From positions 1-64,000 of the forward strand of contig CAMDCE010000014.1 in the NCBI GenBank assembly GCA_945889625.1: DNA of 64,000 bases. Reading direction: 5' to 3'. The number at the start of each line of letters is the position of its first letter. The stretch's first letter is position 1. Position numbers and translations under genes: made by a program. Shown here one piece after another: positions 1-64,000 of this stretch. The notes under the pieces were generated by a model that worked only from the letters and a program-made list of their open reading frames with translations, made no database searches and had not been told where the DNA came from. The stretch comes from Asaia bogorensis. GTDB taxonomy: Bacteria; Pseudomonadota; Alphaproteobacteria; Reyranellales; Reyranellaceae.

Positions 1-61
1 CAAGGGGCCGCGCTACAACAGAGAATCCGACTTGCCGACAAAGGGGAACTTCTAAATCTAA

Positions 62-340
62 CGAGAGTCAGGAGTTTCGGCGGCTGGTATTACTGATGAG
101 ACGATTCTACCAAATTCGAAGAGCAAGTTTATGCATATCGACGCGCCAGAGACCAAGCAGTTCTGCGATGGCTAAGGGCCAGCTGCTGTTGGTCGGTACA
201 GCGAAGCGTCAAGCAGTCATTTCCGCCACTCGCCTCGGATGCTGCACGGCGCGGTACCTGTGGCAACCGTTTGCCATCAAGAGAAAAATTGGCCCATCCA
301 TGCTGAGCAATGGCTCTGCCGAAATGCACACTGTCTCAGG
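62..340 (+). pseudogene. Decayed thermonuclease (SNase-like) remnant
   Basis: In one forward frame the translation reads GITDETI, then about ten residues later FMHIDAPETKQFC, matching the SNase pattern (V.DGDTI ... RL.GIDAPE). An in-frame TAA follows at 173-175. The same frame then resumes with YSEASSSHF and PVATVCHQEKN, which resemble the SNase segments around the conserved Ala/Ser helix and the 'YGR.VA.C' strand. The remnant runs into the 3' end of the convergent alcohol dehydrogenase gene with no clear end of its own. The match is by eye, and key arginines of the active site are not evident, so I read it as a dead gene. Its 5' end may be incomplete because it lies at the window edge. Confidence 0.45.
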
Positions 341-382
341 CGCCAATGGATTAGGTCCCCGGCCTGTCATTGGCGGCAATCG

Positions 383-1483
383 TCAGAACGTAATAACGGT
401 TCGGACGGCCTCGCCCCGTGTCATGGCGGCGAAGCCGTCGTTGATCTCGCCCAGCGTGATGCGCCGCGTGATCAGCTCGTCGAGCTTGAGTCGTCCGTCG
501 AGATAGAGCCGGGCCAGCCAGGGAAAGTCGCGCCGCGGCCGCGCCCCGCCGTAGCTCGAGCGGATCATGCGTTTCTCGCCCATCATCGAGCCGAAGCGCA
601 GTGACACCATCTGGTTCACGCCGGTCTTGCCGAGGATCACGATCTCCGCCCCCGGGCGGGCGATTTCCAGCATGGTCTGAAGGGCCTTCTCGTTGCCGGC
701 GCATTCCAGCACATAGTCGGCGCCGCGGCCGCCCGTCAGGTCCCTGACCTGGGCGATCAGGTCGTTGGCCCGGGCGTCGAGCGTGTGCGTCGCGCCGAAG
801 GTCTTGGCCATCGCCAGGCGTCCGGCATCGATATCGATCGCGACGATCGTTTCCGCCCGCTCCAGCGCCGCACCCTGCACGGCATTGAGGCCGACCGCCC
901 CGCAACCGACCACCGCCACCGAGCTGCCGGCCTCGATGCGCGCCATGCGCGCGGCCCCGCCCACGCCCGTCATGACGCCGCAGCCGATCAGGCAGGCCCG
1001 GTCGAAGGGGATTTCCTTCGGCACCGCGACCGCACTGGTCTCGTGCACGATGCTGCACTCGGCATGGGACGACACGGCCGAGAAGTGATTGAGCCGCTGG
1101 CCGTCGAGCGCCAGCCGCGAGCCGCCGTCGAGCAGGGAACCCTGGCCGTTGTGCCGGGTGTGCGGCTCGCACAGGATCGGCTGGCCGCGGTCGCAGTAGA
1201 AGCAGTGGCCGCAGGTCGGGTTCCACGAACAGACGACGTGATCGCCGGGTTTCACCAGGCTGACATCGCGGCCGACGGCCTCGACGATGCCGGCGCCCTC
1301 ATGGCCCAGGATCACCGGCAGCGGCCAGGCGAGCTGGCCCTGGATGATCTCGAGGTCGGTGTGGCAGAGGCCGCTCGCCTTGTTGCGCACCAGCACGTCG
1401 GAGGGTCGGAGGTCCTCCGACGTCACCTCGCGAACGGCCAGGGGTGCGCCGATGCGCTCGAGGACGGCCGCCTTGAAGCGCAT
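383..1483 (-). CDS. Zinc-dependent alcohol dehydrogenase, MDR superfamily
   Basis: 366-residue medium-chain dehydrogenase predicted to oxidise an alcohol or glutathione adduct with NAD in the cytoplasm. Catalytic zinc ligands are visible as C40 (GLCHTD), H61 (GHEGAG) and C168. The structural zinc lobe is C91, C94, C97 and C105. The dinucleotide-binding Gly motif VVGCGAVG lies at about 191-198. The pattern is that of class III-like or aryl-alcohol dehydrogenases; the substrate cannot be read from sequence. The ATG follows the stop of the upstream dioxygenase gene with no gap (TGA-ATG), so the two are almost certainly translationally coupled and may act on one substrate. Confidence 0.9.
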   Translation of the reverse strand: MRFKAAVLERIGAPLAVREVTSEDLRPSDVLVRNKASGLCHTDLEIIQGQLAWPLPVILGHEGAGIVEAVGRDVSLVKPGDHVVCSWNPTCGHCFYCDRGQPILCEPHTRHNGQGSLLDGGSRLALDGQRLNHFSAVSSHAECSIVHETSAVAVPKEIPFDRACLIGCGVMTGVGGAARMARIEAGSSVAVVGCGAVGLNAVQGAALERAETIVAIDIDAGRLAMAKTFGATHTLDARANDLIAQVRDLTGGRGADYVLECAGNEKALQTMLEIARPGAEIVILGKTGVNQMVSLRFGSMMGEKRMIRSSYGGARPRRDFPWLARLYLDGRLKLDELITRRITLGEINDGFAAMTRGEAVRTVITF

Positions 1484-2368
1484 TCAGCTCGCCCGCGTCG
1501 CCGGAGCGTCGAGATCGCGCACCTTGGCCGCACCGGCGTAGAGGATTTTGGTCTGCCGCTCGACCAGCGCGGCATGGTAGGCCACCGCCGCCGGATCGAA
1601 CTCGGATTTCGGGGACGGGTCGCGGTCGAAATGGCCGTAGGTGTCGGTGCCGCGCACCAGCATGGCGCTGTCGCGCACCGCCGTCAGTTGCCGGACATGG
1701 GTGGGAATGTAGCGCACGGCGTAGCCGATGCGCCGGTGATCGGCCCGGTTGGGCTGCGAGCCGTGGATCAGGCGGACATGATGCAGGGAAATCTCGCCGG
1801 GCTTCAGCAAGACATCGACCGACTTGGACTCGTCGACTTCGACCTGGATCTCCTGGCCACGGCTCAACAGGTTGCGCTCGTCGAACGTATCCTTGTGGAC
1901 GATCTGCTCGCCGTGGGTGCCCGGCATGACCTTCATGCAGCCGGACCGGACGGTGCTCGGTGTGAAAGCGATCCAGGCGGTGACGATCTCGGGCTTCGAC
2001 AGGCCCCAGTAGGTCGAGTCCTGGTGCCAGCTCACGAAGCTCGGATCGTGCGCGCCCTTGGTGAAGAAGCCGCTGCCCCAGGCGAGGATGTCGGGGCCGA
2101 TGACGTCCTCGACGGCGTCGAGCACCCTGGGATGACGGACGAGATCCTCGAGCCAGGGCACCAGCAGGTGCGGCTTCATGTTGGTGCGGCGCGAAATCGT
2201 GCCGCCTTCACGGGCCTCCAGCGCTGAGAGCCTCTGCTCGCAGAGGGCGGCATCGGCCTCCGACATGATGCGGATCGGGAAGAAGAAGCCGTCGCGGCGA
2301 TACTGCTCGACCTCGGCGGGAGAAAGCACCTTGGTCGTTGCCGGTTGCCTGATCGCCTCGGGCATCAT
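1484..2368 (-). CDS. Phytanoyl-CoA dioxygenase (PhyH) family protein
   Basis: 294 residues from the chosen ATG, which sits 4 bases after an AAGGAGA ribosome-binding site; a longer reading frame upstream lacks one. The Fe(II)/2-oxoglutarate facial triad is visible as H115-x-D117 (SWHQDS) and H202 (LIHGSQPN), with a downstream Arg pair at about 212-213 suited to binding 2-oxoglutarate. Members hydroxylate small organic molecules, lipids or secondary metabolites; the substrate here is unknown. It is the first gene of a two-gene unit with the alcohol dehydrogenase, consistent with hydroxylation followed by oxidation. Confidence 0.88.
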   Translation of the reverse strand: MMPEAIRQPATTKVLSPAEVEQYRRDGFFFPIRIMSEADAALCEQRLSALEAREGGTISRRTNMKPHLLVPWLEDLVRHPRVLDAVEDVIGPDILAWGSGFFTKGAHDPSFVSWHQDSTYWGLSKPEIVTAWIAFTPSTVRSGCMKVMPGTHGEQIVHKDTFDERNLLSRGQEIQVEVDESKSVDVLLKPGEISLHHVRLIHGSQPNRADHRRIGYAVRYIPTHVRQLTAVRDSAMLVRGTDTYGHFDRDPSPKSEFDPAAVAYHAALVERQTKILYAGAAKVRDLDAPATRAS

Positions 2369-2501
2369 GCAGTCTCCTTGCCAATGGGGCCGGATCGAAC
2401 GCCACGGCGGCCCCCGCCTCTGCCACATTTGCACCCAATGCACGTCCCGTCCAAGCCCCTCTCATGGCCTCGTGAGAGCGCCTTTTTACTGTTCGTCCGA
2501 C

Positions 2502-2903
2502 CTACTCCTCAAACTCCTCAAAGCGACTCGTGGCGTCACGATCGCGGTCGTATCGTCTGGTGAGCGGAAACGGCGGCAACCAGGACTCGCGGCGGACGAT
2601 CCAGCTTTCGTAGGTTGGCTTCAGCTGGTCGGGGGCATCCAGGGATCCCAGGTTCACTCCGATTTCGTCGCCGAAGCGTCCGAAAACGGGCGCGCCGCAG
2701 CGCGGACAGAAAGACCGCCCGGCGTAGTCGCGTGCTTCACCCTCGATCGTCACCGCATCCCGAGGGAACACCGCGGAGGCGTGAAAAAGGGCCCCATGAT
2801 GCTTGCGGCAGTCGAGACAGTGACAAAGACCGACCCGGTACGGGCGTCCCGTCGCCACGAATCGGACGCTGCCGCATAGGCAACCGCCGGTGAATCGGTC
2901 CAT
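2502..2903 (-). CDS. GFA-family (CENP-V-like) zinc protein
   Basis: 133 residues starting at an ATG preceded by GGAGGAGAAG. The family is named for glutathione-dependent formaldehyde-activating enzyme, though that activity is disputed for the type member and for most homologues. The zinc cysteines are all present: C8 and C10 (GGCLCGSVRF), C27, C29 and C32 (CHCLDC), C66 and C69 (CPRCGAP). The length is normal for a single GFA domain. It lies downstream of a short intergenic space on the same strand as the dioxygenase pair but is probably a separate unit. The biochemical role is unassigned. Confidence 0.85.
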   Translation of the reverse strand: MDRFTGGCLCGSVRFVATGRPYRVGLCHCLDCRKHHGALFHASAVFPRDAVTIEGEARDYAGRSFCPRCGAPVFGRFGDEIGVNLGSLDAPDQLKPTYESWIVRRESWLPPFPLTRRYDRDRDATSRFEEFEE

Positions 2904-2995
2904 GCTGCTTCTCCTCCAAATCAAGCGGTCGGAACTTAGTACATCAATGGAGGCGAGGCGCGCAGAAAGACCCGCAGCACGTCCGACGTCAATCG

Positions 2996-4999
2996 TCAGC
3001 GCTTCATGAAAATCACTTTGGCGTCCTGCCCTGTAGATGTCTTGATCGTGAAGACGATTTGATTGTCAGTCACGCGACCGCCGTGATTGCCGGGAGACTG
3101 AGTCGCCACGCACTGCTTGTTGAAGCCCAGCGTGCGCATCTGGGCGTTACCATTCGGCTCGATCGTCAGCGTGAAGACGATGTCCTTGGAACAGGTCGTG
3201 TTCAGCCAGCTGCCGGAGCCAGTGCCGTTGGCCACCCTCACCCGGAATTGCTGCCCGCCAAGAATGCCGACATAGTCGCCGTCGAACGGCGCGAGCGGGT
3301 TTGTCGTGGGCGCGGGTGTCGCTTTGGCGTCGTCAGGCTTCTTGGCCTCGACCGCCGGCTTCTTCTGTTCTTCAATGTGCCTGGCGATCGCCGGCGCTCC
3401 CTGCTGCAGTAGCGCCTGCTTCTGCTCCGGCGTCAGGAATCCCGTCGCCGGCTGGTTCTGCGTGCGCTGCCAGGCTCCGATCATTTCACGCGAGCGCGGC
3501 CTCAGGACGCCGTCCGTCCCGCGCGTGTCGAAGCGCAGCGACGTCAGCGCCACCTGGAGGTGCTGGCGCTCGACGAGACCAAGACGCAACGCCGCTTCGG
3601 CGGCTTCGGCGCCTTTCAAATCCTTTTCCCCGGCCTCCCGACGCGCCGCCGCTTCGGCCTCCGCCCTTCGTGCCGTCTCCTCTTCGAGGCGCTTGCGCTC
3701 GGCCGCCTGGGCGTCCAGCCGGCGCTGGACTTCCATCTCGACCTGGCGCTTCAGCGCCGCTTCGAGCTCGCTCCTCTGCCGGAGCTCCTCGTCGATCCTG
3801 TGCTGGGCCGCGGCCTGCGCCTCGGCCTTCTGCCGGGCCTCGCTCTCCGCGCGCAGCCGCTCGAGTTCCTGCCGCTCGGCCTGGCGTTGGGCCTCGGCCG
3901 CCGCCGCTTGGGCCTCGATCGTTCCGCTGGCTGCGGCCGGTGGCGAGCGCTCTGCGGTGACGAAATAGAATGCGCCGCCCGTCAGAATGAGCGCCGCGGC
4001 GACGGCAAGCCCGATCGACAGCCCGCGCCCGCGCGCCGGCGCGGCGGCCTCGGGCTTGGGCCGGATCACGACCGTTTGGGCGGTGTCGGCAGTGGCCGCC
4101 TGGGCGAGGATCGTCCGCCAGACCGCAATCGATCGCGGCCGGTCGGCGGCGTGCACAGCCAATCCTTTGTCGATTCCGGCCAACAGTCCTGACCGGAAGC
4201 CGGCGGGCGTCCGCAATGCCAGCGGCCGGTAGGTGTCGCTCAGCACGCGCTCGAACGACGAGGGCGGCACCTGGCCCGCGATGGCGTGATGGAGCGTGGC
4301 CGACAGGCCGTAGATGTCGGTCCACGGTCCCTGGTTGCCCGACGTGTATTGCTCGGGGGCGGCGTAGCCCGGCGTGAACACCGCCGTCATCGCGGAGGTG
4401 CGGCTCGCCATGGCCGCGCGCGAGGCGCCGAAGTCGATCAGCGTCGGCTTGCCGTCGGCGTCGAGGATGATGTTGGCGGGCTTGATGTCGCGGTGCAGGA
4501 AGCCCACGGCGTGGACCTGCTCGAGGCCGTCGAGCAGCGGCGGCAGCACGCGCTCGATCTCGGCGGGCGGCGGCGGCCCGCTGTGGCGAATGCGATGCTC
4601 GAGAGTCTCGCCGACCGCGAGCTCCATGACGATGTAGGCAGTGCCGTGCGCCTCGAGGAAATCGTGGACGCGCGCCACAGCCGGCGCGCGGCCGAGCGTG
4701 GCCAGCGTGCGGGCCTCGTCGAGGAAGCGCTCGCGCCCCCAGATGAATTCTTCGGCAAGCTCGGTCGAGCGCGGCAGGACGGTCGCGCCGTCCTCACGCA
4801 GCGCCAGCGACGTCGGCAGGTATTCCTTGATGGCGACGTCGCGGTTAAGCGTGATGTCGCGAGCGCGGTAGGTGATGCCGAAAGCGCCCTGGCCGAGCAC
4901 GGCGACCAGCTCGTAGTTGCGCAGCCGGGTGCCGAGCTTCAAGGCGCCGCGCAATGCGCCATCTTTGGCTGCGACTTGGTGGGATTCGGCATTGGCCAC
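2996..4999 (-). CDS. Membrane-anchored Ser/Thr protein kinase with C-terminal sensor-like domain
   Basis: 667 residues. The Hanks-type kinase domain spans about 30-295: Gly-rich GQGAFG at 36-41, catalytic K58 (VAIKEY), HRDIKPAN from 169, DFG at 189-191 and APE at 214-216, so it looks active. A single membrane helix follows at about 327-347, then an Ala/Glu/Arg/Gln-rich coiled coil at about 360-470. A stretch at about 473-545 (IGAWQRTQNQPATGFLT) resembles a peptidoglycan-binding-like fold, and a Cys-containing beta-rich domain lies at 575-667. The topology suggests a cytoplasmic kinase with a periplasmic sensory tail. No phosphatase or obvious substrate gene is adjacent. Confidence 0.9.
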   Translation of the reverse strand: MANAESHQVAAKDGALRGALKLGTRLRNYELVAVLGQGAFGITYRARDITLNRDVAIKEYLPTSLALREDGATVLPRSTELAEEFIWGRERFLDEARTLATLGRAPAVARVHDFLEAHGTAYIVMELAVGETLEHRIRHSGPPPPAEIERVLPPLLDGLEQVHAVGFLHRDIKPANIILDADGKPTLIDFGASRAAMASRTSAMTAVFTPGYAAPEQYTSGNQGPWTDIYGLSATLHHAIAGQVPPSSFERVLSDTYRPLALRTPAGFRSGLLAGIDKGLAVHAADRPRSIAVWRTILAQAATADTAQTVVIRPKPEAAAPARGRGLSIGLAVAAALILTGGAFYFVTAERSPPAAASGTIEAQAAAAEAQRQAERQELERLRAESEARQKAEAQAAAQHRIDEELRQRSELEAALKRQVEMEVQRRLDAQAAERKRLEEETARRAEAEAAARREAGEKDLKGAEAAEAALRLGLVERQHLQVALTSLRFDTRGTDGVLRPRSREMIGAWQRTQNQPATGFLTPEQKQALLQQGAPAIARHIEEQKKPAVEAKKPDDAKATPAPTTNPLAPFDGDYVGILGGQQFRVRVANGTGSGSWLNTTCSKDIVFTLTIEPNGNAQMRTLGFNKQCVATQSPGNHGGRVTDNQIVFTIKTSTGQDAKVIFMKR

Positions 5000-5549
5000 G
5001 TCCTATCTTCGCGCCTGGCCGTGAAAAGTCTAGCGGGAGGGGTTCCTACGCGCCAACGAGATGGCTGACCGTGGCGTGCCATTCCGTGACCACGCAGATT
5101 GGGAACAACTCGTGCAATCTCACAGTGAGCCACTATTCCCTCACTGGTCTGGGAACAGCGGTGGGCGTCCGGAACCCGTGCGCTCATTCCTCTCATAGGG
5201 CATTTGTCGAGAATCGAGCTGCCGGGGTATGATGAAATGGCAGTCGCTGTGACCGCACAATTCTAACACCGATCAATACGTGTGGTTGCGGGTCCTTGGG
5301 GCCGATAGGAGATGGCCCCGTGGGAACGACTTTGAGGCAAATCGTTCCGCTAGTACCATTTTCGAAAATGTTCGCTCGATGCCAGGCTAGAAATTTCTTC
5401 TGTCCGGGTGAGGGCTTGTGCTTCAGACCGTCACCCAAATCCATATCGAGTCGGCTGACCAATCAATGGAACTCGCTTCATGGCGTTGTTGGCGTTGATG
5501 TAAGCTTGACTGGGTGCAGGACCTTTTCCCGCGTAGTGTGGGATCACAC
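5000..5549. other. Intergenic, no gene recognised
   Basis: 550 bases upstream of the kinase gene and upstream of the small zinc-ribbon gene. Base composition is lower in G+C than the flanks. Short open frames exist on both strands, but none shows a recognisable motif or a good ribosome-binding site. It probably carries divergent promoters for the kinase gene and the 5550 gene, but I cannot point to specific elements. Confidence 0.5.
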
Positions 5550-5765
5550 ATGGCGAAAAACACAATCAAGCATGCACTGGTCTGTCGGGAATGCGGTCGC
5601 GCGGGTGAGTTCGTCTATGAGAAGAAGACAAACACCAAGGGGCCTAGGATCAACTACGAGAGTCTGACTCCGGGTTTCAGATTCAAGGACACCGGATACG
5701 CGCCCACCTCGACGATTAGCTGTAGCAAGTGCAACGAGGTCGTGTTTCCTTACTCAACGAGCTAA
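5550..5765 (+). CDS. Small zinc-ribbon-like hypothetical protein
   Basis: 71 residues from the ATG at 5550; an in-frame ATG at 5514 would add 12 residues. Two CxxC knuckles, CREC near the N terminus and CSKC near the C terminus, are spaced as in a rubredoxin-like or zinc-ribbon fold. The middle is polar and has no membrane segment. I do not recognise the family. The stop is 52 bases before the start of the GrdB-like gene on the same strand, so the two may be co-transcribed. The ribosome-binding site is weak, so the start is uncertain. Confidence 0.5.
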   Translation: MAKNTIKHALVCRECGRAGEFVYEKKTNTKGPRINYESLTPGFRFKDTGYAPTSTISCSKCNEVVFPYSTS

Positions 5766-5817
5766 CAACCGTCGCCGGAAGCGTCGGTTAAGCTGATGGC
5801 GAACGGGGGACCTCCCA

Positions 5818-6693
5818 ATGGCACAAGGCATAAGTCACCGGAGCTATGTCAGCTACATCGACAAGAGCCGCGAGTACTACGGAGCCTCCGGATACGAACG
5901 GCCATATCGTTGGGCACGCTACGAGCAAGTACCCTTTTCTCGGCTGACCAAACCGCTGTCCCAATCTCGTATCGGGGTGGTTACGACGGCGGACCGGGTT
6001 TCAGGAGCCGCGCCGCGCGCCACGAAGCTGTTCGCCGCGCCGAATAGCGAGAGCGGTCGCCTTTTTACCGAGAAGTCGTGGGACCGCGAAGCGACCCACA
6101 CCAACGACCCGGAAACCTATCTGCCTCTGGCGCGCCTCGCAGAACATGTCGATGCCGGACATGTGGGTTCGCTGAGCCCGAGGTTCTACGGAGTCCCGAC
6201 GGACTACAGCCAGCGGCTGACGCTCGAGCAGGACGCCCCCCAGATCGAAGCATGGATGCGTGAGGATGGCGTCGATATCGCCCTCCTGGTTCCCCTTTGA
6301 CCCGTTTGCCACCAGACCGTGAGTCTGGCCGCACGCCACCTCGAGGCCGCCGGTATTCCGACGGCTATCATCGGGTCCGCCAGGGATATCGTCGAGGAGT
6401 GCGGTGTGCCGCGGTTCCTGTTCGTGGATTTTCCCCTTGGGAATCCCTGTGGAAAGCCGTGGGACGTGGCGATGCAATACAAGATCGTCGGTGGCGCGCT
6501 GGAACTTCTGGAGCATGCCTGGTTACCTCGTACGACCGTGCAGCGGCCGGAGACCTGGGCTCAGGGCGAAGCCGACGAACGATGGCGGGAGCGATTCATG
6601 TGGGTGGGCGATGATAACCGCGCGGCGTTGGCGCAAGCCGGCGAAGCTCGGCGTCGGGCTCAAGCCGCCAAACAGCGGCGGAGCGGCAAGTAG
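5818..6693 (+). CDS. GrdB/PrdB-like reductase family protein, probable selenoprotein (in-frame UGA = Sec161)
   Basis: One reading frame of 291 residues interrupted by a single TGA at 6298-6300. Residues 1-160 (start after GGGGGACC) contain the family's N-terminal part, with GSLSPRFYGVPTDYSQR near 120-135 and VDIALLVPL just before the TGA. The same frame continues as PVCHQTVSLAARHLEAAGIP, then DFPLGNPCGKPWD, to a normal TAG at 6691-6693. From memory, Cys homologues of this glycine/sarcosine/betaine reductase selenoprotein B-related family have a Cys at exactly this point (CPVCHQ), so UGA would give a U-P-V-C redox motif. A hairpin at 6307-6333 fits a bacterial SECIS. The alternative is a nonsense mutation of that Cys codon. 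No sel genes lie in the window. Confidence 0.75.
6307..6333 (+). promoter_or_regulatory. Candidate bacterial SECIS hairpin
   Basis: Just after the in-frame TGA at 6298-6300, CCAGAC (6312-6317) pairs perfectly with GTCTGG (6323-6328) around the loop CGTGA. A 2x2 internal loop below it is followed by TGC/GCA (6307-6309 with 6331-6333). The apical loop starts 17 bases after the TGA and has G as its second base. As I recall the bacterial SECIS model, a stem of 4-16 bp, a loop 16-37 nt from the UGA and a G in the first two loop positions are expected, and all three hold. It lies inside the coding frame, as bacterial SECIS elements do. Confidence 0.6.
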
Positions 6694-7395
6694 CGCGCTG
6701 ACGGGCCGAGTTTCATGCACTCATGAACGGGCATCAGTCGCACAGGCATAGGAAGTCCGCTCAGGGTCAGAAACGGATGTGCTTCGGGTCGCCGATGGAG
6801 CCTTAGACATCGCCTCCTGGCCGCGTCCTGATGGCGAGCCAGTCGCTCCCTGCTATTCCGGAAGCTTTCCCTGTTCGGCCGACAAAAATTCCCTGTTCCA
6901 AAATCACCGAGGTCATCGTCAAAGGTCCCAAAACTGGGGCTGACAGCACCAATTCATCGTCCGGCTGGGCCGCGACTCGGCAAAATTTCCTGCTATTTTC
7001 CCTGTTAGCAGGGAATTTACCGTGGAGATAGTTCGCGGTGGACTGCACCCACCGGATAGAGAGAAGCCGTCGGGTCGATTTCTCACCCGTTTCTCACCTC
7101 GGTGAGGTACATCAAATGCAGGCACGGACGGTATTTCGGCGTTTCTCACATTCCGGAGGTGGCCCCTTCGCACCGGAACCGACGCTCGTTGGAGCAACTT
7201 CGGTAAGGACCATAGTCGGCTCCCGGCACCCCCTTGCGTTGGAGTGCATTGCAAAGAGGACGACGCATGCAATCCCTCGACGTTGTCATACAGCCGAACG
7301 AAGAGGCTCTGCTGCTCCGGCGCATCAACGCCACGGCGCTGATCGGCGCCGTTCGTGGCGGGCGCCGCGCAGTTCCGACATGACAGGATCGGAGG
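6694..7395. other. Intergenic, no confident gene
   Basis: About 700 bases between the GrdB-like gene and the 3' end of the GMC oxidoreductase gene. It contains three copies of TTCCCTGTT (6867, 6889, 6998). The last forms a perfect 7-bp palindrome with CAGGGAA. A 38-codon frame at 7267-7383 has a GAGGA motif before its ATG but no recognised similarity, so I do not call it. No tRNA or integrase is visible. Confidence 0.5.
6995..7018. repeat. Palindrome TTCCCTG-TTAG-CAGGGAA
   Basis: A perfect 7-bp inverted repeat with a four-base loop at 6998-7015, flanked by A/T-rich bases. Two further TTCCCTGTT half sites lie at 6867 and 6889. It could be an operator-like site or a worn mobile-element end. 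Nothing nearby decides between these. Confidence 0.4.
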
Positions 7396-8997
7396 TCAGC
7401 TTGCGGCCTGCTTCAACACCACGTCCGCCGCCTTTTCGCCGATCATGATCGACGGCGCATTGGTGTTGCCCGAGGTGAGGGTCGGCATGATTGAGGCGTC
7501 GGCGACGCGCAGCCCGTCGATGCCGTGAACGCGCAGCCGGGCATCGACGACGGCCAGGGCATCCGAGCCCATCCTGCAGGTGCCGACCGGGTGGTAGGTC
7601 GTTTCCGCGACCTTCCTGACCCAGTCCAGTATCTCGTCGTCGCTTTCCTTGTCCGTGCCGGGCGCGATCTCCGTCACTTGCAACGGGGCCATGGCGGGCG
7701 CGGTCATGATGGCGCGGGCGATGCGGACGGCGCGCACGGTGAGCTCGGCATCGACCGGCGACGACAGGAAATTGAAGTTGATCGCCGGCGGCTGGCGCGG
7801 ATCGGCCGAGACGATGTGGATGTGGCCCTTGCTCTCCGGTCGCATCGGGTGGGCGTAGCAGCTGACGCCGGATTGGCGCGCGATCCGCGGCCCCTTGGGG
7901 CCGGGCTCGGTGAACATCATCACCCAGCCCAGCAGCAGATCGGGGGCGGCAAGGCCGTCGCGCGAGCGGACGAAGGCGCGCATCGGCGCCCCCACGCTGC
8001 CGAGCAAGCCTCGGCCCGAGAGCGCCCAGCGCAGCGCCTGACGGACGAGACCGAAGCCGCGGGCGGTGTCGTTGTAGGTGATGCCCTTGACGCCGATCGC
8101 CCATCGCGTGCGGGGAGCATAGTGATCGCGCAAGTTCTCGCCGACGCCCGGCAAGGCGTGGCGCACTTCCAGGCCGAGCGCGCGCAGGCGGTCCGGTTGG
8201 CCGATACCCGACAGCTCCAGCAGCTGCGGCGAGTTGATCGTGCCGCCGCTCACCACGACGTCGCGCGCCGCCCGCGCCTCGCGCTTCTCGCCGCCGATGG
8301 CATAGCGCACGCCGACGCAGCGCTTGCCCTCGAACAACAGAGCCTCGGCGACGGCACCCGTCTCGATCCGGAGGTTTGGGCGCTTGCGCGCCGGATCGAG
8401 ATAGCAGCGGGCCGTGCTCATGCGCCAGCCCGAGGCGATCGTGGCCTGGCTCATGGCGATGCCGTCCTGCCGGGCGCCGTTGTAGTCGGGATTGTGCGCG
8501 ATCCCGACCTCCCCCGCCGCCTTGATCACCGCGGCAAAGAGGGGCTCGCGCGGTTGCGGGTTGGTGACGCGGAGCGGCCCGTCGCGACCGCGAAAGGCGT
8601 CGTCGCCGCCGCCGTCGTAGCTTTCCATGCGCTTGAAGAAGGGCAGCACGTCTTCGTAGGCCCAGCCCTGGTTGCCCATCTGCGCCCAGGTGTCGAAGTC
8701 CTGCGCCTGGCCGCGCACGAAGGCCATGCCGTTCAGCGCACTGGAGCCGCCCAGCATCCGGCCGCGTGGCACCGGGATGCGGCGACCGTTGGTATTGGCC
8801 TCAGGCTCCGAGCTGTAGAGCCAGTTGACCGCGGGGTTGGTGATCATCCGGGCGGAGCCGACCGGGATGCGCGTCCAGCGGTAATCGGCGGGGCCCGCCT
8901 CGAGCAACAGCACCTTGTGGCGCGCGTCAGCCGAAAGCCTGTTGGCGACGACGGCGCCGGCCGACCCGGCGCCGACGACGATGTAGTCGTACTGCAT
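7396..8997 (-). CDS. GMC-family FAD oxidoreductase (choline/alcohol dehydrogenase-like)
   Basis: 533 residues, normal for the family. The N-terminal FAD-binding motif is VVGAGSAGAVVANRLS at about 7-22, the GMC signature GRMLGGSSALNGM follows near 80-92, and the C-terminal catalytic region has YHPVGTCRMG and GNTNAPSIMIGEKAA. Members oxidise primary alcohols or polyols to aldehydes, passing electrons to oxygen or a quinone. The substrate is unassigned; choline is unlikely to be inferable from these motifs alone. The start follows the upstream amidohydrolase stop by 13 bases on the same strand, so the two genes form one operon. Confidence 0.93.
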   Translation of the reverse strand: MQYDYIVVGAGSAGAVVANRLSADARHKVLLLEAGPADYRWTRIPVGSARMITNPAVNWLYSSEPEANTNGRRIPVPRGRMLGGSSALNGMAFVRGQAQDFDTWAQMGNQGWAYEDVLPFFKRMESYDGGGDDAFRGRDGPLRVTNPQPREPLFAAVIKAAGEVGIAHNPDYNGARQDGIAMSQATIASGWRMSTARCYLDPARKRPNLRIETGAVAEALLFEGKRCVGVRYAIGGEKREARAARDVVVSGGTINSPQLLELSGIGQPDRLRALGLEVRHALPGVGENLRDHYAPRTRWAIGVKGITYNDTARGFGLVRQALRWALSGRGLLGSVGAPMRAFVRSRDGLAAPDLLLGWVMMFTEPGPKGPRIARQSGVSCYAHPMRPESKGHIHIVSADPRQPPAINFNFLSSPVDAELTVRAVRIARAIMTAPAMAPLQVTEIAPGTDKESDDEILDWVRKVAETTYHPVGTCRMGSDALAVVDARLRVHGIDGLRVADASIMPTLTSGNTNAPSIMIGEKAADVVLKQAAS

Positions 8998-9010
8998 CGT
9001 CGGTATGAGG

Positions 9011-10282
9011 TCAGTGCAGCCGCTGCACGTGCGGCGCCCCCTCGCAGGGCACGTAGCGCTTGCCGCCCTTCATGATCAGGGCGAGGCGCTTGCTGTCCTG
9101 CAGCACGCGCACGTCCGTCAGCGGGTCGCCGTCGACCAGCAGCAGGTCGGCGAGGAAGCCCGGCTTGATCTGGCCGAGCTCATGGCCCTGCCGCATGATC
9201 TCGCCGCCGGTCCGGGTCGCCGCCTGCAGCGCCTCGCTGGGGCTGAAGCCGAAATGCGTCACGAAATGCTCGAGGTCGCGCGCGTTTGTGCCCTGCGGGT
9301 TGGCGGCGAAGCCGTAGTCGCCGCCGACCACGATGCGGATGCCGCGCTTGCGCATCTCCTTGTGCACGCCGCAGGTCGCCTCGTAGAGCGGCCTGAGCCG
9401 CGCCAGCGCGGTCTGGCCCTGCACCGAGTTGTCGCCGCGCAGGCTGTCGAGGCGGGACACGATGAGGCCGATCGCCGGGCCGGTGAAGACGCGGTCCTTG
9501 GCGGCTTCGAGCATGTCGAGCGCCTCTTCGTCGGCGAAATCGCAGTGATAGATGATGTCGACGCCGTGGCGCAGCGCGCGCTTCACCGATTCGGAGGCCC
9601 GCGCATGGGCCGCCGCCCGGCGGCCGATCGTGTGGGCGGCCTCGACGCCGGCCGCGACCTCGGCGTCGGTCATGACCGTGGCCTCGGCCAGTGCCGATTC
9701 GGTGCCGACGTCGCCCGAGATGTTGAGCTTGATGGTATCGCAACCCTCGCGCAGGCAGAGCCGTGCCATGCGCCGGACCTCGTCGGGTCCGTCGACGGCG
9801 ACGCCGAAGCTGTCCTGGTGCAGGTGGAGCCGACGGCCGTCGCCCAGGCCGCCGGTGACGGTGAGCTCGGGGCTTGCCGCCAGCAGCCGCGGCCCCTCGC
9901 AGGCGCCGCGCTCGATGGCATCGCGTAGTGCCACGTCAAGCCGGATCTTGGCCGACGCCGCCGAGCAGGCGCTGGTGAAGCCCGCACCCAGCAGCTTTCG
10001 CCCGGCGTCCATGGTCATGAGCATGTGGTCTTCCGGCGGCAGCTCGCCCAGCGCCGTGCCGCGCGGCGTGTCGACGAACGAAAGATGCGCATGGCCTTCG
10101 ACCAGGCCGGGCATCAGGAACTTGCCCTTGGCGTCGAGCCGTTCGGCGCCCTCGGCGGCGGACACCGATTGGCCGTCCGGAGCGACCGCGGCGATGCGCT
10201 CGCCCTCGATCAACACTTGGCCAGGGAACGGCGCTCGGCCGCTGCCATCCCAGATCGTCGCGTGCTCGATCAGCAGACGCAT
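9011..10282 (-). CDS. Metal-dependent amidohydrolase, imidazolonepropionase/prolidase-like
   Basis: 423 residues, start after GGGAGGGGATCATC. The amidohydrolase beta/alpha-barrel signature is complete: HAH in GLVEGHAHLSF near residue 65, a candidate carbamylated Lys in DTIKLNISGD, metal His in AHARASES and IIYHCDFAD, and the C-terminal Asp in VVGGDYGFAA. The usual N-terminal and C-terminal beta-sandwich halves flank the barrel (LLVDGDPLTDV). It hydrolyses a cyclic amide or related C-N bond; the substrate is unknown. It is upstream in an operon with the GMC oxidoreductase, suggesting degradation of a nitrogen-containing organic compound. Confidence 0.9.
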   Translation of the reverse strand: MRLLIEHATIWDGSGRAPFPGQVLIEGERIAAVAPDGQSVSAAEGAERLDAKGKFLMPGLVEGHAHLSFVDTPRGTALGELPPEDHMLMTMDAGRKLLGAGFTSACSAASAKIRLDVALRDAIERGACEGPRLLAASPELTVTGGLGDGRRLHLHQDSFGVAVDGPDEVRRMARLCLREGCDTIKLNISGDVGTESALAEATVMTDAEVAAGVEAAHTIGRRAAAHARASESVKRALRHGVDIIYHCDFADEEALDMLEAAKDRVFTGPAIGLIVSRLDSLRGDNSVQGQTALARLRPLYEATCGVHKEMRKRGIRIVVGGDYGFAANPQGTNARDLEHFVTHFGFSPSEALQAATRTGGEIMRQGHELGQIKPGFLADLLLVDGDPLTDVRVLQDSKRLALIMKGGKRYVPCEGAPHVQRLH

Positions 10283-10356
10283 GATGATCCCCTCCCTTTG
10301 TTATCCCGGACTATAGCGCAGACAAATGGTAAATGGCGCGCTCGGAGAGGATCACC

Positions 10357-10386
10357 ATGTCGCTTTATGCAGGCGGTCGGCAATGA
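10357..10386 (+). other. Nine-codon leader ORF overlapping the DUF1835 gene start
   Basis: A strong Shine-Dalgarno stretch (CGGAGAGGATCACC) precedes an ATG whose frame encodes MSLYAGGRQ and stops at a TGA sharing three bases with the next gene's ATG (ATGA). The downstream ATG itself has only a weak ribosome-binding site. The layout suggests translational coupling through a short leader peptide. It could instead be a chance frame if the true start of the protein lies elsewhere. Confidence 0.4.
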
Positions 10387-11129
10387 GAACGCTATACGTC
10401 GTACCCGGTTACTCGGCAGCGGGTTCGATGCGTCAGGCGATTCGCGCGGCCGGCCGCGACGAAGAGGTGATGCTGTGCCCCGACGATCTCAGCTGGGGTC
10501 CGATCGACCCGGGCGATCCAGCGGCGCGGACAGCGTGGTGGACGCGCTTCTATGACATGCCCGAAATCGAAAGCGAGCTCGAGACGTTCTGGGGCCGTAT
10601 CGCCACCGCCAACGACCGCCTCGTCCTTTGGTTCGGTCGTCACTCCGCGTCGGAACTCGCTTTCTTCCTCGCTATGGCCGATCGGCTCGGTGATCGGCCG
10701 TACGACATCGTCGACGTTACGGGAGTGCAATTGCCGTTCTACCGTGCGGTTTCGATCATTCCGCCGGACACGCTAAGGGCGCTGTTCGGGAGTGAACGGC
10801 CAGCCACGACTCAAGAAAGGGCTGAGGCGCACGGGCAATGGCGCCAGCTACGGAAGGAAAACGCGCCCTTCCGGATCGTGACGCCGACGGGCCTGGCCTC
10901 GGCGCCGGCCGACTATTTCGACACTCTGCTGATCGAGCAGGCGACCACGGAATGGCAAAGGATGGCTCGCATTGTCGGCGGCATGATGGGCGCCACCAGC
11001 GAACCCTACTACCAGGTCGGCGACCTGATGTTGCTGACGCGCGTCGTTGCACTGATCGATGAGGGCAAGCTGCTCGCCGACGGCGATCCCTGGGACATGC
11101 GCTCCTGCCGCGTGCGATTGCCAGGCTGA
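10383..11129 (+). CDS. DUF1835 domain-containing protein
   Basis: 248 residues from the ATG at 10383. The N terminus MRTLYVVPGYSAAGSMRQAI, the LCPDDLSWGPI segment near 40 and the RLVLWFGRHSASELAF segment near 80 are typical of DUF1835. The C-terminal part (YYQVGDLMLLTRVVALIDEG) resembles the companion DUF3658 helical domain. The molecular function is not known; I know of no catalytic assignment. It stands alone on the forward strand, divergent from the amidohydrolase operon, with about 100 bases between them that must hold both promoters. Confidence 0.8.
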   Translation: MRTLYVVPGYSAAGSMRQAIRAAGRDEEVMLCPDDLSWGPIDPGDPAARTAWWTRFYDMPEIESELETFWGRIATANDRLVLWFGRHSASELAFFLAMADRLGDRPYDIVDVTGVQLPFYRAVSIIPPDTLRALFGSERPATTQERAEAHGQWRQLRKENAPFRIVTPTGLASAPADYFDTLLIEQATTEWQRMARIVGGMMGATSEPYYQVGDLMLLTRVVALIDEGKLLADGDPWDMRSCRVRLPG

Positions 11130-11209
11130 CGCCAGGATGCTCGCCGCGCATTTGTCCGCTTTCCCACGGACATGCGTGATAAGCTCGACACCATGGAAAT
11201 GTCGGCTGA

Positions 11210-12052
11210 ATGATCTCTCGCCGCAATCTGCTTGGCGGACTGGCCGGCCTCGCGGCGCCGACCTTGGCCGGATGCGGCGGAACGCCCCCCAAGGGCTCCG
11301 GGTTTGCCCCCGCCCCTCCTCACTCTTCGACGGCGTCGTGGCGCCCGGCGGCGGCCGGGCTGGATGCGGTGATCGACATCAGCCACAACGTCACGGTCAG
11401 CGACTTTTCCGCGGTGCGGCGCAGCGGCATCCTGAGCGTCATCCACAAGGTGAGCGAAGGCGGCGACTGGTTCGATCCGTCCTACGCCACGCGGCGCGCG
11501 CAGGCCGAGCGGGCCGGGCTGCTGTGGGGCGGCTACCATTTCGGCACAAGGCAATATTCCGGCGAGCGGCAGGCCGCGGCCTTCCTGTCGGCCTGCCAAC
11601 CGGGGCCGGCGACACTGATTGCGCTCGACCTCGAGCCCAACGACCGCAACCCGGCCAACACCATGCAGATCGCCCAGGCCGAAGCCTTCGTGCGGGCCGT
11701 GCAGCAGGCGACAGGACGGCTGCCGCTGGTCTACACCCATCCGAAATGGGCCAATGGCGAGCGGTTCGGCCGCCGCCGTGTCAGCCTGGGAGCGGCCGTC
11801 AGTCCCACCTCCATACTGGCGCGCTGCGACCTGTGGTTGGCCGACTATCGCGAGGAGCCCGAACTGCCCCACGCCTGGGCCGATAAAGGCTGGCGCCTCT
11901 GGCAGTATGTCGCCAACGAGAGCGAGCACGACACGGCCTATGGCGCCCAGCCGCGCGCCATCCCCGGCATCACCCACTGCGACCGCAACTTGTTCGCTGG
12001 CGACGAGGCCGCGCTCTACCGCTACTGGAAGGGCGGCGCCGCGAGGGCGTAG
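11210..12052 (+). CDS. Glycoside hydrolase family 25 lysozyme-like lipoprotein
   Basis: 280 residues. The N terminus has RR at 4-5, a hydrophobic stretch and a lipobox L19-A-G-C22, so the mature protein is probably lipid-anchored, perhaps exported by Tat. The GH25 barrel begins at AVIDISHN, with active-site acids expected at this Asp and in IALDLEPND, and further family features WGGYHFG, PLVYTHPKWA and WRLWQYV. It would cut the N-acetylmuramic acid to N-acetylglucosamine bond of peptidoglycan, for remodelling or against other cells. It starts about 80 bases after the DUF1835 gene on the same strand. Confidence 0.9.
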   Translation: MISRRNLLGGLAGLAAPTLAGCGGTPPKGSGFAPAPPHSSTASWRPAAAGLDAVIDISHNVTVSDFSAVRRSGILSVIHKVSEGGDWFDPSYATRRAQAERAGLLWGGYHFGTRQYSGERQAAAFLSACQPGPATLIALDLEPNDRNPANTMQIAQAEAFVRAVQQATGRLPLVYTHPKWANGERFGRRRVSLGAAVSPTSILARCDLWLADYREEPELPHAWADKGWRLWQYVANESEHDTAYGAQPRAIPGITHCDRNLFAGDEAALYRYWKGGAARA

Positions 12053-12094
12053 TTCGTCCTTGCCCGCCCCGGCGAAGACGCCGACAGAGGCTGC

Positions 12095-12706
12095 ATGCCG
12101 CAGCCGTCGTTTCTTGCCGGGCGGTTCGTGCCCCATCGCATCCTCCCCGGCTGGCTGGGTGAGACCACCGCGGCCCGCCTGCTGGCCTACAGCTTGGCTG
12201 CGGAAGCGCGCTTCACACCGACCAAGCTCAACGACCACGGTGCTGGCCGCCTCGATGCGGTGGTGCGGCAGTCCTCAGTCCTGAAGGACCTCGGCGCCTT
12301 CGCCGGCCCGTTGCGCCGCAAGGCACTCAGCCTACAGGACGGTCTCGAGACGGCGTTCGACATGGCGCACACGCCGGCCAACAGCACGCAGATCGAGATG
12401 GTGGCGCATGGCGACGGCGCCTTCTACCGGCCGCATACCGACACCTACGCTGGCGACGAATACACGCCGGGCGGGCGGCGGCGCATGACGATGGTCTACT
12501 ATCTCCATCGCCAGCCGCGCCGCTTCACCGGCGGGCGGTTGCGGATATTCGACCTGGGCGGCGAGCAGTCGATCGAGATCGAGCCGACGCACGACAGCCT
12601 GCTCGTCTTCCCATCGTCGGCACGTCACGAGGTCGAGACAGTATGCTGTCCCGACGGCGCCTTCGCCGACAGCCGCTTCGCGGTGAACATCTGGCTATGT
12701 GGCTGA
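12095..12706 (+). CDS. 2-oxoglutarate/Fe(II) oxygenase, prolyl-4-hydroxylase-like
   Basis: 203 residues. The iron ligands H114-x-D116 (FYRPHTDTY) and H178 (SARHEV), plus R194 for 2-oxoglutarate (SRFAVNIW), are all present. The jelly-roll segment MTMVYYLHRQ and FTGGRLRIFD is typical of the P4Hc/2OG-FeII_Oxy group. It could hydroxylate a protein side chain or a small molecule. It follows the lysozyme-like gene by 42 bases and may share its transcript. The ATG at 12095 has no strong ribosome-binding site. Confidence 0.88.
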   Translation: MPQPSFLAGRFVPHRILPGWLGETTAARLLAYSLAAEARFTPTKLNDHGAGRLDAVVRQSSVLKDLGAFAGPLRRKALSLQDGLETAFDMAHTPANSTQIEMVAHGDGAFYRPHTDTYAGDEYTPGGRRRMTMVYYLHRQPRRFTGGRLRIFDLGGEQSIEIEPTHDSLLVFPSSARHEVETVCCPDGAFADSRFAVNIWLCG

Positions 12707-12722
12707 CGCTGCGCGTCGTCAA

Positions 12723-14423
12723 TCACCGCGGCAGTTCGAACCTGACTCCGGCCCGCGCCAGGCCGCCGCCCAGCGCTGCCGGCGAGCCGTCGGCCCGCCA
12801 GCAGGCAGCACCGGTCATGCTGCCGTCGTCGTGGAACTGGATGGCGTTCATGCCGCCGGCCACCGTCGGCATCACCACCAGCGTGTGGCCGCGCGCTTCC
12901 AGGCCAAGCCGCGTCGCCGGCGCGATGCCGTGCTCAACCTCGAGGAAAGGCCCCTCGGTCCAGACCCGCGGCGCTTCGACCGCCTCCTGCAGCTCCATGC
13001 CGTGGTCGATCAGGTTGATCAGCGCCTGGAAGGCCGACGGGAAGATCTTGCGGCCGCCGGGCAGGCCCAGCGCATAGACCACCTTGCCGTCGCGCAGCGC
13101 CATCATCGGCGACATCGAGGTGGTGACGCGCTTGCCCGGCGCGATCGACAGCGCGTTGCCCGGCCGAGGATCGAAGTTCGACATGTAGTCGTTGGGCACC
13201 ATGCCGGTGCCCGGCACGATGAAGCGCGCGCCGAACAGGCTGTTGATGGTCTGCGTGGTGGTGACCACGTTGCCCTTGCCGTCGGCAGCGGTGAGATGCG
13301 TGGTGTCGGCGCCCTCCTTGACCGTGAGAGCGGCCCCTTTCAATCCACTCTGCCAGCGCCGGGCGCGCGCCATGTCGATGCCGGCCCGCCGCTGGTCGGC
13401 ATAGGCCTTCGAGGTGATGCGCTCGACCGGCACGGCCACGAAATCCGGATCGCCGCTCGCCTCGGCGCGGTCGGCGAAGGCGATCTTCAGCACCTCGGCC
13501 AGCAGATGGAAATAGTCGACCGTGCCGAAGCCGAGGCCGGCGACGTCGTAGCCTTCGAGGATGTTCAGCATCTGCGCGATGTGCACGCCCGAGGCCGCAG
13601 GCGGCGGCGGCCCCACGATCTCCCAGCCGCGGTAGTGGCCGCGGATCGGCGCGCGCTCGACCACGCGATAGTCCGTGAGATCCTTCCGCGATATGAAGGC
13701 GCCGGTGCGCTCCATGCACTCGACCAGCAGGTCTCCCAGCGGGCCGCCATGCAGGGCGCGCTCGCCCTGCTGGGCGATCAGCCGCAGCGCCTCGCCGTAG
13801 TCGGCCTGGACGAGGCGCTCGCCGGCCTTGAGCGGCGTGCCGTCGGGCACGAGGCGGTCGGCGGCGAAGGGATCCTGCACCAGGTCGGGCGCGGCGGTCA
13901 CGATGCAGTCGGCGAGATAGGGCGTCACGGCGAAGCCGCGCTCGGCGTGACGGATCGCCGGCTGCATGACGTCGCCGAGCGACATCGTCCCGTAGCTGCG
14001 CAACGCGTGGCACCAGGCGAGCAGCGAACCGGGTGTCGCCACCGCCTTGGGGCCGAGCTGGTTCTCGCGGCGCTCGACGTCGTAGACCTCGGGCGGCGTG
14101 CCGGGGATGGGGCGGAACATGGTCGGGTGGCCGGCCAGCGGCACGGCGCTCATGCCGTCGATGATGCGGTGGCTGCCGTCGGCCAGACGGATATGGCAGG
14201 TCGTGCCGCCGATCAGGCCGACCATCATCGGCTCGACCACGGTCAAAGCGAACTGGGCGGCGACGGCGGCGTCGATCGCGTTGCCGCCGGCCGCCAGCAT
14301 CTCCATGCCGGCGGCGGAGGCCAGCGGATGGTTGGCGACGACCATGCCGCTCCGTCCGTGCGCTGGCTGTTTCTCACAGGTGAAAAGCGTGCCGGCCCGC
14401 TCCCGCCACTTCGACTTGCCCAT
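12723..14423 (-). CDS. Gamma-glutamyltransferase family protein
   Basis: 566-residue Ntn-hydrolase precursor. The autocleavage and nucleophile Thr is T374 in DTTHLTAAD, followed by VTTTQTINSLFGA. The large-subunit start carries MVVANHPLASAAG and GGNAIDAAVAA, and the C-terminal subunit has TSMSPMMALRDGK and LGLPGGRKIFPSA. No export signal is evident, so it may be cytoplasmic, unlike the periplasmic E. coli enzyme. Members hydrolyse or transfer gamma-glutamyl groups, and relatives include acylases and glutathione hydrolases. It is convergent with the 2OG oxygenase gene, 16 bases apart. Confidence 0.92.
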   Translation of the reverse strand: MGKSKWRERAGTLFTCEKQPAHGRSGMVVANHPLASAAGMEMLAAGGNAIDAAVAAQFALTVVEPMMVGLIGGTTCHIRLADGSHRIIDGMSAVPLAGHPTMFRPIPGTPPEVYDVERRENQLGPKAVATPGSLLAWCHALRSYGTMSLGDVMQPAIRHAERGFAVTPYLADCIVTAAPDLVQDPFAADRLVPDGTPLKAGERLVQADYGEALRLIAQQGERALHGGPLGDLLVECMERTGAFISRKDLTDYRVVERAPIRGHYRGWEIVGPPPPAASGVHIAQMLNILEGYDVAGLGFGTVDYFHLLAEVLKIAFADRAEASGDPDFVAVPVERITSKAYADQRRAGIDMARARRWQSGLKGAALTVKEGADTTHLTAADGKGNVVTTTQTINSLFGARFIVPGTGMVPNDYMSNFDPRPGNALSIAPGKRVTTSMSPMMALRDGKVVYALGLPGGRKIFPSAFQALINLIDHGMELQEAVEAPRVWTEGPFLEVEHGIAPATRLGLEARGHTLVVMPTVAGGMNAIQFHDDGSMTGAACWRADGSPAALGGGLARAGVRFELPR

Positions 14424-14450
14424 GCTTTATTGCCCCCGCATCTTCTTATT

Positions 14451-14571
14451 CCTCTCCCCCGCTAAGGGGAGAGGCTAGGTGAGGGGGAATCCGGCCCTGC
14501 CTCGACACCACCTCACCTCCCCATTGCTTCGCAACGGGTCCCTTCCTCTCCCCCGCTACGCGGCGGAGAGG
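14451..14571. repeat. Two G+C-rich palindromes between same-strand genes
   Basis: CCTCTCCCC (14451-14459) pairs with GGGGAGAGG (14466-14474) around a six-base loop. A related imperfect palindrome occupies about 14535-14571. They lie between the N-acyl-D-amino-acid deacylase-like gene and the upstream gamma-glutamyltransferase gene on the complement strand. They could act as a terminator or as REP-like elements; no T-run is present. Confidence 0.55.
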
Positions 14572-14582
14572 ACCTTTGATCT

Positions 14583-16256
14583 TTACCCGCGCAGCACCTT
14601 GCCGGCCTTGGCCTCGTTGAGCTTGCCCTGCTCCCAGGTCACGGCGCCGTTGACCACGGTGTATTCGACACCCTTGGACGGCATGACGATGCGCTTGGCG
14701 CCGCCGGGCAGGTCGTAGCGGCGCTCGCCGTGGTTGGACGAGCCGATCCGCGACGGATCGAAGATCGCGACGTCAGCCGGCGCGCCCTTGGCGAGGCGGC
14801 CGCGATCCTTCAAGCCAAACAGGTCGGCGGGATCGGAGGTGAGCTTGCGCACACCTTCCTCCAGGGTGATCGCTTCCTTCTCGCGCACCCAGGTGCCGAG
14901 CAGGTAGGTCGGGTAGCCGGCGTCGCACAGCATGTCGACGTGCGCGCCGCCGTCGCCCAGCGCCATCAGGATGGACTTGTTGTTCAAGAGCTCGCGCATG
15001 CGGTCCTCGCGCGTGTTCCACGAGGCCATGGTCAGCTCGCATTCGAGGTTGTCGGCCAGCACCAGGTCGAGGAAGGCATCGACGCCGTCCTTGCCCTGCT
15101 CCTTGGCGATGTCGGCGATCGACCGACCTTCGAGCGACTTCAACGCGGGATTCTTGACGGCATAGACGCCGATGCGGCCCCAGTTGCCGAAGCCTGTCGG
15201 GTTCTTGAGGTCGTGGCGGAACTGGTTGCGGAACGCCGGGTCGGCATAGACCTTCTTCTGTGCGTCCTTCGAGGTGTCGGCGAACACCCGCTTCCACGAC
15301 GGGAAGGCGGCAAAGGAGAAGGGATTGTTCATGTCGACTTCGCGCGTCAGCGGCAGCGGCGAGGTCTGCGGGCGGGCGCCCTTGGCGATCATCGGCGCGG
15401 CGCGGCGCAGGGTGTCGCGCACCGCCTCGGGAATGTCGTCGCGGTCGAACAGGGCGATGAAGGTCACCGGCCGGCCGCTCTCGGTCAGCAGGAAATCCAG
15501 GAGCTCGCACTGGTCCTGCTCGAGCACGCCGACCTGGCGGGTCAGCGCGATCTCGATCGCGCCCTTGCCGCGCTTCTTCAGCTGGTTGGCGTAGGCCTTG
15601 AGCTCCTCGCGGCTGGCGTTGCGGCAGGCCAGCGGCTTGCCCTCGAAACCGAGATGCTGGTTGAGCGTGGTCGAAGAGAAGCCCAGCGCGCCCGCGTCCA
15701 TCGCCTCGCCGATCAGGCTGGCGATCTTCGCAGTCTCTTCGGCGTTGGCGGCGCGCTCTATCGAGGCGTCGCCCATCACGAAGTGGCGGAACGGCGTCAG
15801 CGGCGCGATGAAGGCCAGGTTGATCGACGGCTTGCGCGCGGCGGCGGCGTCCATGAACTCGGGGAAGGTTTCCCAATCCCAGGTGATGCCCTTGTTCAGC
15901 ACGTCGAACGGAATGCCCTCGACATTCACCAGATCCTTCATGGCGATGTCGCGCGTCTCGGGCTTGCAGGGCGCGATGCCGACGCCGCAGTTGCCCATCA
16001 CCACGGAGGTGACGCCATGCCACGACGAGGGCGTGACCGCGCCATCCCAGCAGATCTGCGCATCGTAGTGGGTGTGCGGATCGACGAAGCCCGGCGCCAC
16101 AACGAGGCCCGCGGCATCGATGGTGCGCTTGGCGCCTTCCGTCACCTTGCCGATCTCGGCCACCCGGCCACCTGAGATCGCGATATCGGCCTGGTAGCGC
16201 TTGGCGCCGGTGCCGTCGACCACGATGCCGTTCTTGATGACAAGATCGTAGCTCAT
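14583..16256 (-). CDS. N-acyl-D-amino-acid deacylase family amidohydrolase
   Basis: 557 residues, normal for the D-aminoacylase/dihydroorotase-like group. Start after GGGAGGAATCG. The metal-binding HTH in VDPHTHYDAQICWDG (about 60-72), the family segment GVTSVVMGNCGVG with its Cys, and ALGDGGAHVDMLCD near 460 are all present, as is the C-terminal beta-sandwich piece VNGAVTWEQGKL. It should release a D-amino acid from an N-acylated or N-carbamoylated precursor. Substrate choice within the family varies widely. It is divergent from the LLM oxidoreductase operon. Confidence 0.9.
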   Translation of the reverse strand: MSYDLVIKNGIVVDGTGAKRYQADIAISGGRVAEIGKVTEGAKRTIDAAGLVVAPGFVDPHTHYDAQICWDGAVTPSSWHGVTSVVMGNCGVGIAPCKPETRDIAMKDLVNVEGIPFDVLNKGITWDWETFPEFMDAAAARKPSINLAFIAPLTPFRHFVMGDASIERAANAEETAKIASLIGEAMDAGALGFSSTTLNQHLGFEGKPLACRNASREELKAYANQLKKRGKGAIEIALTRQVGVLEQDQCELLDFLLTESGRPVTFIALFDRDDIPEAVRDTLRRAAPMIAKGARPQTSPLPLTREVDMNNPFSFAAFPSWKRVFADTSKDAQKKVYADPAFRNQFRHDLKNPTGFGNWGRIGVYAVKNPALKSLEGRSIADIAKEQGKDGVDAFLDLVLADNLECELTMASWNTREDRMRELLNNKSILMALGDGGAHVDMLCDAGYPTYLLGTWVREKEAITLEEGVRKLTSDPADLFGLKDRGRLAKGAPADVAIFDPSRIGSSNHGERRYDLPGGAKRIVMPSKGVEYTVVNGAVTWEQGKLNEAKAGKVLRG

Positions 16257-16439
16257 CGATTCCTCCCGAGTTCACCGGCTGGCCTCAGGCGCGCGAGCGT
16301 ACTCCCCCTTGGCCGCCCGGAGCATGCGAAATCCACGGGGGAGCCAAGCACAGGCGGAACCCGGCGGCGAATTCTCCTTATCTCCGGCAGAATCAGGCTA
16401 GCATCCGCCCAACGACAGGCTGTCGCGGCGGAGGACAGG

Positions 16440-17528
16440 ATGCCCGTGCGGGTGATCGGAATGATCGGCGTCGCGCCGCCCAGCGGCGAGGCCACGGTCC
16501 ATGTCATCAAGGGCGGCATCTCGCCCGCCTATCTGCGGGCCTTCGCCCAGGCCCACGACGCGGCGGGCTTCGACCTGGCGCTAGTCGGCTACACCGCCTC
16601 GTCGGCCGAGGGCTTCCTGGTCGCCCAGCATGCCGCCCAGCACACCGAACGGCTGGGCTTCCTGATCGCGCACCGGCCGGGCTTCGTCGCCCCGACTTTG
16701 GCGGCGCGCAAGATCGCCACCTTCGATCACCTCACCGGGGGCCGGATCGCACTGCATATCATTTCGGGCGCCAGCGATGCCGAGCAGGGCGGCGACGGCG
16801 ACTTCGCACCCAAGGAGGAGCGCTATCGCCGGGCCGGCGAATATATCGAGCTCATGAAGCTCGCCTGGACCAGCCCGCGCCGCTTCGACTTCGACGGCAC
16901 CTTCTACCGGGTGCAGGGCGCGCGATCCGACGTGCAGCCATTGCAGAGGCCGCACCCGCCGCTGTTCTTTGGCGGCTCGTCGGAGGGCGCGCTGGCGATG
17001 GGCGCCAAGCACTGCGACGTCTTTGCGATGTTCGGCGAGCCGCTCGCCGCCACCGGCCAGCGCATCGCCGAGTTCCGCGTGCGGGCCGCCCCGTACGGCC
17101 GATCGCCCACCTTCAATATGTCGTTCCGGCCGATCCTCGGCGCGACCGAGGGACAGGCGTGGGATCGCGCGCGGCGCATACTCGCGGCCATCCAGCGCCC
17201 GGGTGACCCGACCGGCTTTGGCAACAACAAGGCGCCGCTCGACCACTCGGCGCGGCGCCTGCTGGATTTCGCGGCCCAAGGCGAGACCCACGACGAGCGG
17301 CTTTGGATGCCCATCGCCGAGGCGACCGGTGCGACCGGCAACACCTCGTGCCTGGTCGGCACCGCCGAGCAGGTCGCGGCCGCCCTGCTGGAATACTACA
17401 AGCTCGGCGTCCACTCGTTCCTGATCCGCGGCTTCGATCCGTTCGAGGACACCGTCGACTTCGGGCGCGAGCTAATTCCGCGCCTGCGGACGGGGGCGGC
17501 CGAGCTGGATCGCGCGAAGGCTGCCTGA
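16440..17528 (+). CDS. LLM-class flavin monooxygenase, SsuD/alkanesulfonate-monooxygenase-like
   Basis: 362 residues, start directly after GGAGGACAGG. It is a luciferase-like TIM-barrel protein: ISPAYLRAFAQAHDAAGFD, APTLAARKIATFDHLTGGRI and PPLFFGGSSEGAL are typical of FMNH2-dependent monooxygenases in the SsuD/NtaA group. These use reduced flavin from a separate reductase, which is not seen in this window. The substrate could be a sulfonate, an aminopolycarboxylate or another organic molecule. It leads a three-gene run with the hydrolase and a second LLM protein. Confidence 0.88.
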   Translation: MPVRVIGMIGVAPPSGEATVHVIKGGISPAYLRAFAQAHDAAGFDLALVGYTASSAEGFLVAQHAAQHTERLGFLIAHRPGFVAPTLAARKIATFDHLTGGRIALHIISGASDAEQGGDGDFAPKEERYRRAGEYIELMKLAWTSPRRFDFDGTFYRVQGARSDVQPLQRPHPPLFFGGSSEGALAMGAKHCDVFAMFGEPLAATGQRIAEFRVRAAPYGRSPTFNMSFRPILGATEGQAWDRARRILAAIQRPGDPTGFGNNKAPLDHSARRLLDFAAQGETHDERLWMPIAEATGATGNTSCLVGTAEQVAAALLEYYKLGVHSFLIRGFDPFEDTVDFGRELIPRLRTGAAELDRAKAA

Positions 17529-17577
17529 CTGCTACACTTCAAGCCGGAGTTCCGATCCTGACGCCGGAGATTCAGCA

Positions 17578-18507
17578 ATGGCCGTACAGTCGAATGCAGC
17601 ACCGTCGACCCTCGCCGCCGAAGGGCCGCCGGCCTTGACCCAGGCCGATATCGATCAGCGCGTGTTCGATCTCTATGACGAATATTGCCACGGCGGCATC
17701 GACCGCCGCACCTTCCTGCAGCGCGCCGCCGTCGTGACGGTCGGCGGGCTGGCCATGGCGCAGGCGCTGCTGCCGCGCTACGTGGCAGCGCAGACGATTT
17801 CCTTCACCGACGAGCGCATCAAGGCCAAGTACGTCAGCTACCCGTCGCCCGGCGGCACCTCCGGCACGATGCGCGGCTACCTAGTGCAGCCCAAGGGATC
17901 GGGGCCGTTCCCCACCGTCCTGGTGGTCCACGAGAACCGCGGCCTCAATCCCTACATCGAGGACGTCGCCCGACGCGCTGCAGCCGAGGGCTTTCTGGCG
18001 TTGGCGCCCGACGGACTGTTTCCGGTCGGCGGTTACCCGGGCAACGACGACGACGGCCGTACGCTGCAGGCCGGCCTCGACCAGGCCAAGCTGCGCACCG
18101 ACATGGTCAACTCGGCGCGCTATCTGAAGACCAATGCGCTTTCGACCGGCAAGCTCGGCGTCACCGGCTTCTGCTGGGGCGGCGGCACGACCAACTTCCT
18201 GGCCGCAACCCTGGGCGCCGACATGCAGGCCGGCGTGCCGTACTATGGCGCTGCCGCCGAGACGGCGTCGGTACCGGCCATCAAGGCGCCGCTCCTGGTC
18301 CAGTACGCCGAGAACGACGAGCGCATCAACGCCATGTGGCCGGCCTACGAGGCGGCGCTGAAGGCCGCCGGCGCCAAGTACGAGATGTTCATCTATCCCG
18401 GCACCCAACACGGTTTTCACAACAATTCGACGCCGCGCTACAACGAGGCGGCAGCCAAGCTCTCGTGGGAGCGGACGGTCGCCTTCTTCAAGAAGAACCT
18501 CGCCTGA
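17578..18507 (+). CDS. Exported dienelactone-hydrolase family protein
   Basis: 309 residues. A twin-arginine motif (R43-R44 in DRRTFLQRA) and hydrophobic stretch ending near AAQT indicate Tat export after a long N-terminal leader of about 40 residues. The mature alpha/beta hydrolase has E119 (VHENRG), nucleophile C199 (GFCWGGG), D247 (AENDER) and H278 (GTQHGFHN), the full dienelactone hydrolase set. Members open lactone rings or hydrolyse esters. Its position between two LLM flavin oxygenases suggests that it processes an oxygenated ring product. The periplasmic location is an inference from the signal. Confidence 0.9.
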   Translation: MAVQSNAAPSTLAAEGPPALTQADIDQRVFDLYDEYCHGGIDRRTFLQRAAVVTVGGLAMAQALLPRYVAAQTISFTDERIKAKYVSYPSPGGTSGTMRGYLVQPKGSGPFPTVLVVHENRGLNPYIEDVARRAAAEGFLALAPDGLFPVGGYPGNDDDGRTLQAGLDQAKLRTDMVNSARYLKTNALSTGKLGVTGFCWGGGTTNFLAATLGADMQAGVPYYGAAAETASVPAIKAPLLVQYAENDERINAMWPAYEAALKAAGAKYEMFIYPGTQHGFHNNSTPRYNEAAAKLSWERTVAFFKKNLA

Positions 18508-18528
18508 CCGCAACAAAGGGATTCTCCG

Positions 18529-19710
18529 ATGATCAGCAAATTCGACAGCTCCTATGTCGGCTCGGTCGACCTGGAGAATCCCGGCTATGGCGGCACGCCG
18601 ATCAACGATCGCCACTATCCCAACGAGGTGCTGGCCGACGTGCTGCACAAGGCGGTGGCCTACGCCAAGAAGATGGACGGGCTGGGCTACGACTCCTTCT
18701 GGATGGCCGAGCACCATTTCCAGCCCGAAGGCACGGAGTGCATCCCCAACCTCCTGATGATGGCGCTGCATCTCACCAATGTGACCAGAAACCTCAAGAT
18801 CGGCTGCGGCTTCAACGTCGTGCCGATGTGGCATCCGCTGCGGCTGGCCGAGGACTATGCGATGGCCGACGTGCTGAGCGGCGGCCGGGTGATCTTCGGC
18901 GTGGCGCGCGGCTATCATACGCGCGAGGTCGAAAGCTTCGGTTCGCCGCTCACCGACCAGGCGGCCAACCGCGAGATGTTCGAGGAAGGCTGCGACGTCG
19001 TCTTCAAGGCGTTCAACGAGGAACGCTTCAGCCACAAGGGCACCTACTACACGATCCCGCCCGAAGTGCCCTATCGCGGCTACACGCTGAAGGACATCAC
19101 CCTGGTGCCGCGGCCGCTGCGCCGGCCGGTGGAATGCTGGCAGCCGATCCAGAGCGGCTCGGATCGCGCCTTCGACTTCATGGCCAAGCACGGCATCTCC
19201 GGCGTGATCGGCGGCGGCTCGGCTGAAGGCGGCGCGGTGGACAAGCACATGACCGCCTTCCAGGCGGCCTACGCGCGCCGCGGCATCAAGCTCGCGCTGG
19301 GCGAGAAGCTCTCGCTCGGCTTCCAGTTCTTCATCGGCGAAAGCCGCGAGGCGGCGATGCGCGCCGCGGGAAGATATTATGAAGAGAATATGAAGATGTT
19401 CGGCGAGTTGCGCCTGGTGCGTGCGCTGTCCGAGGAGCAGATCGCCGCCATGCGCGATCCCAAGCTGGCTGCCGGCGTCAAGCTGCCGACCATCGAGGAC
19501 GCCGTGAAGGCTGGCGGCTTCCTCGCCGGCACGCCGGCCGAGATCATCGGGGTGCTGAAGGCCGTGGAGAAGCGCTATCCCGGCCTTGAGCGCATCAGCT
19601 GCGGCATGCCGCTGGGCACCCCGCTCGCCGTGGCGCTGGAGCAGCTCGACCGCTTCGCCAACGAGGTGATGCCGGCCTTCCGGGCCACGCGGGCCGCAGC
19701 CGCCGACTAA
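18529..19710 (+). CDS. LLM-class flavin-dependent oxidoreductase
   Basis: 393 residues, starting 21 bases after the hydrolase stop. The luciferase-like barrel is recognised from YDSFWMAEHHF, LKIGCGFNVVPMWHPLRLAEDYAM, GRVIFGVARGYHTREV and RRPVECWQPIQSGS. It differs clearly from the first LLM gene of this run, so they are not recent duplicates. It should be FMNH2- or F420-using; FMN is more likely in this type of organism. The substrate is not known. It ends the operon before a space of about 170 bases. Confidence 0.88.
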   Translation: MISKFDSSYVGSVDLENPGYGGTPINDRHYPNEVLADVLHKAVAYAKKMDGLGYDSFWMAEHHFQPEGTECIPNLLMMALHLTNVTRNLKIGCGFNVVPMWHPLRLAEDYAMADVLSGGRVIFGVARGYHTREVESFGSPLTDQAANREMFEEGCDVVFKAFNEERFSHKGTYYTIPPEVPYRGYTLKDITLVPRPLRRPVECWQPIQSGSDRAFDFMAKHGISGVIGGGSAEGGAVDKHMTAFQAAYARRGIKLALGEKLSLGFQFFIGESREAAMRAAGRYYEENMKMFGELRLVRALSEEQIAAMRDPKLAAGVKLPTIEDAVKAGGFLAGTPAEIIGVLKAVEKRYPGLERISCGMPLGTPLAVALEQLDRFANEVMPAFRATRAAAAD

Positions 19711-19883
19711 AGAGCGGCCGGCCGCCGCCGTAGGGCATGTCCGCCATGCGGGCCTTGGGGGCCCAATCCGCAACAATTATTCCGCCAAGGAACGCCGGAT
19801 AGCCATTATAGTGGGCAGCTCTAGACTGAGAATTCCCGGGAAACGGGAGATATTTGGACCAGAAACGCGAGCGGGAACAGGCA

Positions 19884-20756
19884 ATGAACGACATCAAATA
19901 CAGCTCACCAAGCACGACGGACGAGGCGGTGGCGGCCATGGTCGCAGCCAAAGGGGCCGGCCGGATCCTGGCCGGTGGCACCGACCTGCTGGTCCAGTTG
20001 CGCGCCGGCTTCGTGAAGCCCGGCAGCAGCATCATCGATATCAAGAAGATCTCCGAAATGATGAAAATCGAGGACAAGGGCGGAGGCTCGTTCAAGATTG
20101 GCGCTGCTGTCTCGGGCATGGCGCTCCACGACCATCCGACCTTCAAGAAGTCCTGGCCCGGCGTGCTCGAGGCCATCAACCTGATCGGCTCCAAGCAGAT
20201 TCAAGGCCGCGCCTCGGCCGGCGGCAACCTGTGCAACGCCTCGCCCGCCGCCGACAGCGTCCCGGCGCTGGTCGCCGCGGGGGCCACCGTCACCATCCAG
20301 GGCCCCAAGGGCCGGCGCGAGGTGGCTGTGGAGAAATTCAACACCGGCCCCGGCCGCACGACGCTGGAGCCCGGCGAGATCATGGTCAGCTTCACCCTGC
20401 CGGCGCGGCCGGCGGGTTCGAGCGACGCCTATCTGCGGCTGATTCCACGCACCGAGATGGACATCGCCGTGGTCGGCTGCGGCGTCAGCCTGACGATGAA
20501 GGGCGGCACCTGCACCGCCGCCCGTGTCAGCCTGGGCGCTGTCGCCCCGACGGTGCTTCTGGTCGAAGCAGCGGCCAAGGCCTTGATCGGCTCGAAGCTC
20601 GACGACAAGGCGCTCGAAGCGGCTGCCGCCGCCTGCCGCGCCGTCTGCAAGCCGATCGACGACAAGCGCGGCACCATCGTCTATCGCACCAAGATCGCCG
20701 GCGTGCTTTGCAAGCGCGCCACCACCATCGCGGCCGAACGAGCCGGCAAGAACTGA
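19884..20756 (+). CDS. Molybdenum hydroxylase, FAD-binding medium subunit
   Basis: 290 residues from the ATG at 19884. Both FAD pyrophosphate-binding signatures of the CoxM/xanthine-dehydrogenase medium subunit are present: ILAGGTDLLVQLR near 30-42 and GRASAGGNLCNASPAADS near 105-122. It carries electrons from the iron-sulfur subunit to an acceptor. It is first in a tight three-gene operon encoding the medium, small and large subunits in that order. No maturation genes of the coxDEFG type are seen in the window. Confidence 0.93.
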   Translation: MNDIKYSSPSTTDEAVAAMVAAKGAGRILAGGTDLLVQLRAGFVKPGSSIIDIKKISEMMKIEDKGGGSFKIGAAVSGMALHDHPTFKKSWPGVLEAINLIGSKQIQGRASAGGNLCNASPAADSVPALVAAGATVTIQGPKGRREVAVEKFNTGPGRTTLEPGEIMVSFTLPARPAGSSDAYLRLIPRTEMDIAVVGCGVSLTMKGGTCTAARVSLGAVAPTVLLVEAAAKALIGSKLDDKALEAAAAACRAVCKPIDDKRGTIVYRTKIAGVLCKRATTIAAERAGKN

Positions 20757-20770
20757 GAGAGACGCTGACC

Positions 20771-21253
20771 ATGGCTAAAATGCATGTTTCCACCACCATC
20801 AACGGCGAGCCGACCGAGTTCCTCTGCGAGCCCTCGCAGGCCGTTCTCGACGTGCTGCGCGACCAGCTCGGCCTTACCGGCACCAAGGAAGGCTGCGGTT
20901 CGGGCGACTGCGGTGCCTGCACCATCATGCTCGACGGCAATATGGTCTGCTCCTGCCTCGTGATGGCGCCGGAGGCCGAGGGCAAGAAGATCGAGACCAT
21001 CGAGGGCATGGCCAAGGGCGACCAGCTCCATGCGCTGCAGAAGAAGTTCATCGAGTTTGCCGCACTCCAGTGCGGCATCTGCACGCCGGGCTTCCTGATG
21101 GCGTCGCGGGCGCTGCTCGAGAAGAACAAGAACCCGACCGAGACCGAAGTCCGTTACTGGCTGGCCGGCAATCTTTGCCGCTGCACCGGCTACGACAAGA
21201 TCGTCCGCGCGGTCATGGAAGTGGCCGCTGACATGCGAGGAGCAGCCCGATGA
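20771..21253 (+). CDS. Molybdenum hydroxylase, [2Fe-2S] small subunit
   Basis: 160 residues. The N-terminal ferredoxin-like cluster has CGSGDCGAC and a following Cys (MVCSC). The C-terminal four-helix domain has CGICTPGF and CRCTGY. These bind the two [2Fe-2S] clusters that link the molybdenum centre to FAD. Start at the ATG 14 bases after the medium-subunit stop, after a GAGAGACGCTGACC leader. The stop overlaps the large-subunit ATG (ATGA), so the subunits are translationally coupled. Confidence 0.95.
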   Translation: MAKMHVSTTINGEPTEFLCEPSQAVLDVLRDQLGLTGTKEGCGSGDCGACTIMLDGNMVCSCLVMAPEAEGKKIETIEGMAKGDQLHALQKKFIEFAALQCGICTPGFLMASRALLEKNKNPTETEVRYWLAGNLCRCTGYDKIVRAVMEVAADMRGAAR

Positions 21254-23529
21254 GCAAGCCAAAATACAAGTGGGTCGGCACACGCCCTGATCGTCCCGAC
21301 GGTGCCGACAAGGTGACCGGCCGCGCCCGCTTCGGCGCCGACTTCAACATGCCGGGCCAGCTGATCGGCAAGGTGCTGCGCAGCCCGCACGCCCACGCGG
21401 TGATCAAGTCGATCGACATCTCGGCGGCGGAGAAGCTGCCGGGCGTCAAGGCCGTGGTGACATGCAAGGACTTCCCCGACCAGCCGAACGTGATCGTTCC
21501 CACGGGCGAGATGCAGGTCAACCTGCGCGACATCACGCGCAACGTCATGGCCCGCGAGAAGGTGCTCTACGAGAGCCATCCCGTCGCCGCCGTGGCCGCC
21601 ACGACTGAGACGATCGCCAAGGCCGCCCTCGACCTGATCAAGGTCGAATACCAGGTGCTGCCGCATGTCATCGACGTCGCCGAGGCGATGAAGGACGACG
21701 CGCCCCTGCTGCACGACCACCTCATCACCGAGGGCGTGAAGCCGGTGCCGACCAAGCCGTCGAACATCGCCAAGCGCATCGACAACCTGAAGGGCGACAT
21801 CGAGGCCGGCTTCAAGCAGGCCGATATCGTGATCGAGCGCGACTACACCACCCAGCCGGTGCACCAGGGCTACATCGAGCCGCATGCGTGCCTGGCCAGC
21901 ATGGCCGAGGACGGCCAGGTGCAGATCTGGTCGACCACGCAGGGTCACTTCCAGGTGCGCGGTTTCTGCAGCCGGCTCCTCAACATCGAGACCTCGCAGA
22001 TCCGCGTGACGCCGACCGAGATCGGCGGCGGCTTCGGCGGCAAGACCGTGGTCTATCTCGAGCCGGTCGCCGTGATGCTGTCGAAGAAGTCGGGCAAGCC
22101 GGTGAAGATGGTGATGAGCCGCGACGAGGTGTTCCGCGCCTCGGGCCCCGCCCCCGGCGGCACCGTGCAGGTCAAGATCGGCGCCAAGAAGGACGGCACC
22201 ATCGTGGCCGCCGAATGCACGATCGCCCTGCAGGCCGGCGCCTTCCCCGGCTCGCCGGTCGGCCCGGCATGCTGGACCAGCTTCGCCTGCTACGACATCC
22301 CCAACATCAAGGTCGTGGGCTTCGACGTGGTGAGCAACCGGCCCAAGGTTGCCGCCTACCGCGCGCCGGGCGCCCCGATCTCGGCGTGGGGCGTGGAATC
22401 CACGATCGACATCCTGGCGCAGGAACTGCGCATGGATCCGATCGACCTCAGGCTCAAGAACGCCGCCAAGAAGGGCACCAAGACCAGCTACGGTCCGACC
22501 TTCGACACGATCGGCTTCGTCGAGTGCCTGGAGGCGGCCAAGAACTCCGAGCACTACAAGAGCAAGCCGAAGCCCGGCATGGCGCGCGGCGTGGCGGCGG
22601 GCTTCTGGTTCAATGTCGGCGCCGACTCGAGTGCCGCCGCACACGTCGCCGAAGACGGCACGGTGACGGTGATCTCGGGCAACCCCGACATCGGCGGCTC
22701 ACGCGCCTCGCTCGCCCTGATGGCGGCCGAGGAGCTCGGCGTCGATTACGACAAGGTGCGGCCGGTGATCGCCGATACCAGCTCGATCGGCTTCAACTTC
22801 GTGACCGGCGGCAGCCGCGTCACCTTCGCCACCGGTCTCGCCGTGGTGAATTCGGTGCGCGACCTGATCCGCGAGTGCAAGATCCGCGCTGCCAAGACCT
22901 GGGGTGTCGACCCCGAGGGCGTGGTCTGGGAGAACGGCACTGCCAAGCCCGCCGGCAGCAACGTCGGCGAGTTCGAGCCGCTGTCGCTCGCCCAGCTCGC
23001 GGCGACCGCCGGCAAGACTGGCGGCCCGATCAACGGCCACAACCAGCTGAACGCCCAGGGCGCCGGACCGGGCTTCGGCGTGCACATCGTCGACCTCTCG
23101 GTCGATCGTGACACCGGCATCGTCGAGGTCGGCCGCTATACCGCCGTCCAGGACGTCGGCACGGCGATCCATCCAAGCTACGTCGAAGGCCAGATGCAGG
23201 GCGGCGCCGTGCAGGGCATCGGCTGGGCGCTGAACGAGGAGTACATCTACAGCGCCAAAGGCAAGGTCGATAACGCGGGCTTCCTCGACTATCGCATGCC
23301 GGTCGCCTCCGACCTGCCGATGATCGAGACCATCGTGGTCGAAGTGCCCAACCCGCATCATCCCTATGGCGTGCGCGGCGTCGGCGAAGTGCCGATCGTT
23401 CCGCCGCTCGCCACCGTGGGCAATGCCATCGCACGCGCCACCGGCGTGCGCATAACCGACCTGCCGATGTCGCCACCGCGCATCTCGGCGGCGCTCGACG
23501 CGGCAGCGCCGCGGATGGCCGCGGAATAG
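21250..23529 (+). CDS. Molybdenum hydroxylase, large catalytic subunit (CoxL/XDH family)
   Basis: 759 residues. Molybdopterin-binding GGGFGGK at 259-265, the aldehyde-oxidase fold throughout, and the catalytic Glu near 713 (GVRGVGEVP) are present. The active-site loop reads AYRAPG at 369-374. Aerobic CO dehydrogenase of form I has AYRCSFR with the copper-binding Cys, so this enzyme should not be a form I CO dehydrogenase. It more likely hydroxylates an aldehyde, purine or N-heterocycle. It ends the operon and is followed by a strong hairpin. Confidence 0.93.
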   Translation: MSKPKYKWVGTRPDRPDGADKVTGRARFGADFNMPGQLIGKVLRSPHAHAVIKSIDISAAEKLPGVKAVVTCKDFPDQPNVIVPTGEMQVNLRDITRNVMAREKVLYESHPVAAVAATTETIAKAALDLIKVEYQVLPHVIDVAEAMKDDAPLLHDHLITEGVKPVPTKPSNIAKRIDNLKGDIEAGFKQADIVIERDYTTQPVHQGYIEPHACLASMAEDGQVQIWSTTQGHFQVRGFCSRLLNIETSQIRVTPTEIGGGFGGKTVVYLEPVAVMLSKKSGKPVKMVMSRDEVFRASGPAPGGTVQVKIGAKKDGTIVAAECTIALQAGAFPGSPVGPACWTSFACYDIPNIKVVGFDVVSNRPKVAAYRAPGAPISAWGVESTIDILAQELRMDPIDLRLKNAAKKGTKTSYGPTFDTIGFVECLEAAKNSEHYKSKPKPGMARGVAAGFWFNVGADSSAAAHVAEDGTVTVISGNPDIGGSRASLALMAAEELGVDYDKVRPVIADTSSIGFNFVTGGSRVTFATGLAVVNSVRDLIRECKIRAAKTWGVDPEGVVWENGTAKPAGSNVGEFEPLSLAQLAATAGKTGGPINGHNQLNAQGAGPGFGVHIVDLSVDRDTGIVEVGRYTAVQDVGTAIHPSYVEGQMQGGAVQGIGWALNEEYIYSAKGKVDNAGFLDYRMPVASDLPMIETIVVEVPNPHHPYGVRGVGEVPIVPPLATVGNAIARATGVRITDLPMSPPRISAALDAAAPRMAAE

Positions 23530-23555
23530 CCCGACCTTCGTTTTATATCTCGGCG

Positions 23556-23590
23556 AAAGGCCGGCCCTGGGCAACCAGGCGCCGGCCTTT
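23556..23590 (+). terminator. Hairpin terminator after the molybdenum hydroxylase operon
   Basis: AAAGGCCGGC pairs with GCCGGCCTTT in a 10-bp stem, continued by a 5-bp inner stem CCTGG/CCAGG closed by a GCAA tetraloop, with one bulged base. It lies 27 bases after the large-subunit stop and ends in TTTCTATTT. The shape suits a rho-independent terminator, perhaps acting in both directions. Confidence 0.8.
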
Positions 23591-23616
23591 CTATTTGCCG
23601 ACGACCGTCGACTCGC

Positions 23617-23756
23617 TTCCCTCCCCAGTCTTCTGGGGAGGTGTCGCGGTCATGCCGCGACGGAGGGGTCAAAGGCCCAAGTCTGTGGCTCATGACCCCT
23701 CCGTCAGCGTAAGACGCTGACACCTCCCCAGAAGACTGGGGAGGAAAGCTTGATTT
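23617..23756. repeat. MITE-like structured repeat, copy 1
   Basis: An element of about 140 bp with terminal inverted repeats of about 28 bp (CTCCCCAGTCTTCTGGGGAG and its complement) that are themselves short palindromes. Inside are further hairpins (GTCGCGG/CCGCGAC, GTCAGCGT/ACGCTGAC) and an 11-bp inverted repeat of CGGAGGGGTCA. A closely similar copy is at 46937-47078. No coding capacity. It sits between the convergent hydroxylase operon and glutathione transferase gene. Confidence 0.8.
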
Positions 23757-23774
23757 AATCGTCGACGGAAAACT

Positions 23775-24461
23775 TCAGCCCGCCTTCCGGGCGAGATGCG
23801 GGAACATCGCCAGGCGCGCGGCGTCGTCCATATCGGTCTTGAAGCTGTGCTTGTCCTTCAGGGCCAGCGCCCGCGCGGCTGCGGGGCGCGTGCTGATCTC
23901 ATCGAGATGGCGTTTCAGGTTCGGCATCTTAGCCATGGCGTCCGGTCCCAGCACGACGGGGACCAAGCGCGACCAGCCCCACACCGCCATGTCGACGATG
24001 GTGTAGTCGTTGCCCAGCATGAAGCGGCGCTTGGCCAGCCGGGCATCGAGGATGCCCCAGTGCCGCTGGGCCTCGAAGGTGTAGCGGTTGACCGCATAGT
24101 CCTTGGGCTCGGGCGCGAAGTTGCGGAAATGCACGGCCTGCCCGGAATAAGGGCCGATGCCCGAAGCGACGAACATCAGCCAGGAGAGCAGCTCGCCACG
24201 CTCGGCCGGCGACTTGCCGGGCAGGAACTTCCCGGTCTTTTCCGCCAGGTAGAGAAGGATCGCATTGCTGTCGAAGACGGTGGCATCGCCATCGACGATC
24301 GCCGGAAGCTTGGCATTGGGATTGATCGCGAGGAAGGCAGGTTGGTGCTGCTCGCCCTTGCGCGTGTCGACCGGCACGAGCTCGTAGGGCAGACCCATCT
24401 CTTCCAGGCACAAGGCCACCTTGGTCGGGTTGGGCGCCAGATTGTAGTAAAACTTGATCAT
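23775..24461 (-). CDS. Glutathione S-transferase family protein
   Basis: 228 residues, start after AGAGGGAACA. The N-terminal thioredoxin-like half begins MIKFYYNLAPNPTKVALCLE and has NPNAKLPAIVDGD and the glutathione-binding DSNAILLYLAEK. The C-terminal half is helical (DYTIVDMAVWGW). It resembles the Ure2p/YfcG-type group, which often has disulfide reductase or peroxidase activity. It follows the LivF gene on the same strand, but a palindromic repeat separates them, so co-transcription is uncertain. Confidence 0.92.
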   Translation of the reverse strand: MIKFYYNLAPNPTKVALCLEEMGLPYELVPVDTRKGEQHQPAFLAINPNAKLPAIVDGDATVFDSNAILLYLAEKTGKFLPGKSPAERGELLSWLMFVASGIGPYSGQAVHFRNFAPEPKDYAVNRYTFEAQRHWGILDARLAKRRFMLGNDYTIVDMAVWGWSRLVPVVLGPDAMAKMPNLKRHLDEISTRPAAARALALKDKHSFKTDMDDAARLAMFPHLARKAG

Positions 24462-24477
24462 TGTTCCCTCTTTCGCT

Positions 24478-24528
24478 TTCTCGCCTGGTGTGGCTTCCGG
24501 TCAACCGGAACCGCGGAGCGGTTCACTA
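24478..24528. repeat. Short palindromic repeat, family 2 copy 1
   Basis: TTCTCGCCT followed by GGCTTCCGGTCAACCGGAA and AACCGCGGAGCGGTT, giving two small hairpins. The same layout and much of the sequence recurs at 36290-36347. It lies between the LivF and glutathione transferase genes. Confidence 0.6.
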
Positions 24529-24532
24529 TGCT

Positions 24533-25276
24533 TTACGAACTCAGCGGCGCGCTGACGTCCTGCCCGAAATAGGCGTGCTCGAGCCGGTTCGGCAGATCGG
24601 CCTCGTCGGTCCTGGCTTCGAGCACGATCGATCCGCGGGCCAACGCGTAGACCCGGTCGGCGGCCGCCAAGGCCTTCTCGATCAACTGTTCGACCAGCAG
24701 AACTGCCGTACCCGCTTCGCGCAGCCGCGCGACAGCAGCCAGTACGCGATCGACCAGAACGGGCGACAGGCCGGCGGACGGTTCGTCCAGCATCAGCAGA
24801 CGGGGCCGCCGTACCAAGCCCTGGGCGACCGCAAGCATCTGCTGCTGTCCGCCCGACAGCGTCACCGCGCGGTCGTTCCGCTTGGCGGCGATGTCGGGAA
24901 AGAAGGCCAGCGCTTCCTCGACCTGCGCCACGCGCTTCTCGCGCGGCAGGCCGTAGCCGGCCAGCATCACATTGTCGATCACGGAGAGCTGCGTGAACAC
25001 GCGATGGCCTTCGACCACATGCACCAAGCCCGCCCGGACCGTCTCGCCGGGATCGGCCCGCATGTCCTTGCCGGCGAAGCGGATGCTGCCTTGGCGCGGC
25101 AGCAGACCGGAAATGGCTTTCAGGAGCGTGCTCTTGCCGGCGCCGTTGGGCCCGAGCAGCGTCACGACCTCACCCACGCCCACTGTCAGGTCGATGCCGC
25201 TCAGCACGCCAATCTTGCCGTAACCGGCCGACAAACCGCTCACCTGGAGCAGGGGTTCAGGCGCCGAGGTAGGCAC
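24533..25276 (-). CDS. livF: Branched-chain-type ABC transporter, ATP-binding protein LivF
   Basis: 247 residues with GTG start after GGGAGGTGGTCA. Walker A GPNGAGKST near 42-50, the signature LSGGQQQ and Walker B LLMLDEPSAGL are intact. The short LivF type, with EGHRVFTQLSVIDNVMLAG, separates it from LivG. It energises uptake with the fused permease-ATPase encoded just upstream, whose 3' end it overlaps by 20 bases. The substrate is set by the binding protein and may be an amide or small acid rather than a branched-chain amino acid. Confidence 0.92.
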   Translation of the reverse strand: MPTSAPEPLLQVSGLSAGYGKIGVLSGIDLTVGVGEVVTLLGPNGAGKSTLLKAISGLLPRQGSIRFAGKDMRADPGETVRAGLVHVVEGHRVFTQLSVIDNVMLAGYGLPREKRVAQVEEALAFFPDIAAKRNDRAVTLSGGQQQMLAVAQGLVRRPRLLMLDEPSAGLSPVLVDRVLAAVARLREAGTAVLLVEQLIEKALAAADRVYALARGSIVLEARTDEADLPNRLEHAYFGQDVSAPLSS

Positions 25277-27062
25277 TGACCACCTCCCGATGCGAGCGGA
25301 TCTCCGCCGGCGTCCCTGCGGCCAGCGTCTTGCCGAGATTGAGCACAGTCACGCGGTCGCAAATGTCGAAGATCAGGTCGGCATGATGTTCGACCAGCAG
25401 CACGCCGGTGCCTTCGCGGCTGATGGCGACGATCAGCGCGCCCAGCCGCTTGATCTCCTCGGCCGAGAGGCCGGCTGCCGGCTCGTCGAGCAGCAGGAAA
25501 GCCGGCTGCAGCATCAGGGCGCGCGCGATCTCTATGAAGCGCAGCTCGCTGTGCTGCAGGCGATCGGCGCGCACCGCGGCCAGCGATTCCAGGCCCACGG
25601 TGGCGAGCGCAAGCAGCGCCGACTCACGCAGTCGAGCCTCGTCGTGACGGTGGCGCGGCAGCGACAGCATCGATTCGGCGAAGGTGCCGTGACCGTGCAC
25701 CGTGCCGCCGATCATGACGTTCTCCAGCACTGAGGCCGCGCCGACCAGGCGCGGGGTCTGGAAGGTGCGGGCGATGTGGTAGTTGGCGCGGGCATAGGGC
25801 TTGTCGAACGGCAGGTCAGCACTGTTCAGCTTCATGGTGCCGGTGTTCGGCCTGTAGTAGCCCGAGATCACATTCAGCGTCGTGGTCTTGCCGCTGCCGT
25901 TGGGACCGATCAGGCCGTGGACTTCGCCCGAGCGGATCTCGAGGTCGAGGCCGTCGATCGCCCGGACACCGCCGAAATGCAGGGCGATATCGGTGAGCCT
26001 GATGGCGCTCGGCTCGCCCTTGGCGCCCAGTACGCGGCCGAGCAACTCCGGCCGTGGCACGATTGCTCGGTGCAGCTCGAGCGGACGACGGCTTTTGTAA
26101 TCCAGGAGATCGGCGATGCCACCCGGGATCACGAGCACGATGACCAACAGCAGCGTGGCGTAGAGAAACGTCGACCACTGCACCAGCGGTGCCGCGAACT
26201 CCGGCAGCACCGTCAGGATGATGGTGCCGAGCGCCGGCCCCAGGATCGAGCCGCGCCCGCCGATCAGGATGCCGATGAAGAACAGTACCGACATCTCGAA
26301 GGTGAAGGCATCGGGCGTGATGTAGGACTGCAGCGAAGAAAACAGCCCGCCGGCGATGCCGCCCAGTCCGCCAGCGAGCAGGAAGATCAGGATCAGGAGC
26401 TTCGGCTTGGCGATGCCCGATGCCTCGGCCGCGACCTCGGCGTCGCGGATCGCGACCAGCGCCCGGCCGTAGCGGCTCGAACCGATATTGGCCGTAATCC
26501 AGGTCGCGAGTGCCGCCAGGATGAAGCAGAAATAGTAGAAGCCCCAACCCGGCTCGAACGGCCAGGGGAACACCGGTCCGGGCGTGCCGACGCCGCCGCC
26601 GGTGACGTCCTTCCAGGCGAGCGCCACCTGTGTGACGATGGTGGCGAAGCCGAGCGTCGTCATGGCGAAATAGAAGGTGCGCAGCCTGAGCGCCGGCAGG
26701 CCCACGATCGCGCCGAACACCGCGCCGATCGCGCCGCCGGCGATCAGTGCGAGATAGGGATGCCACTCCACGCCGCCCACCCGGCCGGCGGCCAACGCCG
26801 CTGTGGTGTAGGCGCCGAGCGTCAGCATCGCCACCCAACCGATGGCGATCTGGCCGGCGTAACCCACCACCAGGTTCAGCCCGGCGCCCAGGATCCAGTA
26901 GATGTAGGCGCGCTGGGCGATGACGCCGAAATAGGAATCGTCAAGCAGCGGCAGCAGCAGGCCGACCAGCCCGAGGGCAATCCACGACCAGCTGCCTTCG
27001 AGCCTGCCGAGCAATCCGGGCGACGCCTTGGCCGTCGATATGGAAGCAGTTGCGTCCGTCAT
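25257..27062 (-). CDS. Fused LivM permease and LivG ATPase
   Basis: 601 residues. The first about 320 are a LivM-type permease with many membrane segments (YIYWILGAGLNLVVGYAGQIAIG, IFLLAGGLGGIAGGLFSSL cut here into short clues). The rest is a complete LivG ATPase: Walker A GPNGSGKTTT, signature-region LQHSELRFIEIARALM, Walker B LLLDEPAAGLSAEE. The fusion is in one frame with no stop. Start chosen at the ATG 10 bases after the LivH stop, preceded by GAGG; longer upstream extensions overlap LivH. Confidence 0.9.
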   Translation of the reverse strand: MTDATASISTAKASPGLLGRLEGSWSWIALGLVGLLLPLLDDSYFGVIAQRAYIYWILGAGLNLVVGYAGQIAIGWVAMLTLGAYTTAALAAGRVGGVEWHPYLALIAGGAIGAVFGAIVGLPALRLRTFYFAMTTLGFATIVTQVALAWKDVTGGGVGTPGPVFPWPFEPGWGFYYFCFILAALATWITANIGSSRYGRALVAIRDAEVAAEASGIAKPKLLILIFLLAGGLGGIAGGLFSSLQSYITPDAFTFEMSVLFFIGILIGGRGSILGPALGTIILTVLPEFAAPLVQWSTFLYATLLLVIVLVIPGGIADLLDYKSRRPLELHRAIVPRPELLGRVLGAKGEPSAIRLTDIALHFGGVRAIDGLDLEIRSGEVHGLIGPNGSGKTTTLNVISGYYRPNTGTMKLNSADLPFDKPYARANYHIARTFQTPRLVGAASVLENVMIGGTVHGHGTFAESMLSLPRHRHDEARLRESALLALATVGLESLAAVRADRLQHSELRFIEIARALMLQPAFLLLDEPAAGLSAEEIKRLGALIVAISREGTGVLLVEHHADLIFDICDRVTVLNLGKTLAAGTPAEIRSHREVVSAYLGA

Positions 27063-27072
27063 ACGCGTGGCC

Positions 27073-27942
27073 TCATACCCTTCTGGCCGCCGCGGCTCCT
27101 GCCAGGCCCTCGGGCCTGAGCAGCAGCACGACGATGAAGACCGCGAACACCGCGACCGAGGCGAAGATGCCACCGACTAGGAAGTTGGCGGCCTGCTGGA
27201 ACAGCCCGAGCGCGACGCCGCCGATGACGGCGCCGCGGTTGGAGCCCATGCCGCCCAGCGCCACCGGCACGAAGCCGTAGAAGTTCAGGATCGCCTGATT
27301 GCCGAAATAAGCGAGCAGCATCTGCGCGCCGGTGAAGCCCGCCAACGCGCCGATGACACCGGCGATGGCATAGCTCGCCAGGCGCAGCCGTGTCTCGGGC
27401 AGGCCCAAGGCGCGTGCCGCGTAACTATCTTCTGCGATGGCGAGGAAGGCGCGGCCGATCAGCGTCCTGCGGTAGAGCAGCTCCAGCCCGACGATGGTGA
27501 CGATGCAGGCCAGCACCGGCAGCCAGAATTTCTGGTCGATCAAGCCGAGCGCCGAGTTGGGATCGATGGGAACGAGCACCGGGAACGGCTGCGCCTCGGT
27601 GCCCCATTCGATGGCCGTGACCTGTTGCACCATCAGCGCGAAGGCGAGCGTCGAGAGCACGTAGAGGTGCTGATCGATGCTCTTCAGCACCGGCCGCACG
27701 GTCAGGACCTCGGTGATCACGCCGAGCACGGCGCCGGCCGCCAGCACGAGCACGAACGCCAACGCGGCGTTCATGCCCATCTTGTTGATGAAGAGCGCGC
27801 CCAGCACACCGCCCAGCATTCCCAGCATGCCAGCGGTAAAGCTGAACACACGCGACGCCGAGAACATCACGTTGAACGTAATGCCGATCAGTGCGTAGAC
27901 CGCTCCTACCGCGAGCCCGTAGGAGACGATCGATTGGAGCAT
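27073..27942 (-). CDS. livH: Branched-chain-type ABC transporter permease LivH
   Basis: 289 residues, nearly all membrane. The N terminus LQSIVSYGLAVGAVYALIGI, the mid-section GLAVFTGAQ-type loop (here GALAGFTGAQMLLAYFGN) and the C-terminal LVGGIFASVAVFAVFIVVLL fit LivH. The ATG comes three bases after the binding-protein stop. It pairs with the LivM half of the next gene to make the channel in the inner membrane. Confidence 0.92.
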   Translation of the reverse strand: MLQSIVSYGLAVGAVYALIGITFNVMFSASRVFSFTAGMLGMLGGVLGALFINKMGMNAALAFVLVLAAGAVLGVITEVLTVRPVLKSIDQHLYVLSTLAFALMVQQVTAIEWGTEAQPFPVLVPIDPNSALGLIDQKFWLPVLACIVTIVGLELLYRRTLIGRAFLAIAEDSYAARALGLPETRLRLASYAIAGVIGALAGFTGAQMLLAYFGNQAILNFYGFVPVALGGMGSNRGAVIGGVALGLFQQAANFLVGGIFASVAVFAVFIVVLLLRPEGLAGAAAARRV

Positions 27943-27945
27943 CGT

Positions 27946-29139
27946 CTAGGCGCTGTAGCCCGGAGCCAGGTTGAAGGCGCCGTCCTTCAGCGAGTTGACC
28001 TCGCACATCACGACCTCGGTGTCGGGGAAGCCGTTGTGCTGCTCCGGTGTCCAGGTGACGGTGCCGTAGACGCCTGGCCAGCCCTTGACCTTGTTCATGT
28101 AGGCCACGATGTCGTCGGCCTTGGGGCCGGCGGCCTTGAGCACGTCTCCTATCATCTTGCCGCCGTCCCAGCCCAGCGCCACCCACCACAGCAGCGTGTC
28201 GCCGAACTCGATCTTGGCCTTCTTCAGGCGGTCGACGAACTCCGCCGCGCGCGGCGGCAGCTTGCCGCCGGCGTAGCAGACATTGCGGAAGTTGTTGGAG
28301 TAGACCTTGTTCCAGTTCTCGGGCTTCTCGAGCAGCGCCTTGGTCTGGCCGGAACCGAGCGTCGTCTGGCCGACCACCGGCACGTCCCAAGCCATCGCAC
28401 CGCGGGTATTCAGGATGCGCGACAGGAAGCCCGCGTTGACGCTCCACGGCATGATCGCCTGTGCGCCGGCACTCTGCATGCGCAAGAGCTCGGGCTTGAG
28501 GTCGGGGTTCGCCGCGTCGATATGGTTCGTGTAGACCACATCGACGCCCTTCGCCTTGAGCATCGGCACGTAGGTGTTGACCGAGTCCGTGCCGTAGCCG
28601 GTGGTGTCGCTGATCACCGCCACCTTCTTCAGTTTCAGCACGTCGACGACGTAGAAGTTGGCGCCGACGCCGACCTGGGTGTTGGTCGGCGCGATGCGGA
28701 AGGACATCGGGTATTTCTTGACGTCGATCAGCGAGTCGACCCAGCACGGATGCAGCATCGGCACCTTGTCGCGTGCGATCAGCGGCGTCGCCGCCAGCGC
28801 CTCGCCTGAGTTGAGCGGTCCCCAGATCATGGTCGCCTTGGCGCGCTGCGTCAGTTCGGCCACGGCATTGACCGCCTTGGTCGGGTCGCTCTGCGTATCG
28901 CGGCTGATCAGCTCGATCTTGCGGCCGCCGATGCCGCCCGAGTTGTTGATCTCCTCGACCGCGAGCAGCGTGCCACGGTTGATGCCGATGCCCGTTGACG
29001 AGCTGGGGCCGGTCAGTGCCGGCAGGTAGCCGATCTTGATCGGCTCGGACTGGGCGATCGCTGGCGCCGGGAAACCCGAGGCCAGTGCAGCGGCACTGAC
29101 GGCAGACCCGGCCAGCACTTGGCGACGTGTAATCGACAT
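27946..29139 (-). CDS. ABC transporter substrate-binding protein, LivJ/K type
   Basis: 397 residues from the ATG after GGAGGGAATGAC. The start MSITRRQVLAGSAVSAAALA with cleavage after APAIAQ is a Tat-like export signal. The periplasmic type I binding fold is seen from IKIGYLPALTGPSSSTGIGI and GIGGRKIELISRD. It delivers substrate to the transporter encoded directly downstream. Family members bind branched-chain amino acids, amides, urea or aromatic acids; I cannot choose. It is divergent from an acyl-CoA-dehydrogenase-like gene. Confidence 0.93.
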   Translation of the reverse strand: MSITRRQVLAGSAVSAAALASGFPAPAIAQSEPIKIGYLPALTGPSSSTGIGINRGTLLAVEEINNSGGIGGRKIELISRDTQSDPTKAVNAVAELTQRAKATMIWGPLNSGEALAATPLIARDKVPMLHPCWVDSLIDVKKYPMSFRIAPTNTQVGVGANFYVVDVLKLKKVAVISDTTGYGTDSVNTYVPMLKAKGVDVVYTNHIDAANPDLKPELLRMQSAGAQAIMPWSVNAGFLSRILNTRGAMAWDVPVVGQTTLGSGQTKALLEKPENWNKVYSNNFRNVCYAGGKLPPRAAEFVDRLKKAKIEFGDTLLWWVALGWDGGKMIGDVLKAAGPKADDIVAYMNKVKGWPGVYGTVTWTPEQHNGFPDTEVVMCEVNSLKDGAFNLAPGYSA

Positions 29140-29227
29140 GTCATTCCCTCCCACTGCATTTATATTGAGTTGAGCATATCGCTTGGCCGGTGGCGGTCAA
29201 TGCAGAGCGGCTTGGGAAGGCAGCACG

Positions 29228-30478
29228 ATGAAGGGCCAAAGCACGATCAAGTCCGGATGGACGCCCTCGACAACCCTGCCCACAGCACGGGTTTCGTTCG
29301 CCGGTGTCGGCTACGGCGAAATGGTCGAGCGCGCGCGCGGCCTCGCGGCCAAGATCGCTGAGCGGGCCGAGGAGTGCGAGCGGCTGCGAAGACTGCCAGA
29401 CGAAACTGAGCGCGAGCTTCACGCCAGCGGACTCTTCCGCATCGCCCAGCCTGCCCGTGTCGGCGGCGCCGAACTCGACATCGGCATTTTCGTCGACGTC
29501 TGCGCCGAGATCGCGCGAGTCTGTCCGTCGACCGCATGGAACCTCGGCAACCTCGCGAGCCACCACTGGATGCTGGGTTACTTCCCGCCGCAGACGCAGG
29601 ACGAGCTGTGGGACGTGTCGCTCGATGTGCTGATCGCCACGTCGCTGGCGTTTCCCGCCGGCCGCGGCCGCAAGGTCGACGGCGGCTACGAGGTTTCCGG
29701 CCGCTGGCCGCTGTCTTCCGGCGTCGACAATTGCGACTGGAACCTGCTGGGCTTCATGGTGCGCGAGAAGGACGACGGGCCGCCTGTCGATCAGCGCTTT
29801 GCCTTGGTCCATCGCTCGCAGTACGAGATCATCGACAACTGGTTCGCCGTGGGGCTTGCCGGCACCGGCTCGAAGGATGTCGCGACCAAGAACCTGTTCG
29901 TGCCCGATCACCATTCGATCTCGGCCTGGGTGATGAACGGCAAGCCGCATCCCGGGTCGTCGGTGAACAGCTCGCCGCTGTTCCGGCTGCCGCTGCTGGC
30001 GCTGGGTCCCTATGTGCTGACGGGAGTGATGCTGGGCTGCGCCGAGGGCGCCTATGATCTGGCGGTGGGTCCGGCGCGCCGGCGCAACGCCACCAATACC
30101 GGCGTACCGGTGTCAGCCAGCCAAGCCGTGCAGATCAAGGTGGCGGAGGCTTCCGCACGCATCCATACCGCCCGGCTGCTGATGCGGCAGGCCTGCGAAC
30201 ACGCCATGACTGTCGCCCGCTCGGGCGCCGAACCGGTGCATGCCGATAAGGTGCGATACCGGCGCGACGCCTTTTTCTCGGTTCGCATGTGTGTGGAGGC
30301 AGTCGACATCCTGATGGGGGTGGCGGGTTCGGGCGGCCTCTATATGAGCGGCGGCATGCAGCGGCTCTTCCGCGACGCACATGCAGCAAATGCCCATGTA
30401 ATGTTCTCGCCCGACCTGCAGGGCAGTATTTTCGGCCAGCACGAGCTGGGCACGGCCGGCCCGCCGCCTCTCATGTAG
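29228..30478 (+). CDS. Acyl-CoA-dehydrogenase-fold flavin monooxygenase-like protein
   Basis: 416 residues, start after GGGAAGG. The fold is that of acyl-CoA dehydrogenase, but the sequence is closer to group D flavin monooxygenases such as DszC or HsaA: LHASGLFRIAQPARVGG, RVCPSTAWNLGNLASHHW, WPLSSGVDNCDWNLL, GLAGTGSKDV and the C-terminal FRDAHAANAHVMFSPD. These use reduced flavin and oxygen on aromatic or sulfur-containing rings. No partner flavin reductase is nearby. It is divergent from the importer operon, and next comes a second binding protein, so import and oxidation may be linked. Confidence 0.82.
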   Translation: MKGQSTIKSGWTPSTTLPTARVSFAGVGYGEMVERARGLAAKIAERAEECERLRRLPDETERELHASGLFRIAQPARVGGAELDIGIFVDVCAEIARVCPSTAWNLGNLASHHWMLGYFPPQTQDELWDVSLDVLIATSLAFPAGRGRKVDGGYEVSGRWPLSSGVDNCDWNLLGFMVREKDDGPPVDQRFALVHRSQYEIIDNWFAVGLAGTGSKDVATKNLFVPDHHSISAWVMNGKPHPGSSVNSSPLFRLPLLALGPYVLTGVMLGCAEGAYDLAVGPARRRNATNTGVPVSASQAVQIKVAEASARIHTARLLMRQACEHAMTVARSGAEPVHADKVRYRRDAFFSVRMCVEAVDILMGVAGSGGLYMSGGMQRLFRDAHAANAHVMFSPDLQGSIFGQHELGTAGPPPLM

Positions 30479-30553
30479 GCCAGGGTCTTGCCATTGGCAC
30501 GGTCCGCCAATGCGGGCTAGGATCGGCCAAAATAGATATTGGGAGGAAGATCC

Positions 30554-31810
30554 ATGCGCATCGAACGTCGCACTTTCGGCAAGCTGGCGGCTGCCGGCGC
30601 GGCCGCAACTCTTGCGGGTCCGGCCCGCGCCCAGGGCAAGCCGTTCACCATCGGCTTCAGCATGAACCTGACCGGTCCGCTGGCGCCCAACGGCAAGGCA
30701 ACATTGCTGGCCATGCAGATCTGGGAAGAGGAAGTCAACGCCAAGGGCGGCCTGCTCGGGCGCCCGGTCAAGCTCATCTACTACGACGACCAGTCGAATC
30801 CCTCGACGGTGCCGGGCCTCTACACCAAGCTTCTGGACGTCGACAAGGTGGACATCATCGCCAGCAGCTATGCCACCAACATGATCGCGCCGGCGATGCC
30901 GATCGTCATGCAGCACGACCGGACGTTCTTTTCGCTGCTCGGCCTCGCGGTGAACAGCGAGTTCAACTACAAGCGCTACTTCTCCATGACGCCGACCGGC
31001 GGACCGCGACCCAAGGAGTCGTTCGCCGAGGGCTTCTTCGAGGTGGCCGCCGCACAGACTCCCAAACCGCTGACCGTGGCCATGTGCGGCGCCGACGCCG
31101 AGTTTCCGCGTAACGCCATGGACGGCGCGCGCAACGTCATGAAGCGGCTGGGCCTCAAGACCGTCTACGACAAGACCTATCCGCCCGCGACGTCCGACTA
31201 CACTCCGATCGTGCGTGCCATCGCCGCCACCAACCCCGACATCTTTTTGGCCTGCTCTTATCCGGCCGACTCGGTGGGCATCATCCGGGCGAGCCACGAA
31301 ATCGGCTTCAAGCCCAAGATCTTCGGCGGAGGCATGGTCGGCCTGCAGGCGACGGCCATCAAGACGCAGCTCGGGCCGCTGCTCAACGGTATCGTGGTCT
31401 ACGACTTCTGGCTGCCGTGGGCAGGCTTCGCTTCGGACGAGGGTCGCGCCTTCGTGGCCAAGTACCAGACGAAGTCGGCGGCTGCCGGTGTCGACCTGCT
31501 GGGTTACTACCTGCCGCCCTTTGGCTACGCGCGCATGCAGGTGATCGAACAAGCGGTGAAAGCCGTTGGCGGAACCAACGACGACAAGCTCGCCGAATAC
31601 CTGCGCAAGAGCACCTTCAAGACCGTGGTCGGCGACATCAGCTTCAATGCCGAGGGCGAATGGTCGGTCGCCAACGTGATGGCGGTGCAGTTCCAGGGCG
31701 TCAGTGGCAACGGCGTCGACCAGTTCAAGGATCCCAAGACCGAGGTGATCCTGTGGCCGACCAAGTACAAGACAGGGAACATCATCTATCCCTACGCCCC
31801 GACCAAGTGA
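30554..31810 (+). CDS. ABC transporter substrate-binding protein, LivJ/K type
   Basis: 418 residues, start after TTGGGAGGAAGATCC. Export signal MRIERRTFGKLAAAG with cleavage near ARAQG; the RR pair suggests Tat. Typical family text: FTIGFSMNLTGPLAPNGKA and LGRPVKLIYYDDQSNPSTV. It is convergent with, and probably serves, the LivHMGF set at 31853-35132, which has no binding protein of its own. It follows the monooxygenase-like gene by about 75 bases on the same strand. Confidence 0.92.
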   Translation: MRIERRTFGKLAAAGAAATLAGPARAQGKPFTIGFSMNLTGPLAPNGKATLLAMQIWEEEVNAKGGLLGRPVKLIYYDDQSNPSTVPGLYTKLLDVDKVDIIASSYATNMIAPAMPIVMQHDRTFFSLLGLAVNSEFNYKRYFSMTPTGGPRPKESFAEGFFEVAAAQTPKPLTVAMCGADAEFPRNAMDGARNVMKRLGLKTVYDKTYPPATSDYTPIVRAIAATNPDIFLACSYPADSVGIIRASHEIGFKPKIFGGGMVGLQATAIKTQLGPLLNGIVVYDFWLPWAGFASDEGRAFVAKYQTKSAAAGVDLLGYYLPPFGYARMQVIEQAVKAVGGTNDDKLAEYLRKSTFKTVVGDISFNAEGEWSVANVMAVQFQGVSGNGVDQFKDPKTEVILWPTKYKTGNIIYPYAPTK

Positions 31811-31855
31811 CACGGCGGAGCCGTGTCATGACAGCGGGCCTTCGGCCCGCTGTCA
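31808..31855. terminator. Tandem hairpins between convergent genes
   Basis: TGACACGGC/GCCGTGTCA (9 bp, loop GGA, 31808-31828) is directly followed by TGACAGCGGGCC/GGCCCGCTGTCA (12 bp, loop TTC, 31829-31855). They lie between the binding-protein stop and the LivF stop and even include them. The arrangement suits a two-way terminator, though no T-run follows. Confidence 0.65.
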
Positions 31856-32584
31856 CGTGCCGAGATAGAACTCCCGGATCAGCTCATTGTTGTTCAGCGC
31901 CTCCGCCGACTCTCCGGCGAAGGCGATCTGGCCGTGCACGATGACGTAGCCGCGGTCGGCGATGCGGATGGCCTGCGTGAAATTCTGCTCGGCCATCAGC
32001 ACGGTGAGATCGCGGCCTTCCTTCAGTTCCTTGATCTTGTCGATGGTGCGCTTGACCAGCAGCGGTGCCAGACCGACCGAAGGCTCGTCGATCAGCAGGA
32101 TGCGCGGCGCCGACATCAGCGCCCGCGCCAGAGCCAGCATCTGCTGCTCGCCGCCGCTCATGCTGCCGGCGAGCTGGCGGGCACGCTCCTTGAGGACCGG
32201 GAAGGTTTCGAAGCAGAAATCGAGGTTACGGCGGATCGTCGAGCGTGCCGCCGGCCGAAAGGCGCCGAGCAGCAGGTTCTCTTCCACGCTCTGCCGGGGG
32301 AACAGCCGCCGGCCCTCGGGAACGAAAGCTATGCCGAGGTCGACGATCGCTTCCGTCGAGAGCCCGATCAGCTGATGGGTCGTCCCTTCGATCTCCGCCG
32401 AAATGCTGCCGGCTGACGGCCGCACGATACCCATGATGGACTTCATAAGGGTCGACTTGCCGTTGCCGTTGGTGCCGAGCAGCGCCACCGTCTCGCCGGC
32501 GCCGACATTCAGCGACACGTTGTGCAGCACGCTCACCGCGCCGTAGCCGGCATCGATGTTGGCTATGGTGAGGCTACTCGCCAA
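31853..32584 (-). CDS. livF: Branched-chain-type ABC transporter, ATP-binding protein LivF
   Basis: 243 residues with a TTG start overlapping the LivG end by 11 bases, preceded by GAGGG. Walker A reads GTNGNGKST, with Asn in place of the usual Ala or Ser, which is tolerated in the family. The signature MSGGEQQ and Walker B ILLIDEPSVGL are intact. It is last in the order livH-livM-livG-livF, transcribed toward the convergent binding-protein gene. Confidence 0.92.
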   Translation of the reverse strand: MASSLTIANIDAGYGAVSVLHNVSLNVGAGETVALLGTNGNGKSTLMKSIMGIVRPSAGSISAEIEGTTHQLIGLSTEAIVDLGIAFVPEGRRLFPRQSVEENLLLGAFRPAARSTIRRNLDFCFETFPVLKERARQLAGSMSGGEQQMLALARALMSAPRILLIDEPSVGLAPLLVKRTIDKIKELKEGRDLTVLMAEQNFTQAIRIADRGYVIVHGQIAFAGESAEALNNNELIREFYLGT

Positions 32585-33308
32585 GGTAAGCCCTCACCAC
32601 TTCCGGATCGCGCACGACGTCCTTCGGCGCGCCGTCGGCGATCTTACGGCCCGCCACCAGGACCGCCAGGCGCTGGGAGAATTCCATCACCGCCCGCATG
32701 ATGTGCTCGATCATCACCACGGTCACCCCCTGCTCGTTGAGCCGGATCAGCAGCGCGATGATCTCGTCGACCTCGCCGTGCGATAGACCCGCCATTGCCT
32801 CGTCGGAGATCAGCAGCTTGGGCTGGGCCGCCATGGCACGAGCCAGTTCGAGCTTGCGCATCTCGATCTGCGTCAGGTCGCGCGGCAACCGGTCGGCCTT
32901 GTCGGCGAGGCCAACCTGGCTCAGCAGCTCCCGGCATCGCGCATCGATCGCCGGCCCGGCAATGGCGCCGGATGCGCGCGCGTTTACGGCGTAAAGGATG
33001 GGAATGCGGAGGTTTTCGGCCAGCGACAGGCTGGCGAAGGGACGCGGCAGCTGGAAGCTGCGCGCCAGGCCACGGCGCGTGCGTTCGTGCGCCAGCAGGC
33101 CGTCGAGTTTTTCTCCGGCAAAGCTCACGCTGCCCGTCTCGTTGTGCAAGGTGCCGCAGATGCAGTTCACCAGCGTCGACTTTCCCGAGCCGTTTGGCCC
33201 GATCAGGCCGAGGCGCTCGCCGTCCTGGACCTCGAGGTCGATCGCTTCGAGCGCGACGAAGCCGCCGAAGCGCTTGCCTACCCCCTCGACATGCAGCAGC
33301 GCGGTCAT
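32574..33308 (-). CDS. livG: Branched-chain-type ABC transporter, ATP-binding protein LivG
   Basis: 244 residues. Start ATG overlaps the LivM stop (ATGA). Walker A GPNGSGKST, Q-loop RSFQLPRPFASL, and Walker B region LLISDEAMAGLSHGE are present; Ser precedes the Walker B Asp-Glu. In place of the strict LSGGQ signature it has LTQIEMRKLELARAM, as is common in this subfamily. The LivG type is marked by the long insert between Walker A and the signature. Confidence 0.92.
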   Translation of the reverse strand: MTALLHVEGVGKRFGGFVALEAIDLEVQDGERLGLIGPNGSGKSTLVNCICGTLHNETGSVSFAGEKLDGLLAHERTRRGLARSFQLPRPFASLSLAENLRIPILYAVNARASGAIAGPAIDARCRELLSQVGLADKADRLPRDLTQIEMRKLELARAMAAQPKLLISDEAMAGLSHGEVDEIIALLIRLNEQGVTVVMIEHIMRAVMEFSQRLAVLVAGRKIADGAPKDVVRDPEVVRAYLGE

Positions 33309-34240
33309 CGCTTCCTCTTGAACAGGCCGACGATGCCCTGCGGCGCGATGATCACGAAGACGACCATCAACACGCCCGCGACCAGCACGTTGACGGCCGA
33401 GGAGATGGTGACCCGCAAGTATTCCTGCAGGCCGCCCACCAGCACTGCGCCGATCACCGGGCCCAACCAGCTCGAGGTGCCGCCGATCAGCGGCATGGCA
33501 ATGGCATTCACCGCGTAGTTCAGGCTGAAGCCCGACGAGGGGTCGAGATAGGTCACATAGAAGGGCAAGGGCGCGCCGGCCATGCCCATGAAGCCGCCGG
33601 ACAATCCCGTTGCGATCAGCTTCAGCTTCAAGGTCGGCACGCCCGAGGCTTCGGCCGCCGCTTCGTCGTCGCGGATGGCGGCGAAGCCAAAGCCGAGCGA
33701 CGAGCGTTCGATGGCGCGCGCCGTCGCCAGGGCCATGACGCAAAGCCCGAGCATGATCAGGAATAGGTATTCGATGTAGCCGCCGCCGATCAGCGGCGCG
33801 GTGCGCGGGCGCAGCACATAGGCGCCGCGTGCGCCGCCGACGAAATCCCAGTTGGTGATCAGCGTCTGCACCACCACCGCGAGCGCCAGCGTGGCGATGG
33901 AAAAGTACACGCCGCGCAGGCGCAGGGTCAGGTATCCGGTCCCGATGCCCACGATGCCGGCCATGACGCCGCCGACCACGATCATCGCCGGCAGCGGCAT
34001 CGCCGGCACGAGCTTGTGCAGCACGACCGACGAATAGGCGCCGATGGCGAAGAAAGCCGTGATGCCGAAATTCACGTAGCCGGTATAGCCGCCCAGGATG
34101 TTCCACGCCGTGCCCAGCACGATGTACTGGACGATCACGTAGCCCACGAAGAAGGCGAAGCTGTTGTCGAGCCAGCGGCCGAAGGCAAAGATCACGGCGG
34201 CAACCGCGATCAGCACCAGGATGAAAGGTCCGCTGCGCAT
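33305..34240 (-). CDS. livM: Branched-chain-type ABC transporter permease LivM
   Basis: 311 residues, hydrophobic, with the LivM hallmarks NILGGYTGYVNFGITAFFAIGAY and the cytoplasmic loop AIRDDEAAAEASGV that contacts the ATPase. The C terminus GIVGLFKRKR overlaps the LivG start. It forms the inner-membrane channel with LivH encoded 16 bases upstream. Confidence 0.92.
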   Translation of the reverse strand: MRSGPFILVLIAVAAVIFAFGRWLDNSFAFFVGYVIVQYIVLGTAWNILGGYTGYVNFGITAFFAIGAYSSVVLHKLVPAMPLPAMIVVGGVMAGIVGIGTGYLTLRLRGVYFSIATLALAVVVQTLITNWDFVGGARGAYVLRPRTAPLIGGGYIEYLFLIMLGLCVMALATARAIERSSLGFGFAAIRDDEAAAEASGVPTLKLKLIATGLSGGFMGMAGAPLPFYVTYLDPSSGFSLNYAVNAIAMPLIGGTSSWLGPVIGAVLVGGLQEYLRVTISSAVNVLVAGVLMVVFVIIAPQGIVGLFKRKR

Positions 34241-34256
34241 GTTTTTGCGTCCGTCC

Positions 34257-35132
34257 CTAGCGACCCAGGATGCCGCTGGGCCGCACCGCCAACGTCACCA
34301 GGAGCACGCCGAACGCCACCGCAGGCGCCCAGGACGGACCGTAGAATGTCGAGGTCAGGCTCTCGGCGATGCCCAGCGTCATCGCCGCGATCATCATGCC
34401 GGGAAAGCTGCCCAGGCCGCCCAGCACGCAGATGGCAAAGATGCGGCCGATATATTCACGACCGATCGACGGTTCGACCGGCTGGATGATGATCAGACAG
34501 GCGCCCGCCAGCGCCGCGGTGGCGATCGACAGGCCGAAGGCGATGCGCTTGATCTTGGTCGGGTTGGCGGCCATCAGCTGCAGCGCCAGCTGGTCCTGCG
34601 CCACCGCCTGGATGGCGCGTCCCAGAAAGCTACGCGACAGGAATATCTGCAGGCCGATCGCCATCGCCATGGAGACGAGAAACGGCATCAGCAGGCGCCA
34701 CGGCAGGTCGAACAGGACGAGCTGCAGGCTTGGGCCGATATACCAGGTGTTCACCGAACGATAGTCGACGCCGAAAATCAGGATCAACGTCACTTCGGCA
34801 ATGAACAGCAGCCCGAAGAAGAACGACAGGCCGCGCAGCGACTGGTCGTCCCGTCGCTCGAACGCCACGTAGTAGACCTGATAGATCGCCATGCCGAGCA
34901 CGTAGAACGCCGGCAGCAGGATGACCGCGGCCAGTATCGGATCGATCCCGAACACGGTGTTGCCGATATAGGCAACGTAGGAGCCGAGCAGGATGAAGGC
35001 GGGATGGGCGATGTTGACGATGTCGAGCATGCCGAAGGAGATCGCCACACCGATCGAGACCGCCGCATAGAAGCCGCCCAGCAGCAGGCCGGAGATCATC
35101 GCGTTCATCAGCAGGTCGAGCGAGACAGCCAT
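34257..35132 (-). CDS. livH: Branched-chain-type ABC transporter permease LivH
   Basis: 291 residues, all membrane-spanning segments. LLLGGFYAAVSIGVAISFGM at the N terminus, FLGRAIQAVAQDQLALQLMA for the ATPase-contact loop, and VLGGLGSFPGMMIAAMTLGI are typical of LivH. It is first in the livHMGF operon. The region upstream (35133-35330) should hold its promoter. The spacing of the nearest purine-rich stretch to the ATG is long. Confidence 0.92.
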   Translation of the reverse strand: MAVSLDLLMNAMISGLLLGGFYAAVSIGVAISFGMLDIVNIAHPAFILLGSYVAYIGNTVFGIDPILAAVILLPAFYVLGMAIYQVYYVAFERRDDQSLRGLSFFFGLLFIAEVTLILIFGVDYRSVNTWYIGPSLQLVLFDLPWRLLMPFLVSMAMAIGLQIFLSRSFLGRAIQAVAQDQLALQLMAANPTKIKRIAFGLSIATAALAGACLIIIQPVEPSIGREYIGRIFAICVLGGLGSFPGMMIAAMTLGIAESLTSTFYGPSWAPAVAFGVLLVTLAVRPSGILGR

Positions 35133-35294
35133 GATGCCGGATCAACCCTCCAGCAGGACGGACGGGCCGCGAAGCTGCGCTGTCATCGATATCCCCCCGT
35201 TTTGCGTGGCGATGTTTCGCCTACGGTCCCCAGTCTGCGCTGGAGAAAGGACGGTTGCCTAGAGCAAATTCCGAGTTGAGTGAATCAAACCCCT

Positions 35295-35319
35295 CCCCTT
35301 CGCGGACTCCGCGAAGGGG
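35295..35319 (-). terminator. Hairpin terminator after the PEP-mutase-family gene
   Basis: CCCCTTCGCGG and CCGCGAAGGGG form an 11-bp perfect stem around a three-base loop, 12 bases past the stop of the gene at 35331 and read on the complement strand, followed by GAGGGGTTTG. A weak T-run makes it a plausible terminator. It is also built like the C-rich palindromes found elsewhere in the window. Confidence 0.7.
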
Positions 35320-35330
35320 AAGGAAGCTGA

Positions 35331-36194
35331 TCAGCCCGACACGATGAAGGCCTTGGCCCGCGCGTCGTAATCGGCATAGCCCAGTGTCGCGCGCAGCTCG
35401 GGCGGTGGCAGTGCCGACTTGGCCTCGGCCTCGCCCGCCTTGAGCGCCGCCAGCCCGGCCTTCATTCCCGCCGTCGCCGGCGACAGCATGCCGGTCGGAT
35501 AGGTACCGATCTTGAAACCGAGTGCCGCCGCCTGGGTCTGCGACGGCGTCGCTCGCGGGGCGCCGGGCGATAGCACGGCGAACGACGGCCGTCCGCCGGC
35601 AGCGGCAACGGCGCGACGGACTTCCCCGTCGTCGGCGGGAGAGTCCAGGAACAGGATATCGGCGCCTTCCTTCACATACATCTCGATGCGCGCCACCGCC
35701 TCGTCGATACCCTGGGTCGGCCGGCAATCGGTGCGCGCCAGGATCAGGATGCCGGATTCCTTCGCAGCTTCCACCGCCGCGCGGATCTTCATCCGTGCTT
35801 CCTCGCGCGGCAGGCAGGGCTTGCCGGCGGCGGTGAGAGCGCGCGGCGTTATCTTGTCCTCGATCAGCACGGCGGCGGCACCGGCTCGGCCATAAGCCCG
35901 CACCGTGCGCTGCACGTTCATGGCGTTGCCGTAACCATGATCGCCATCGGCCAGCACCAGCAGACCGGGCGCAGCGCCGTGAACCATGTTGAACGAGTCG
36001 AACATTTCGCCGAACGAGATCAGATCGAGGTCCGGCCCGCCCAACCGGCTCGCCGCCACGCAGGAACCCGAGAGGAACGCCGTCTTGAACCCGGCGTCGG
36101 ATGACAGCCTGGCGCTCAGCCCGTCCCACACGGCCGGCATCACGATGAGGCCCGGCTCGGCCAAAAGGGCGCGCAGACGATCAGGGTGGTTCAC
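35331..36194 (-). CDS. Isocitrate lyase/PEP mutase superfamily lyase
   Basis: 287 residues with a GTG start 8 bases after GGAGG; an upstream extension lacks a ribosome-binding site and crosses palindromes. The barrel motifs are VMPAVWDGLSARL, the metal-binding DGDHGYGNAMN, VLIEDK and ILARTD. The KKCGH loop of true isocitrate lyase is replaced by CLPREEARMK, so a methylisocitrate lyase, oxaloacetate decarboxylase or carboxy-PEP mutase-like role is more likely. The substrate is not decided by sequence. Divergent from the enoyl-CoA hydratase gene. Confidence 0.88.
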   Translation of the reverse strand: MNHPDRLRALLAEPGLIVMPAVWDGLSARLSSDAGFKTAFLSGSCVAASRLGGPDLDLISFGEMFDSFNMVHGAAPGLLVLADGDHGYGNAMNVQRTVRAYGRAGAAAVLIEDKITPRALTAAGKPCLPREEARMKIRAAVEAAKESGILILARTDCRPTQGIDEAVARIEMYVKEGADILFLDSPADDGEVRRAVAAAGGRPSFAVLSPGAPRATPSQTQAAALGFKIGTYPTGMLSPATAGMKAGLAALKAGEAEAKSALPPPELRATLGYADYDARAKAFIVSG

Positions 36195-36289
36195 GGTGGT
36201 GTCCTCCAGGGTGGTTTTCGTCCAGGACGATAGGCCGCGGCCGCCGAAAACTCCACCGCTCGTCCGTATTCGTCGAACTTCCCCGGCTT

Positions 36290-36347
36290 CTCGCCTAGCG
36301 CGGCTTCCGCTCAAATGGAACCGCGCTGCGGTTCCATTTGAGCGGAA
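36290..36347. repeat. Palindromic repeat, family 2 copy 2
   Basis: TTCTCGCCT then a perfect 20-bp inverted repeat (left arm TTCCGCTCAAATGGAACCGC at 36305-36324, right arm 36328-36347) with a three-base centre. It is related to the weaker element at 24478-24528. It is located between divergent genes. Confidence 0.75.
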
Positions 36348-36377
36348 ACGCGTCGCGCCAGGCATCTCCTTTGTCGG

Positions 36378-36415
36378 CATCGTTCGTCCGGCTGATTACA
36401 GCCGGACGAACGATG
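36378..36415. repeat. 16-bp perfect inverted repeat upstream of the crotonase gene
   Basis: CATCGTTCGTCCGGCT (36378-36393) and its exact complement (36400-36415) flank GATTAC. It ends 42 bases before the start codon of the enoyl-CoA hydratase family gene. It could be an operator, a transcript hairpin or another REP-like unit. Confidence 0.7.
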
Positions 36416-36457
36416 CTCTAGGATGGCCCCTGAGTTGCATCATCGAGGAGGGAAGAC

Positions 36458-37258
36458 ATGGCTGTTGTTGAAACTGAACGTCACGGCCAGGTGCTGGTGG
36501 TCCGCATGAACCGGCCCGAGCGCCTCAATGCCCTCAGCCACGAGATGCGCACGGAACTGGCCAAGGCCTGGACCGAGTTCCGCCACAGCAAGGAATTCGA
36601 GGTCGCGATCTTCACCGGCACCGGCCGGGGTTTCTGTGCCGGCGAGGACATGAAGGAGTCGCTCGAGAAGGGCGTGGCCGGCGGCCAGCGACCGGCGATC
36701 GAGGATCCGTTCAACGCGGGAACCTTGGAGAAGCCCGTCATCGCTGCGGTCAACGGCTTCGCGATGGGCGGCGGCTTCATGCTGGTCGAGCGTACCGACC
36801 TGCGGCTCGCCGTGCGCGAAGCGGTATTTGAGGTCTCGGAAGCCAAGCGCTGGCTGCTGGGCGGCTACAACCACGGCCACGTCGCCAATGTCCCCTACCC
36901 CATTGCCATGGAGATGGCGCTGGGCTTTCGCTTCACCGCCCAGCGTTTCTACGAGGTCGGGTTCCTGAACCGCCTGGTCGACGCCGGCCAGCTGATGCCC
37001 GAAGCGCTCAAGATGGCCGAGCACCTTCTTACCCTGCCGCCGGCCTCGCGGGTCAACACCGTGCATATGATGCGTCAGATGCGGCCGGCGCCGGGCCCCG
37101 AGATGCAGCGCCTGGCCGATGCCTTGCACGAGCATGGCGCCAAGAGCGATCTGATGGAGTCGCGCGCCGCCTTCGCCGAGAAGCGCAAGCCGAACTTCAA
37201 GGGCTGGAACGATCCGCAGGATCGCTACCGGTTGCCGACGCTCGAATCGACCAAATAG
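36458..37258 (+). CDS. Enoyl-CoA hydratase/isomerase (crotonase) family protein
   Basis: 266 residues, start after GAGGAGGGAAGAC. Crotonase motifs are FTGTGRGFCAGEDMKE (oxyanion hole) and AAVNGFAMGGGFMLVERTDL. The second catalytic acid seems kept (EVSEAKRW), but the first Glu of classical hydratase (GGGLELA) is replaced in GGGFMLV. It may thus be an isomerase, a dehydratase of carnitinyl type or a hydrolase rather than a standard hydratase. Next comes a small exported protein gene 14 bases later on the same strand. Confidence 0.88.
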   Translation: MAVVETERHGQVLVVRMNRPERLNALSHEMRTELAKAWTEFRHSKEFEVAIFTGTGRGFCAGEDMKESLEKGVAGGQRPAIEDPFNAGTLEKPVIAAVNGFAMGGGFMLVERTDLRLAVREAVFEVSEAKRWLLGGYNHGHVANVPYPIAMEMALGFRFTAQRFYEVGFLNRLVDAGQLMPEALKMAEHLLTLPPASRVNTVHMMRQMRPAPGPEMQRLADALHEHGAKSDLMESRAAFAEKRKPNFKGWNDPQDRYRLPTLESTK

Positions 37259-37272
37259 GAGAGCCGATCATC

Positions 37273-37755
37273 ATGTCAGGAATTCGATGTCTCGTCGTAG
37301 CGCTCGTGTTCGGCGTCGGCCTGCAGGGTGCGGCCGCGCAAGCCCCCGACTGCGAGGACATCATCGCGCGACACATGGTGGGTCAGGCTATGCTCGCGGC
37401 CAACTACGTCGCCGCCGCCGAGAAGGCCGGCATGAAGCCCGCGGAAATCAATGCAGCTCTCAAGAATATCGCGGGCAGGTCTGCGATCCAGGAATTCTGG
37501 ATCACCGATTCCAAGGGCCATGCCTACCTCACCAATACCGGCATCGACTTCACCTTCAGCCCCGATGCGGCCAAGCAGCCGCAGGCCTCGGCCTTCTGGC
37601 CACTGATCACCGGCGCCAAGGACGTCGTGATCCAGGGAGTGCGCAAGCGCGAGATCGACAATCAGGTGTTCAAATATGTCGGCGTCGCCGGCGTCGACAA
37701 GCCGCGCATCGTACAGGTCGGCGTCAGCGCCGCAGACCTGCCCAAATGCAGGTAG
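37273..37755 (+). CDS. Exported Cache-like domain protein
   Basis: 160 residues, start after AGGAGAGCCGATCATC. A Sec-type signal ends at GAAAQAP. The body, IQEFWITDSKGHAYLTNTG and FWPLITGAKDVVIQGVRKRE followed by FKYVGVAGVDKPRIVQVG, resembles the single Cache sensory domains of chemoreceptors and kinases, but no membrane or signalling domain follows. It could be a free periplasmic ligand-binding protein. The assignment is by resemblance, and I am moderately sure. Confidence 0.65.
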   Translation: MSGIRCLVVALVFGVGLQGAAAQAPDCEDIIARHMVGQAMLAANYVAAAEKAGMKPAEINAALKNIAGRSAIQEFWITDSKGHAYLTNTGIDFTFSPDAAKQPQASAFWPLITGAKDVVIQGVRKREIDNQVFKYVGVAGVDKPRIVQVGVSAADLPKCR

Positions 37756-37816
37756 GCGCTGCTTCGTTGAGCGGATGGCCTCGATGATGCGGCGCTTCCT
37801 CGGCCGCGCAAGCTGA

Positions 37817-38395
37817 TCACTTCTCGGGCTTGGCCTGCCAGGCACGCACAAGCTCTTCGCCAGCAGCGATCTGCTTGGGCGTCATGCGATCGGCGACGAA
37901 CTTGCGGTTGTGGTCGGCGCCGGCGAGCGTCAGCCACTTGTAGGCCTGAACATAGTCGCGCTTCACGCCGCGGCCCTCGGTGTAGAGGGCGCCGAGATTG
38001 AGTTGGGCGGCGCCATAGCCCTGCTCGGCGGCGCGACGGTACCAAATCACCGCCGCCGACATGGCGTAGTCGGCCGGCAGGCCGTGGCCCATCTCGTACA
38101 TGTGCGCCAGATTGTGCTGGGCACTGGGCAGGCCCTGCTCGGCGGCGTAGCGGTACCACGAGGCCGCGGTGGCATGGTCCTGCGGCACGCCGCGACCGAG
38201 ATCGTACATCGCGCCCAGCCAGAACTGGGCCTTGGCCTCGCCCGCCTGGGCAAGCGGTCGCCATATCTGCAGGGCGGCGGCGGCGTCGCCACGGTCGTAG
38301 GCAGCCTTGGCCTCCTCGTACGGACCCGCGTGCACCGGCCCGGCCACGGCCAGCGCGGAGAGCGTAACAAACAGGGCAAGGACTGCTATCTTCAC
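37817..38395 (-). CDS. Exported Sel1-repeat (TPR-like) protein
   Basis: 192 residues with a GTG start at a hydrophobic signal (VKIAVLALFVTLSALAVAG, cleavage near VHAG). At least three Sel1 repeats follow, each with the pattern A..LG.MY..G.GV..D...A..WY..AAEQG. Sel1 proteins act as periplasmic scaffolds in envelope and signalling processes. The stop codon is part of TGATCAGCTT, a motif shared with other gene ends in this window. Divergent from phosphofructokinase with 30 bases between starts. Confidence 0.88.
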   Translation of the reverse strand: MKIAVLALFVTLSALAVAGPVHAGPYEEAKAAYDRGDAAAALQIWRPLAQAGEAKAQFWLGAMYDLGRGVPQDHATAASWYRYAAEQGLPSAQHNLAHMYEMGHGLPADYAMSAAVIWYRRAAEQGYGAAQLNLGALYTEGRGVKRDYVQAYKWLTLAGADHNRKFVADRMTPKQIAAGEELVRAWQAKPEK

Positions 38396-38425
38396 GGCAG
38401 ACCCATCAAAACACGGCGGGGCGGC

Positions 38426-39502
38426 ATGACCAAGCGAATCGGCATCCTGACCAGCGGCGGCGACTGCGCCGGGCTGAACGCCACCATCCGCGCCGTGGCC
38501 TTGCGCGCCCATCGCGGCCATGGCTGGACGACGGTCGGCATCCATCACGGCACGCTCGGCCTGCTGGCGCGGCCCGTGGCCGCCGAGACGCTCGACCCGG
38601 CCCGCCTCGACGCCGCCCTTGCGCGCCAAGGCGGCACTTTCCTCGGCAGCACCAACAAGGGCGACCCCTTCGCCTTCCCGATGCCCGATGGCAGCCTGAA
38701 GGATCGCTCCGGCGAGATGGTTGAGGGCCTCAGCCTGCTCGAGCTCGACGGGCTGATCGGCGTCGGCGGCGACGGCAGCCTCGACATCCTGCGCCGCCTG
38801 CTGGCGCCGTGGGGCCGGCCGTTCATCGGCGTGCCCAAGACCATCGACAACGACGTAGGGCGCACCGAACGCGCCATCGGCTATTCGACCGCCGTCGCCA
38901 TCGCCACCGAGGCGCTCGATCGCCTGCAGCCGACCGGCGCCAGCCACGACCGCGTCATGGTGCTGGAGGTCATGGGCCGCGACGCCGGCCACATCGCCAT
39001 CGCCGCGGCGATCGCCGGTGGCGCCGATGTCGTGCTGCTGCCGGAAGTGCGCTGGCGCCTGAGCAATGTCGTGGAGCGCATCGCCAAGCTGCGTGCCGCC
39101 GGCCGCACCTCGGCACTGGTCGTGGTCGCCGAAGCCGCCGGCCAGTCCGACGAAGCGGGCGGCCCGGCCGACGACGCTCCGGCGAAGACCGGTGTCGGCG
39201 AATGGCTGGCGCGCCGGCTGATGGCAGCGACCGGCGCCGAAGCGCGCGCCACCGTGCTGGGCCATGTGCAGCGCGGCGCCATGCCGACCGCCGAGGATCG
39301 CCTGCTTGCCTCCGCGCTGGGCGTCCGCGCCGTCGATCTGCTGGCCGCCGGCAAGGCCGACCGCATGGTTGGCTGGTGGAACCGCCAGGTGGTCGACGTG
39401 CCGCTCGACAAGGTGGTCGGCCGCTCGCGCACGCTCGATGCCGACGGCGCCCTGATCCAGACCGCGCGCGCGCTCGACATCTGCCTGGGCGACACTGCCT
39501 AG
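38426..39502 (+). CDS. 6-phosphofructokinase, PfkA family group III type
   Basis: 358 residues. GGDCAGLN at 11-18, GGDGS at 114-118, PKTIDND at 137-143 and MGRDAGH near 182 are the family landmarks. G117 at the site that is Asp in pyrophosphate-dependent enzymes predicts ATP use. K138, where E. coli PfkA has Gly, places it with the mixed-type group that includes actinobacterial and PPi enzymes. It makes fructose 1,6-bisphosphate. Part of its C-terminal coding sequence (RMVGWWNRQVVDVPLDK) recurs as a fragment at about 41640-41704. Confidence 0.93.
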   Translation: MTKRIGILTSGGDCAGLNATIRAVALRAHRGHGWTTVGIHHGTLGLLARPVAAETLDPARLDAALARQGGTFLGSTNKGDPFAFPMPDGSLKDRSGEMVEGLSLLELDGLIGVGGDGSLDILRRLLAPWGRPFIGVPKTIDNDVGRTERAIGYSTAVAIATEALDRLQPTGASHDRVMVLEVMGRDAGHIAIAAAIAGGADVVLLPEVRWRLSNVVERIAKLRAAGRTSALVVVAEAAGQSDEAGGPADDAPAKTGVGEWLARRLMAATGAEARATVLGHVQRGAMPTAEDRLLASALGVRAVDLLAAGKADRMVGWWNRQVVDVPLDKVVGRSRTLDADGALIQTARALDICLGDTA

Positions 39503-39699
39503 GCAAACACCAGGCGCGCGGGGCGACGTTCCCACGGTTTCCCAGGCACGTGGGAAGCCTTGGATGCCGATGGCACAGGCTTCTGGGCGATTCTTCCCAC
39601 TTTCATGCCACCCCCTCCCCCCCCCCCCCGCCTGCGCAAAAAAACTTTCTCATGAGGAATCGCAGACAAGGCCGGAAGTACCGGGCGAATCCGGCAATC

Positions 39700-39726
39700 C
39701 TCATGAAGCTCATGAGCCTCATGAGG
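39700..39726. repeat. Three 9-base tandem repeats CTCATGA(A/G)(G/C)
   Basis: CTCATGAAG, CTCATGAGC and CTCATGAGG in a row, with a fourth CTCATGAGG at 39649. Each contains the palindrome CTCATGAG or a near version. The function is unknown; clustered sites of this kind can bind a regulator. Confidence 0.6.
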
Positions 39727-39898
39727 CTGACGGCGACCAAAGGGCGTGCCGGAAGGTGTCCGTCAAAAATAGCGGGAAAAAACGGAGTCGCGGGCGATAA
39801 GTCCGTAAAATAAGGGTTTGGGGCCATCCGGGGCGTCGCGGAAAACGGCGACACGAGCAGATCGGACACGACGCGCTCCTAAGGGTTGGCGGGATCAC

Positions 39899-40012
39899 CC
39901 GTCCACTCTACGCTGGGGCGGCTGGAATCGACGATTATGGACCTGACCTAATTCGCTCGGCGGACTGCTGGGTCAATCGGCTGCGATCCAGCTCGACCTG
40001 GCGTTCGTCGTA
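39899..40012. repeat. Direct repeat B1, fragment of the flavoprotein monooxygenase 3' end
   Basis: Matches 41701-41812 over about 112 bases, including GACCTGACC..ATTCGCTCGGCGGACTGCT. On the complement strand it encodes YDERQVELDRSRLT, nearly the same as the C terminus of the intact monooxygenase (YDEKQVELDRSRLT). Here it is cut off from the rest of that gene, so it is a displaced copy. Confidence 0.8.
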
Positions 40013-40224
40013 TGGTTGGGCATCAGGCAGTAGTGCACACCGCCGTACCCGCGGCACGGCAGGTGGCGGAACGCCGCGCCGTTGCACGACGCTGGCGGCC
40101 GCCATGGGGAAACGCGGCCTGAAAAACAGCCACGGAGAGTTGACATAGGTCATGGCCCGGGACCGGCCGGCCTGGCTCATATAGACTCTATTGTCGGAAG
40201 GGCCTTCGGGCGGGAGGAAGCGCG

Positions 40225-41025
40225 ATGGCGAAAAAAAAGGACGACGGAAGGCTTGACCGCAAGACCTACGAAAAGGAGCTGCGGAAGCTCCAGGTAGAGC
40301 TTTGCCATCTGCAGGACTGGGTGAAGAAGACCGGCGAACGGACCATCGTCATCCTCGAAGGGCGCGACGCCGCCGGAAAGGGCGGCACCATCAAGGCGCT
40401 CACCGATCGCGTCAGCCCGCGCGTCTTTCGCACGGTTGCGCTGCCCGCCCCGTCGGACCGCCAGAAATCAGAGATGTATCTGCAGCGTTATGTCGAGCAC
40501 TTCCCGGCCGGCGGCGAAATCGTCATCTTCGATCGCAGCTGGTACAACCGCGCCGGCGTCGAATACGTGATGGGCTTCTGCACGCCCGAACAGCACCAGC
40601 GGTTTCTCGAACTGACCCCGGTGGTCGAGAAATTCATCATCAACGGCGGCATTCGGCTCATCAAGATCTGGCTCGAAGTGGGGCAAGAGGAGCAGGAACG
40701 GCGGTTCCGCGCCCGCATCGAAGACCCGATCCGGCAATGGAAGCTGAGCCCGATGGATCTCGAATCGTTCCGCAAGTGGTATAGGTTCTCCAAGGCCCGC
40801 GATCTCATGCTCGAGCACACGGACACGGAAGAGTCGCCCTGGCATCTCGTCGATTCGAACGACAAGAAGCGCGCCCGGCTGAACGTCATCTCCCACATCC
40901 TGTCGCGCATTCCCTACAAGCGCGTCGCCCATGAGAAGGTCAAGCTGCCGGAGCGCTCCGACAAAAAGAAGTACGACGACTCGGCATCCGTGGCGAAGCG
41001 CAAGTTCGTCGAACAGAAATACTGA
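40225..41025 (+). CDS. ppk2: Polyphosphate kinase 2
   Basis: 266 residues, start after GGGAGGAAGCGCG. P-loop GRDAAGKGG at 46-54 and the lid/Walker B-like DRSWYNR at 103-109 are the PPK2 hallmarks. The single-domain length and sequence EYVMGFCTPEQHQRFL fit the class that phosphorylates nucleoside diphosphates from polyphosphate, or the reverse. The C terminus is Lys-rich. It stands in a stretch flanked by duplicated gene fragments (39899-40012 and 41640-41812), which suggests a rearranged or inserted segment. Confidence 0.92.
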   Translation: MAKKKDDGRLDRKTYEKELRKLQVELCHLQDWVKKTGERTIVILEGRDAAGKGGTIKALTDRVSPRVFRTVALPAPSDRQKSEMYLQRYVEHFPAGGEIVIFDRSWYNRAGVEYVMGFCTPEQHQRFLELTPVVEKFIINGGIRLIKIWLEVGQEEQERRFRARIEDPIRQWKLSPMDLESFRKWYRFSKARDLMLEHTDTEESPWHLVDSNDKKRARLNVISHILSRIPYKRVAHEKVKLPERSDKKKYDDSASVAKRKFVEQKY

Positions 41026-41147
41026 CGAACACCGCCGGGCATGAAGGCGATCCCTAGCGCAGGCTTGGCCTCATCTCTAATCTATTTGATCCAACTCAAT
41101 GCGTTTCGAGTTGCCGTGATCGATCTTGTTAGCAACCGGAGGGGGTC

Positions 41148-41585
41148 ATGCTGAAGTTACCAACGGCGCAGGACTTGCAGGCCAAGATCGCCCAGGCCGA
41201 GGGAGAGAAGGCCTCCGCGGCCATGCGGGCACATACAGCGGCCGAAGCCGAGAAGCAGGCGTTCCTCGACAGGATCAGCAAGCCTTCGGGGCTTTCCGAC
41301 GAGCAGGTCATCGAAAAGGCCTCGCATATCATCACTCGGGCGGTTGAACACGGGCAGACGTCGGTCCAGGTCTTCCGCTTTCCCAATCACCTGTGCACCG
41401 ACAGCGGACGGGCAATCGATCAGGCCGAAGACGGCTGGGAAAAGACGCTGACCGGCATCCCGAAGGAACTCTATTCATTCTGGGAGAGGCAGCTCAAGCC
41501 ACGCGGCTATCACATGAAATACGAGATCATCGACCGGCCCGGCGGCATGCGGGGCGACGTTGCCGTAATTCTGAGCTGGGGTTAG
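41148..41585 (+). CDS. Hypothetical protein with N-terminal coiled coil
   Basis: 145 residues, start after ACCGGAGGGGGTC. The first about 60 residues are Ala/Glu/Lys-rich and should form a helix or coiled coil (LQAKIAQAEGEKASAAMRAH). The rest is a compact globular stretch (TSVQVFRFPNHLCTDSGRA, GIPKELYSFWERQLKPRGYH) ending in VAVILSWG. No signal or membrane segment. I do not recognise a family. It lies within the same fragment-flanked stretch as PPK2. Confidence 0.7.
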   Translation: MLKLPTAQDLQAKIAQAEGEKASAAMRAHTAAEAEKQAFLDRISKPSGLSDEQVIEKASHIITRAVEHGQTSVQVFRFPNHLCTDSGRAIDQAEDGWEKTLTGIPKELYSFWERQLKPRGYHMKYEIIDRPGGMRGDVAVILSWG

Positions 41586-41639
41586 TCGATCGCAACGAGC
41601 CCCAGCACGACAAACAGGATCGCCCCGCCCTGGCCGTCC

Positions 41640-41704
41640 GCATGGTGGGCTGGTGGAACCGCCAGGTCGTCGACGTGCCGCTCGACAAGGTCGTCGGCCG
41701 GTCC
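41640..41704 (+). pseudogene. Phosphofructokinase C-terminal fragment
   Basis: Encodes RMVGWWNRQVVDVPLDKVVG, nearly identical at the DNA level to phosphofructokinase codons at 39363-39424. There is no start and no upstream part of the gene. It is joined directly to the copy of repeat B2. It is a displaced duplicate of the gene 2.3 kb upstream. Confidence 0.85.
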
Positions 41705-41812
41705 ACTTTACGTCCGTCCGATCCGAATCGACGACTGTGGTCCTGACCGAATTCGCTCGGCGGACTGCTAGGTCAATCGGCTGCGATCCAGCTCGACCTG
41801 TTTTTCGTCGTA
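41701..41812. repeat. Direct repeat B2, overlapping the 3' end of the flavoprotein monooxygenase gene
   Basis: The partner of 39899-40012. It covers the last codons of the intact monooxygenase gene and about 65 bases beyond its stop. Its other end abuts the phosphofructokinase fragment. Confidence 0.8.
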
Positions 41813-43201
41813 GGCCAGCAGCGACGCCCAGTGGCGCGGCAGGTCGCCGGCGAACAGGCCGCGCGTCAGGCCGGCGACCAGCCGGGGCACCGCCGTCGTG
41901 AGCGCGTTGATGCTGCTGCCCGAGGGGCCGAAGCTCAGCGTCGTGCCGATGCCGAACAGATGGATGTCGCCAAGCCACGGCGCCTCGCCCGCCGTGCGCT
42001 CAAGGAAGGCAAAGTCCGGCCCGAGATAGGGATAGGCTCCGAGCAGTGGATCCTCTTCGCCGGCAGGCGGCGTGTAGCGGTGGCGCCACAGCGCGATCTT
42101 GTCGGCAAAGCCCGCCAGCTCGGGCCGCAGGCCGACATCCTGGCGCATGCCGGTGCCGCAGATCGCGTAGTCGGCATGGAAGGGTCCGCGCGGCGTCTCG
42201 ATGCGGATGCGACCTTCCTCCATGCGCGCGTCGGTCCAGGTGCGGCCGACATGCAGCGTGAACTGCGGGAAGGCCATGACCCGCCTGTAGGTGTCGGCCG
42301 GGAAGCCTTCGCGGGCGCGCAGGATGTTGCCCATGAAGCGCCAGCGCCATTCGTCGGGCATGTCGCCCATGTGTTTGAGGAAACCCCTGAAGGTGAGCCA
42401 ACGGTAGCGCTGCACGGTCGACGGCACGGCGCGGCGGCAGAACAGGTGCGCCGCCGCGCCGTGCTCGAGCGCCACGGCGGCATTGTCCATGGCCGAGGCG
42501 CCGGCGCCCAGCACGGCCACCGTCCGGCCGCTGAGCCGGTCGAAGTCGATCATCTCGCAGGTATGGGCGCGGCGATCCTTGGGCAGGGCGCGGATGAAGT
42601 CGGGCATCCACCATTCGCCCGTGCCATCTTGCCCTGTTGCCAGTACCAGCTTGCGCGCCGCCAGCACCTCGCCCGTCGACAGCGTCACCAGCAGGCAGCG
42701 ACCGCCGTCATCGAGCTGACCGGGGGCGATCGCCGTAGCGCCGACGTCGTTGCGCACCGGCAGGCCCAGCACGTGGCGGTACCATTGCAGATAGTCGTGC
42801 CAGTCCTGGCTGGAGATCAGGTGCACGTCGGCGAAGGTCCGCGCGCCATGCAGCGCGTCGTACCAGGCCTCGAAGGTCAGGCTGGGGATGCCCAGGTCAG
42901 GGCCGGTCTGGTCCTTGGGGCTGCGCAGGGTCGGCATGCGGGCGAAGGTGACCCACGGACCTTCCTTTCCTGCGGGCGCGCGATCAATCGCCAGGATGTT
43001 GCGCACGCGGTCGCGCATCAGCGCGAAAGCCGTGACAAGTCCCGACTGCCCGGCGCCCACGATCAGCACATCCAGCGCCGGTTTGCCGCGATACAGCCGG
43101 GGTACCATCCACTCCATGCGAGGATGCGCCGTCATTTCGATCTCACGGCGAACCTGCGCCTCGAGGGCGGTCAATCCGGGTGAGATGTCGCCTGCATCCA
43201 T
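41768..43201 (-). CDS. FAD/NAD(P)-dependent monooxygenase-like flavoprotein
   Basis: 477 residues from the ATG at 43201; a longer extension upstream lacks support. The FAD motif LDVLIVGAGQSGLVTAF lies near 45-60 and a second dinucleotide motif TVAVLGAGASAMDNA near 220. This two-Rossmann layout is that of flavin-containing and Baeyer-Villiger-type monooxygenases. The segment DWHDYLQWYRHVLGL is typical of such proteins. The substrate is unknown. Divergent from the NitT/TauT-type importer operon, with about 130 bases between starts. Confidence 0.88.
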   Translation of the reverse strand: MDAGDISPGLTALEAQVRREIEMTAHPRMEWMVPRLYRGKPALDVLIVGAGQSGLVTAFALMRDRVRNILAIDRAPAGKEGPWVTFARMPTLRSPKDQTGPDLGIPSLTFEAWYDALHGARTFADVHLISSQDWHDYLQWYRHVLGLPVRNDVGATAIAPGQLDDGGRCLLVTLSTGEVLAARKLVLATGQDGTGEWWMPDFIRALPKDRRAHTCEMIDFDRLSGRTVAVLGAGASAMDNAAVALEHGAAAHLFCRRAVPSTVQRYRWLTFRGFLKHMGDMPDEWRWRFMGNILRAREGFPADTYRRVMAFPQFTLHVGRTWTDARMEEGRIRIETPRGPFHADYAICGTGMRQDVGLRPELAGFADKIALWRHRYTPPAGEEDPLLGAYPYLGPDFAFLERTAGEAPWLGDIHLFGIGTTLSFGPSGSSINALTTAVPRLVAGLTRGLFAGDLPRHWASLLAYDEKQVELDRSRLT

Positions 43202-43329
43202 GCTCGTCTCGGTCAGCAAGTCGTGTGCCAGCGCCCGGGCGGGGCCGCTTCCTTGGCATACAAGTTGCGTCACGTCCTTGCCAAGGGGTCGCGTCAGACG
43301 CGACGTCCGCGTCACACCATGGAGGGGAC

Positions 43330-44448
43330 ATGCGCAAGGAATCAAGCAAAGTTGCAGCCAATGGTCGCCGCGGGTTGTCCCGCCGGACCTTCGTCGCAGC
43401 GTCCGGGGCCGGGGCGCTGGCCGCCGGGACCGGCTTTCTGCCGAAAAAGGTCTTCGCCCAGAAGAAAGTGACGGTGAAGCTCACCTTGGGCTGGCTGCCC
43501 GAGGGTGCCAACATCTGGTCCTACGCCGCCAAGCAGTTCTGGGCCAAGGACGGCATCGAGGTCATCGTCGAAAAGGGCACGGGCTCGGCGGCGGCCACCC
43601 AGGCGATCGCCCAGGGCAAGTACGAGTTCGGCATTCCGGCTGCGCCCAATTCCATCCAGCAAGCTGTAAAAGGCCTGCCGCTGCTTTCGCTCGGCTGCTT
43701 CAACTACGACACCACCATGGGCGTCGCGGTGCGGCCGGAGTCGCCGATCAAGTCGCCGGCCGACTTGAAGGGCAAGAAGGTCGGCTCGACGCTGACCTCG
43801 GGCGAATATCCGTTCCTGCCGATGTTCCTCAAGAATGCCGGCCTAACCATGGCCGACATCCAGTCGGTCTCGCTCGACAACAAGGTGCGCGAGGTGGCGC
43901 TGATCGAAAAGCAGTGCGACGCCATCACCTGCTTTGTCGCCAGCGCGCTGCCCAAGATCATGGCAGCCGGCATCAACCCGCGGGTCTTCCTCTACAGCAA
44001 ATACGGCCTGCCGTTCTATGCCCACTCGCTCACCACGACGCCGGCCTACTTCGCCAAGGAGAAGGCGCTGTGCGAGTCGGTGACGGCGGGCCTGGCCGAG
44101 GGCGTGAAGTTCGCCCTGCTGAACCCGCAGGCCACGATCGAGATCCTGTTCAAGGAGCTGCCCGAACTGAAGCTCGCCTCGACCGCGCAGGAGCAGCTCG
44201 AGATCGGTATGGGCGTGTGGTCGGCCAACTACGTCTCCAAGGAGGCCATGGACAAGGGCGTCGGCTACGCCGATCCCGCCGTCTACGCCAAGATGTGCGA
44301 CATCATCTTCGAGGCATCGGGCACGGCGGGCGACAAGAAGCCCGATCCTGCCTCGCTGTTCACCAACGACTTCGTCGGCAAGCTGAAGCTCAGCGACGCC
44401 GAATGGACGAAGGTGAAGGCGGGCTCGTCCAAGTACGCCCTGGGATAG
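43330..44448 (+). CDS. ABC transporter substrate-binding protein, NitT/TauT (SsuA/ThiY-like)
   Basis: 372 residues, start after GGAGGGGAC. A Tat signal, LSRRTFVAASGAGALAAG, is cleaved near KVFAQ. The type II binding fold is visible from VKLTLGWLPEGANIWSYAAKQF and IEVIVEKGTGSAAATQAIAQGK, as in NMT1/THI5-like proteins. Ligands in the family are sulfonates, taurine, nitrate, pyrimidines or aromatic acids. It leads a four-gene importer operon. Confidence 0.92.
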   Translation: MRKESSKVAANGRRGLSRRTFVAASGAGALAAGTGFLPKKVFAQKKVTVKLTLGWLPEGANIWSYAAKQFWAKDGIEVIVEKGTGSAAATQAIAQGKYEFGIPAAPNSIQQAVKGLPLLSLGCFNYDTTMGVAVRPESPIKSPADLKGKKVGSTLTSGEYPFLPMFLKNAGLTMADIQSVSLDNKVREVALIEKQCDAITCFVASALPKIMAAGINPRVFLYSKYGLPFYAHSLTTTPAYFAKEKALCESVTAGLAEGVKFALLNPQATIEILFKELPELKLASTAQEQLEIGMGVWSANYVSKEAMDKGVGYADPAVYAKMCDIIFEASGTAGDKKPDPASLFTNDFVGKLKLSDAEWTKVKAGSSKYALG

Positions 44449-44456
44449 ACCAAGGG

Positions 44457-45305
44457 ATGAACGCCAACGCGACACTACTGCCGGCGGCGGCCGAAGTGGT
44501 CGCAGGCGGCCTTGCAGAACGCACCAGCGCGTCGTCGCCCGGCTATGTCGCGATCGATCAGGTGCGCAAGATCTACAACGCCGGCACGCGCCACCAGGTC
44601 GAGGCAGTGGCGCCAACCTCGTTCAGCGTCAAGGCGGGCGAGTTCGTGTCGCTGCTGGGCCCGTCGGGCTGTGGCAAGAGCACGCTCCTCATGATGATCG
44701 CCGGCCTCGATGCGCCGAGCCAGGGCTCGATCAGCGTCGCCGGGCGGGCAATGACCTCGCCGCGCGCCGAGACCGGGATCATGTTCCAGGACCCGACCCT
44801 GCTGCCGTGGAAGAGCGCGATCGACAATGTGCTGTTCCCCTTCCGGGCGATGAACCGGCCGGTCGGACCGGCGGTCGTCGAGCGGGCCAGTACGCTGCTC
44901 GACCATGTCGGCCTGCATGGTTTTCACCATCACAAGCCACGCCAGCTGTCCGGCGGCATGCGCCAGCGCGTCGCCATCTGCCGGGCCCTGGTCTACGAGC
45001 CCGACCTGTTGTTGATGGACGAGCCCTTCAGCGCGCTCGACGCCATCACCCGCGATGAGATGAATCTCGTTCTGATGAAGATGTGGGAGGAGCACCACCG
45101 CACCGCCGTCTTCGTCACCCACTCGATCCGCGAAGCCGTCTACCTCTCCGATCGCGTGCTGGTGATGAGCCGCCGACCCGGCCGCATCATCGAGGACGTC
45201 CGCATTCCCTTCGCGCGGCCGCGCGGACTGGAGATCGGCGAGACCGTCGAGTTCAACGAGATCTGCGGCCATTTGCGCGGCAAGATCGAACACACCCCGC
45301 ACTGA
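44457..45305 (+). CDS. ABC transporter ATP-binding protein, NitT/TauT type
   Basis: 282 residues. Walker A GPSGCGKST, signature LSGGMRQR, Walker B LLLMDEPFSALD and the H-loop AVFVTHSIREAV are all intact. It starts 8 bases after the binding-protein stop. Its TGA shares a base with the next ATG (TGATG), so translation is coupled to the first permease. Confidence 0.94.
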   Translation: MNANATLLPAAAEVVAGGLAERTSASSPGYVAIDQVRKIYNAGTRHQVEAVAPTSFSVKAGEFVSLLGPSGCGKSTLLMMIAGLDAPSQGSISVAGRAMTSPRAETGIMFQDPTLLPWKSAIDNVLFPFRAMNRPVGPAVVERASTLLDHVGLHGFHHHKPRQLSGGMRQRVAICRALVYEPDLLLMDEPFSALDAITRDEMNLVLMKMWEEHHRTAVFVTHSIREAVYLSDRVLVMSRRPGRIIEDVRIPFARPRGLEIGETVEFNEICGHLRGKIEHTPH

Positions 45306-46108
45306 TGGTCTCCACCGTCGAAGCAACGCCTACGATCGCCGCACCGGCTTCGCCTGCCCTCGAGCGTTTGCGACCGCTGGTGCTGCCGACCGCCTTCGCC
45401 GCCGGCATCCTGCTGACATGGCAGGTGGTGGTCTTCGTCTTCGACTACCCCAAGGTGATCCTGCCCGCACCGTCGGATATCTTTGCGGCGCTGAAGGGCA
45501 ATTTCAGCGAGATCTGGCAGCAGACCGTCCCCACCATGCGGGACACGCTGGCCGGCTTCGTACTGGCCGCCCTGTTCGGCGTTGGCTTCGCCTCGGTGCT
45601 GAGCTTCAGCAAGCTGCTGCGCGACGCGGTCTATCCACTGATCGTCGTCATCCAGCTGGTGCCCAAGATCGCCTGGACGCCGCTGTTCATCGTCTGGGTC
45701 GGCATCGGCTGGCAGTCGCGCCTGACCATCGCGACCTTCATCGGCTTTTTCCCGATCTTCATCGCCATGATGGCCGGACTCGAATCGACCGATCGGTCGC
45801 TCGTCCGCCTGTGCAAGGGCCTGACCGCCACGCCGTGGCGTACCTTCTGGATGGTCCGCCTGCCGGCCTCGATGCCCTATCTCTTCGCCGGCCTGAAGAT
45901 CGCCATCACGCTGGCCGTGATCGGCGTCATCGTGGCCGAATTCATCTCCGCTTCCGAGGGCTTGGGCTTCCTGATCCTGAAGAGCGCGGCGCTGCTGCAG
46001 ACCGATGTGATCTTTGCCGCCATCACCGTCCTCTGTGTTTTGGGCCTCGTCTTCTACGGTGCGGTGCACGCAGGCGAGATCGCCGTCAGCAGGTGGCACG
46101 GCGAATGA
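45305..46108 (+). CDS. ABC transporter permease 1, NitT/TauT type
   Basis: 267 residues, about six membrane segments. The ATPase-contact EAA loop is CKGLTATPWRTFWMVRLPASMPYL (positions about 185-208, here described by its core), followed by the usual IAITLAVIGVIVAEF. It is a full-length SsuC/TauC-type channel. Its stop overlaps the start of a second, different permease (ATGA). Confidence 0.92.
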   Translation: MVSTVEATPTIAAPASPALERLRPLVLPTAFAAGILLTWQVVVFVFDYPKVILPAPSDIFAALKGNFSEIWQQTVPTMRDTLAGFVLAALFGVGFASVLSFSKLLRDAVYPLIVVIQLVPKIAWTPLFIVWVGIGWQSRLTIATFIGFFPIFIAMMAGLESTDRSLVRLCKGLTATPWRTFWMVRLPASMPYLFAGLKIAITLAVIGVIVAEFISASEGLGFLILKSAALLQTDVIFAAITVLCVLGLVFYGAVHAGEIAVSRWHGE

Positions 46109-46917
46109 CCGACATCGGCGCTCCGCTGCAGCGCAGCCTGTGGTTCGGCCTCGGCGACCTCAGCCGCGACGCAGCACGGCTGGTCGTGCCGCCTGTCGCG
46201 GCGGCGGTCCTCCTGTTCGGCGGCTGGGAGCTGTTGAGCCGAAACGGCGTGCTAAGCGCACGCCTGCTGCCGGCGCCGAGCAAGGTCTTCGACACCTTTG
46301 TTCGCTCGCTCGCCGTGCTGCTCGACCAGGCGCAACCGACCTTCTGGGGCGCGCTGGCCGGCATCGTGCTCGCCGCCATGCTCGGCATCGCGCTGGGAAT
46401 TGCCGTCTCCCATTCGCGCACGCTGATGCAGGCGGCCTATCCGACCATCGTCTTCTTCCAGCTGATCCCCAAGGTCGCGCTGGCGCCGGTCTTCCTGCTG
46501 TGGTTCGGCACCGGTTTCGACGCCAACGTGATCTTCTCGGTCTTCATCGCCTTCTTCCCGGTCGTGGTGGCGACGATCGCCGGGTTGCAGGCGGCACCGC
46601 CCAACTACGAACGGCTGTGCCAGGCGCTGATGATGTCGCGCTTTCGCATGTTCCTGGCAGTGAAGCTCCCCTTCGCGCTGCCGCACATCTTCAGCGGCCT
46701 ACGCATCGGAGTCACCTTCGCGGTGATCGGCGTGGTGCTGGGCGAGTTCATCACCGCCCAGACCGGCCTGGGCTACATCATCCTGTTCTCGGCCAACAAC
46801 TTTGAAACAGCACTGCTGCTGTCGGCCATCCTGCTGCTGTGCGGCGTCGGCATGGCCCTGTTCGCGATCTTCCTGGCGCTCGAAACCATCGTCACCGGCG
46901 TCTACGACAGCCGCTGA
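46105..46917 (+). CDS. ABC transporter permease 2, NitT/TauT type
   Basis: 270 residues. Same fold and loop position as permease 1 (QALMMSRFRMFLAVKLPFAL, then GVTFAVIGVVLGEFI), but clearly diverged. Two unlike permeases after one ATPase suggest a heterodimeric channel, whereas most TauC/SsuC systems are homodimers. It ends the operon just before the second MITE-like repeat. Confidence 0.92.
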   Translation: MTDIGAPLQRSLWFGLGDLSRDAARLVVPPVAAAVLLFGGWELLSRNGVLSARLLPAPSKVFDTFVRSLAVLLDQAQPTFWGALAGIVLAAMLGIALGIAVSHSRTLMQAAYPTIVFFQLIPKVALAPVFLLWFGTGFDANVIFSVFIAFFPVVVATIAGLQAAPPNYERLCQALMMSRFRMFLAVKLPFALPHIFSGLRIGVTFAVIGVVLGEFITAQTGLGYIILFSANNFETALLLSAILLLCGVGMALFAIFLALETIVTGVYDSR

Positions 46918-46936
46918 CATTCTTCCGACAGCCGAA

Positions 46937-47078
46937 CCTCCCTCCCCTGTCTGCAGGGGAGGTGTCGCGGTCATACCGCGACGGTGGGGTCATGAGTCAC
47001 GGACTGAGGCCTCTGACCCCTCCGTCGGCGTAAGACGCCGACACCTCCCCAGCAGACTGGGGAGGAAAGGCTTGATTC
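46937..47078. repeat. MITE-like structured repeat, copy 2
   Basis: Same layout as 23617-23756: outer CTCCCCTGTC../..GACTGGGGAG arms, inner GTCGCGG hairpin, GGGGTCA/TGACCCC repeat and GTCGGCGT/ACGCCGAC hairpin. Sequence is highly similar but not identical to copy 1. It lies between convergent genes, and its right end reaches the stop codon of the gene at 47077. Confidence 0.8.
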
Positions 47079-47826
47079 AATCGCCGCCGCCCGGATCGGC
47101 GGCTGCGAGCTGGCGGCCAGGCAGGCCGGCGATCTCCGCGACCAGCTTCTTGGTGAGCGCCCGGCCGAATGAGGCGTGTCCCTCGGCAACGACGGTGAAG
47201 GCCCCGTATCCGCCGATGACGTTGTCTCGGAAGTATTTTTCCAGACCGCCCGGCGGATGCGTGTGCTCGGGTCGGAACGATTCCGAAAGCGGCGTCAGGA
47301 TGACCAGGCCGTTGATGGTGATGCCTTTGGCGAGGGCGTCGTCGCGCGCCTGGGTGACCGGACGGCCGGAATTGTTGTTGCCGTCGCCGGAGACATCGAT
47401 GACGCGCCGCTCCGACGTGAGGGGCGCACGCTCGAGCTGGAGCACGGCGAAGTCGATGGCGCCGCTTATCGAGGTGCTGCCGGCGAACGATCGCGGCAGC
47501 TCGACGAGTCGGTCGCCGAAGCTGCGCGCGGCTTGCGCATCGGCGATCACCGTCCAGTCGATGACGACCTTGTGCTGGCCGACCGTCGCCCATTCGACGA
47601 AGCACACGGCGATGCGCCGGTTGCGGCCGGAGGTGATGGCATGCACCACGTCGGGATGGGTGATGGCGGCGGCTGCGCCCTCGCGCTGGAGCTTGAATTT
47701 GGGTTCGGTCACGCTGCGCGAGACGTCCGCGGCGAGCACCAGTAGCAAGTCGACCGGTTCTGCCGCCCGTGCCGTCGGCGACGAAAGCGTCAACATCAGG
47801 CTCAGCAGCCCAATTACCATTCTCAT
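47077..47826 (-). CDS. DUF1194 von Willebrand factor A-like exported protein
   Basis: 249 residues. A Sec signal (MRMVIGLLSLMLTLSSPTARA) precedes EPVDLLLVLAADVSRSVTEPKF. A metal-ion-dependent adhesion site is suggested by DVSRS, the Thr/Ser in STSISGAIDF and VIDVSGDGNNN, which matches the DUF1194 group of VWA proteins. The role is unknown; VWA folds mediate protein contacts. The stop codon is within the end of the MITE-like repeat. Confidence 0.88.
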   Translation of the reverse strand: MRMVIGLLSLMLTLSSPTARAAEPVDLLLVLAADVSRSVTEPKFKLQREGAAAAITHPDVVHAITSGRNRRIAVCFVEWATVGQHKVVIDWTVIADAQAARSFGDRLVELPRSFAGSTSISGAIDFAVLQLERAPLTSERRVIDVSGDGNNNSGRPVTQARDDALAKGITINGLVILTPLSESFRPEHTHPPGGLEKYFRDNVIGGYGAFTVVAEGHASFGRALTKKLVAEIAGLPGRQLAAADPGGGD

Positions 47827-47970
47827 CGCATAGGTCCTTTGTCGATCCATGGCGGCCTGGCATGGCACCCTGAGCATTTGGACGACCGCCGGCAAGAGCG
47901 GGAACTGGAGGAAAACGAGGATCGATTCGCGTCTCTGTGCACGGGACGACAGCACCCAAATTTCCTCTTG

Positions 47971-49029
47971 CTAAGGCAACGCGATCCCGAAGGCCTTCAG
48001 GCCGTTCTCATAGGCGATCGCCTTCTGCCGTTCCGCACTGAGCGAAGACAGCGCCTCGAGGTTCTCCTCGGGCGAGGGCCAGGTCGTCTTGTCCAGCACG
48101 TCGTCCGTCACATGCGGACGGAAGAAAGGATGGTCGGTGCCGAACATGATCTTGGCCGGATCGGCGAAAGCCTCCAGCGCTACCAGCGCCGGCGCGTGAT
48201 AGGCGATGGAATCGAACCAGCACTGGCGCAGGTAGTGACTGGGCGGCTTGGCCAGCCCGAAATCCTTGGAAATGTCGTTCTTCACGCAGGAATCGAGGCG
48301 ACCTGCGAGATAGGGCAAGGTGCCGCCGGCGTGGGCGACCAGGAGCTTCAGCGCGGGATGGCGCTCCAGCGTGCCGCGCAGGATCAGGAGTGCCACGGCG
48401 ATCGAGGTCTCGAAGGTGAAGCCCAATGCCAGCAGCAGGGCGTGGCCGGTGTCGGGAAAGAGGCTGTGGCCGATGCCATAGTGCGGATGGATGAAGACGA
48501 AGAGTCCTGCATCCGCCGCCGCTTTCCAGATCGGCTCGAAAGCCGGATCGTCCAGCCCCTTGCCGCGGCCGGCGGAACCGATGATAACGCCGCGCATATG
48601 CGGGTGGCCGGCGATGCGCTTGAGCTCGGCGGCGCAGGTTTCCGGCCGCTGCAACGGCAGCACGCCAAAGCCGTAGAGCCGGCCGCCGGACGCGGTGCAG
48701 ATCGCCTCGAGGTCGTCGTTCAACTGGGCAGCCAGGGCCGGCGCTTCGGCAGATTCGACGAAATCGATCCAGGGATTCGCCGAGCTCACGACAGAAACGG
48801 CGATGCCGTGCTTGTCCATGAAGGCAAGCTTGCGGCTCACCTCGTAGAATTCGCTGCCGATCGGCCGCCCGGCCGATGTCGAACCATCGGCCTCCTCGTC
48901 GGGCAGGATGATCAGGCGATCGCCCAGGCTGCGCGAGACGATGCGAGGCACCTGGGCCCGCTGCCGCAACAGGGCCACGTAACGCGGCAGATACATGTGG
49001 GTGTGAACGTCGATCAGCGGCAGGGACAA
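47971..49029 (-). CDS. Amidohydrolase family 2 protein, ACMSD-like
   Basis: 352 residues from a TTG start after AAGGA, just before LSLPLIDVHTHMY, where the metal-binding HTH begins the barrel. Further ligands are H in FVFIHPHYG, H in LLVAHAGGTLPY and D in IMFGTDHPFF. This set fits 2-amino-3-carboxymuconate semialdehyde decarboxylase and gamma-resorcylate decarboxylase relatives, which decarboxylate rather than hydrolyse. No ATG is near the barrel start, so the exact start is less sure. Divergent from a second amidohydrolase gene. Confidence 0.85.
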   Translation of the reverse strand: MSLPLIDVHTHMYLPRYVALLRQRAQVPRIVSRSLGDRLIILPDEEADGSTSAGRPIGSEFYEVSRKLAFMDKHGIAVSVVSSANPWIDFVESAEAPALAAQLNDDLEAICTASGGRLYGFGVLPLQRPETCAAELKRIAGHPHMRGVIIGSAGRGKGLDDPAFEPIWKAAADAGLFVFIHPHYGIGHSLFPDTGHALLLALGFTFETSIAVALLILRGTLERHPALKLLVAHAGGTLPYLAGRLDSCVKNDISKDFGLAKPPSHYLRQCWFDSIAYHAPALVALEAFADPAKIMFGTDHPFFRPHVTDDVLDKTTWPSPEENLEALSSLSAERQKAIAYENGLKAFGIALP

Positions 49030-49181
49030 GACGGGCAATCCTTGGCTGGGAGAGCAGCGGTTGGAGAAGAGGCTCGCACTCAAATGAAGTGCAAACGACG
49101 GGCCAAAGCGTATCGCGTGGCGAACTCGCGAACCACGCAGGACCGTCGTAGGCTTGCCGCCTGAAAACGAGGAGACGACGC

Positions 49182-50264
49182 ATGGCGACCCAGGCAGCAC
49201 CCCAGTCAGCACCGAAGGGCGAATATCGCGGCCTCGCCTACCGCAACAATGCCGACTTGAAGGCATGGCTTGCCAAGCGGCCGTCGGAAGCCGCGCTCGA
49301 GCCCGAACTGCCGATCATCGATCCGCATCACCATCTCTGGCAGACGCCGCAGCGCGGCCTATATCTGCTGCCCGAGCTGCTCGCCGACCTGGGCGGCGGA
49401 CATAACATCGTCTCGACGGTGTTCCTCGAATGCCAATCGATGTTCCGCGCCGGCGGCCCGGAAGAGATGAAGCCGGTCGGCGAGGTCGAGTTCGTGGCCG
49501 GCATGGCCGCCATGAGCGCGTCGGGAAACTACGGCAAGACGCGCATCTGCGAGGCGATCATCGGCTGGGCCGACCTGATGCTGGGCGCGCGCGTGCGCGA
49601 GGTGCTGCAGGCCGAGATAGCGGCTGGCGGCGGCCGCTTCCGCGGCACCCGCTACGGCACGTCATATGACGAGGGCCTCGCGGGCAAGTTCACGTCGCGG
49701 CCGATCCCGCCGCACCGCCTGCTCGATCCGAAGTTCCGCGAAGGCTTCGCCGAGCTGGGCAAGCTCGGCCTCACCTTCGACTGCTGGCACTTCCATCCGC
49801 AGCTGCCCGACGCGGTCGACCTTGCGCACGCCTTTCCCGGCACGACGATCATCATCGATCACGTGGGCGGCGTGCTGGGCGTTGGGCAATACGCCGGCAA
49901 GAACGCCGAGATCATGCCGCAATGGAAAAAGAGCATCGCAGCCCTCGCCGCCTGTCCCAACGTCAACATCAAGCTGGGCGGGCTCGGCATGACCTCGTTC
50001 GGCTTCGGCTTCGAGCATCGCGACGCCCCGCCTTCCTCGCAGGAGCTGGCGGCGACCTGGCGGCCCTATATCGAGCCCTGCATCGAGGCATTCGGGCCAA
50101 ATCGCTGCATGTTCGAAAGCAATTTCCCGCCCGACAAGCAGTCCTGTGGCTACACCGAGCTGTGGAACGCCTTCAAGCACATCACCTCGGGCGCCTCGGC
50201 GGCGGAGAAGAAGGCGCTCTATAGCGGCACAGCGGCGCGGGTGTACCGGATGATCGCGCCGTAG
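49182..50264 (+). CDS. Amidohydrolase family 2 protein
   Basis: 360 residues, start after GAGGAGACGACGC. Barrel motif PIIDPHHHLW near 45-54, then FDCWHFHPQLPD, IIIDHVGG and the late MFESNFPPDK. The family is close to 4-sulfomuconolactone hydrolase and 2-pyrone-4,6-dicarboxylate lactonase, so it may open a lactone from aromatic breakdown. This is an inference from motif context. The C-terminal YSGTAARVYRM is typical. Confidence 0.88.
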   Translation: MATQAAPQSAPKGEYRGLAYRNNADLKAWLAKRPSEAALEPELPIIDPHHHLWQTPQRGLYLLPELLADLGGGHNIVSTVFLECQSMFRAGGPEEMKPVGEVEFVAGMAAMSASGNYGKTRICEAIIGWADLMLGARVREVLQAEIAAGGGRFRGTRYGTSYDEGLAGKFTSRPIPPHRLLDPKFREGFAELGKLGLTFDCWHFHPQLPDAVDLAHAFPGTTIIIDHVGGVLGVGQYAGKNAEIMPQWKKSIAALAACPNVNIKLGGLGMTSFGFGFEHRDAPPSSQELAATWRPYIEPCIEAFGPNRCMFESNFPPDKQSCGYTELWNAFKHITSGASAAEKKALYSGTAARVYRMIAP

Positions 50265-50327
50265 CGTCGTTCCGACGGCGATGACATCAGGGCTTTCCTC
50301 TCCAGCAGACTGGGGCGGGGAAGCTGA

Positions 50328-51869
50328 TCAATGGGCGTGGCCGTGCCCATCGTCCTTGCCGTAGTGATAGTGCGACCCGCCGAAGCGGTCGATGTGCAGC
50401 GGCTGCCTGGCGAGGCCGGGGCAGAAGGTGTTCACGATATTCTCCACCCTGTCGTAGAGCGCCTTGGCGGGCTTGCGGCCCTTGGCCAGCCGCTCGCGCG
50501 CCTTCTCCGCCAGCCGTGCGACGTGCGCGATATCGATGTTGAGGAGCCTGCGGTTCTCCATGACCATGCGGCCCGCGATCATCACCGAGTGCACGCCCGA
50601 GCCATCCTCGGTGTGCACGATCTGGTTGGTCGGGTCGTTGAACGGGATCCAGTTCACGTTGCCAAGATCGAGGAAGACGATGTCGGCCTTGTAACCCTTT
50701 TCGAGCTTGCCGATCTTGTCGCCCAACCCCAGCGCGCGGGCACTGCCGGCGGTGGCGGCATGCAGCACCTCCTCGGTCGTGATCCACCGCCTGTTGTCCG
50801 GCCCCTGCACCTTGGAGACCATCGAAGCCAGCCGCAGGTTCTCGTACATGTTCTGGTTGTCCGAGCAGGAGGCGCCATCGGTGCCGATGCCGACGTTCAC
50901 CTTGGCGTCGAGCATCGCGCGCATGTCGGCAAGCCCGTTGCCCAGCACCATGTTGGAGCCTGGATTGTGCGAGACCGAGGCGCCCTTGTCGCCCAGCAGC
51001 TTCATGTCGTCGCCGTCCAGCCACACGCCGTGCGCCACGGTGAACTTCGGTCCCACCAGACCCAGCGAATCCATGTAGGACGCCAGCGACGTACCGTAGA
51101 GCCGGTAACCCGCGACCACCTGTACCTTCGATTCGGCGACGTGGCTGTGCAGTCCGGTATCGTAATCCTTGGCGAGTCTCAGGCAGGCCAGCAGGAACTC
51201 GCGGCTGCAATGGTGCGGGATGGTGGGCGCCACCGCGAGATGCACGCCGGCGCGGTCGAGCTTCCAGCCGTGCAGCGCCTTCTTCATCTGCGCGACGCTC
51301 GCCTTGTAGGGCGAGAAGCGATAGGCCTCGACCGCCTTCTGCAGCGACGGCGGGAGCTGGTCCATCAAGCCGGGGATCGCCTGGAAGAAGCTGGTGTCGG
51401 CCACCATCGGCGCCACCACGGCGCGCATGCCGACGTCGGCATAGGCCTGGCCGATCGCGGCCAGCCCTTCCGCCGTCGGCATGGGGAACTCCGCCGCTAG
51501 ATCGTAGGCCGCGGTGCAGCCCTTCATCACCATCTCGGCGGCACCGATCAGGCTCGAGAGGTACTTGTCCTCGAGCGTACGCGCGCCGCTCATGTAGGGG
51601 CCCGCGGTCAGCAGCAGCTCGAGCGTGACGCGATCGACCATGCCCTTGGCGAGATTGCCGTGGCTGTGGGTGTGGCCGTTGATCAGCCCGGGATGGAGCA
51701 ATCTCCCCTTGGCGTCGATCACCTTGGCGTGCGATGGCGCCGCCATGCCCGGCCGGCCGATCTCGGCGATGGTATCGCCTTTCACCAGGATGTCGGCCTT
51801 GGGCGCGGCATGGCCGCGAATGTCGACCACGCGGCCGCCCCTGATCACCGTTACCGCTGCCTTGGCCAT
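50328..51869 (-). CDS. Cytosine-deaminase/TRZ-like amidohydrolase
   Basis: 513 residues, start after GGGGGGCGCG. The metal-binding HTH is in LINGHTHSHG near 55-64, then H in GLHSHVAES, H in TVAHGVWLDG and D in VGIGTDGASCSDN, the set used by chlorohydrolase and aminohydrolase enzymes (AtzA/TrzN/SsnA group). It probably deaminates or dechlorinates a ring. The C terminus is His-rich (GHGHAH). The stop codon lies in TGATCAGCTT, shared with other genes here. Confidence 0.9.
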   Translation of the reverse strand: MAKAAVTVIRGGRVVDIRGHAAPKADILVKGDTIAEIGRPGMAAPSHAKVIDAKGRLLHPGLINGHTHSHGNLAKGMVDRVTLELLLTAGPYMSGARTLEDKYLSSLIGAAEMVMKGCTAAYDLAAEFPMPTAEGLAAIGQAYADVGMRAVVAPMVADTSFFQAIPGLMDQLPPSLQKAVEAYRFSPYKASVAQMKKALHGWKLDRAGVHLAVAPTIPHHCSREFLLACLRLAKDYDTGLHSHVAESKVQVVAGYRLYGTSLASYMDSLGLVGPKFTVAHGVWLDGDDMKLLGDKGASVSHNPGSNMVLGNGLADMRAMLDAKVNVGIGTDGASCSDNQNMYENLRLASMVSKVQGPDNRRWITTEEVLHAATAGSARALGLGDKIGKLEKGYKADIVFLDLGNVNWIPFNDPTNQIVHTEDGSGVHSVMIAGRMVMENRRLLNIDIAHVARLAEKARERLAKGRKPAKALYDRVENIVNTFCPGLARQPLHIDRFGGSHYHYGKDDGHGHAH

Positions 51870-51934
51870 CGCGCCCCCCGTGCATACGGTGCGCACGGCC
51901 GAATTGGCCGTCAAGCATCAACTCGTGGGATCGC

Positions 51935-52627
51935 TCAACGCATCGACGTCGCCGGCGGTCGCCGTTCGTAGCCCGCCGGAACGCACCAGTTGAGCTGGGT
52001 GAGCGGCAAGCGCTGTGCCATAGCGACCAGTGCCACCGCATCGCGATCGATGCAACGGCCGGCGGCGGCATTATAGACAGGTGCCATCAAGCCGGCGCCG
52101 TCATGTCCTGCGCCCAGAACATGTCCCAGTTCGTGCATCACAACACCCGTCAAGTCGCGCCCACCGATGCGATCGCTGATGACATAGACCAATCCGCCGC
52201 CATGACCGCCCGCGGTGACTGCCAGCGCCCGGCGTCCTTCGTTCTGGCGAGTGATGGGATGCCGGCTGTCCACCCGCGCCACAATCCAGCCACCGGAGCG
52301 TCGGATTTGCGCGATCGCCGAAGGTGACGCGTTGTCGGGCAGCAGGCTGGCGCGGAATTGCAGGAAGCCATTCAGCGCGTAATTCCACTGCCGGATCGCC
52401 AAGGCGATCCGCTGGCGCTCGCCATCGTCAAAATCACTGTCGACATAGAGAGCCAGGCCGCGGGTCGTGGAAAACCGGGAAGGATGGTTGGTATAGTGCA
52501 GGGACGGCGGCGGGCCGCGGTCGCGCTCCGTGGCGGCAGAGGCCGGCAGGCAGGAAAGGCCGATGGCTGCCGCCAGCAACGCCAATCCACCCGCCACGAA
52601 CACAATGACCAGACGCGCAAGACGCAC
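51935..52627 (-). CDS. Exported matrixin-like zinc metalloprotease
   Basis: 230 residues with a GTG start 7 bases after CGGAG; an in-frame ATG upstream would add 33 residues. A signal or membrane segment (LVIVFVAGGLALLAAAIG) is followed by a mature part with H165-E166-L-G-H169 and H175 in HELGHVLGAGHD, the zinc site of metzincins, and a Met-turn M181 (GLMAPV). The enzyme should cut proteins outside the cytoplasm. No propeptide Cys switch is obvious. Confidence 0.85.
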   Translation of the reverse strand: MRLARLVIVFVAGGLALLAAAIGLSCLPASAATERDRGPPPSLHYTNHPSRFSTTRGLALYVDSDFDDGERQRIALAIRQWNYALNGFLQFRASLLPDNASPSAIAQIRRSGGWIVARVDSRHPITRQNEGRRALAVTAGGHGGGLVYVISDRIGGRDLTGVVMHELGHVLGAGHDGAGLMAPVYNAAAGRCIDRDAVALVAMAQRLPLTQLNWCVPAGYERRPPATSMR

Positions 52628-52818
52628 CGTTTGTCTCCGTCGAGGCGGCGCGGGGAAAAATTCGACCCGGGACAACGCTCTCTCTGTGCGATTTACGCAG
52701 ATACCGGCCTCGACATCCCCCATCACATGCGGTGTGCAACGAGGTTGGGCTTTACTGTGGGCCGGGCTTGTCGTTTGCTTGGGGTCGGACGGATTTTCCC
52801 CTACGAGTTCACCATCCG

Positions 52819-53319
52819 ATGGAAGAATCGCTCAGCCTGTCGAACGTCCTAACGGTGCTTGTCGCCGTCCTGTGCCTATGGACGATTCTGCCGCAGTCGC
52901 GCGGCGATGTCCTGAAGCTGTGGCGGCTGGCCATGCCGGCGTGCTTCGCCCTCGTGCAGGCACTGGTGCTTTTGGCTGGCGTATTCGGTGCGACTCTTAC
53001 CAATGACGCAGAGTGGATTGCCTCCCTGATTGTCGGCGGGCTCATCGGCCGAATGCGGGGCTGGGCACTGGCTGTGCAGGTCGATCAGACCTGGGGCCTG
53101 GTGCGTTTGCAGCAAACGCGCGACGGCGTGTTTGCCGCGATGGGGCTCGTTGTGCTGGCGGCGATCGACTTCATTTCGACCGCTCTCGAGGACCCGGTGG
53201 TGGCGCCCGAACACGTTGCCGCCGGAGCAGCGTTGCTGGCCGGATTCATAGGTTGCCGGGCGATTGCCATGGCAACACGCGCCACCCGCGCGCCGCACGT
53301 CGAACTCCACAACGCCTAA
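52819..53319 (+). CDS. Small membrane protein of unknown function
   Basis: 166 residues from the ATG at 52819, with four to five hydrophobic segments: VLTVLVAVLCLWTIL, PACFALVQALVLLAGVFGA, IASLIVGGLIG, VFAAMGLVVLAAIDF and AAGAALLAGFIGC. No catalytic motif. It could be a small exporter or structural membrane protein, but I do not recognise a family. Convergent with the remnant and bluB that follow on the other strand. Confidence 0.65.
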   Translation: MEESLSLSNVLTVLVAVLCLWTILPQSRGDVLKLWRLAMPACFALVQALVLLAGVFGATLTNDAEWIASLIVGGLIGRMRGWALAVQVDQTWGLVRLQQTRDGVFAAMGLVVLAAIDFISTALEDPVVAPEHVAAGAALLAGFIGCRAIAMATRATRAPHVELHNA

Positions 53320-53490
53320 AGCGGCTTCCGCGCTGCCCGCAGCAGCCAGCCGGCGGCCGTCTTCAATCGTTCGAAGCGGACACCAAACGTCGCATCGAGC
53401 AGGGGATCGTGATCAGGCGGGCGGCCGGCCCGTCGGCGAAGACGGTTCCGCGCTCCAGCACGACGAAGGATCGACGTGTGAACACGGTGA
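53316..53490 (-). pseudogene. Remnant of an ABC ATPase 3' end (FecE/BtuD-like)
   Basis: Directly after the bluB stop the complement strand encodes RRSFVVLERGTVFADGPAARL. A frameshift then leads to DHDPLLDATFGVRFERLK and a TAG. The joined text matches the C-terminal part of iron-siderophore or B12 importer ATPases (ADR.VVL..G.V.ADGP....L....L...FGV). The Walker motifs and all upstream parts are gone. It suggests that an uptake ABC gene once sat beside bluB. Confidence 0.45.
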
Positions 53491-54141
53491 CTAGCGCATG
53501 AACACCACGTCTCCGGTGTAGTGACGCACTTCCCAATGATGGCGTTCGAGCTCGGGATCGAGATGCTCCTCCGCCGGCAGGCCGAAGCAGAGATAGGCCA
53601 CCAGCGTCCACGATGCGGGCACGTCGAGAGCACGGGTGACGGCCGCGGGATCGAGGATCGAGATCCAGCCCATGCCCAGGCCATCGGCGCGCGCGGCAAG
53701 CCACAGCGTTTGAATCGCGGCAACCACGGAATAGCGCAGCGTCTCGCGCAGCGTCTGCTGGCCGAGGCCGCTGCCCGTCGTGGTCGCCTCGTCGGAGAAC
53801 ACCGCGAGATGGATCGGCGCCTCCTTGAGACCCGCCAGCTTCAGCCCGGCATAGGTGGCGCGCTGCTCGCCCTCGTAGCCCTCGAGCGCCCGGGCATTGG
53901 CCACCTCGAAACTTTTCTGAACTGCGAGCCGGCGCCCGGACGATAGGACCTTCACGAAGCGCCACGGCTGGCTGAGGCCGACCGACGGCGCATGGGTCGC
54001 GAGTTCGAGCAGCGTATCCAGCCGCCTCTCGTCCACCGGATCTCGGCGAAAGCGCCGCACGTCGCGCCGCCACAACACGAGATCGCGAAACCCCGCGCGG
54101 AATGCCGCATCGAAAGGGACATGTGTCGGTGGGGCACTCAT
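53491..54141 (-). CDS. bluB: 5,6-dimethylbenzimidazole synthase
   Basis: 216 residues of the nitroreductase-like fold. BluB features are FRDLVLWRRDVRRFRRDPV near 17-35, ATHAPSVGLSQPWRF, and GMGWISILDPAAV near 145-157. The enzyme destroys FMNH2 with oxygen to make the lower axial base of B12, so it is an aerobic step. The ATG overlaps the cobB stop (ATGA), so the two are coupled in one transcript. Confidence 0.93.
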   Translation of the reverse strand: MSAPPTHVPFDAAFRAGFRDLVLWRRDVRRFRRDPVDERRLDTLLELATHAPSVGLSQPWRFVKVLSSGRRLAVQKSFEVANARALEGYEGEQRATYAGLKLAGLKEAPIHLAVFSDEATTTGSGLGQQTLRETLRYSVVAAIQTLWLAARADGLGMGWISILDPAAVTRALDVPASWTLVAYLCFGLPAEEHLDPELERHHWEVRHYTGDVVFMR

Positions 54142-55487
54142 GTCTGTCTCGGGCCAATGGTGTGAAAGAAGGTGCCGCTCACCGAGCCGCGTCGCGCACC
54201 GCCTTCTTGCACGACAGCACCTGCCGCATCCCGGCATTCGACCAGGGGCTCGTCGTTTGTCGACAGGATGCGGGCATAGTGGAATTCGTGGCCCAATATC
54301 TCGGAGCCAGCTGCACCGAGCACGCCATCGGCATGCAGGCGGGCGCGGCGGTAGCCGAGATGCAGGCTGCGCTTGGCGAATGACGTTTCGAGCTGCAGCA
54401 GGCCCGCCATCTGGTGGCGCTGGCCGTCGGCATCCTCGAGGCCCTGGCCCAGCACCATGTAGCCGCCGCACTCGCCATGGATCGGGACCGAGCCGGAGGC
54501 AAGCGAGAGCAGGCCGCCGTGGAAACGCTGTGCCGTCGCCAGCACGCCGGCGTGCAGTTCGGGATAGCCGCCCGGCAGCCACACCGCGTCGGCCGCGGCA
54601 TCAGGCGCCTGATCGGCGAGCGGCGAGAAGGGAACGATCTCGGCACCGGCCGCCCGCCACTGATCGAGCAGATGGGGATACATGAAGGAAAAAGCACGAT
54701 CGCGGGCGAGTGCGATGCGCTGACCGGGCGGTCGTAGACCAACGGGCGGGCGCAGGGCACGCCCGACATCGGCCGGAGGCAGCACGGCCGGCCGCGCGCA
54801 TTGCCTGATCGCGTCGAGATCGACCGCCGCCTCGATCGTGTCGGCGAGGATGCCGAGACGTTGTTCGAGGTCCGTCGTCTCGCCGGCCTGCACGAGACCG
54901 AGATGGCGCTCCGGCAATTCGAGCCGGGCATCGTTCATGATTGCGCCGAACAACCGGATGCCGATGCGCTCGAAGGCCGGCGCGGTCAGGGCGAGATGCC
55001 GCGGACTGGCGACCCGATTCAGGATCACGCCCGCAATGGCAACGTCGTCACGATAGTGCGCACATCCTGCCGCGATGGCGGCCGCCGTCTCGGTCTGGCC
55101 GCCGACATCGAGCACCAGCACCACGGGCCAGCCGCAAAATGCCGCCAGGTCAGCAGTTGCGCCGCGCGCCGTCTCGCCGCGTTCCGCCACGCCGTCGAAC
55201 AGGCCCATGACGCCCTCGGCGATGGCGACGTCGGCGTCGCCGGCATGGCACGCCACCAGATCGGCCAACATGCCGGGCGCCATCGCCCAGCTGTCGAGAT
55301 TGAAGCTAGGCCGGCCCGTCGCCACCGCATGAAAGGCCGGATCGATGTAGTCCGGCCCGCATTTGAACGGCTGGACGGCGAGGCCGTGACGGCTGAGCGC
55401 CCGCATCAGGCCGAGCGCCACGGTGGTCTTGCCGGCGCCCGAGCGCACGGCGGCCACCACAAAGCCACGCGGACCGGCAACGGTCAT
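54138..55487 (-). CDS. cobB: Hydrogenobyrinate (cobyrinate) a,c-diamide synthase
   Basis: 449 residues. N-terminal P-loop AVRSGAGKTTVALGL, then KCGPDYIDPAFH, and a C-terminal glutamine amidotransferase part with the catalytic Cys in HGECGGYMVLGQG near 335. It amidates the a and c side chains before cobalt insertion by CobNST. It sits between cobA and bluB with four-base overlaps at both ends. Confidence 0.94.
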   Translation of the reverse strand: MTVAGPRGFVVAAVRSGAGKTTVALGLMRALSRHGLAVQPFKCGPDYIDPAFHAVATGRPSFNLDSWAMAPGMLADLVACHAGDADVAIAEGVMGLFDGVAERGETARGATADLAAFCGWPVVLVLDVGGQTETAAAIAAGCAHYRDDVAIAGVILNRVASPRHLALTAPAFERIGIRLFGAIMNDARLELPERHLGLVQAGETTDLEQRLGILADTIEAAVDLDAIRQCARPAVLPPADVGRALRPPVGLRPPGQRIALARDRAFSFMYPHLLDQWRAAGAEIVPFSPLADQAPDAAADAVWLPGGYPELHAGVLATAQRFHGGLLSLASGSVPIHGECGGYMVLGQGLEDADGQRHQMAGLLQLETSFAKRSLHLGYRRARLHADGVLGAAGSEILGHEFHYARILSTNDEPLVECRDAAGAVVQEGGARRGSVSGTFFHTIGPRQT

Positions 55488-56278
55488 CGCCAGCCGACGA
55501 GGCTGGACAGCAGGTGCTGCCGCAGGCCCACGATCGTGCCAATCACCACGATGGCCGGCGATGCGATGCCGTTGGCGGCTGCATCGGCGACCAGCGCGCC
55601 CAGCCTGCTCTCGACCACCCGCTCCTCGCCTGTCGTCGCCGACTGCAGCAGCGCCGCTGGCGTATCGGCCGACAGGCCGCCCTGCTCCAGCGCCTCGGCG
55701 ATTTCCGCCAGTTGCGTCATCGGCATGTAGAGGATGATCGGCTGGCCGAGCTTAGCCAGTGCCTCCCAGTCGGCCGTCGAGCGGCCGTCTTCGGCGCGAT
55801 GGCCAGCCGCCAGCACCACGGCATGGTTGGTGTCGCGCGACGTCGCAGGGATGCCGGCCAGCGCCGCCGCCGCCAACCCCGAGGTGATGCCCGGAATGAT
55901 GCGAAAGCGAATGCCGGCTCGGGCCAGCGCCGAGGCCTCGTCCCAGCCGCGGCCGAAGACAAACGGATCGCCGCCCTTCAGGCGCAGCACCCGCCGGCCG
56001 CTGCGGGCGCGCTCGATGAGAATATCGTTGATATGGCCCTGATGAGGCGACGGCCGGCCGCCGCGCTTGCCGGCCGGAATCAACTCGGCGCCGTCGCCCG
56101 CCAGCTGCAGGACACGCGCATCGACCAGCGCATCGTGTACGATATCGTCGGCGGTCGACACGGCATGCAGCGCCAGCAGGGTGAGCAGCCGTGGATCGCC
56201 AGGGCCGGCGCCCGCCAGCCATACTTCGCCGGGCGGGAAGTCGGGCAGCGTCGGAAAATTGTCAGGCAGGCGGATCAT
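55484..56278 (-). CDS. cobA: Uroporphyrinogen-III C-methyltransferase
   Basis: 264 residues. SAM-binding GAGPGDPRLLTL near 25, GGDPFVFGRGWDEA near 103 and the TPG-loop equivalent IIPGITSGLAAAA fit the SUMT family. It makes precorrin-2, the branch point to B12 and sirohaem. Its start is only 26 bases from the start of cbiD on the other strand, so its promoter must extend into neighbouring coding sequence. Confidence 0.94.
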   Translation of the reverse strand: MIRLPDNFPTLPDFPPGEVWLAGAGPGDPRLLTLLALHAVSTADDIVHDALVDARVLQLAGDGAELIPAGKRGGRPSPHQGHINDILIERARSGRRVLRLKGGDPFVFGRGWDEASALARAGIRFRIIPGITSGLAAAALAGIPATSRDTNHAVVLAAGHRAEDGRSTADWEALAKLGQPIILYMPMTQLAEIAEALEQGGLSADTPAALLQSATTGEERVVESRLGALVADAAANGIASPAIVVIGTIVGLRQHLLSSLVGWR

Positions 56279-56304
56279 GATCTGAAGGCGATAGGCGGGA
56301 ACGG

Positions 56305-57411
56305 GTGAGCAGCGAAGACGACATCAGCGGCGATATTCCGGCCGGCCCGCTCAAGCGCGGCTGGACGACCGGCGCCTGCGCCGCCGCGGCGACGCGGGCG
56401 GCCTGCGAGGCGCTGGCCACCGGCGCCTGCCCCGATCCGGTCGAGATCGATCTTCCCTCCGGTACGCCCGTGGCGTTCGCCGTCGCGGTGTTCCAGCGCA
56501 CGCCCGATAGCGCGACCGTCGGCATCGTCAAGGACGCCGGCGACGACCCAGACGTCACGCACGGCGCACTGGTGAAAGCGACCGTGCGCTACGGTGCGCC
56601 GGGGAGCGGCGTGAGCTTCCGCGCCGGCGAGGGCGTGGGCACGGTCACCAGGCCAGGTCTGCCGCTGCCGCCGGGCGAGCCCGCCATCAATCCGGTGCCG
56701 CGCGAGATGATGCGCCGCGCCGTGGCCGAGGTCGTCCAACTCTTCGGCGCCCGCGGCGACGTGATCGTCGAAATCTCGATCCCCGGCGGCGACATTCTTG
56801 CTGCCAGGACACTGAACGGACGGCTGGGCATCCTGGGCGGCCTGTCGATCCTGGGGACGACGGGGATCGTCATTCCATTTTCCTGCTCGGCTTGGATCCA
56901 CTCGATCCATCGCGGCATTGACGTCGCGCGGGCGAGCGGCCTCGATCATCTTGCTGGCGCCACTGGCACGACCTCCGAAAAGGCGGTGCAGCAACTGCAT
57001 CATCTGCCCGAACAAGCCTTGATCGACATGGGCGACTTCGTCGGCGGCATGCTGAAATACGTGCGGCGTCATCCGGTGTCGAAAGTCACCGTCGCCGGTG
57101 GCTTCGCCAAGATGACCAAGCTGGGCCAGGGCCTGCTCGACCTTCATTCGCGGTCGGGCAGCGTCGACCTCGCCTGGCTCGCCGATCTCCTGCGCACCGC
57201 AGACGCACCGGCCGATCTCGTCGAGGCCTGCCTTGGCGCCAACACAGCGCTGTTCGTACTGCAGGAGGCCGAGAAGCGCGGCGTGCCGGTCGGCGAGCTC
57301 GTCGCCAAGGCGGCGTGGAAGACAGCGTCGGAAGTGCTCGACGGTACCGGCATCGCGCTGGACACCGCGGTGTTCGATCGCACGGGCGGGCTGGTCGGCC
57401 GCTGGGGCTGA
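56305..57411 (+). CDS. cbiD: Cobalt-precorrin-5B C1-methyltransferase
   Basis: 368 residues with a GTG start. RGWTTGACAAAATRAA near 15 and VIVEISIPGGDILAART plus LNGRLGILGGLSILGTTGI are diagnostic of CbiD. This is the anaerobic-route C1-methyltransferase, yet its neighbours are aerobic-route genes. No cobF is in the window, so CbiD probably fills that step, as in the Pseudomonas aeruginosa cluster. It lies between cobA and cobM on the opposite strand, with 8 bases before the cobM stop. Confidence 0.94.
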   Translation: MSSEDDISGDIPAGPLKRGWTTGACAAAATRAACEALATGACPDPVEIDLPSGTPVAFAVAVFQRTPDSATVGIVKDAGDDPDVTHGALVKATVRYGAPGSGVSFRAGEGVGTVTRPGLPLPPGEPAINPVPREMMRRAVAEVVQLFGARGDVIVEISIPGGDILAARTLNGRLGILGGLSILGTTGIVIPFSCSAWIHSIHRGIDVARASGLDHLAGATGTTSEKAVQQLHHLPEQALIDMGDFVGGMLKYVRRHPVSKVTVAGGFAKMTKLGQGLLDLHSRSGSVDLAWLADLLRTADAPADLVEACLGANTALFVLQEAEKRGVPVGELVAKAAWKTASEVLDGTGIALDTAVFDRTGGLVGRWG

Positions 57412-57419
57412 AGGAAGGA

Positions 57420-58181
57420 TCACGTGCCCCTGCCCCGGAAGCGTCGCTGGTAGGCAGCATTGTAAAGAGCGCTGTCGCGGAACGTGCTCGCACCCAGCAC
57501 CTTGCCGACCAGGATCAGAGCCGTCCGCTCGATGGGGCTCTTGCCGATCTCGGCCGTGATCGTCCCCAGGGTGCCGCGAACGATCCGCTCGTCCGGCCAG
57601 GTCGCGCGGTAGACCACAGCGACCGGACACTCTGCGCCGTAGAACGGCGTCAACTCGGAAACGACCTTGTCGAGGACGTGGATCGACAGATGAACGGCAA
57701 GCGTCGCACCGGTCGCTGCGAAGGCTTTCAAGGTTTCGCCCGGGGGCATCGCCGAGGCGCGTCCTGACGTCCGGGTCAGCACCACCGACTGCGCGAGTTC
57801 GGGCAGGGTCAGTTCCTGGCCAAGGACGGCTGCAGCAGCAGAGAAGGCCGGAACACCCGGAGTGATGGTGTAGGGAATGCCGGCAACATCGAGCCGGCGA
57901 AGCTGCTCGCCGAGGGCACTCCAGATTGCAAGGTCACCGGAGTGAAGTCGCGCCACATCCTGGCCAAGATCGGTGGCGCCCTGACACTCGGCCACGATCT
58001 CGTCGAGCGACATCGGCGCGGTATCGACGATACGGGCGCCCGGCGGGCAATGGTCGAGCAACGCCTTGGGCACCAGTGAACCCGCATAGAGGCAGACGGG
58101 CGCACGCGAGATCAGCTCGCGGCCCCGCACCGTGATCAGGTCGGCAGCGCCCGGGCCGGCGCCGATAAAATGAACAGTCAT
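57420..58181 (-). CDS. cobM: Precorrin-4 C11-methyltransferase
   Basis: 253 residues. [18 protein letters not shown] at the N terminus, [34 protein letters not shown] and [14 protein letters not shown] are typical of CobM/CbiF. It adds the C11 methyl group after ring contraction by CobJ. The ATG overlaps the cobE stop by four bases. Confidence 0.94.
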
Positions 58182-58561
58182 CGTCCGTCTCCGATAGCGA
58201 TGGCGCAGGTAGCGCCGGCGGTGGCGACCCGTGTGCCCAGCAAGCGGGCGTTGCGGCCTGCCACAACCAGCGCCGACGCTTCGGCGATCGAAGCGACACC
58301 CTTCGTTTCCAGCACCAGCTTTGAGAGTGTCAGCACCTGGCCGGCGACGCGATCGAGGTCGTCAACCGTGCAGGCGTTGAGCGTCACGGACAGCCGACGC
58401 GCCGCTTCCGAAAGAGCCGGGTCGGTCGCCTTCTCGGACTCAGTGGCGATGGCGTCGAGACGTTCCGGCGCCAGATCGAACGCGCCCAGCGCCAGCCGCA
58501 CAACGCGCTCGAGTTCGTCGGCCGAGGTGTCGCGCCGGAAGCCCACGCCCGCGACGATCAT
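58178..58561 (-). CDS. cobE: CobE / CbiG C-terminal domain protein
   Basis: 127 residues from the ATG overlapping the cobL stop (ATGA). [20 protein letters not shown] and [20 protein letters not shown] match the CbiG C-terminal or CobE fold. In the anaerobic pathway CbiG opens the ring lactone; the exact role of stand-alone CobE in the aerobic pathway is not settled. It lies between cobL and cobM in one transcript. Confidence 0.9.
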
Positions 58562-59799
58562 GGCCTGCTCACCCGCCACTGGATGATGGGCGCGGCCGGC
58601 CGCCAGACGAACACGCTCCCGGTGCCGGCCTTGCCCGCCTTGGCGACTTCGAGACGTGTGAGCTCACCGCCATGGCGCTGGAAATACTCGATCAGCCGCG
58701 CCTCCGATTGAATCGACACGGCGTTGGCGACCAGCCGGCCGCCCGGCTTCAAGGCGGTCCACGCCGCATCGAACACGCCGGTATCACCGAGGCCGCCGCC
58801 GATGAACACGGCATCGGGCGCCGCCAGTCCAGCGAAGGCGTCGGGTGCCCGGCCCTGGACGATCTGGAGATCGGGTGTGCCGAGCGCGGCCGCATTGCGG
58901 GCGGCGCGGGCGGCCCGTTCGGGTCGCTCCTCGATGCCGATGGCCTGTTGGGACGGATGGCGCAGCAGCCATTCTATCGCGACCGAGCCCGCGCCCAGTC
59001 CGACATCCCACAATAGCTCGCCCTGGCGCGGCGCCAGCGCCGACAGGGTCACCGCACGGACCTCGCGCTTGGTGAGCTGGCCGTCATTCTCGAACAATTC
59101 GTCGTCGAGACCGGAGCTGAGTCCCAGTACCTTGGCGGTTGGCGAAGCAACGACCTCGAGCGCAATCGTGTTGAGCGGCACTGCATCGGCCAGATCGAAG
59201 GCCGATGCCATCGTGTTGCGCACACGTTCGCGCGGACCGCCCATGGCTTCGAGCACGGTCATCGACGAAGCGCCCATGCCGCGTTGGTCGAGCAGGCGCG
59301 CCAGACTGGTCGGCGTCTCGCCGTCCCAGGACAGCGCCAGGATCCGTGCACCGGGCTGCAGATGGCGCACGATGCCTTCCAGGGCGCGGCCGTGAAGACT
59401 GACCAGCGCGGCGTCCTGCAAGGACCAGCCCATGCGCGCGGCAGCAAGGCTGAAGGCCGAGGGTTGCGGCAGGCAAAGCGTCTCGTCGGCCGAAATAGAA
59501 CGCAGCAGCAGGTCGCCGACGCCGTAGTGAAAGGGATCGCCACTGGCCAGCACGACGACCGGCCGGCCGCGATGCTTCTCGATTTCCGGCAGCGCGTCGC
59601 CAATCGGGCTCGGCCAGGCGAGCCGGCGGCCGCGGATCAGGTTGTTGGCCAGGCCGAGATGGCGTTTTCCACCGACCACCAGCTCGGCGGCGGCGAGCAG
59701 GCGTTGGGCGACCGGCGACAGGCCCGCCACGCCATCCTCGCCGATCCCGACGATGGACAGCCAGCGCGTGCCCGTGCAGTTTGCACGTTCACCCGTCAT
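58558..59799 (-). CDS. cobL: Precorrin-6Y C5,15-methyltransferase (decarboxylating)
   Basis: 413 residues. The N-terminal CbiE-like half starts WLSIVGIGEDGVAGLS and has ASGDPFHYGVGDLL. The C-terminal CbiT-like half has LWDVGLGAGSVAIEWL with its SAM-binding Gly motif and FIGGGLGDTGVFD. The fused enzyme methylates C5 and C15 and removes the C12 acetate carboxyl. The start codon overlaps the cobK start codon on the other strand. Confidence 0.93.
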   Translation of the reverse strand: MTGERANCTGTRWLSIVGIGEDGVAGLSPVAQRLLAAAELVVGGKRHLGLANNLIRGRRLAWPSPIGDALPEIEKHRGRPVVVLASGDPFHYGVGDLLLRSISADETLCLPQPSAFSLAAARMGWSLQDAALVSLHGRALEGIVRHLQPGARILALSWDGETPTSLARLLDQRGMGASSMTVLEAMGGPRERVRNTMASAFDLADAVPLNTIALEVVASPTAKVLGLSSGLDDELFENDGQLTKREVRAVTLSALAPRQGELLWDVGLGAGSVAIEWLLRHPSQQAIGIEERPERAARAARNAAALGTPDLQIVQGRAPDAFAGLAAPDAVFIGGGLGDTGVFDAAWTALKPGGRLVANAVSIQSEARLIEYFQRHGGELTRLEVAKAGKAGTGSVFVWRPAAPIIQWRVSRP

Positions 59800-60580
59800 G
59801 GCCAGTCCCCTGCGCGTCCTCATCCTTGGCGGCACCACGGAAGCCTCGGCGCTGGCGCGGCGGCTCGCTGGTGACCCGCACTTCGAGGCAACCTTGTCGC
59901 TTGCCGGCCGCACCTCGGCGCCCCGGCCGCAGCCGCTGGCCACACGCGTCGGCGGTTTCGGCGGCGCCGACGGCCTCGCCCGTTTCCTCAGCGAGCACGC
60001 CATCCAAGCCGTGGTCGACGCCACACATCCCTATGCCGACCAGATCTCGGCCAATACGGTCGCGGCTTGCCTTCAGACCGGCATTCCGCTCGCCTCTGTC
60101 ACGCGGGCCGCCTGGCAGCCGCAACCGGGCGACGCCTGGCAGGTCGTGCCGACCGCCGAGGCAGCGGCCATCGCTTTGGGGCAATCGCCGCGCCGCGTGT
60201 TCCTGAGTCTCGGCCGCCTCGAGCTGCATGCCTTCGCGCCGGCGCCGCAGCATCACTACATTGCCCGCACCATCGACCCGCCGCAGCAATCGATCCTGCC
60301 ACCAGACATTCGCTTCCTTCAGGCGCGCGGCCCGTTCGATCGGCCGTCCGAGGTCAAGCTGCTCCAGGACGAGAAAATCGAGATCGTCATTTCCAAGAAT
60401 TCCGGCGGCCTCGCCACCTATCCCAAGATCGAAGCCGCGCGAGATCTCGGCCTGCCGGTCGTCTTGATCGCGCGGCCCGGAAAGGCCACCGGCCATGTCG
60501 TGGCAAGTGCCGAAGCCGCGGTCGCCTGGCTGGAGCAGCAGGTTCATGACCGCATTCCCGGCTCGCTGCGCGGCGTGTAG
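59798..60580 (+). CDS. cobK: Precorrin-6A reductase
   Basis: 260 residues. RVLILGGTTEASALARRL at the N terminus, VDATHPYADQISANTV near 68 and VISKNSGGLATYPKIEAARDL cut near 205 fit CobK/CbiJ. It reduces precorrin-6A with NADPH. The ATG is paired head to head with that of cobL (CATG). Its last 37 bases overlap the end of cobJ on the opposite strand. Confidence 0.93.
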   Translation: MASPLRVLILGGTTEASALARRLAGDPHFEATLSLAGRTSAPRPQPLATRVGGFGGADGLARFLSEHAIQAVVDATHPYADQISANTVAACLQTGIPLASVTRAAWQPQPGDAWQVVPTAEAAAIALGQSPRRVFLSLGRLELHAFAPAPQHHYIARTIDPPQQSILPPDIRFLQARGPFDRPSEVKLLQDEKIEIVISKNSGGLATYPKIEAARDLGLPVVLIARPGKATGHVVASAEAAVAWLEQQVHDRIPGSLRGV

Positions 60581-61296
60581 ACCCAGCGGCCGATCTGGCG
60601 CGTGGTGCTGGCGCCGACGATCACCAGGGTACGCATGTCGGCAAGCGCGGCATCGGCCGCACCGAGGGTCGTCGTGACCACTCTTGCGTCGGCCGTGCCG
60701 GCAGCGCGGACGAACAGCACCGGCGTGTCGAGCGCCTTGATCGTGCGCAAGAGATCGAACGCCTGGGCGAGCTGATGCGGCCGCGCCTTGGACGCTGGAT
60801 TGTAGAGCGCAATCACAAAATCGCCTTCGCCCGCCGCCTTCAGCCGACGCTCGATGGTCTTCCAGGCCTTGAGATTGTCCGAGAGCGATATCGCGCAGAA
60901 ATCGCCGCCCAGCGGTGCGCCGACTTCGGCAGCAGCGGCCAGCATGGCGGTGACGCCGGGCTCGACCCGGATGTCGAGCGCCCGCCATGCCGGCTCGCCG
61001 GTCTCGACGGCTTCGAAGACGGCGGCCGCCATGGCGAACACGCCGGGATCGCCGCCCGAAACCACCACGACCTGCCGCCCGGACGCGGCGAGAGACAACG
61101 CAAGGCGCGCGCGGTCCAGTTCGACGCGATTGTCGGAGGCATGCCGGCATTGATCGGCACGCGTCGCGGGAAGGCGATCGAGATAGGGTCCGTAACCCAC
61201 GAGGTCCGTCGCCTGGGCAAGCGCCGCCAGGGTGGCGGGCGTCATCAGCTCGGGCCGGCCGGGACCGGTGCCCACCACGGTCAGCGAGCCGCTCAT
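60544..61296 (-). CDS. cobJ: Precorrin-3B C17-methyltransferase
   Basis: 250 residues. LTVVGTGPGRPELMTPATL, LVGYGPYLDRLPA, VVSGGDPGVFAMAAAV, ALYNPASKARPHQL and IVGASTTRQIGRW are the CobJ hallmarks. It methylates C17 and contracts the ring. Its ATG overlaps the cobI stop (ATGA) and its 3' end runs under cobK. Confidence 0.94.
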   Translation of the reverse strand: MSGSLTVVGTGPGRPELMTPATLAALAQATDLVGYGPYLDRLPATRADQCRHASDNRVELDRARLALSLAASGRQVVVVSGGDPGVFAMAAAVFEAVETGEPAWRALDIRVEPGVTAMLAAAAEVGAPLGGDFCAISLSDNLKAWKTIERRLKAAGEGDFVIALYNPASKARPHQLAQAFDLLRTIKALDTPVLFVRAAGTADARVVTTTLGAADAALADMRTLVIVGASTTRQIGRWVYTPRSEPGMRS

Positions 61297-62051
61297 AGCT
61301 GCCGGCCCTGGCCCGGGATCAGGACCATGGCGAAATAGGCGCCCGTCGGTTCGCGGCACTCTGCAAGCGGCACGATGCGCTCGTCCTGCATGGTGCCGCG
61401 CTCGACATAGACCGCACGCGACAGCAGGCCTGCAGCCTCCACGGCGCGGCGCACTTTGCCGAGATTGCGGCCGACCTTCATGATCACGGCGGCATCGGTG
61501 TGGCGCAAGCGGTCGACGAGTTGCTCCTCGCCCAGCGTTCCCGGCAGCACCGCCAGCGTGTCGTTGCCCCAGGTCATCGGAACGTTGGCGCGCGTCCAGC
61601 AGCCCGACATGCCGGTCACGCCGGGAACGACCTCGACCGGGAAGTCGGTGCTGAGTCTCCGCCACATATGCATGAAGGAGCCGTAGAAGAATGGATCGCC
61701 TTCGGCCAGCAGGCCGACCGACTTGCCCTGCCGCAGCAGCGCAGCCAGCGCCTCGGCGGTGTGTCGGTAGAACTCGCCCATCTGGCGCTGATAGTCGGGA
61801 TGCTCCGCAGGAATTTCGGCGGTGACGGGATATTCCAACCGCACCTCCGCCCGGCCTTCCGCCATCAGCGGCGCAACGATGCGACGCGCGTTACCTGGAT
61901 GCCCCTTCTTGGCGAAGTAGACGACGACGTCGACGGCGCGGACCAAACCCGCCGCGCGCAAGGTGAGATAGCGCACGTCGCCGGGCCCGACGCCGACACC
62001 GTAAAGCGTGCCATCTCGGGCGGTACCGGCGAGGGTGTCGAGGCTCGTCAT
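61293..62051 (-). CDS. cobI: Precorrin-2 C20-methyltransferase
   Basis: 252 residues. [50 protein letters not shown] and [15 protein letters not shown] match CobI/CbiL. It adds the C20 methyl group before CobG acts. Coupled to cobH by an ATGA overlap. Confidence 0.94.
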
Positions 62052-62677
62052 TCCACTTCACTGGCGAGCGCGTTGACCGCGGCGACGGCCATGGCGCTGC
62101 CGCCCCTGCGCCCGCGCACGATCAGGAAAGAAACACGCCCGTCGGTCGCCAGCGCTTCCTTCGATTCGGCCGCGCCGACGAAGCCCACGGGCAGGCCGAT
62201 GACCGCAGCCGGCGGTGGCGCGGCGCCGTCCAGCAGTTCGAGCAGCCGAAACAGCGCCGTCGGGGCATTGCCGATGGCCACGACCGAGCCGGCCAGGCGG
62301 TCGCGCCACAGGTCGAGGGCCGCGGCGCTGCGCGTATTGCCGATCAGGCGGGCGATCTCCGGCACAGTCGGGTCATCGAGCGTGCAGACGACTTGGTTGT
62401 TGGCGGGCAGGCGTGCGCGGGTAATGCCATGCGCCACCATCTTGGAATCGCAAAAGATCGGCTTGCCGGCCAACAGCGCCGTGCGGCCGGCCTCGGCGAA
62501 AGCCTGCGACATGACGATGTCGCGGGCGATGTCCGGCATGCCGCAGGCGTGGATGAGGCGCACCGCGACCCGCTCTTCAGCGGGACTGAAGCGCGCGAGA
62601 TCGGCCTCGGCGCGGATGATGCCGAACGAACGGCGGTAGATCTCCGCGCCATCGCGAATATAGGAACGCTCAGACAT
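62048..62677 (-). CDS. cobH: Precorrin-8X methylmutase
   Basis: 209 residues. [20 protein letters not shown] near the N terminus, [18 protein letters not shown] with the catalytic His, and [18 protein letters not shown] match CobH/CbiC. It moves a methyl from C11 to C12 to give hydrogenobyrinate. The start overlaps the cobG end by 8 bases. Confidence 0.94.
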
Positions 62678-63770
62678 CGGACAGCTCGCTCGCAGCAACG
62701 GTCCGCTCCGGCCTATCGCGCGCAGTGCCGTTGCGGATGACGCCATAGCGCCCGGTCTCGCCGACCAGCACGAGATCGGAAGGCGCCGACCGCGCACACC
62801 CTTTGGCGCAACCCGAGACGTGAAGGCTGCCCGTGAAGCCACGCGATGCAATCCGCCGTGCATCGCGGCGGGTATCGACAGTGCTCGAGGCGCAGGCCGG
62901 AGCGCCCGGGCAGGCCTCGATCCGCAGCAAGGGATCGTCCGGATCGACTATGAAGCCCAGCCGACGTGCGCCGTCGAGCAGCACGCGCCCGGCCGGAGCG
63001 TCGACATAGAGAATACGCCACGGCGACAGCCTGACCTCGCTTGCCCCTGCTTCCTCGGCCAAGACCGCGAACCCAAGCAGTTGATCGGCTTCCACTCGAC
63101 CGAAAGGTGCTGCGATGCCCGGTGTGAGGGCATGTCGCCTTGTCGGCAACGGAATCGTCGCCGGCTGGAGCATGGACATCACGGGCTCGCGACGACCGGC
63201 GGCCAACGCTACAGCCACGGCGTTATCTGGAGAGGTGATTCCCATCCATTGCCCGTCGAGCCTGAGCGCCATGCCCCCCGGCACGGCGCAGAGCGCGATA
63301 TCGGCACGTTCGCCGGCAATGGAAACCGTGCCGCCGCCATCGACCAGCCAGCCGAACTTCGCCGGCAACGCGCCGAACCGTCGATCCGCCGCGATGGCGC
63401 GCGCCAGCTCGCGGGCAATCGGCCGGACGTCGAGAAGCTCCGCCGGATCGAGCCCGGCGAGCGGGCTCACCATGATGCTGCGCGCGGCTTCGGTTTCGGG
63501 ATCGGGATCGAGCAGACCGAGCTCGTCGAGCGCCATATGCAGCTCCGGCACTCTTGCTTCTGCGAGGCCGCGAATCTGCAAGTTGGCACGGCGGGTGAGG
63601 TCGATATGGCCGTTGCCGAGCCTGCCCGAGATTCGGGCCAGTCCACGTGCCTGCTCCAGGCTAAAGGCGCCGCACCACGGCTTGATGCGCGCGATCAGGC
63701 CGTCGCCACTCGGCATCGGCCGTAAGGCGCCGGGGCACCAGCCTTTGATTTCGATGGCGGCGAGACTCAC
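62670..63770 (-). CDS. cobG: Precorrin-3B synthase (aerobic)
   Basis: 366 residues with a GTG start overlapping the cobN stop (GTGA). It has the half-domain fold of sulfite and nitrite reductases: [18 protein letters not shown] and [19 protein letters not shown] supply the four Cys for a [4Fe-4S] cluster near the C terminus. It uses oxygen to hydroxylate precorrin-3A and form a lactone, the marker of the aerobic B12 route. Confidence 0.93.
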
Positions 63771-64000
63771 GATCCGCTCCCCATCGCACGCAGGAGCTGT
63801 TCCTCGACGGCGTTGCGTCTCGTCACCCAGAGTCCGCGCGCCAAGGCATCCTTGAGGCGCGCCGCGATGGCCGCCGCCGCCGCCGGGTTCTTTTCCAGCA
63901 TGGCCGCCAGTACTGCATCGTCGGCGATGAGGGCAGCGTGCGTGGCGTCGAACAGATGGTTGGGCACGCTTCGGGCGGTGGCGGCGAAGGCATAAAGGGC
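63767..64000 (-). CDS. cobN: Cobaltochelatase subunit CobN, C-terminal part only
   Basis: The last 77 codons of a gene that continues beyond the right edge. YAFAATARSVPNHLFDATHAA, then DAVLAAMLEKNPAAAAAIA and ALARGLWVTRRNAVEEQLL, match the CobN C terminus. CobN with CobS and CobT inserts cobalt into hydrogenobyrinate a,c-diamide using ATP. Its presence confirms late cobalt insertion. The promoter and any B12 riboswitch for this strand are probably outside the window. Confidence 0.88.
   Translation of the reverse strand, partial: ALYAFAATARSVPNHLFDATHAALIADDAVLAAMLEKNPAAAAAIAARLKDALARGLWVTRRNAVEEQLLRAMGSGS

Follow-up and report, generated by a model that had tools for sequence, protein, structure and literature searches.

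A single reading frame on the forward strand of the window (the whole stretch of DNA analysed, 64,000 nucleotides) runs from an ATG at 5818 to a TAG at 6691-6693 and comprises 291 residues, with a TGA at 6298-6300, at residue 161, as its only internal stop. A sequence-only reading of the window had described a 291-codon frame broken by this one TGA, and other stops are indeed absent; the flanking sequence that it singled out is likewise in place, with VDIALLVPL 5' of the TGA and PVCHQTVSLAARHLEAAGIP and DFPLGNPCG 3' of it. Its expectation that automatic annotation would truncate the protein at residue 160 and perhaps make the remainder a second gene was also sound, as translation with table 11 yields an ORF of 160 aa and then, in the same frame, one of 124 aa that has a GTG start and covers the second half. 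The features of the locus are as follows.

5818..6693, forward strand: coding sequence for a putative PrdB/GrdB-superfamily selenoprotein of 291 residues with selenocysteine (Sec) at 161, based on the frame, profile matches, homologues and dN/dS
6298..6300, forward strand: in-frame TGA, proposed Sec codon for U161 of the U-P-V-C motif (TGA at every one of 53 loci; the 74 listed homologues of full length all have Cys)
6304..6336, forward strand: bacterial SECIS-like hairpin, with core stem 6312-6317/6323-6328 and apical loop CGUGA 6318-6322, based on comparison and on rules as quoted in PMC13188914
6307..6309, forward strand: codon for Cys164, second half of the UxxC motif, from the translation, homologues and inspected loci
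6319..6693, forward strand: GTG-initiated ORF of 124 aa that gene callers would report; part of the same protein, its second half being continuous with the first

Just upstream of the gene, at 5550-5765 of the window, lies a 71-aa ORF with paired Cys that appears zinc-ribbon-like by eye, and for which a Pfam search at 1e-6 gave no match.

Conservation and selection across the TGA

A protein search returned 3701 matches, the best 120 of which fall into two groups. Forty-six are 160-183 aa long and stop at ...LVPL, immediately ahead of the TGA codon; they include the nearest listed relatives (up to 96% identity) as well as NCBI entries of Enhydrobacter and Reyranella that are named hypothetical protein (160-162 aa). 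The remaining 74 are full length and all have CPVC at the site, in agreement with the CPVCHQ that the sequence-only reading gave for Cys versions of the family. An in-frame UGA therefore stands where homologues have Cys, as in bacterial selenoproteins. Named Cys homologues include a Bradyrhizobium "glycine reductase" and, on Roseomonas and Haematobacter plasmids, proteins annotated as "glycine/sarcosine/betaine reductase selenoprotein B family protein"; these resemble the window's protein in being full length, 43-51% identical and CPVC or CPIC at the site, but carry Cys and not Sec. On a Roseomonas plasmid (L133:5965-8350), the gene next to the Cys version carries the annotation protein adenylyltransferase SelO.

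At the nucleotide level, TGA occupies the identical codon in all 53 loci first inspected (23 from a genome-contig scan and 30 from a family search, with several genes in both sets and L045 being the window's own gene), and PVCHQT follows it directly in every one. Among the contig-scan loci, twelve match at 83-87%, ten of them under Reyranella or Enhydrobacter titles and the other two under Rhizobium and Alphaproteobacteria bacterium; a further Alphaproteobacteria bacterium matches at 67%, and the last ten, at 57-60%, come from Acidimicrobiia-type actinobacteria. Close relatives thus keep the TGA, which is the reverse of the pattern that had been named as fatal to the selenoprotein proposal, namely Cys codons in close relatives and TGA in this strain alone.

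Purifying selection is equally strong on either side of the TGA. Mean dN/dS, from 78 pairwise comparisons among 13 orthologues that include the window's gene, was 0.105 before the codon (75 codons) and 0.097 after it (85 codons), and the frame stays open for 125-143 codons after the TGA in all 13 orthologues and in L033. All 13 orthologues share one nucleotide sequence at codons 5-9 downstream of the TGA, and within codons 3-10 five of seven amino-acid-invariant codons are frozen, compared to 21 of 110 elsewhere (p=0.006). These data bear on whether the TGA could be a genuine stop or an error of sequencing, leaving a pseudogene or two separate genes. The two table 11 ORFs and the public records of relatives, which list the first part as a hypothetical protein of 160-162 aa, are what such a locus would give. 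Nevertheless, a TGA at the same codon in every inspected locus and in many assemblies, with selection equal on both sides of it, speaks against a stop or an error, and two genes are hard to reconcile with the PVCHQT that always follows the TGA, yet lies upstream of the GTG at which the second ORF starts. Given the conserved TGA, the Cys homologues, the dN/dS values and the hairpin described below, we rejected a true stop or pseudogene as extremely improbable.

The hairpin and the selenocysteine machinery

The sequence-only reading also reported a hairpin fitting the bacterial SECIS pattern just after the TGA, and one is present at 6304..6336. Its 6-bp core stem (6312-6317/6323-6328) and 5-nt loop (CGUGA, 6318-6322) lie 17 nt after the TGA, a geometry that agrees with the bacterial SECIS model as quoted in a 2026 review (PMC13188914). 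Folded as a single sequence the element reaches -13.3 kcal/mol, modestly better than shuffles (z -1.61; 13 of 200 shuffles equally good). Since the single-sequence z is just -1.61, we rejected the fold alone as proof of a SECIS element and relied on comparative evidence. In a comparison of 42 distinct sequences, pairing is kept in 95.8% of cells, and sliding the hairpin by 1-3 columns reduces pairing to at most 32%. For one pair, 33 of these sequences have G-C, the other 9 have A-U and none has a mismatch, a clean compensatory change; another shows two double changes but four broken cells, and an outer pair fails to form in 10 of the 42, the window's gene included. Set against 500 shuffles, two pairs with double changes (156 shuffles as high) and four pair types (470 as high) are not unusual; the 11 cells with double changes and the covariation score are higher than in any of the 500, both values being inflated by relatedness.

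The core stem also largely separates Sec from Cys genes. All six pairs form in 58 of 69 distinct Sec loci and five of six in the other 11, whereas among 17 Cys loci three pairs form in seven, four in nine and five in one. The 3' arm is degraded in the Cys homologues, the Roseomonas and Haematobacter genes retain three of six core pairs, and two further Sec loci and two named Cys loci fit the same split. Because six of the Cys loci (L082-L087) are same-genus copies with a degraded hairpin in genomes that carry selA, the hairpin follows the codon and not merely the genome.

The genome encodes selA (547.4 bits), selB (458.6 bits), selD (296.8 bits) and tRNA-Sec (selC; anticodon TCA, 71.4 bits), all over their cut-offs and as anticipated for a bacterial selenoprotein; a search for these four genes had been proposed, with a lack of selB or selC to count against the idea, and both are present. 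The genes for tRNA-Sec, selB and selA are clustered at C4:148356-152519 and selD lies elsewhere in the genome. The cluster adjoins a formate dehydrogenase operon (gene names assigned by reading translations) whose large subunit has an in-frame TGA at L021:6751-6753. The order at L021:6145-16520 of the same contig (G000:C4) is formate dehydrogenase operon, selA, a repeat-type ORF, selB and tRNA-Sec, with selC ~30 nt downstream of selB and not nested within it.

At E<=1e-40 there are 134 matches, found in 74 of 76 genomes of the order and 74 of 75 of the family; 128 contain a TGA and six do not, with the position of the TGA verified for the fetched loci. Two or more matches occur in 51 of the 75 family genomes; copy number in the family runs from one to four, mostly Sec. 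A selA match is found in 69 of the 75 (68 over cut-off) and none in the other six. In the class sample, 30 of 385 genomes match at E<=1e-30, five of them within the family. The 25 outside it divide into 16 with TGA at the site and 9 that are Cys-only, a label based on scoring no more than six candidates in each genome at the E<=1e-30 threshold; two genomes with both Sec and Cys forms (G165 and G169) are counted with the former, and the match in G145 has an in-frame TAG off the site and TGC at it. Of these 25 non-family genomes, selA was found in 14 of the 16 that have the TGA and in none of the 9 Cys-only ones (Fisher p=2.7e-5, relatedness ignored). The two TGA genomes in which selA was not found are 77% and 95% complete; in the latter (L119, G386:C107) the TGA at the site is accompanied by an intact 6-pair hairpin. 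The remark that selenoproteins other than formate dehydrogenase are uncommon in aerobic alphaproteobacteria consequently holds for the class sample (a verified TGA in 16 of 385 genomes, all outside the family) but fails for the family, where 128 of 134 matches contain a TGA.

Because the machinery is present, the TGA is conserved, dN/dS is low and both the hairpin and selA accompany TGA at the site, the TGA at 6298-6300 most likely encodes selenocysteine. Ordinary suppression of UGA, for instance with insertion of Trp, would equally produce a read-through protein conserved after the codon. Its credibility is minimal given that the residue is Cys in each of the 74 listed full-length homologues and that hairpin and selA both go with the TGA; with the conserved TGA and the dN/dS values, we rejected read-through other than by Sec. 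The gene therefore almost certainly encodes one 291-residue selenoprotein, judging by sequence comparison, with UGA 6298 read as Sec by way of SelB and the hairpin. In this mechanism SelB carrying Sec-tRNA-Sec would bind the hairpin just 3' of UGA 6298, and decoding of the codon as selenocysteine would generate the motif U161-P-V-C164.

Relation to PrdB and GrdB

The best NCBIfam profile is TIGR04483, PrdB, the 26-kDa selenoprotein subunit of D-proline reductase, at 79.3 bits (E 2.9e-22, residues 95-233) against a curated cut-off of 300; TIGR01918, the glycine/betaine/sarcosine/D-proline reductase selenoprotein B subfamily, scores 31.1 bits (E 1.2e-7), below its cut-off of 65.45. Compared with the selenoprotein B of glycine, sarcosine and betaine reductases (GrdB/GrdF/GrdH; PF07355, TIGR01917, TIGR01918, NF040794, NF040795), residues 88-233 are weakly homologous to the C-terminal third of profiles of 431-435 positions; scores are 24-31 bits in NCBIfam and under every cut-off, PF07355 included, and the first ~275 profile positions are unmatched. 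The earlier assignment to a GrdB/PrdB-like family is thus right as to the superfamily in the wide sense, significant profile similarity spanning the UxxC region, but must be narrowed, as the selenoprotein is by its profile scores a distant relative of PrdB and GrdB that falls below their curated cut-offs.

PMC13188914 gives UxxC, the motif shared with the window's protein, for the PrdB family. In the literature PrdB counts as a verified selenoprotein with this motif and as one of the five most widespread in bacteria. Other papers describe PrdB as the third most abundant family in the Sargasso Sea, with 42 Sec sequences (PMC1088965), and as frequent in GOS metagenomes, with 235 Sec and 110 Cys sequences (PMC2398784). 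From these accounts, PrdB-type UxxC selenoproteins are a kind already known and abundant in surface-ocean DNA; the marine proteins are described under the same family name and motif as ours. That papers place marine UxxC relatives under PrdB, and that TIGR04483 is the best match, might suggest a genuine D-proline reductase subunit. We regard this as very unlikely, as the score is far under 300 bits, four full-length Cys homologues also reach just 77-108 bits, and PrdA was unmatched in 75 family genomes in a search whose positive control was also silent. Reduction of D-proline by the selenoprotein is unlikely for the same reasons, the distance of its sequence from true PrdB and the empty, uncontrolled PrdA search.

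An AlphaFold2 model (39-row alignment, Cys for Sec; pLDDT 88.6, pTM 0.89) places residue 161 between strand 154-158 and helix 162-177 of an alpha/beta domain, and fold searches gave generic alpha/beta matches only. If PrdB and GrdB are a guide to the chemistry, a small substrate may be attacked at an activated carbon by the selenolate and cleaved reductively (C-N or similar), after which Cys164 would resolve the selenium adduct as a selenenyl sulfide, to be re-reduced by a thiol system such as thioredoxin.

Paralogues, neighbours and Sec/Cys exchange

The same genome contains a second PrdB-like selenoprotein gene (C6:875-1708), 48% identical and of a different clade. It lies on L079 (G000:C6:1-16000), with its TGA at L079:1364-1366, and is followed by a CoA-transferase family III homologue. 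Among 12 fetched loci of this second clade, a type III CoA-transferase homologue occurs in 11 and an oligopeptide-type ABC transporter in 10 (one representative of each identified by Pfam); the CoA-transferase directly follows the gene in all seven maps printed and the transporter is divergent in the maps that show it. In the window's genome the C6 contig ends before the expected transporter position. Six same-genus genomes (L082-L087) have a Cys version of this CoA-transferase-linked paralogue and retain selA.

Many thiol redox proteins have such a motif at a helix start. The UxxC of the window's protein is so placed, and relatives of its clade share neighbours in subsets only, with none common to all, as might be expected if the protein were no reductive lyase but a stand-alone thiol/selenol redox protein that reduces disulfides or peroxides. 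Such a role is possible but doubtful, given that the sequence falls in the PrdB/GrdB superfamily and that the CoA-transferase and peptide-type ABC transporter beside the paralogues suggest a specific small substrate; the CoA-transferase-linked paralogue offers a handle on the substrate.

In a tree of 159 sequences (69 Sec, 90 Cys), 12 changes of state, in whichever direction, are needed and at least nine are forced by well-supported branches; the tree was built by a quick method with a midpoint root. A single genus that carries both the Sec and the Cys form offers a natural experiment on the benefit of Sec. Two further clades group with that of the window's gene, a Sec clade from actinobacteria and a Cys clade in which all named members are actinobacterial, and this grouping may reflect an old transfer between phyla.

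The Reyranella-type alphaproteobacterial family is taken to be aerobic. Aerobic bacteria rarely retain selenoproteins according to the 2026 review (PMC13188914), a statement with which the in-frame-TGA PrdB-like genes in most genomes of this family contrast. Those of the TGA genes that appear in protein databases are cut to half-length, often under the name hypothetical protein. Searches of open-licence papers turned up neither this member nor the family-wide half-length annotation nor the Sec/Cys mosaic; new here are the PrdB-like member itself, its spread through the Reyranella family and the repeated Sec/Cys exchange. We suggest, with more reservation than confidence, that stand-alone PrdB-like selenoproteins could form an unrecognised class of aerobic selenoenzymes that lack a pyruvoyl partner of the PrdA/GrdE type, with substrate-specific paralogues in the Reyranella family, one of them linked to a CoA-transferase and peptide uptake, and with repeated exchange of Sec for Cys. 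Finally, the contigs of L088 (G060:C114) and L116 (G353:C84) each hold, close to the UPVC gene, a second, more distant TGA paralogue with UPLDHQ and no second Cys.
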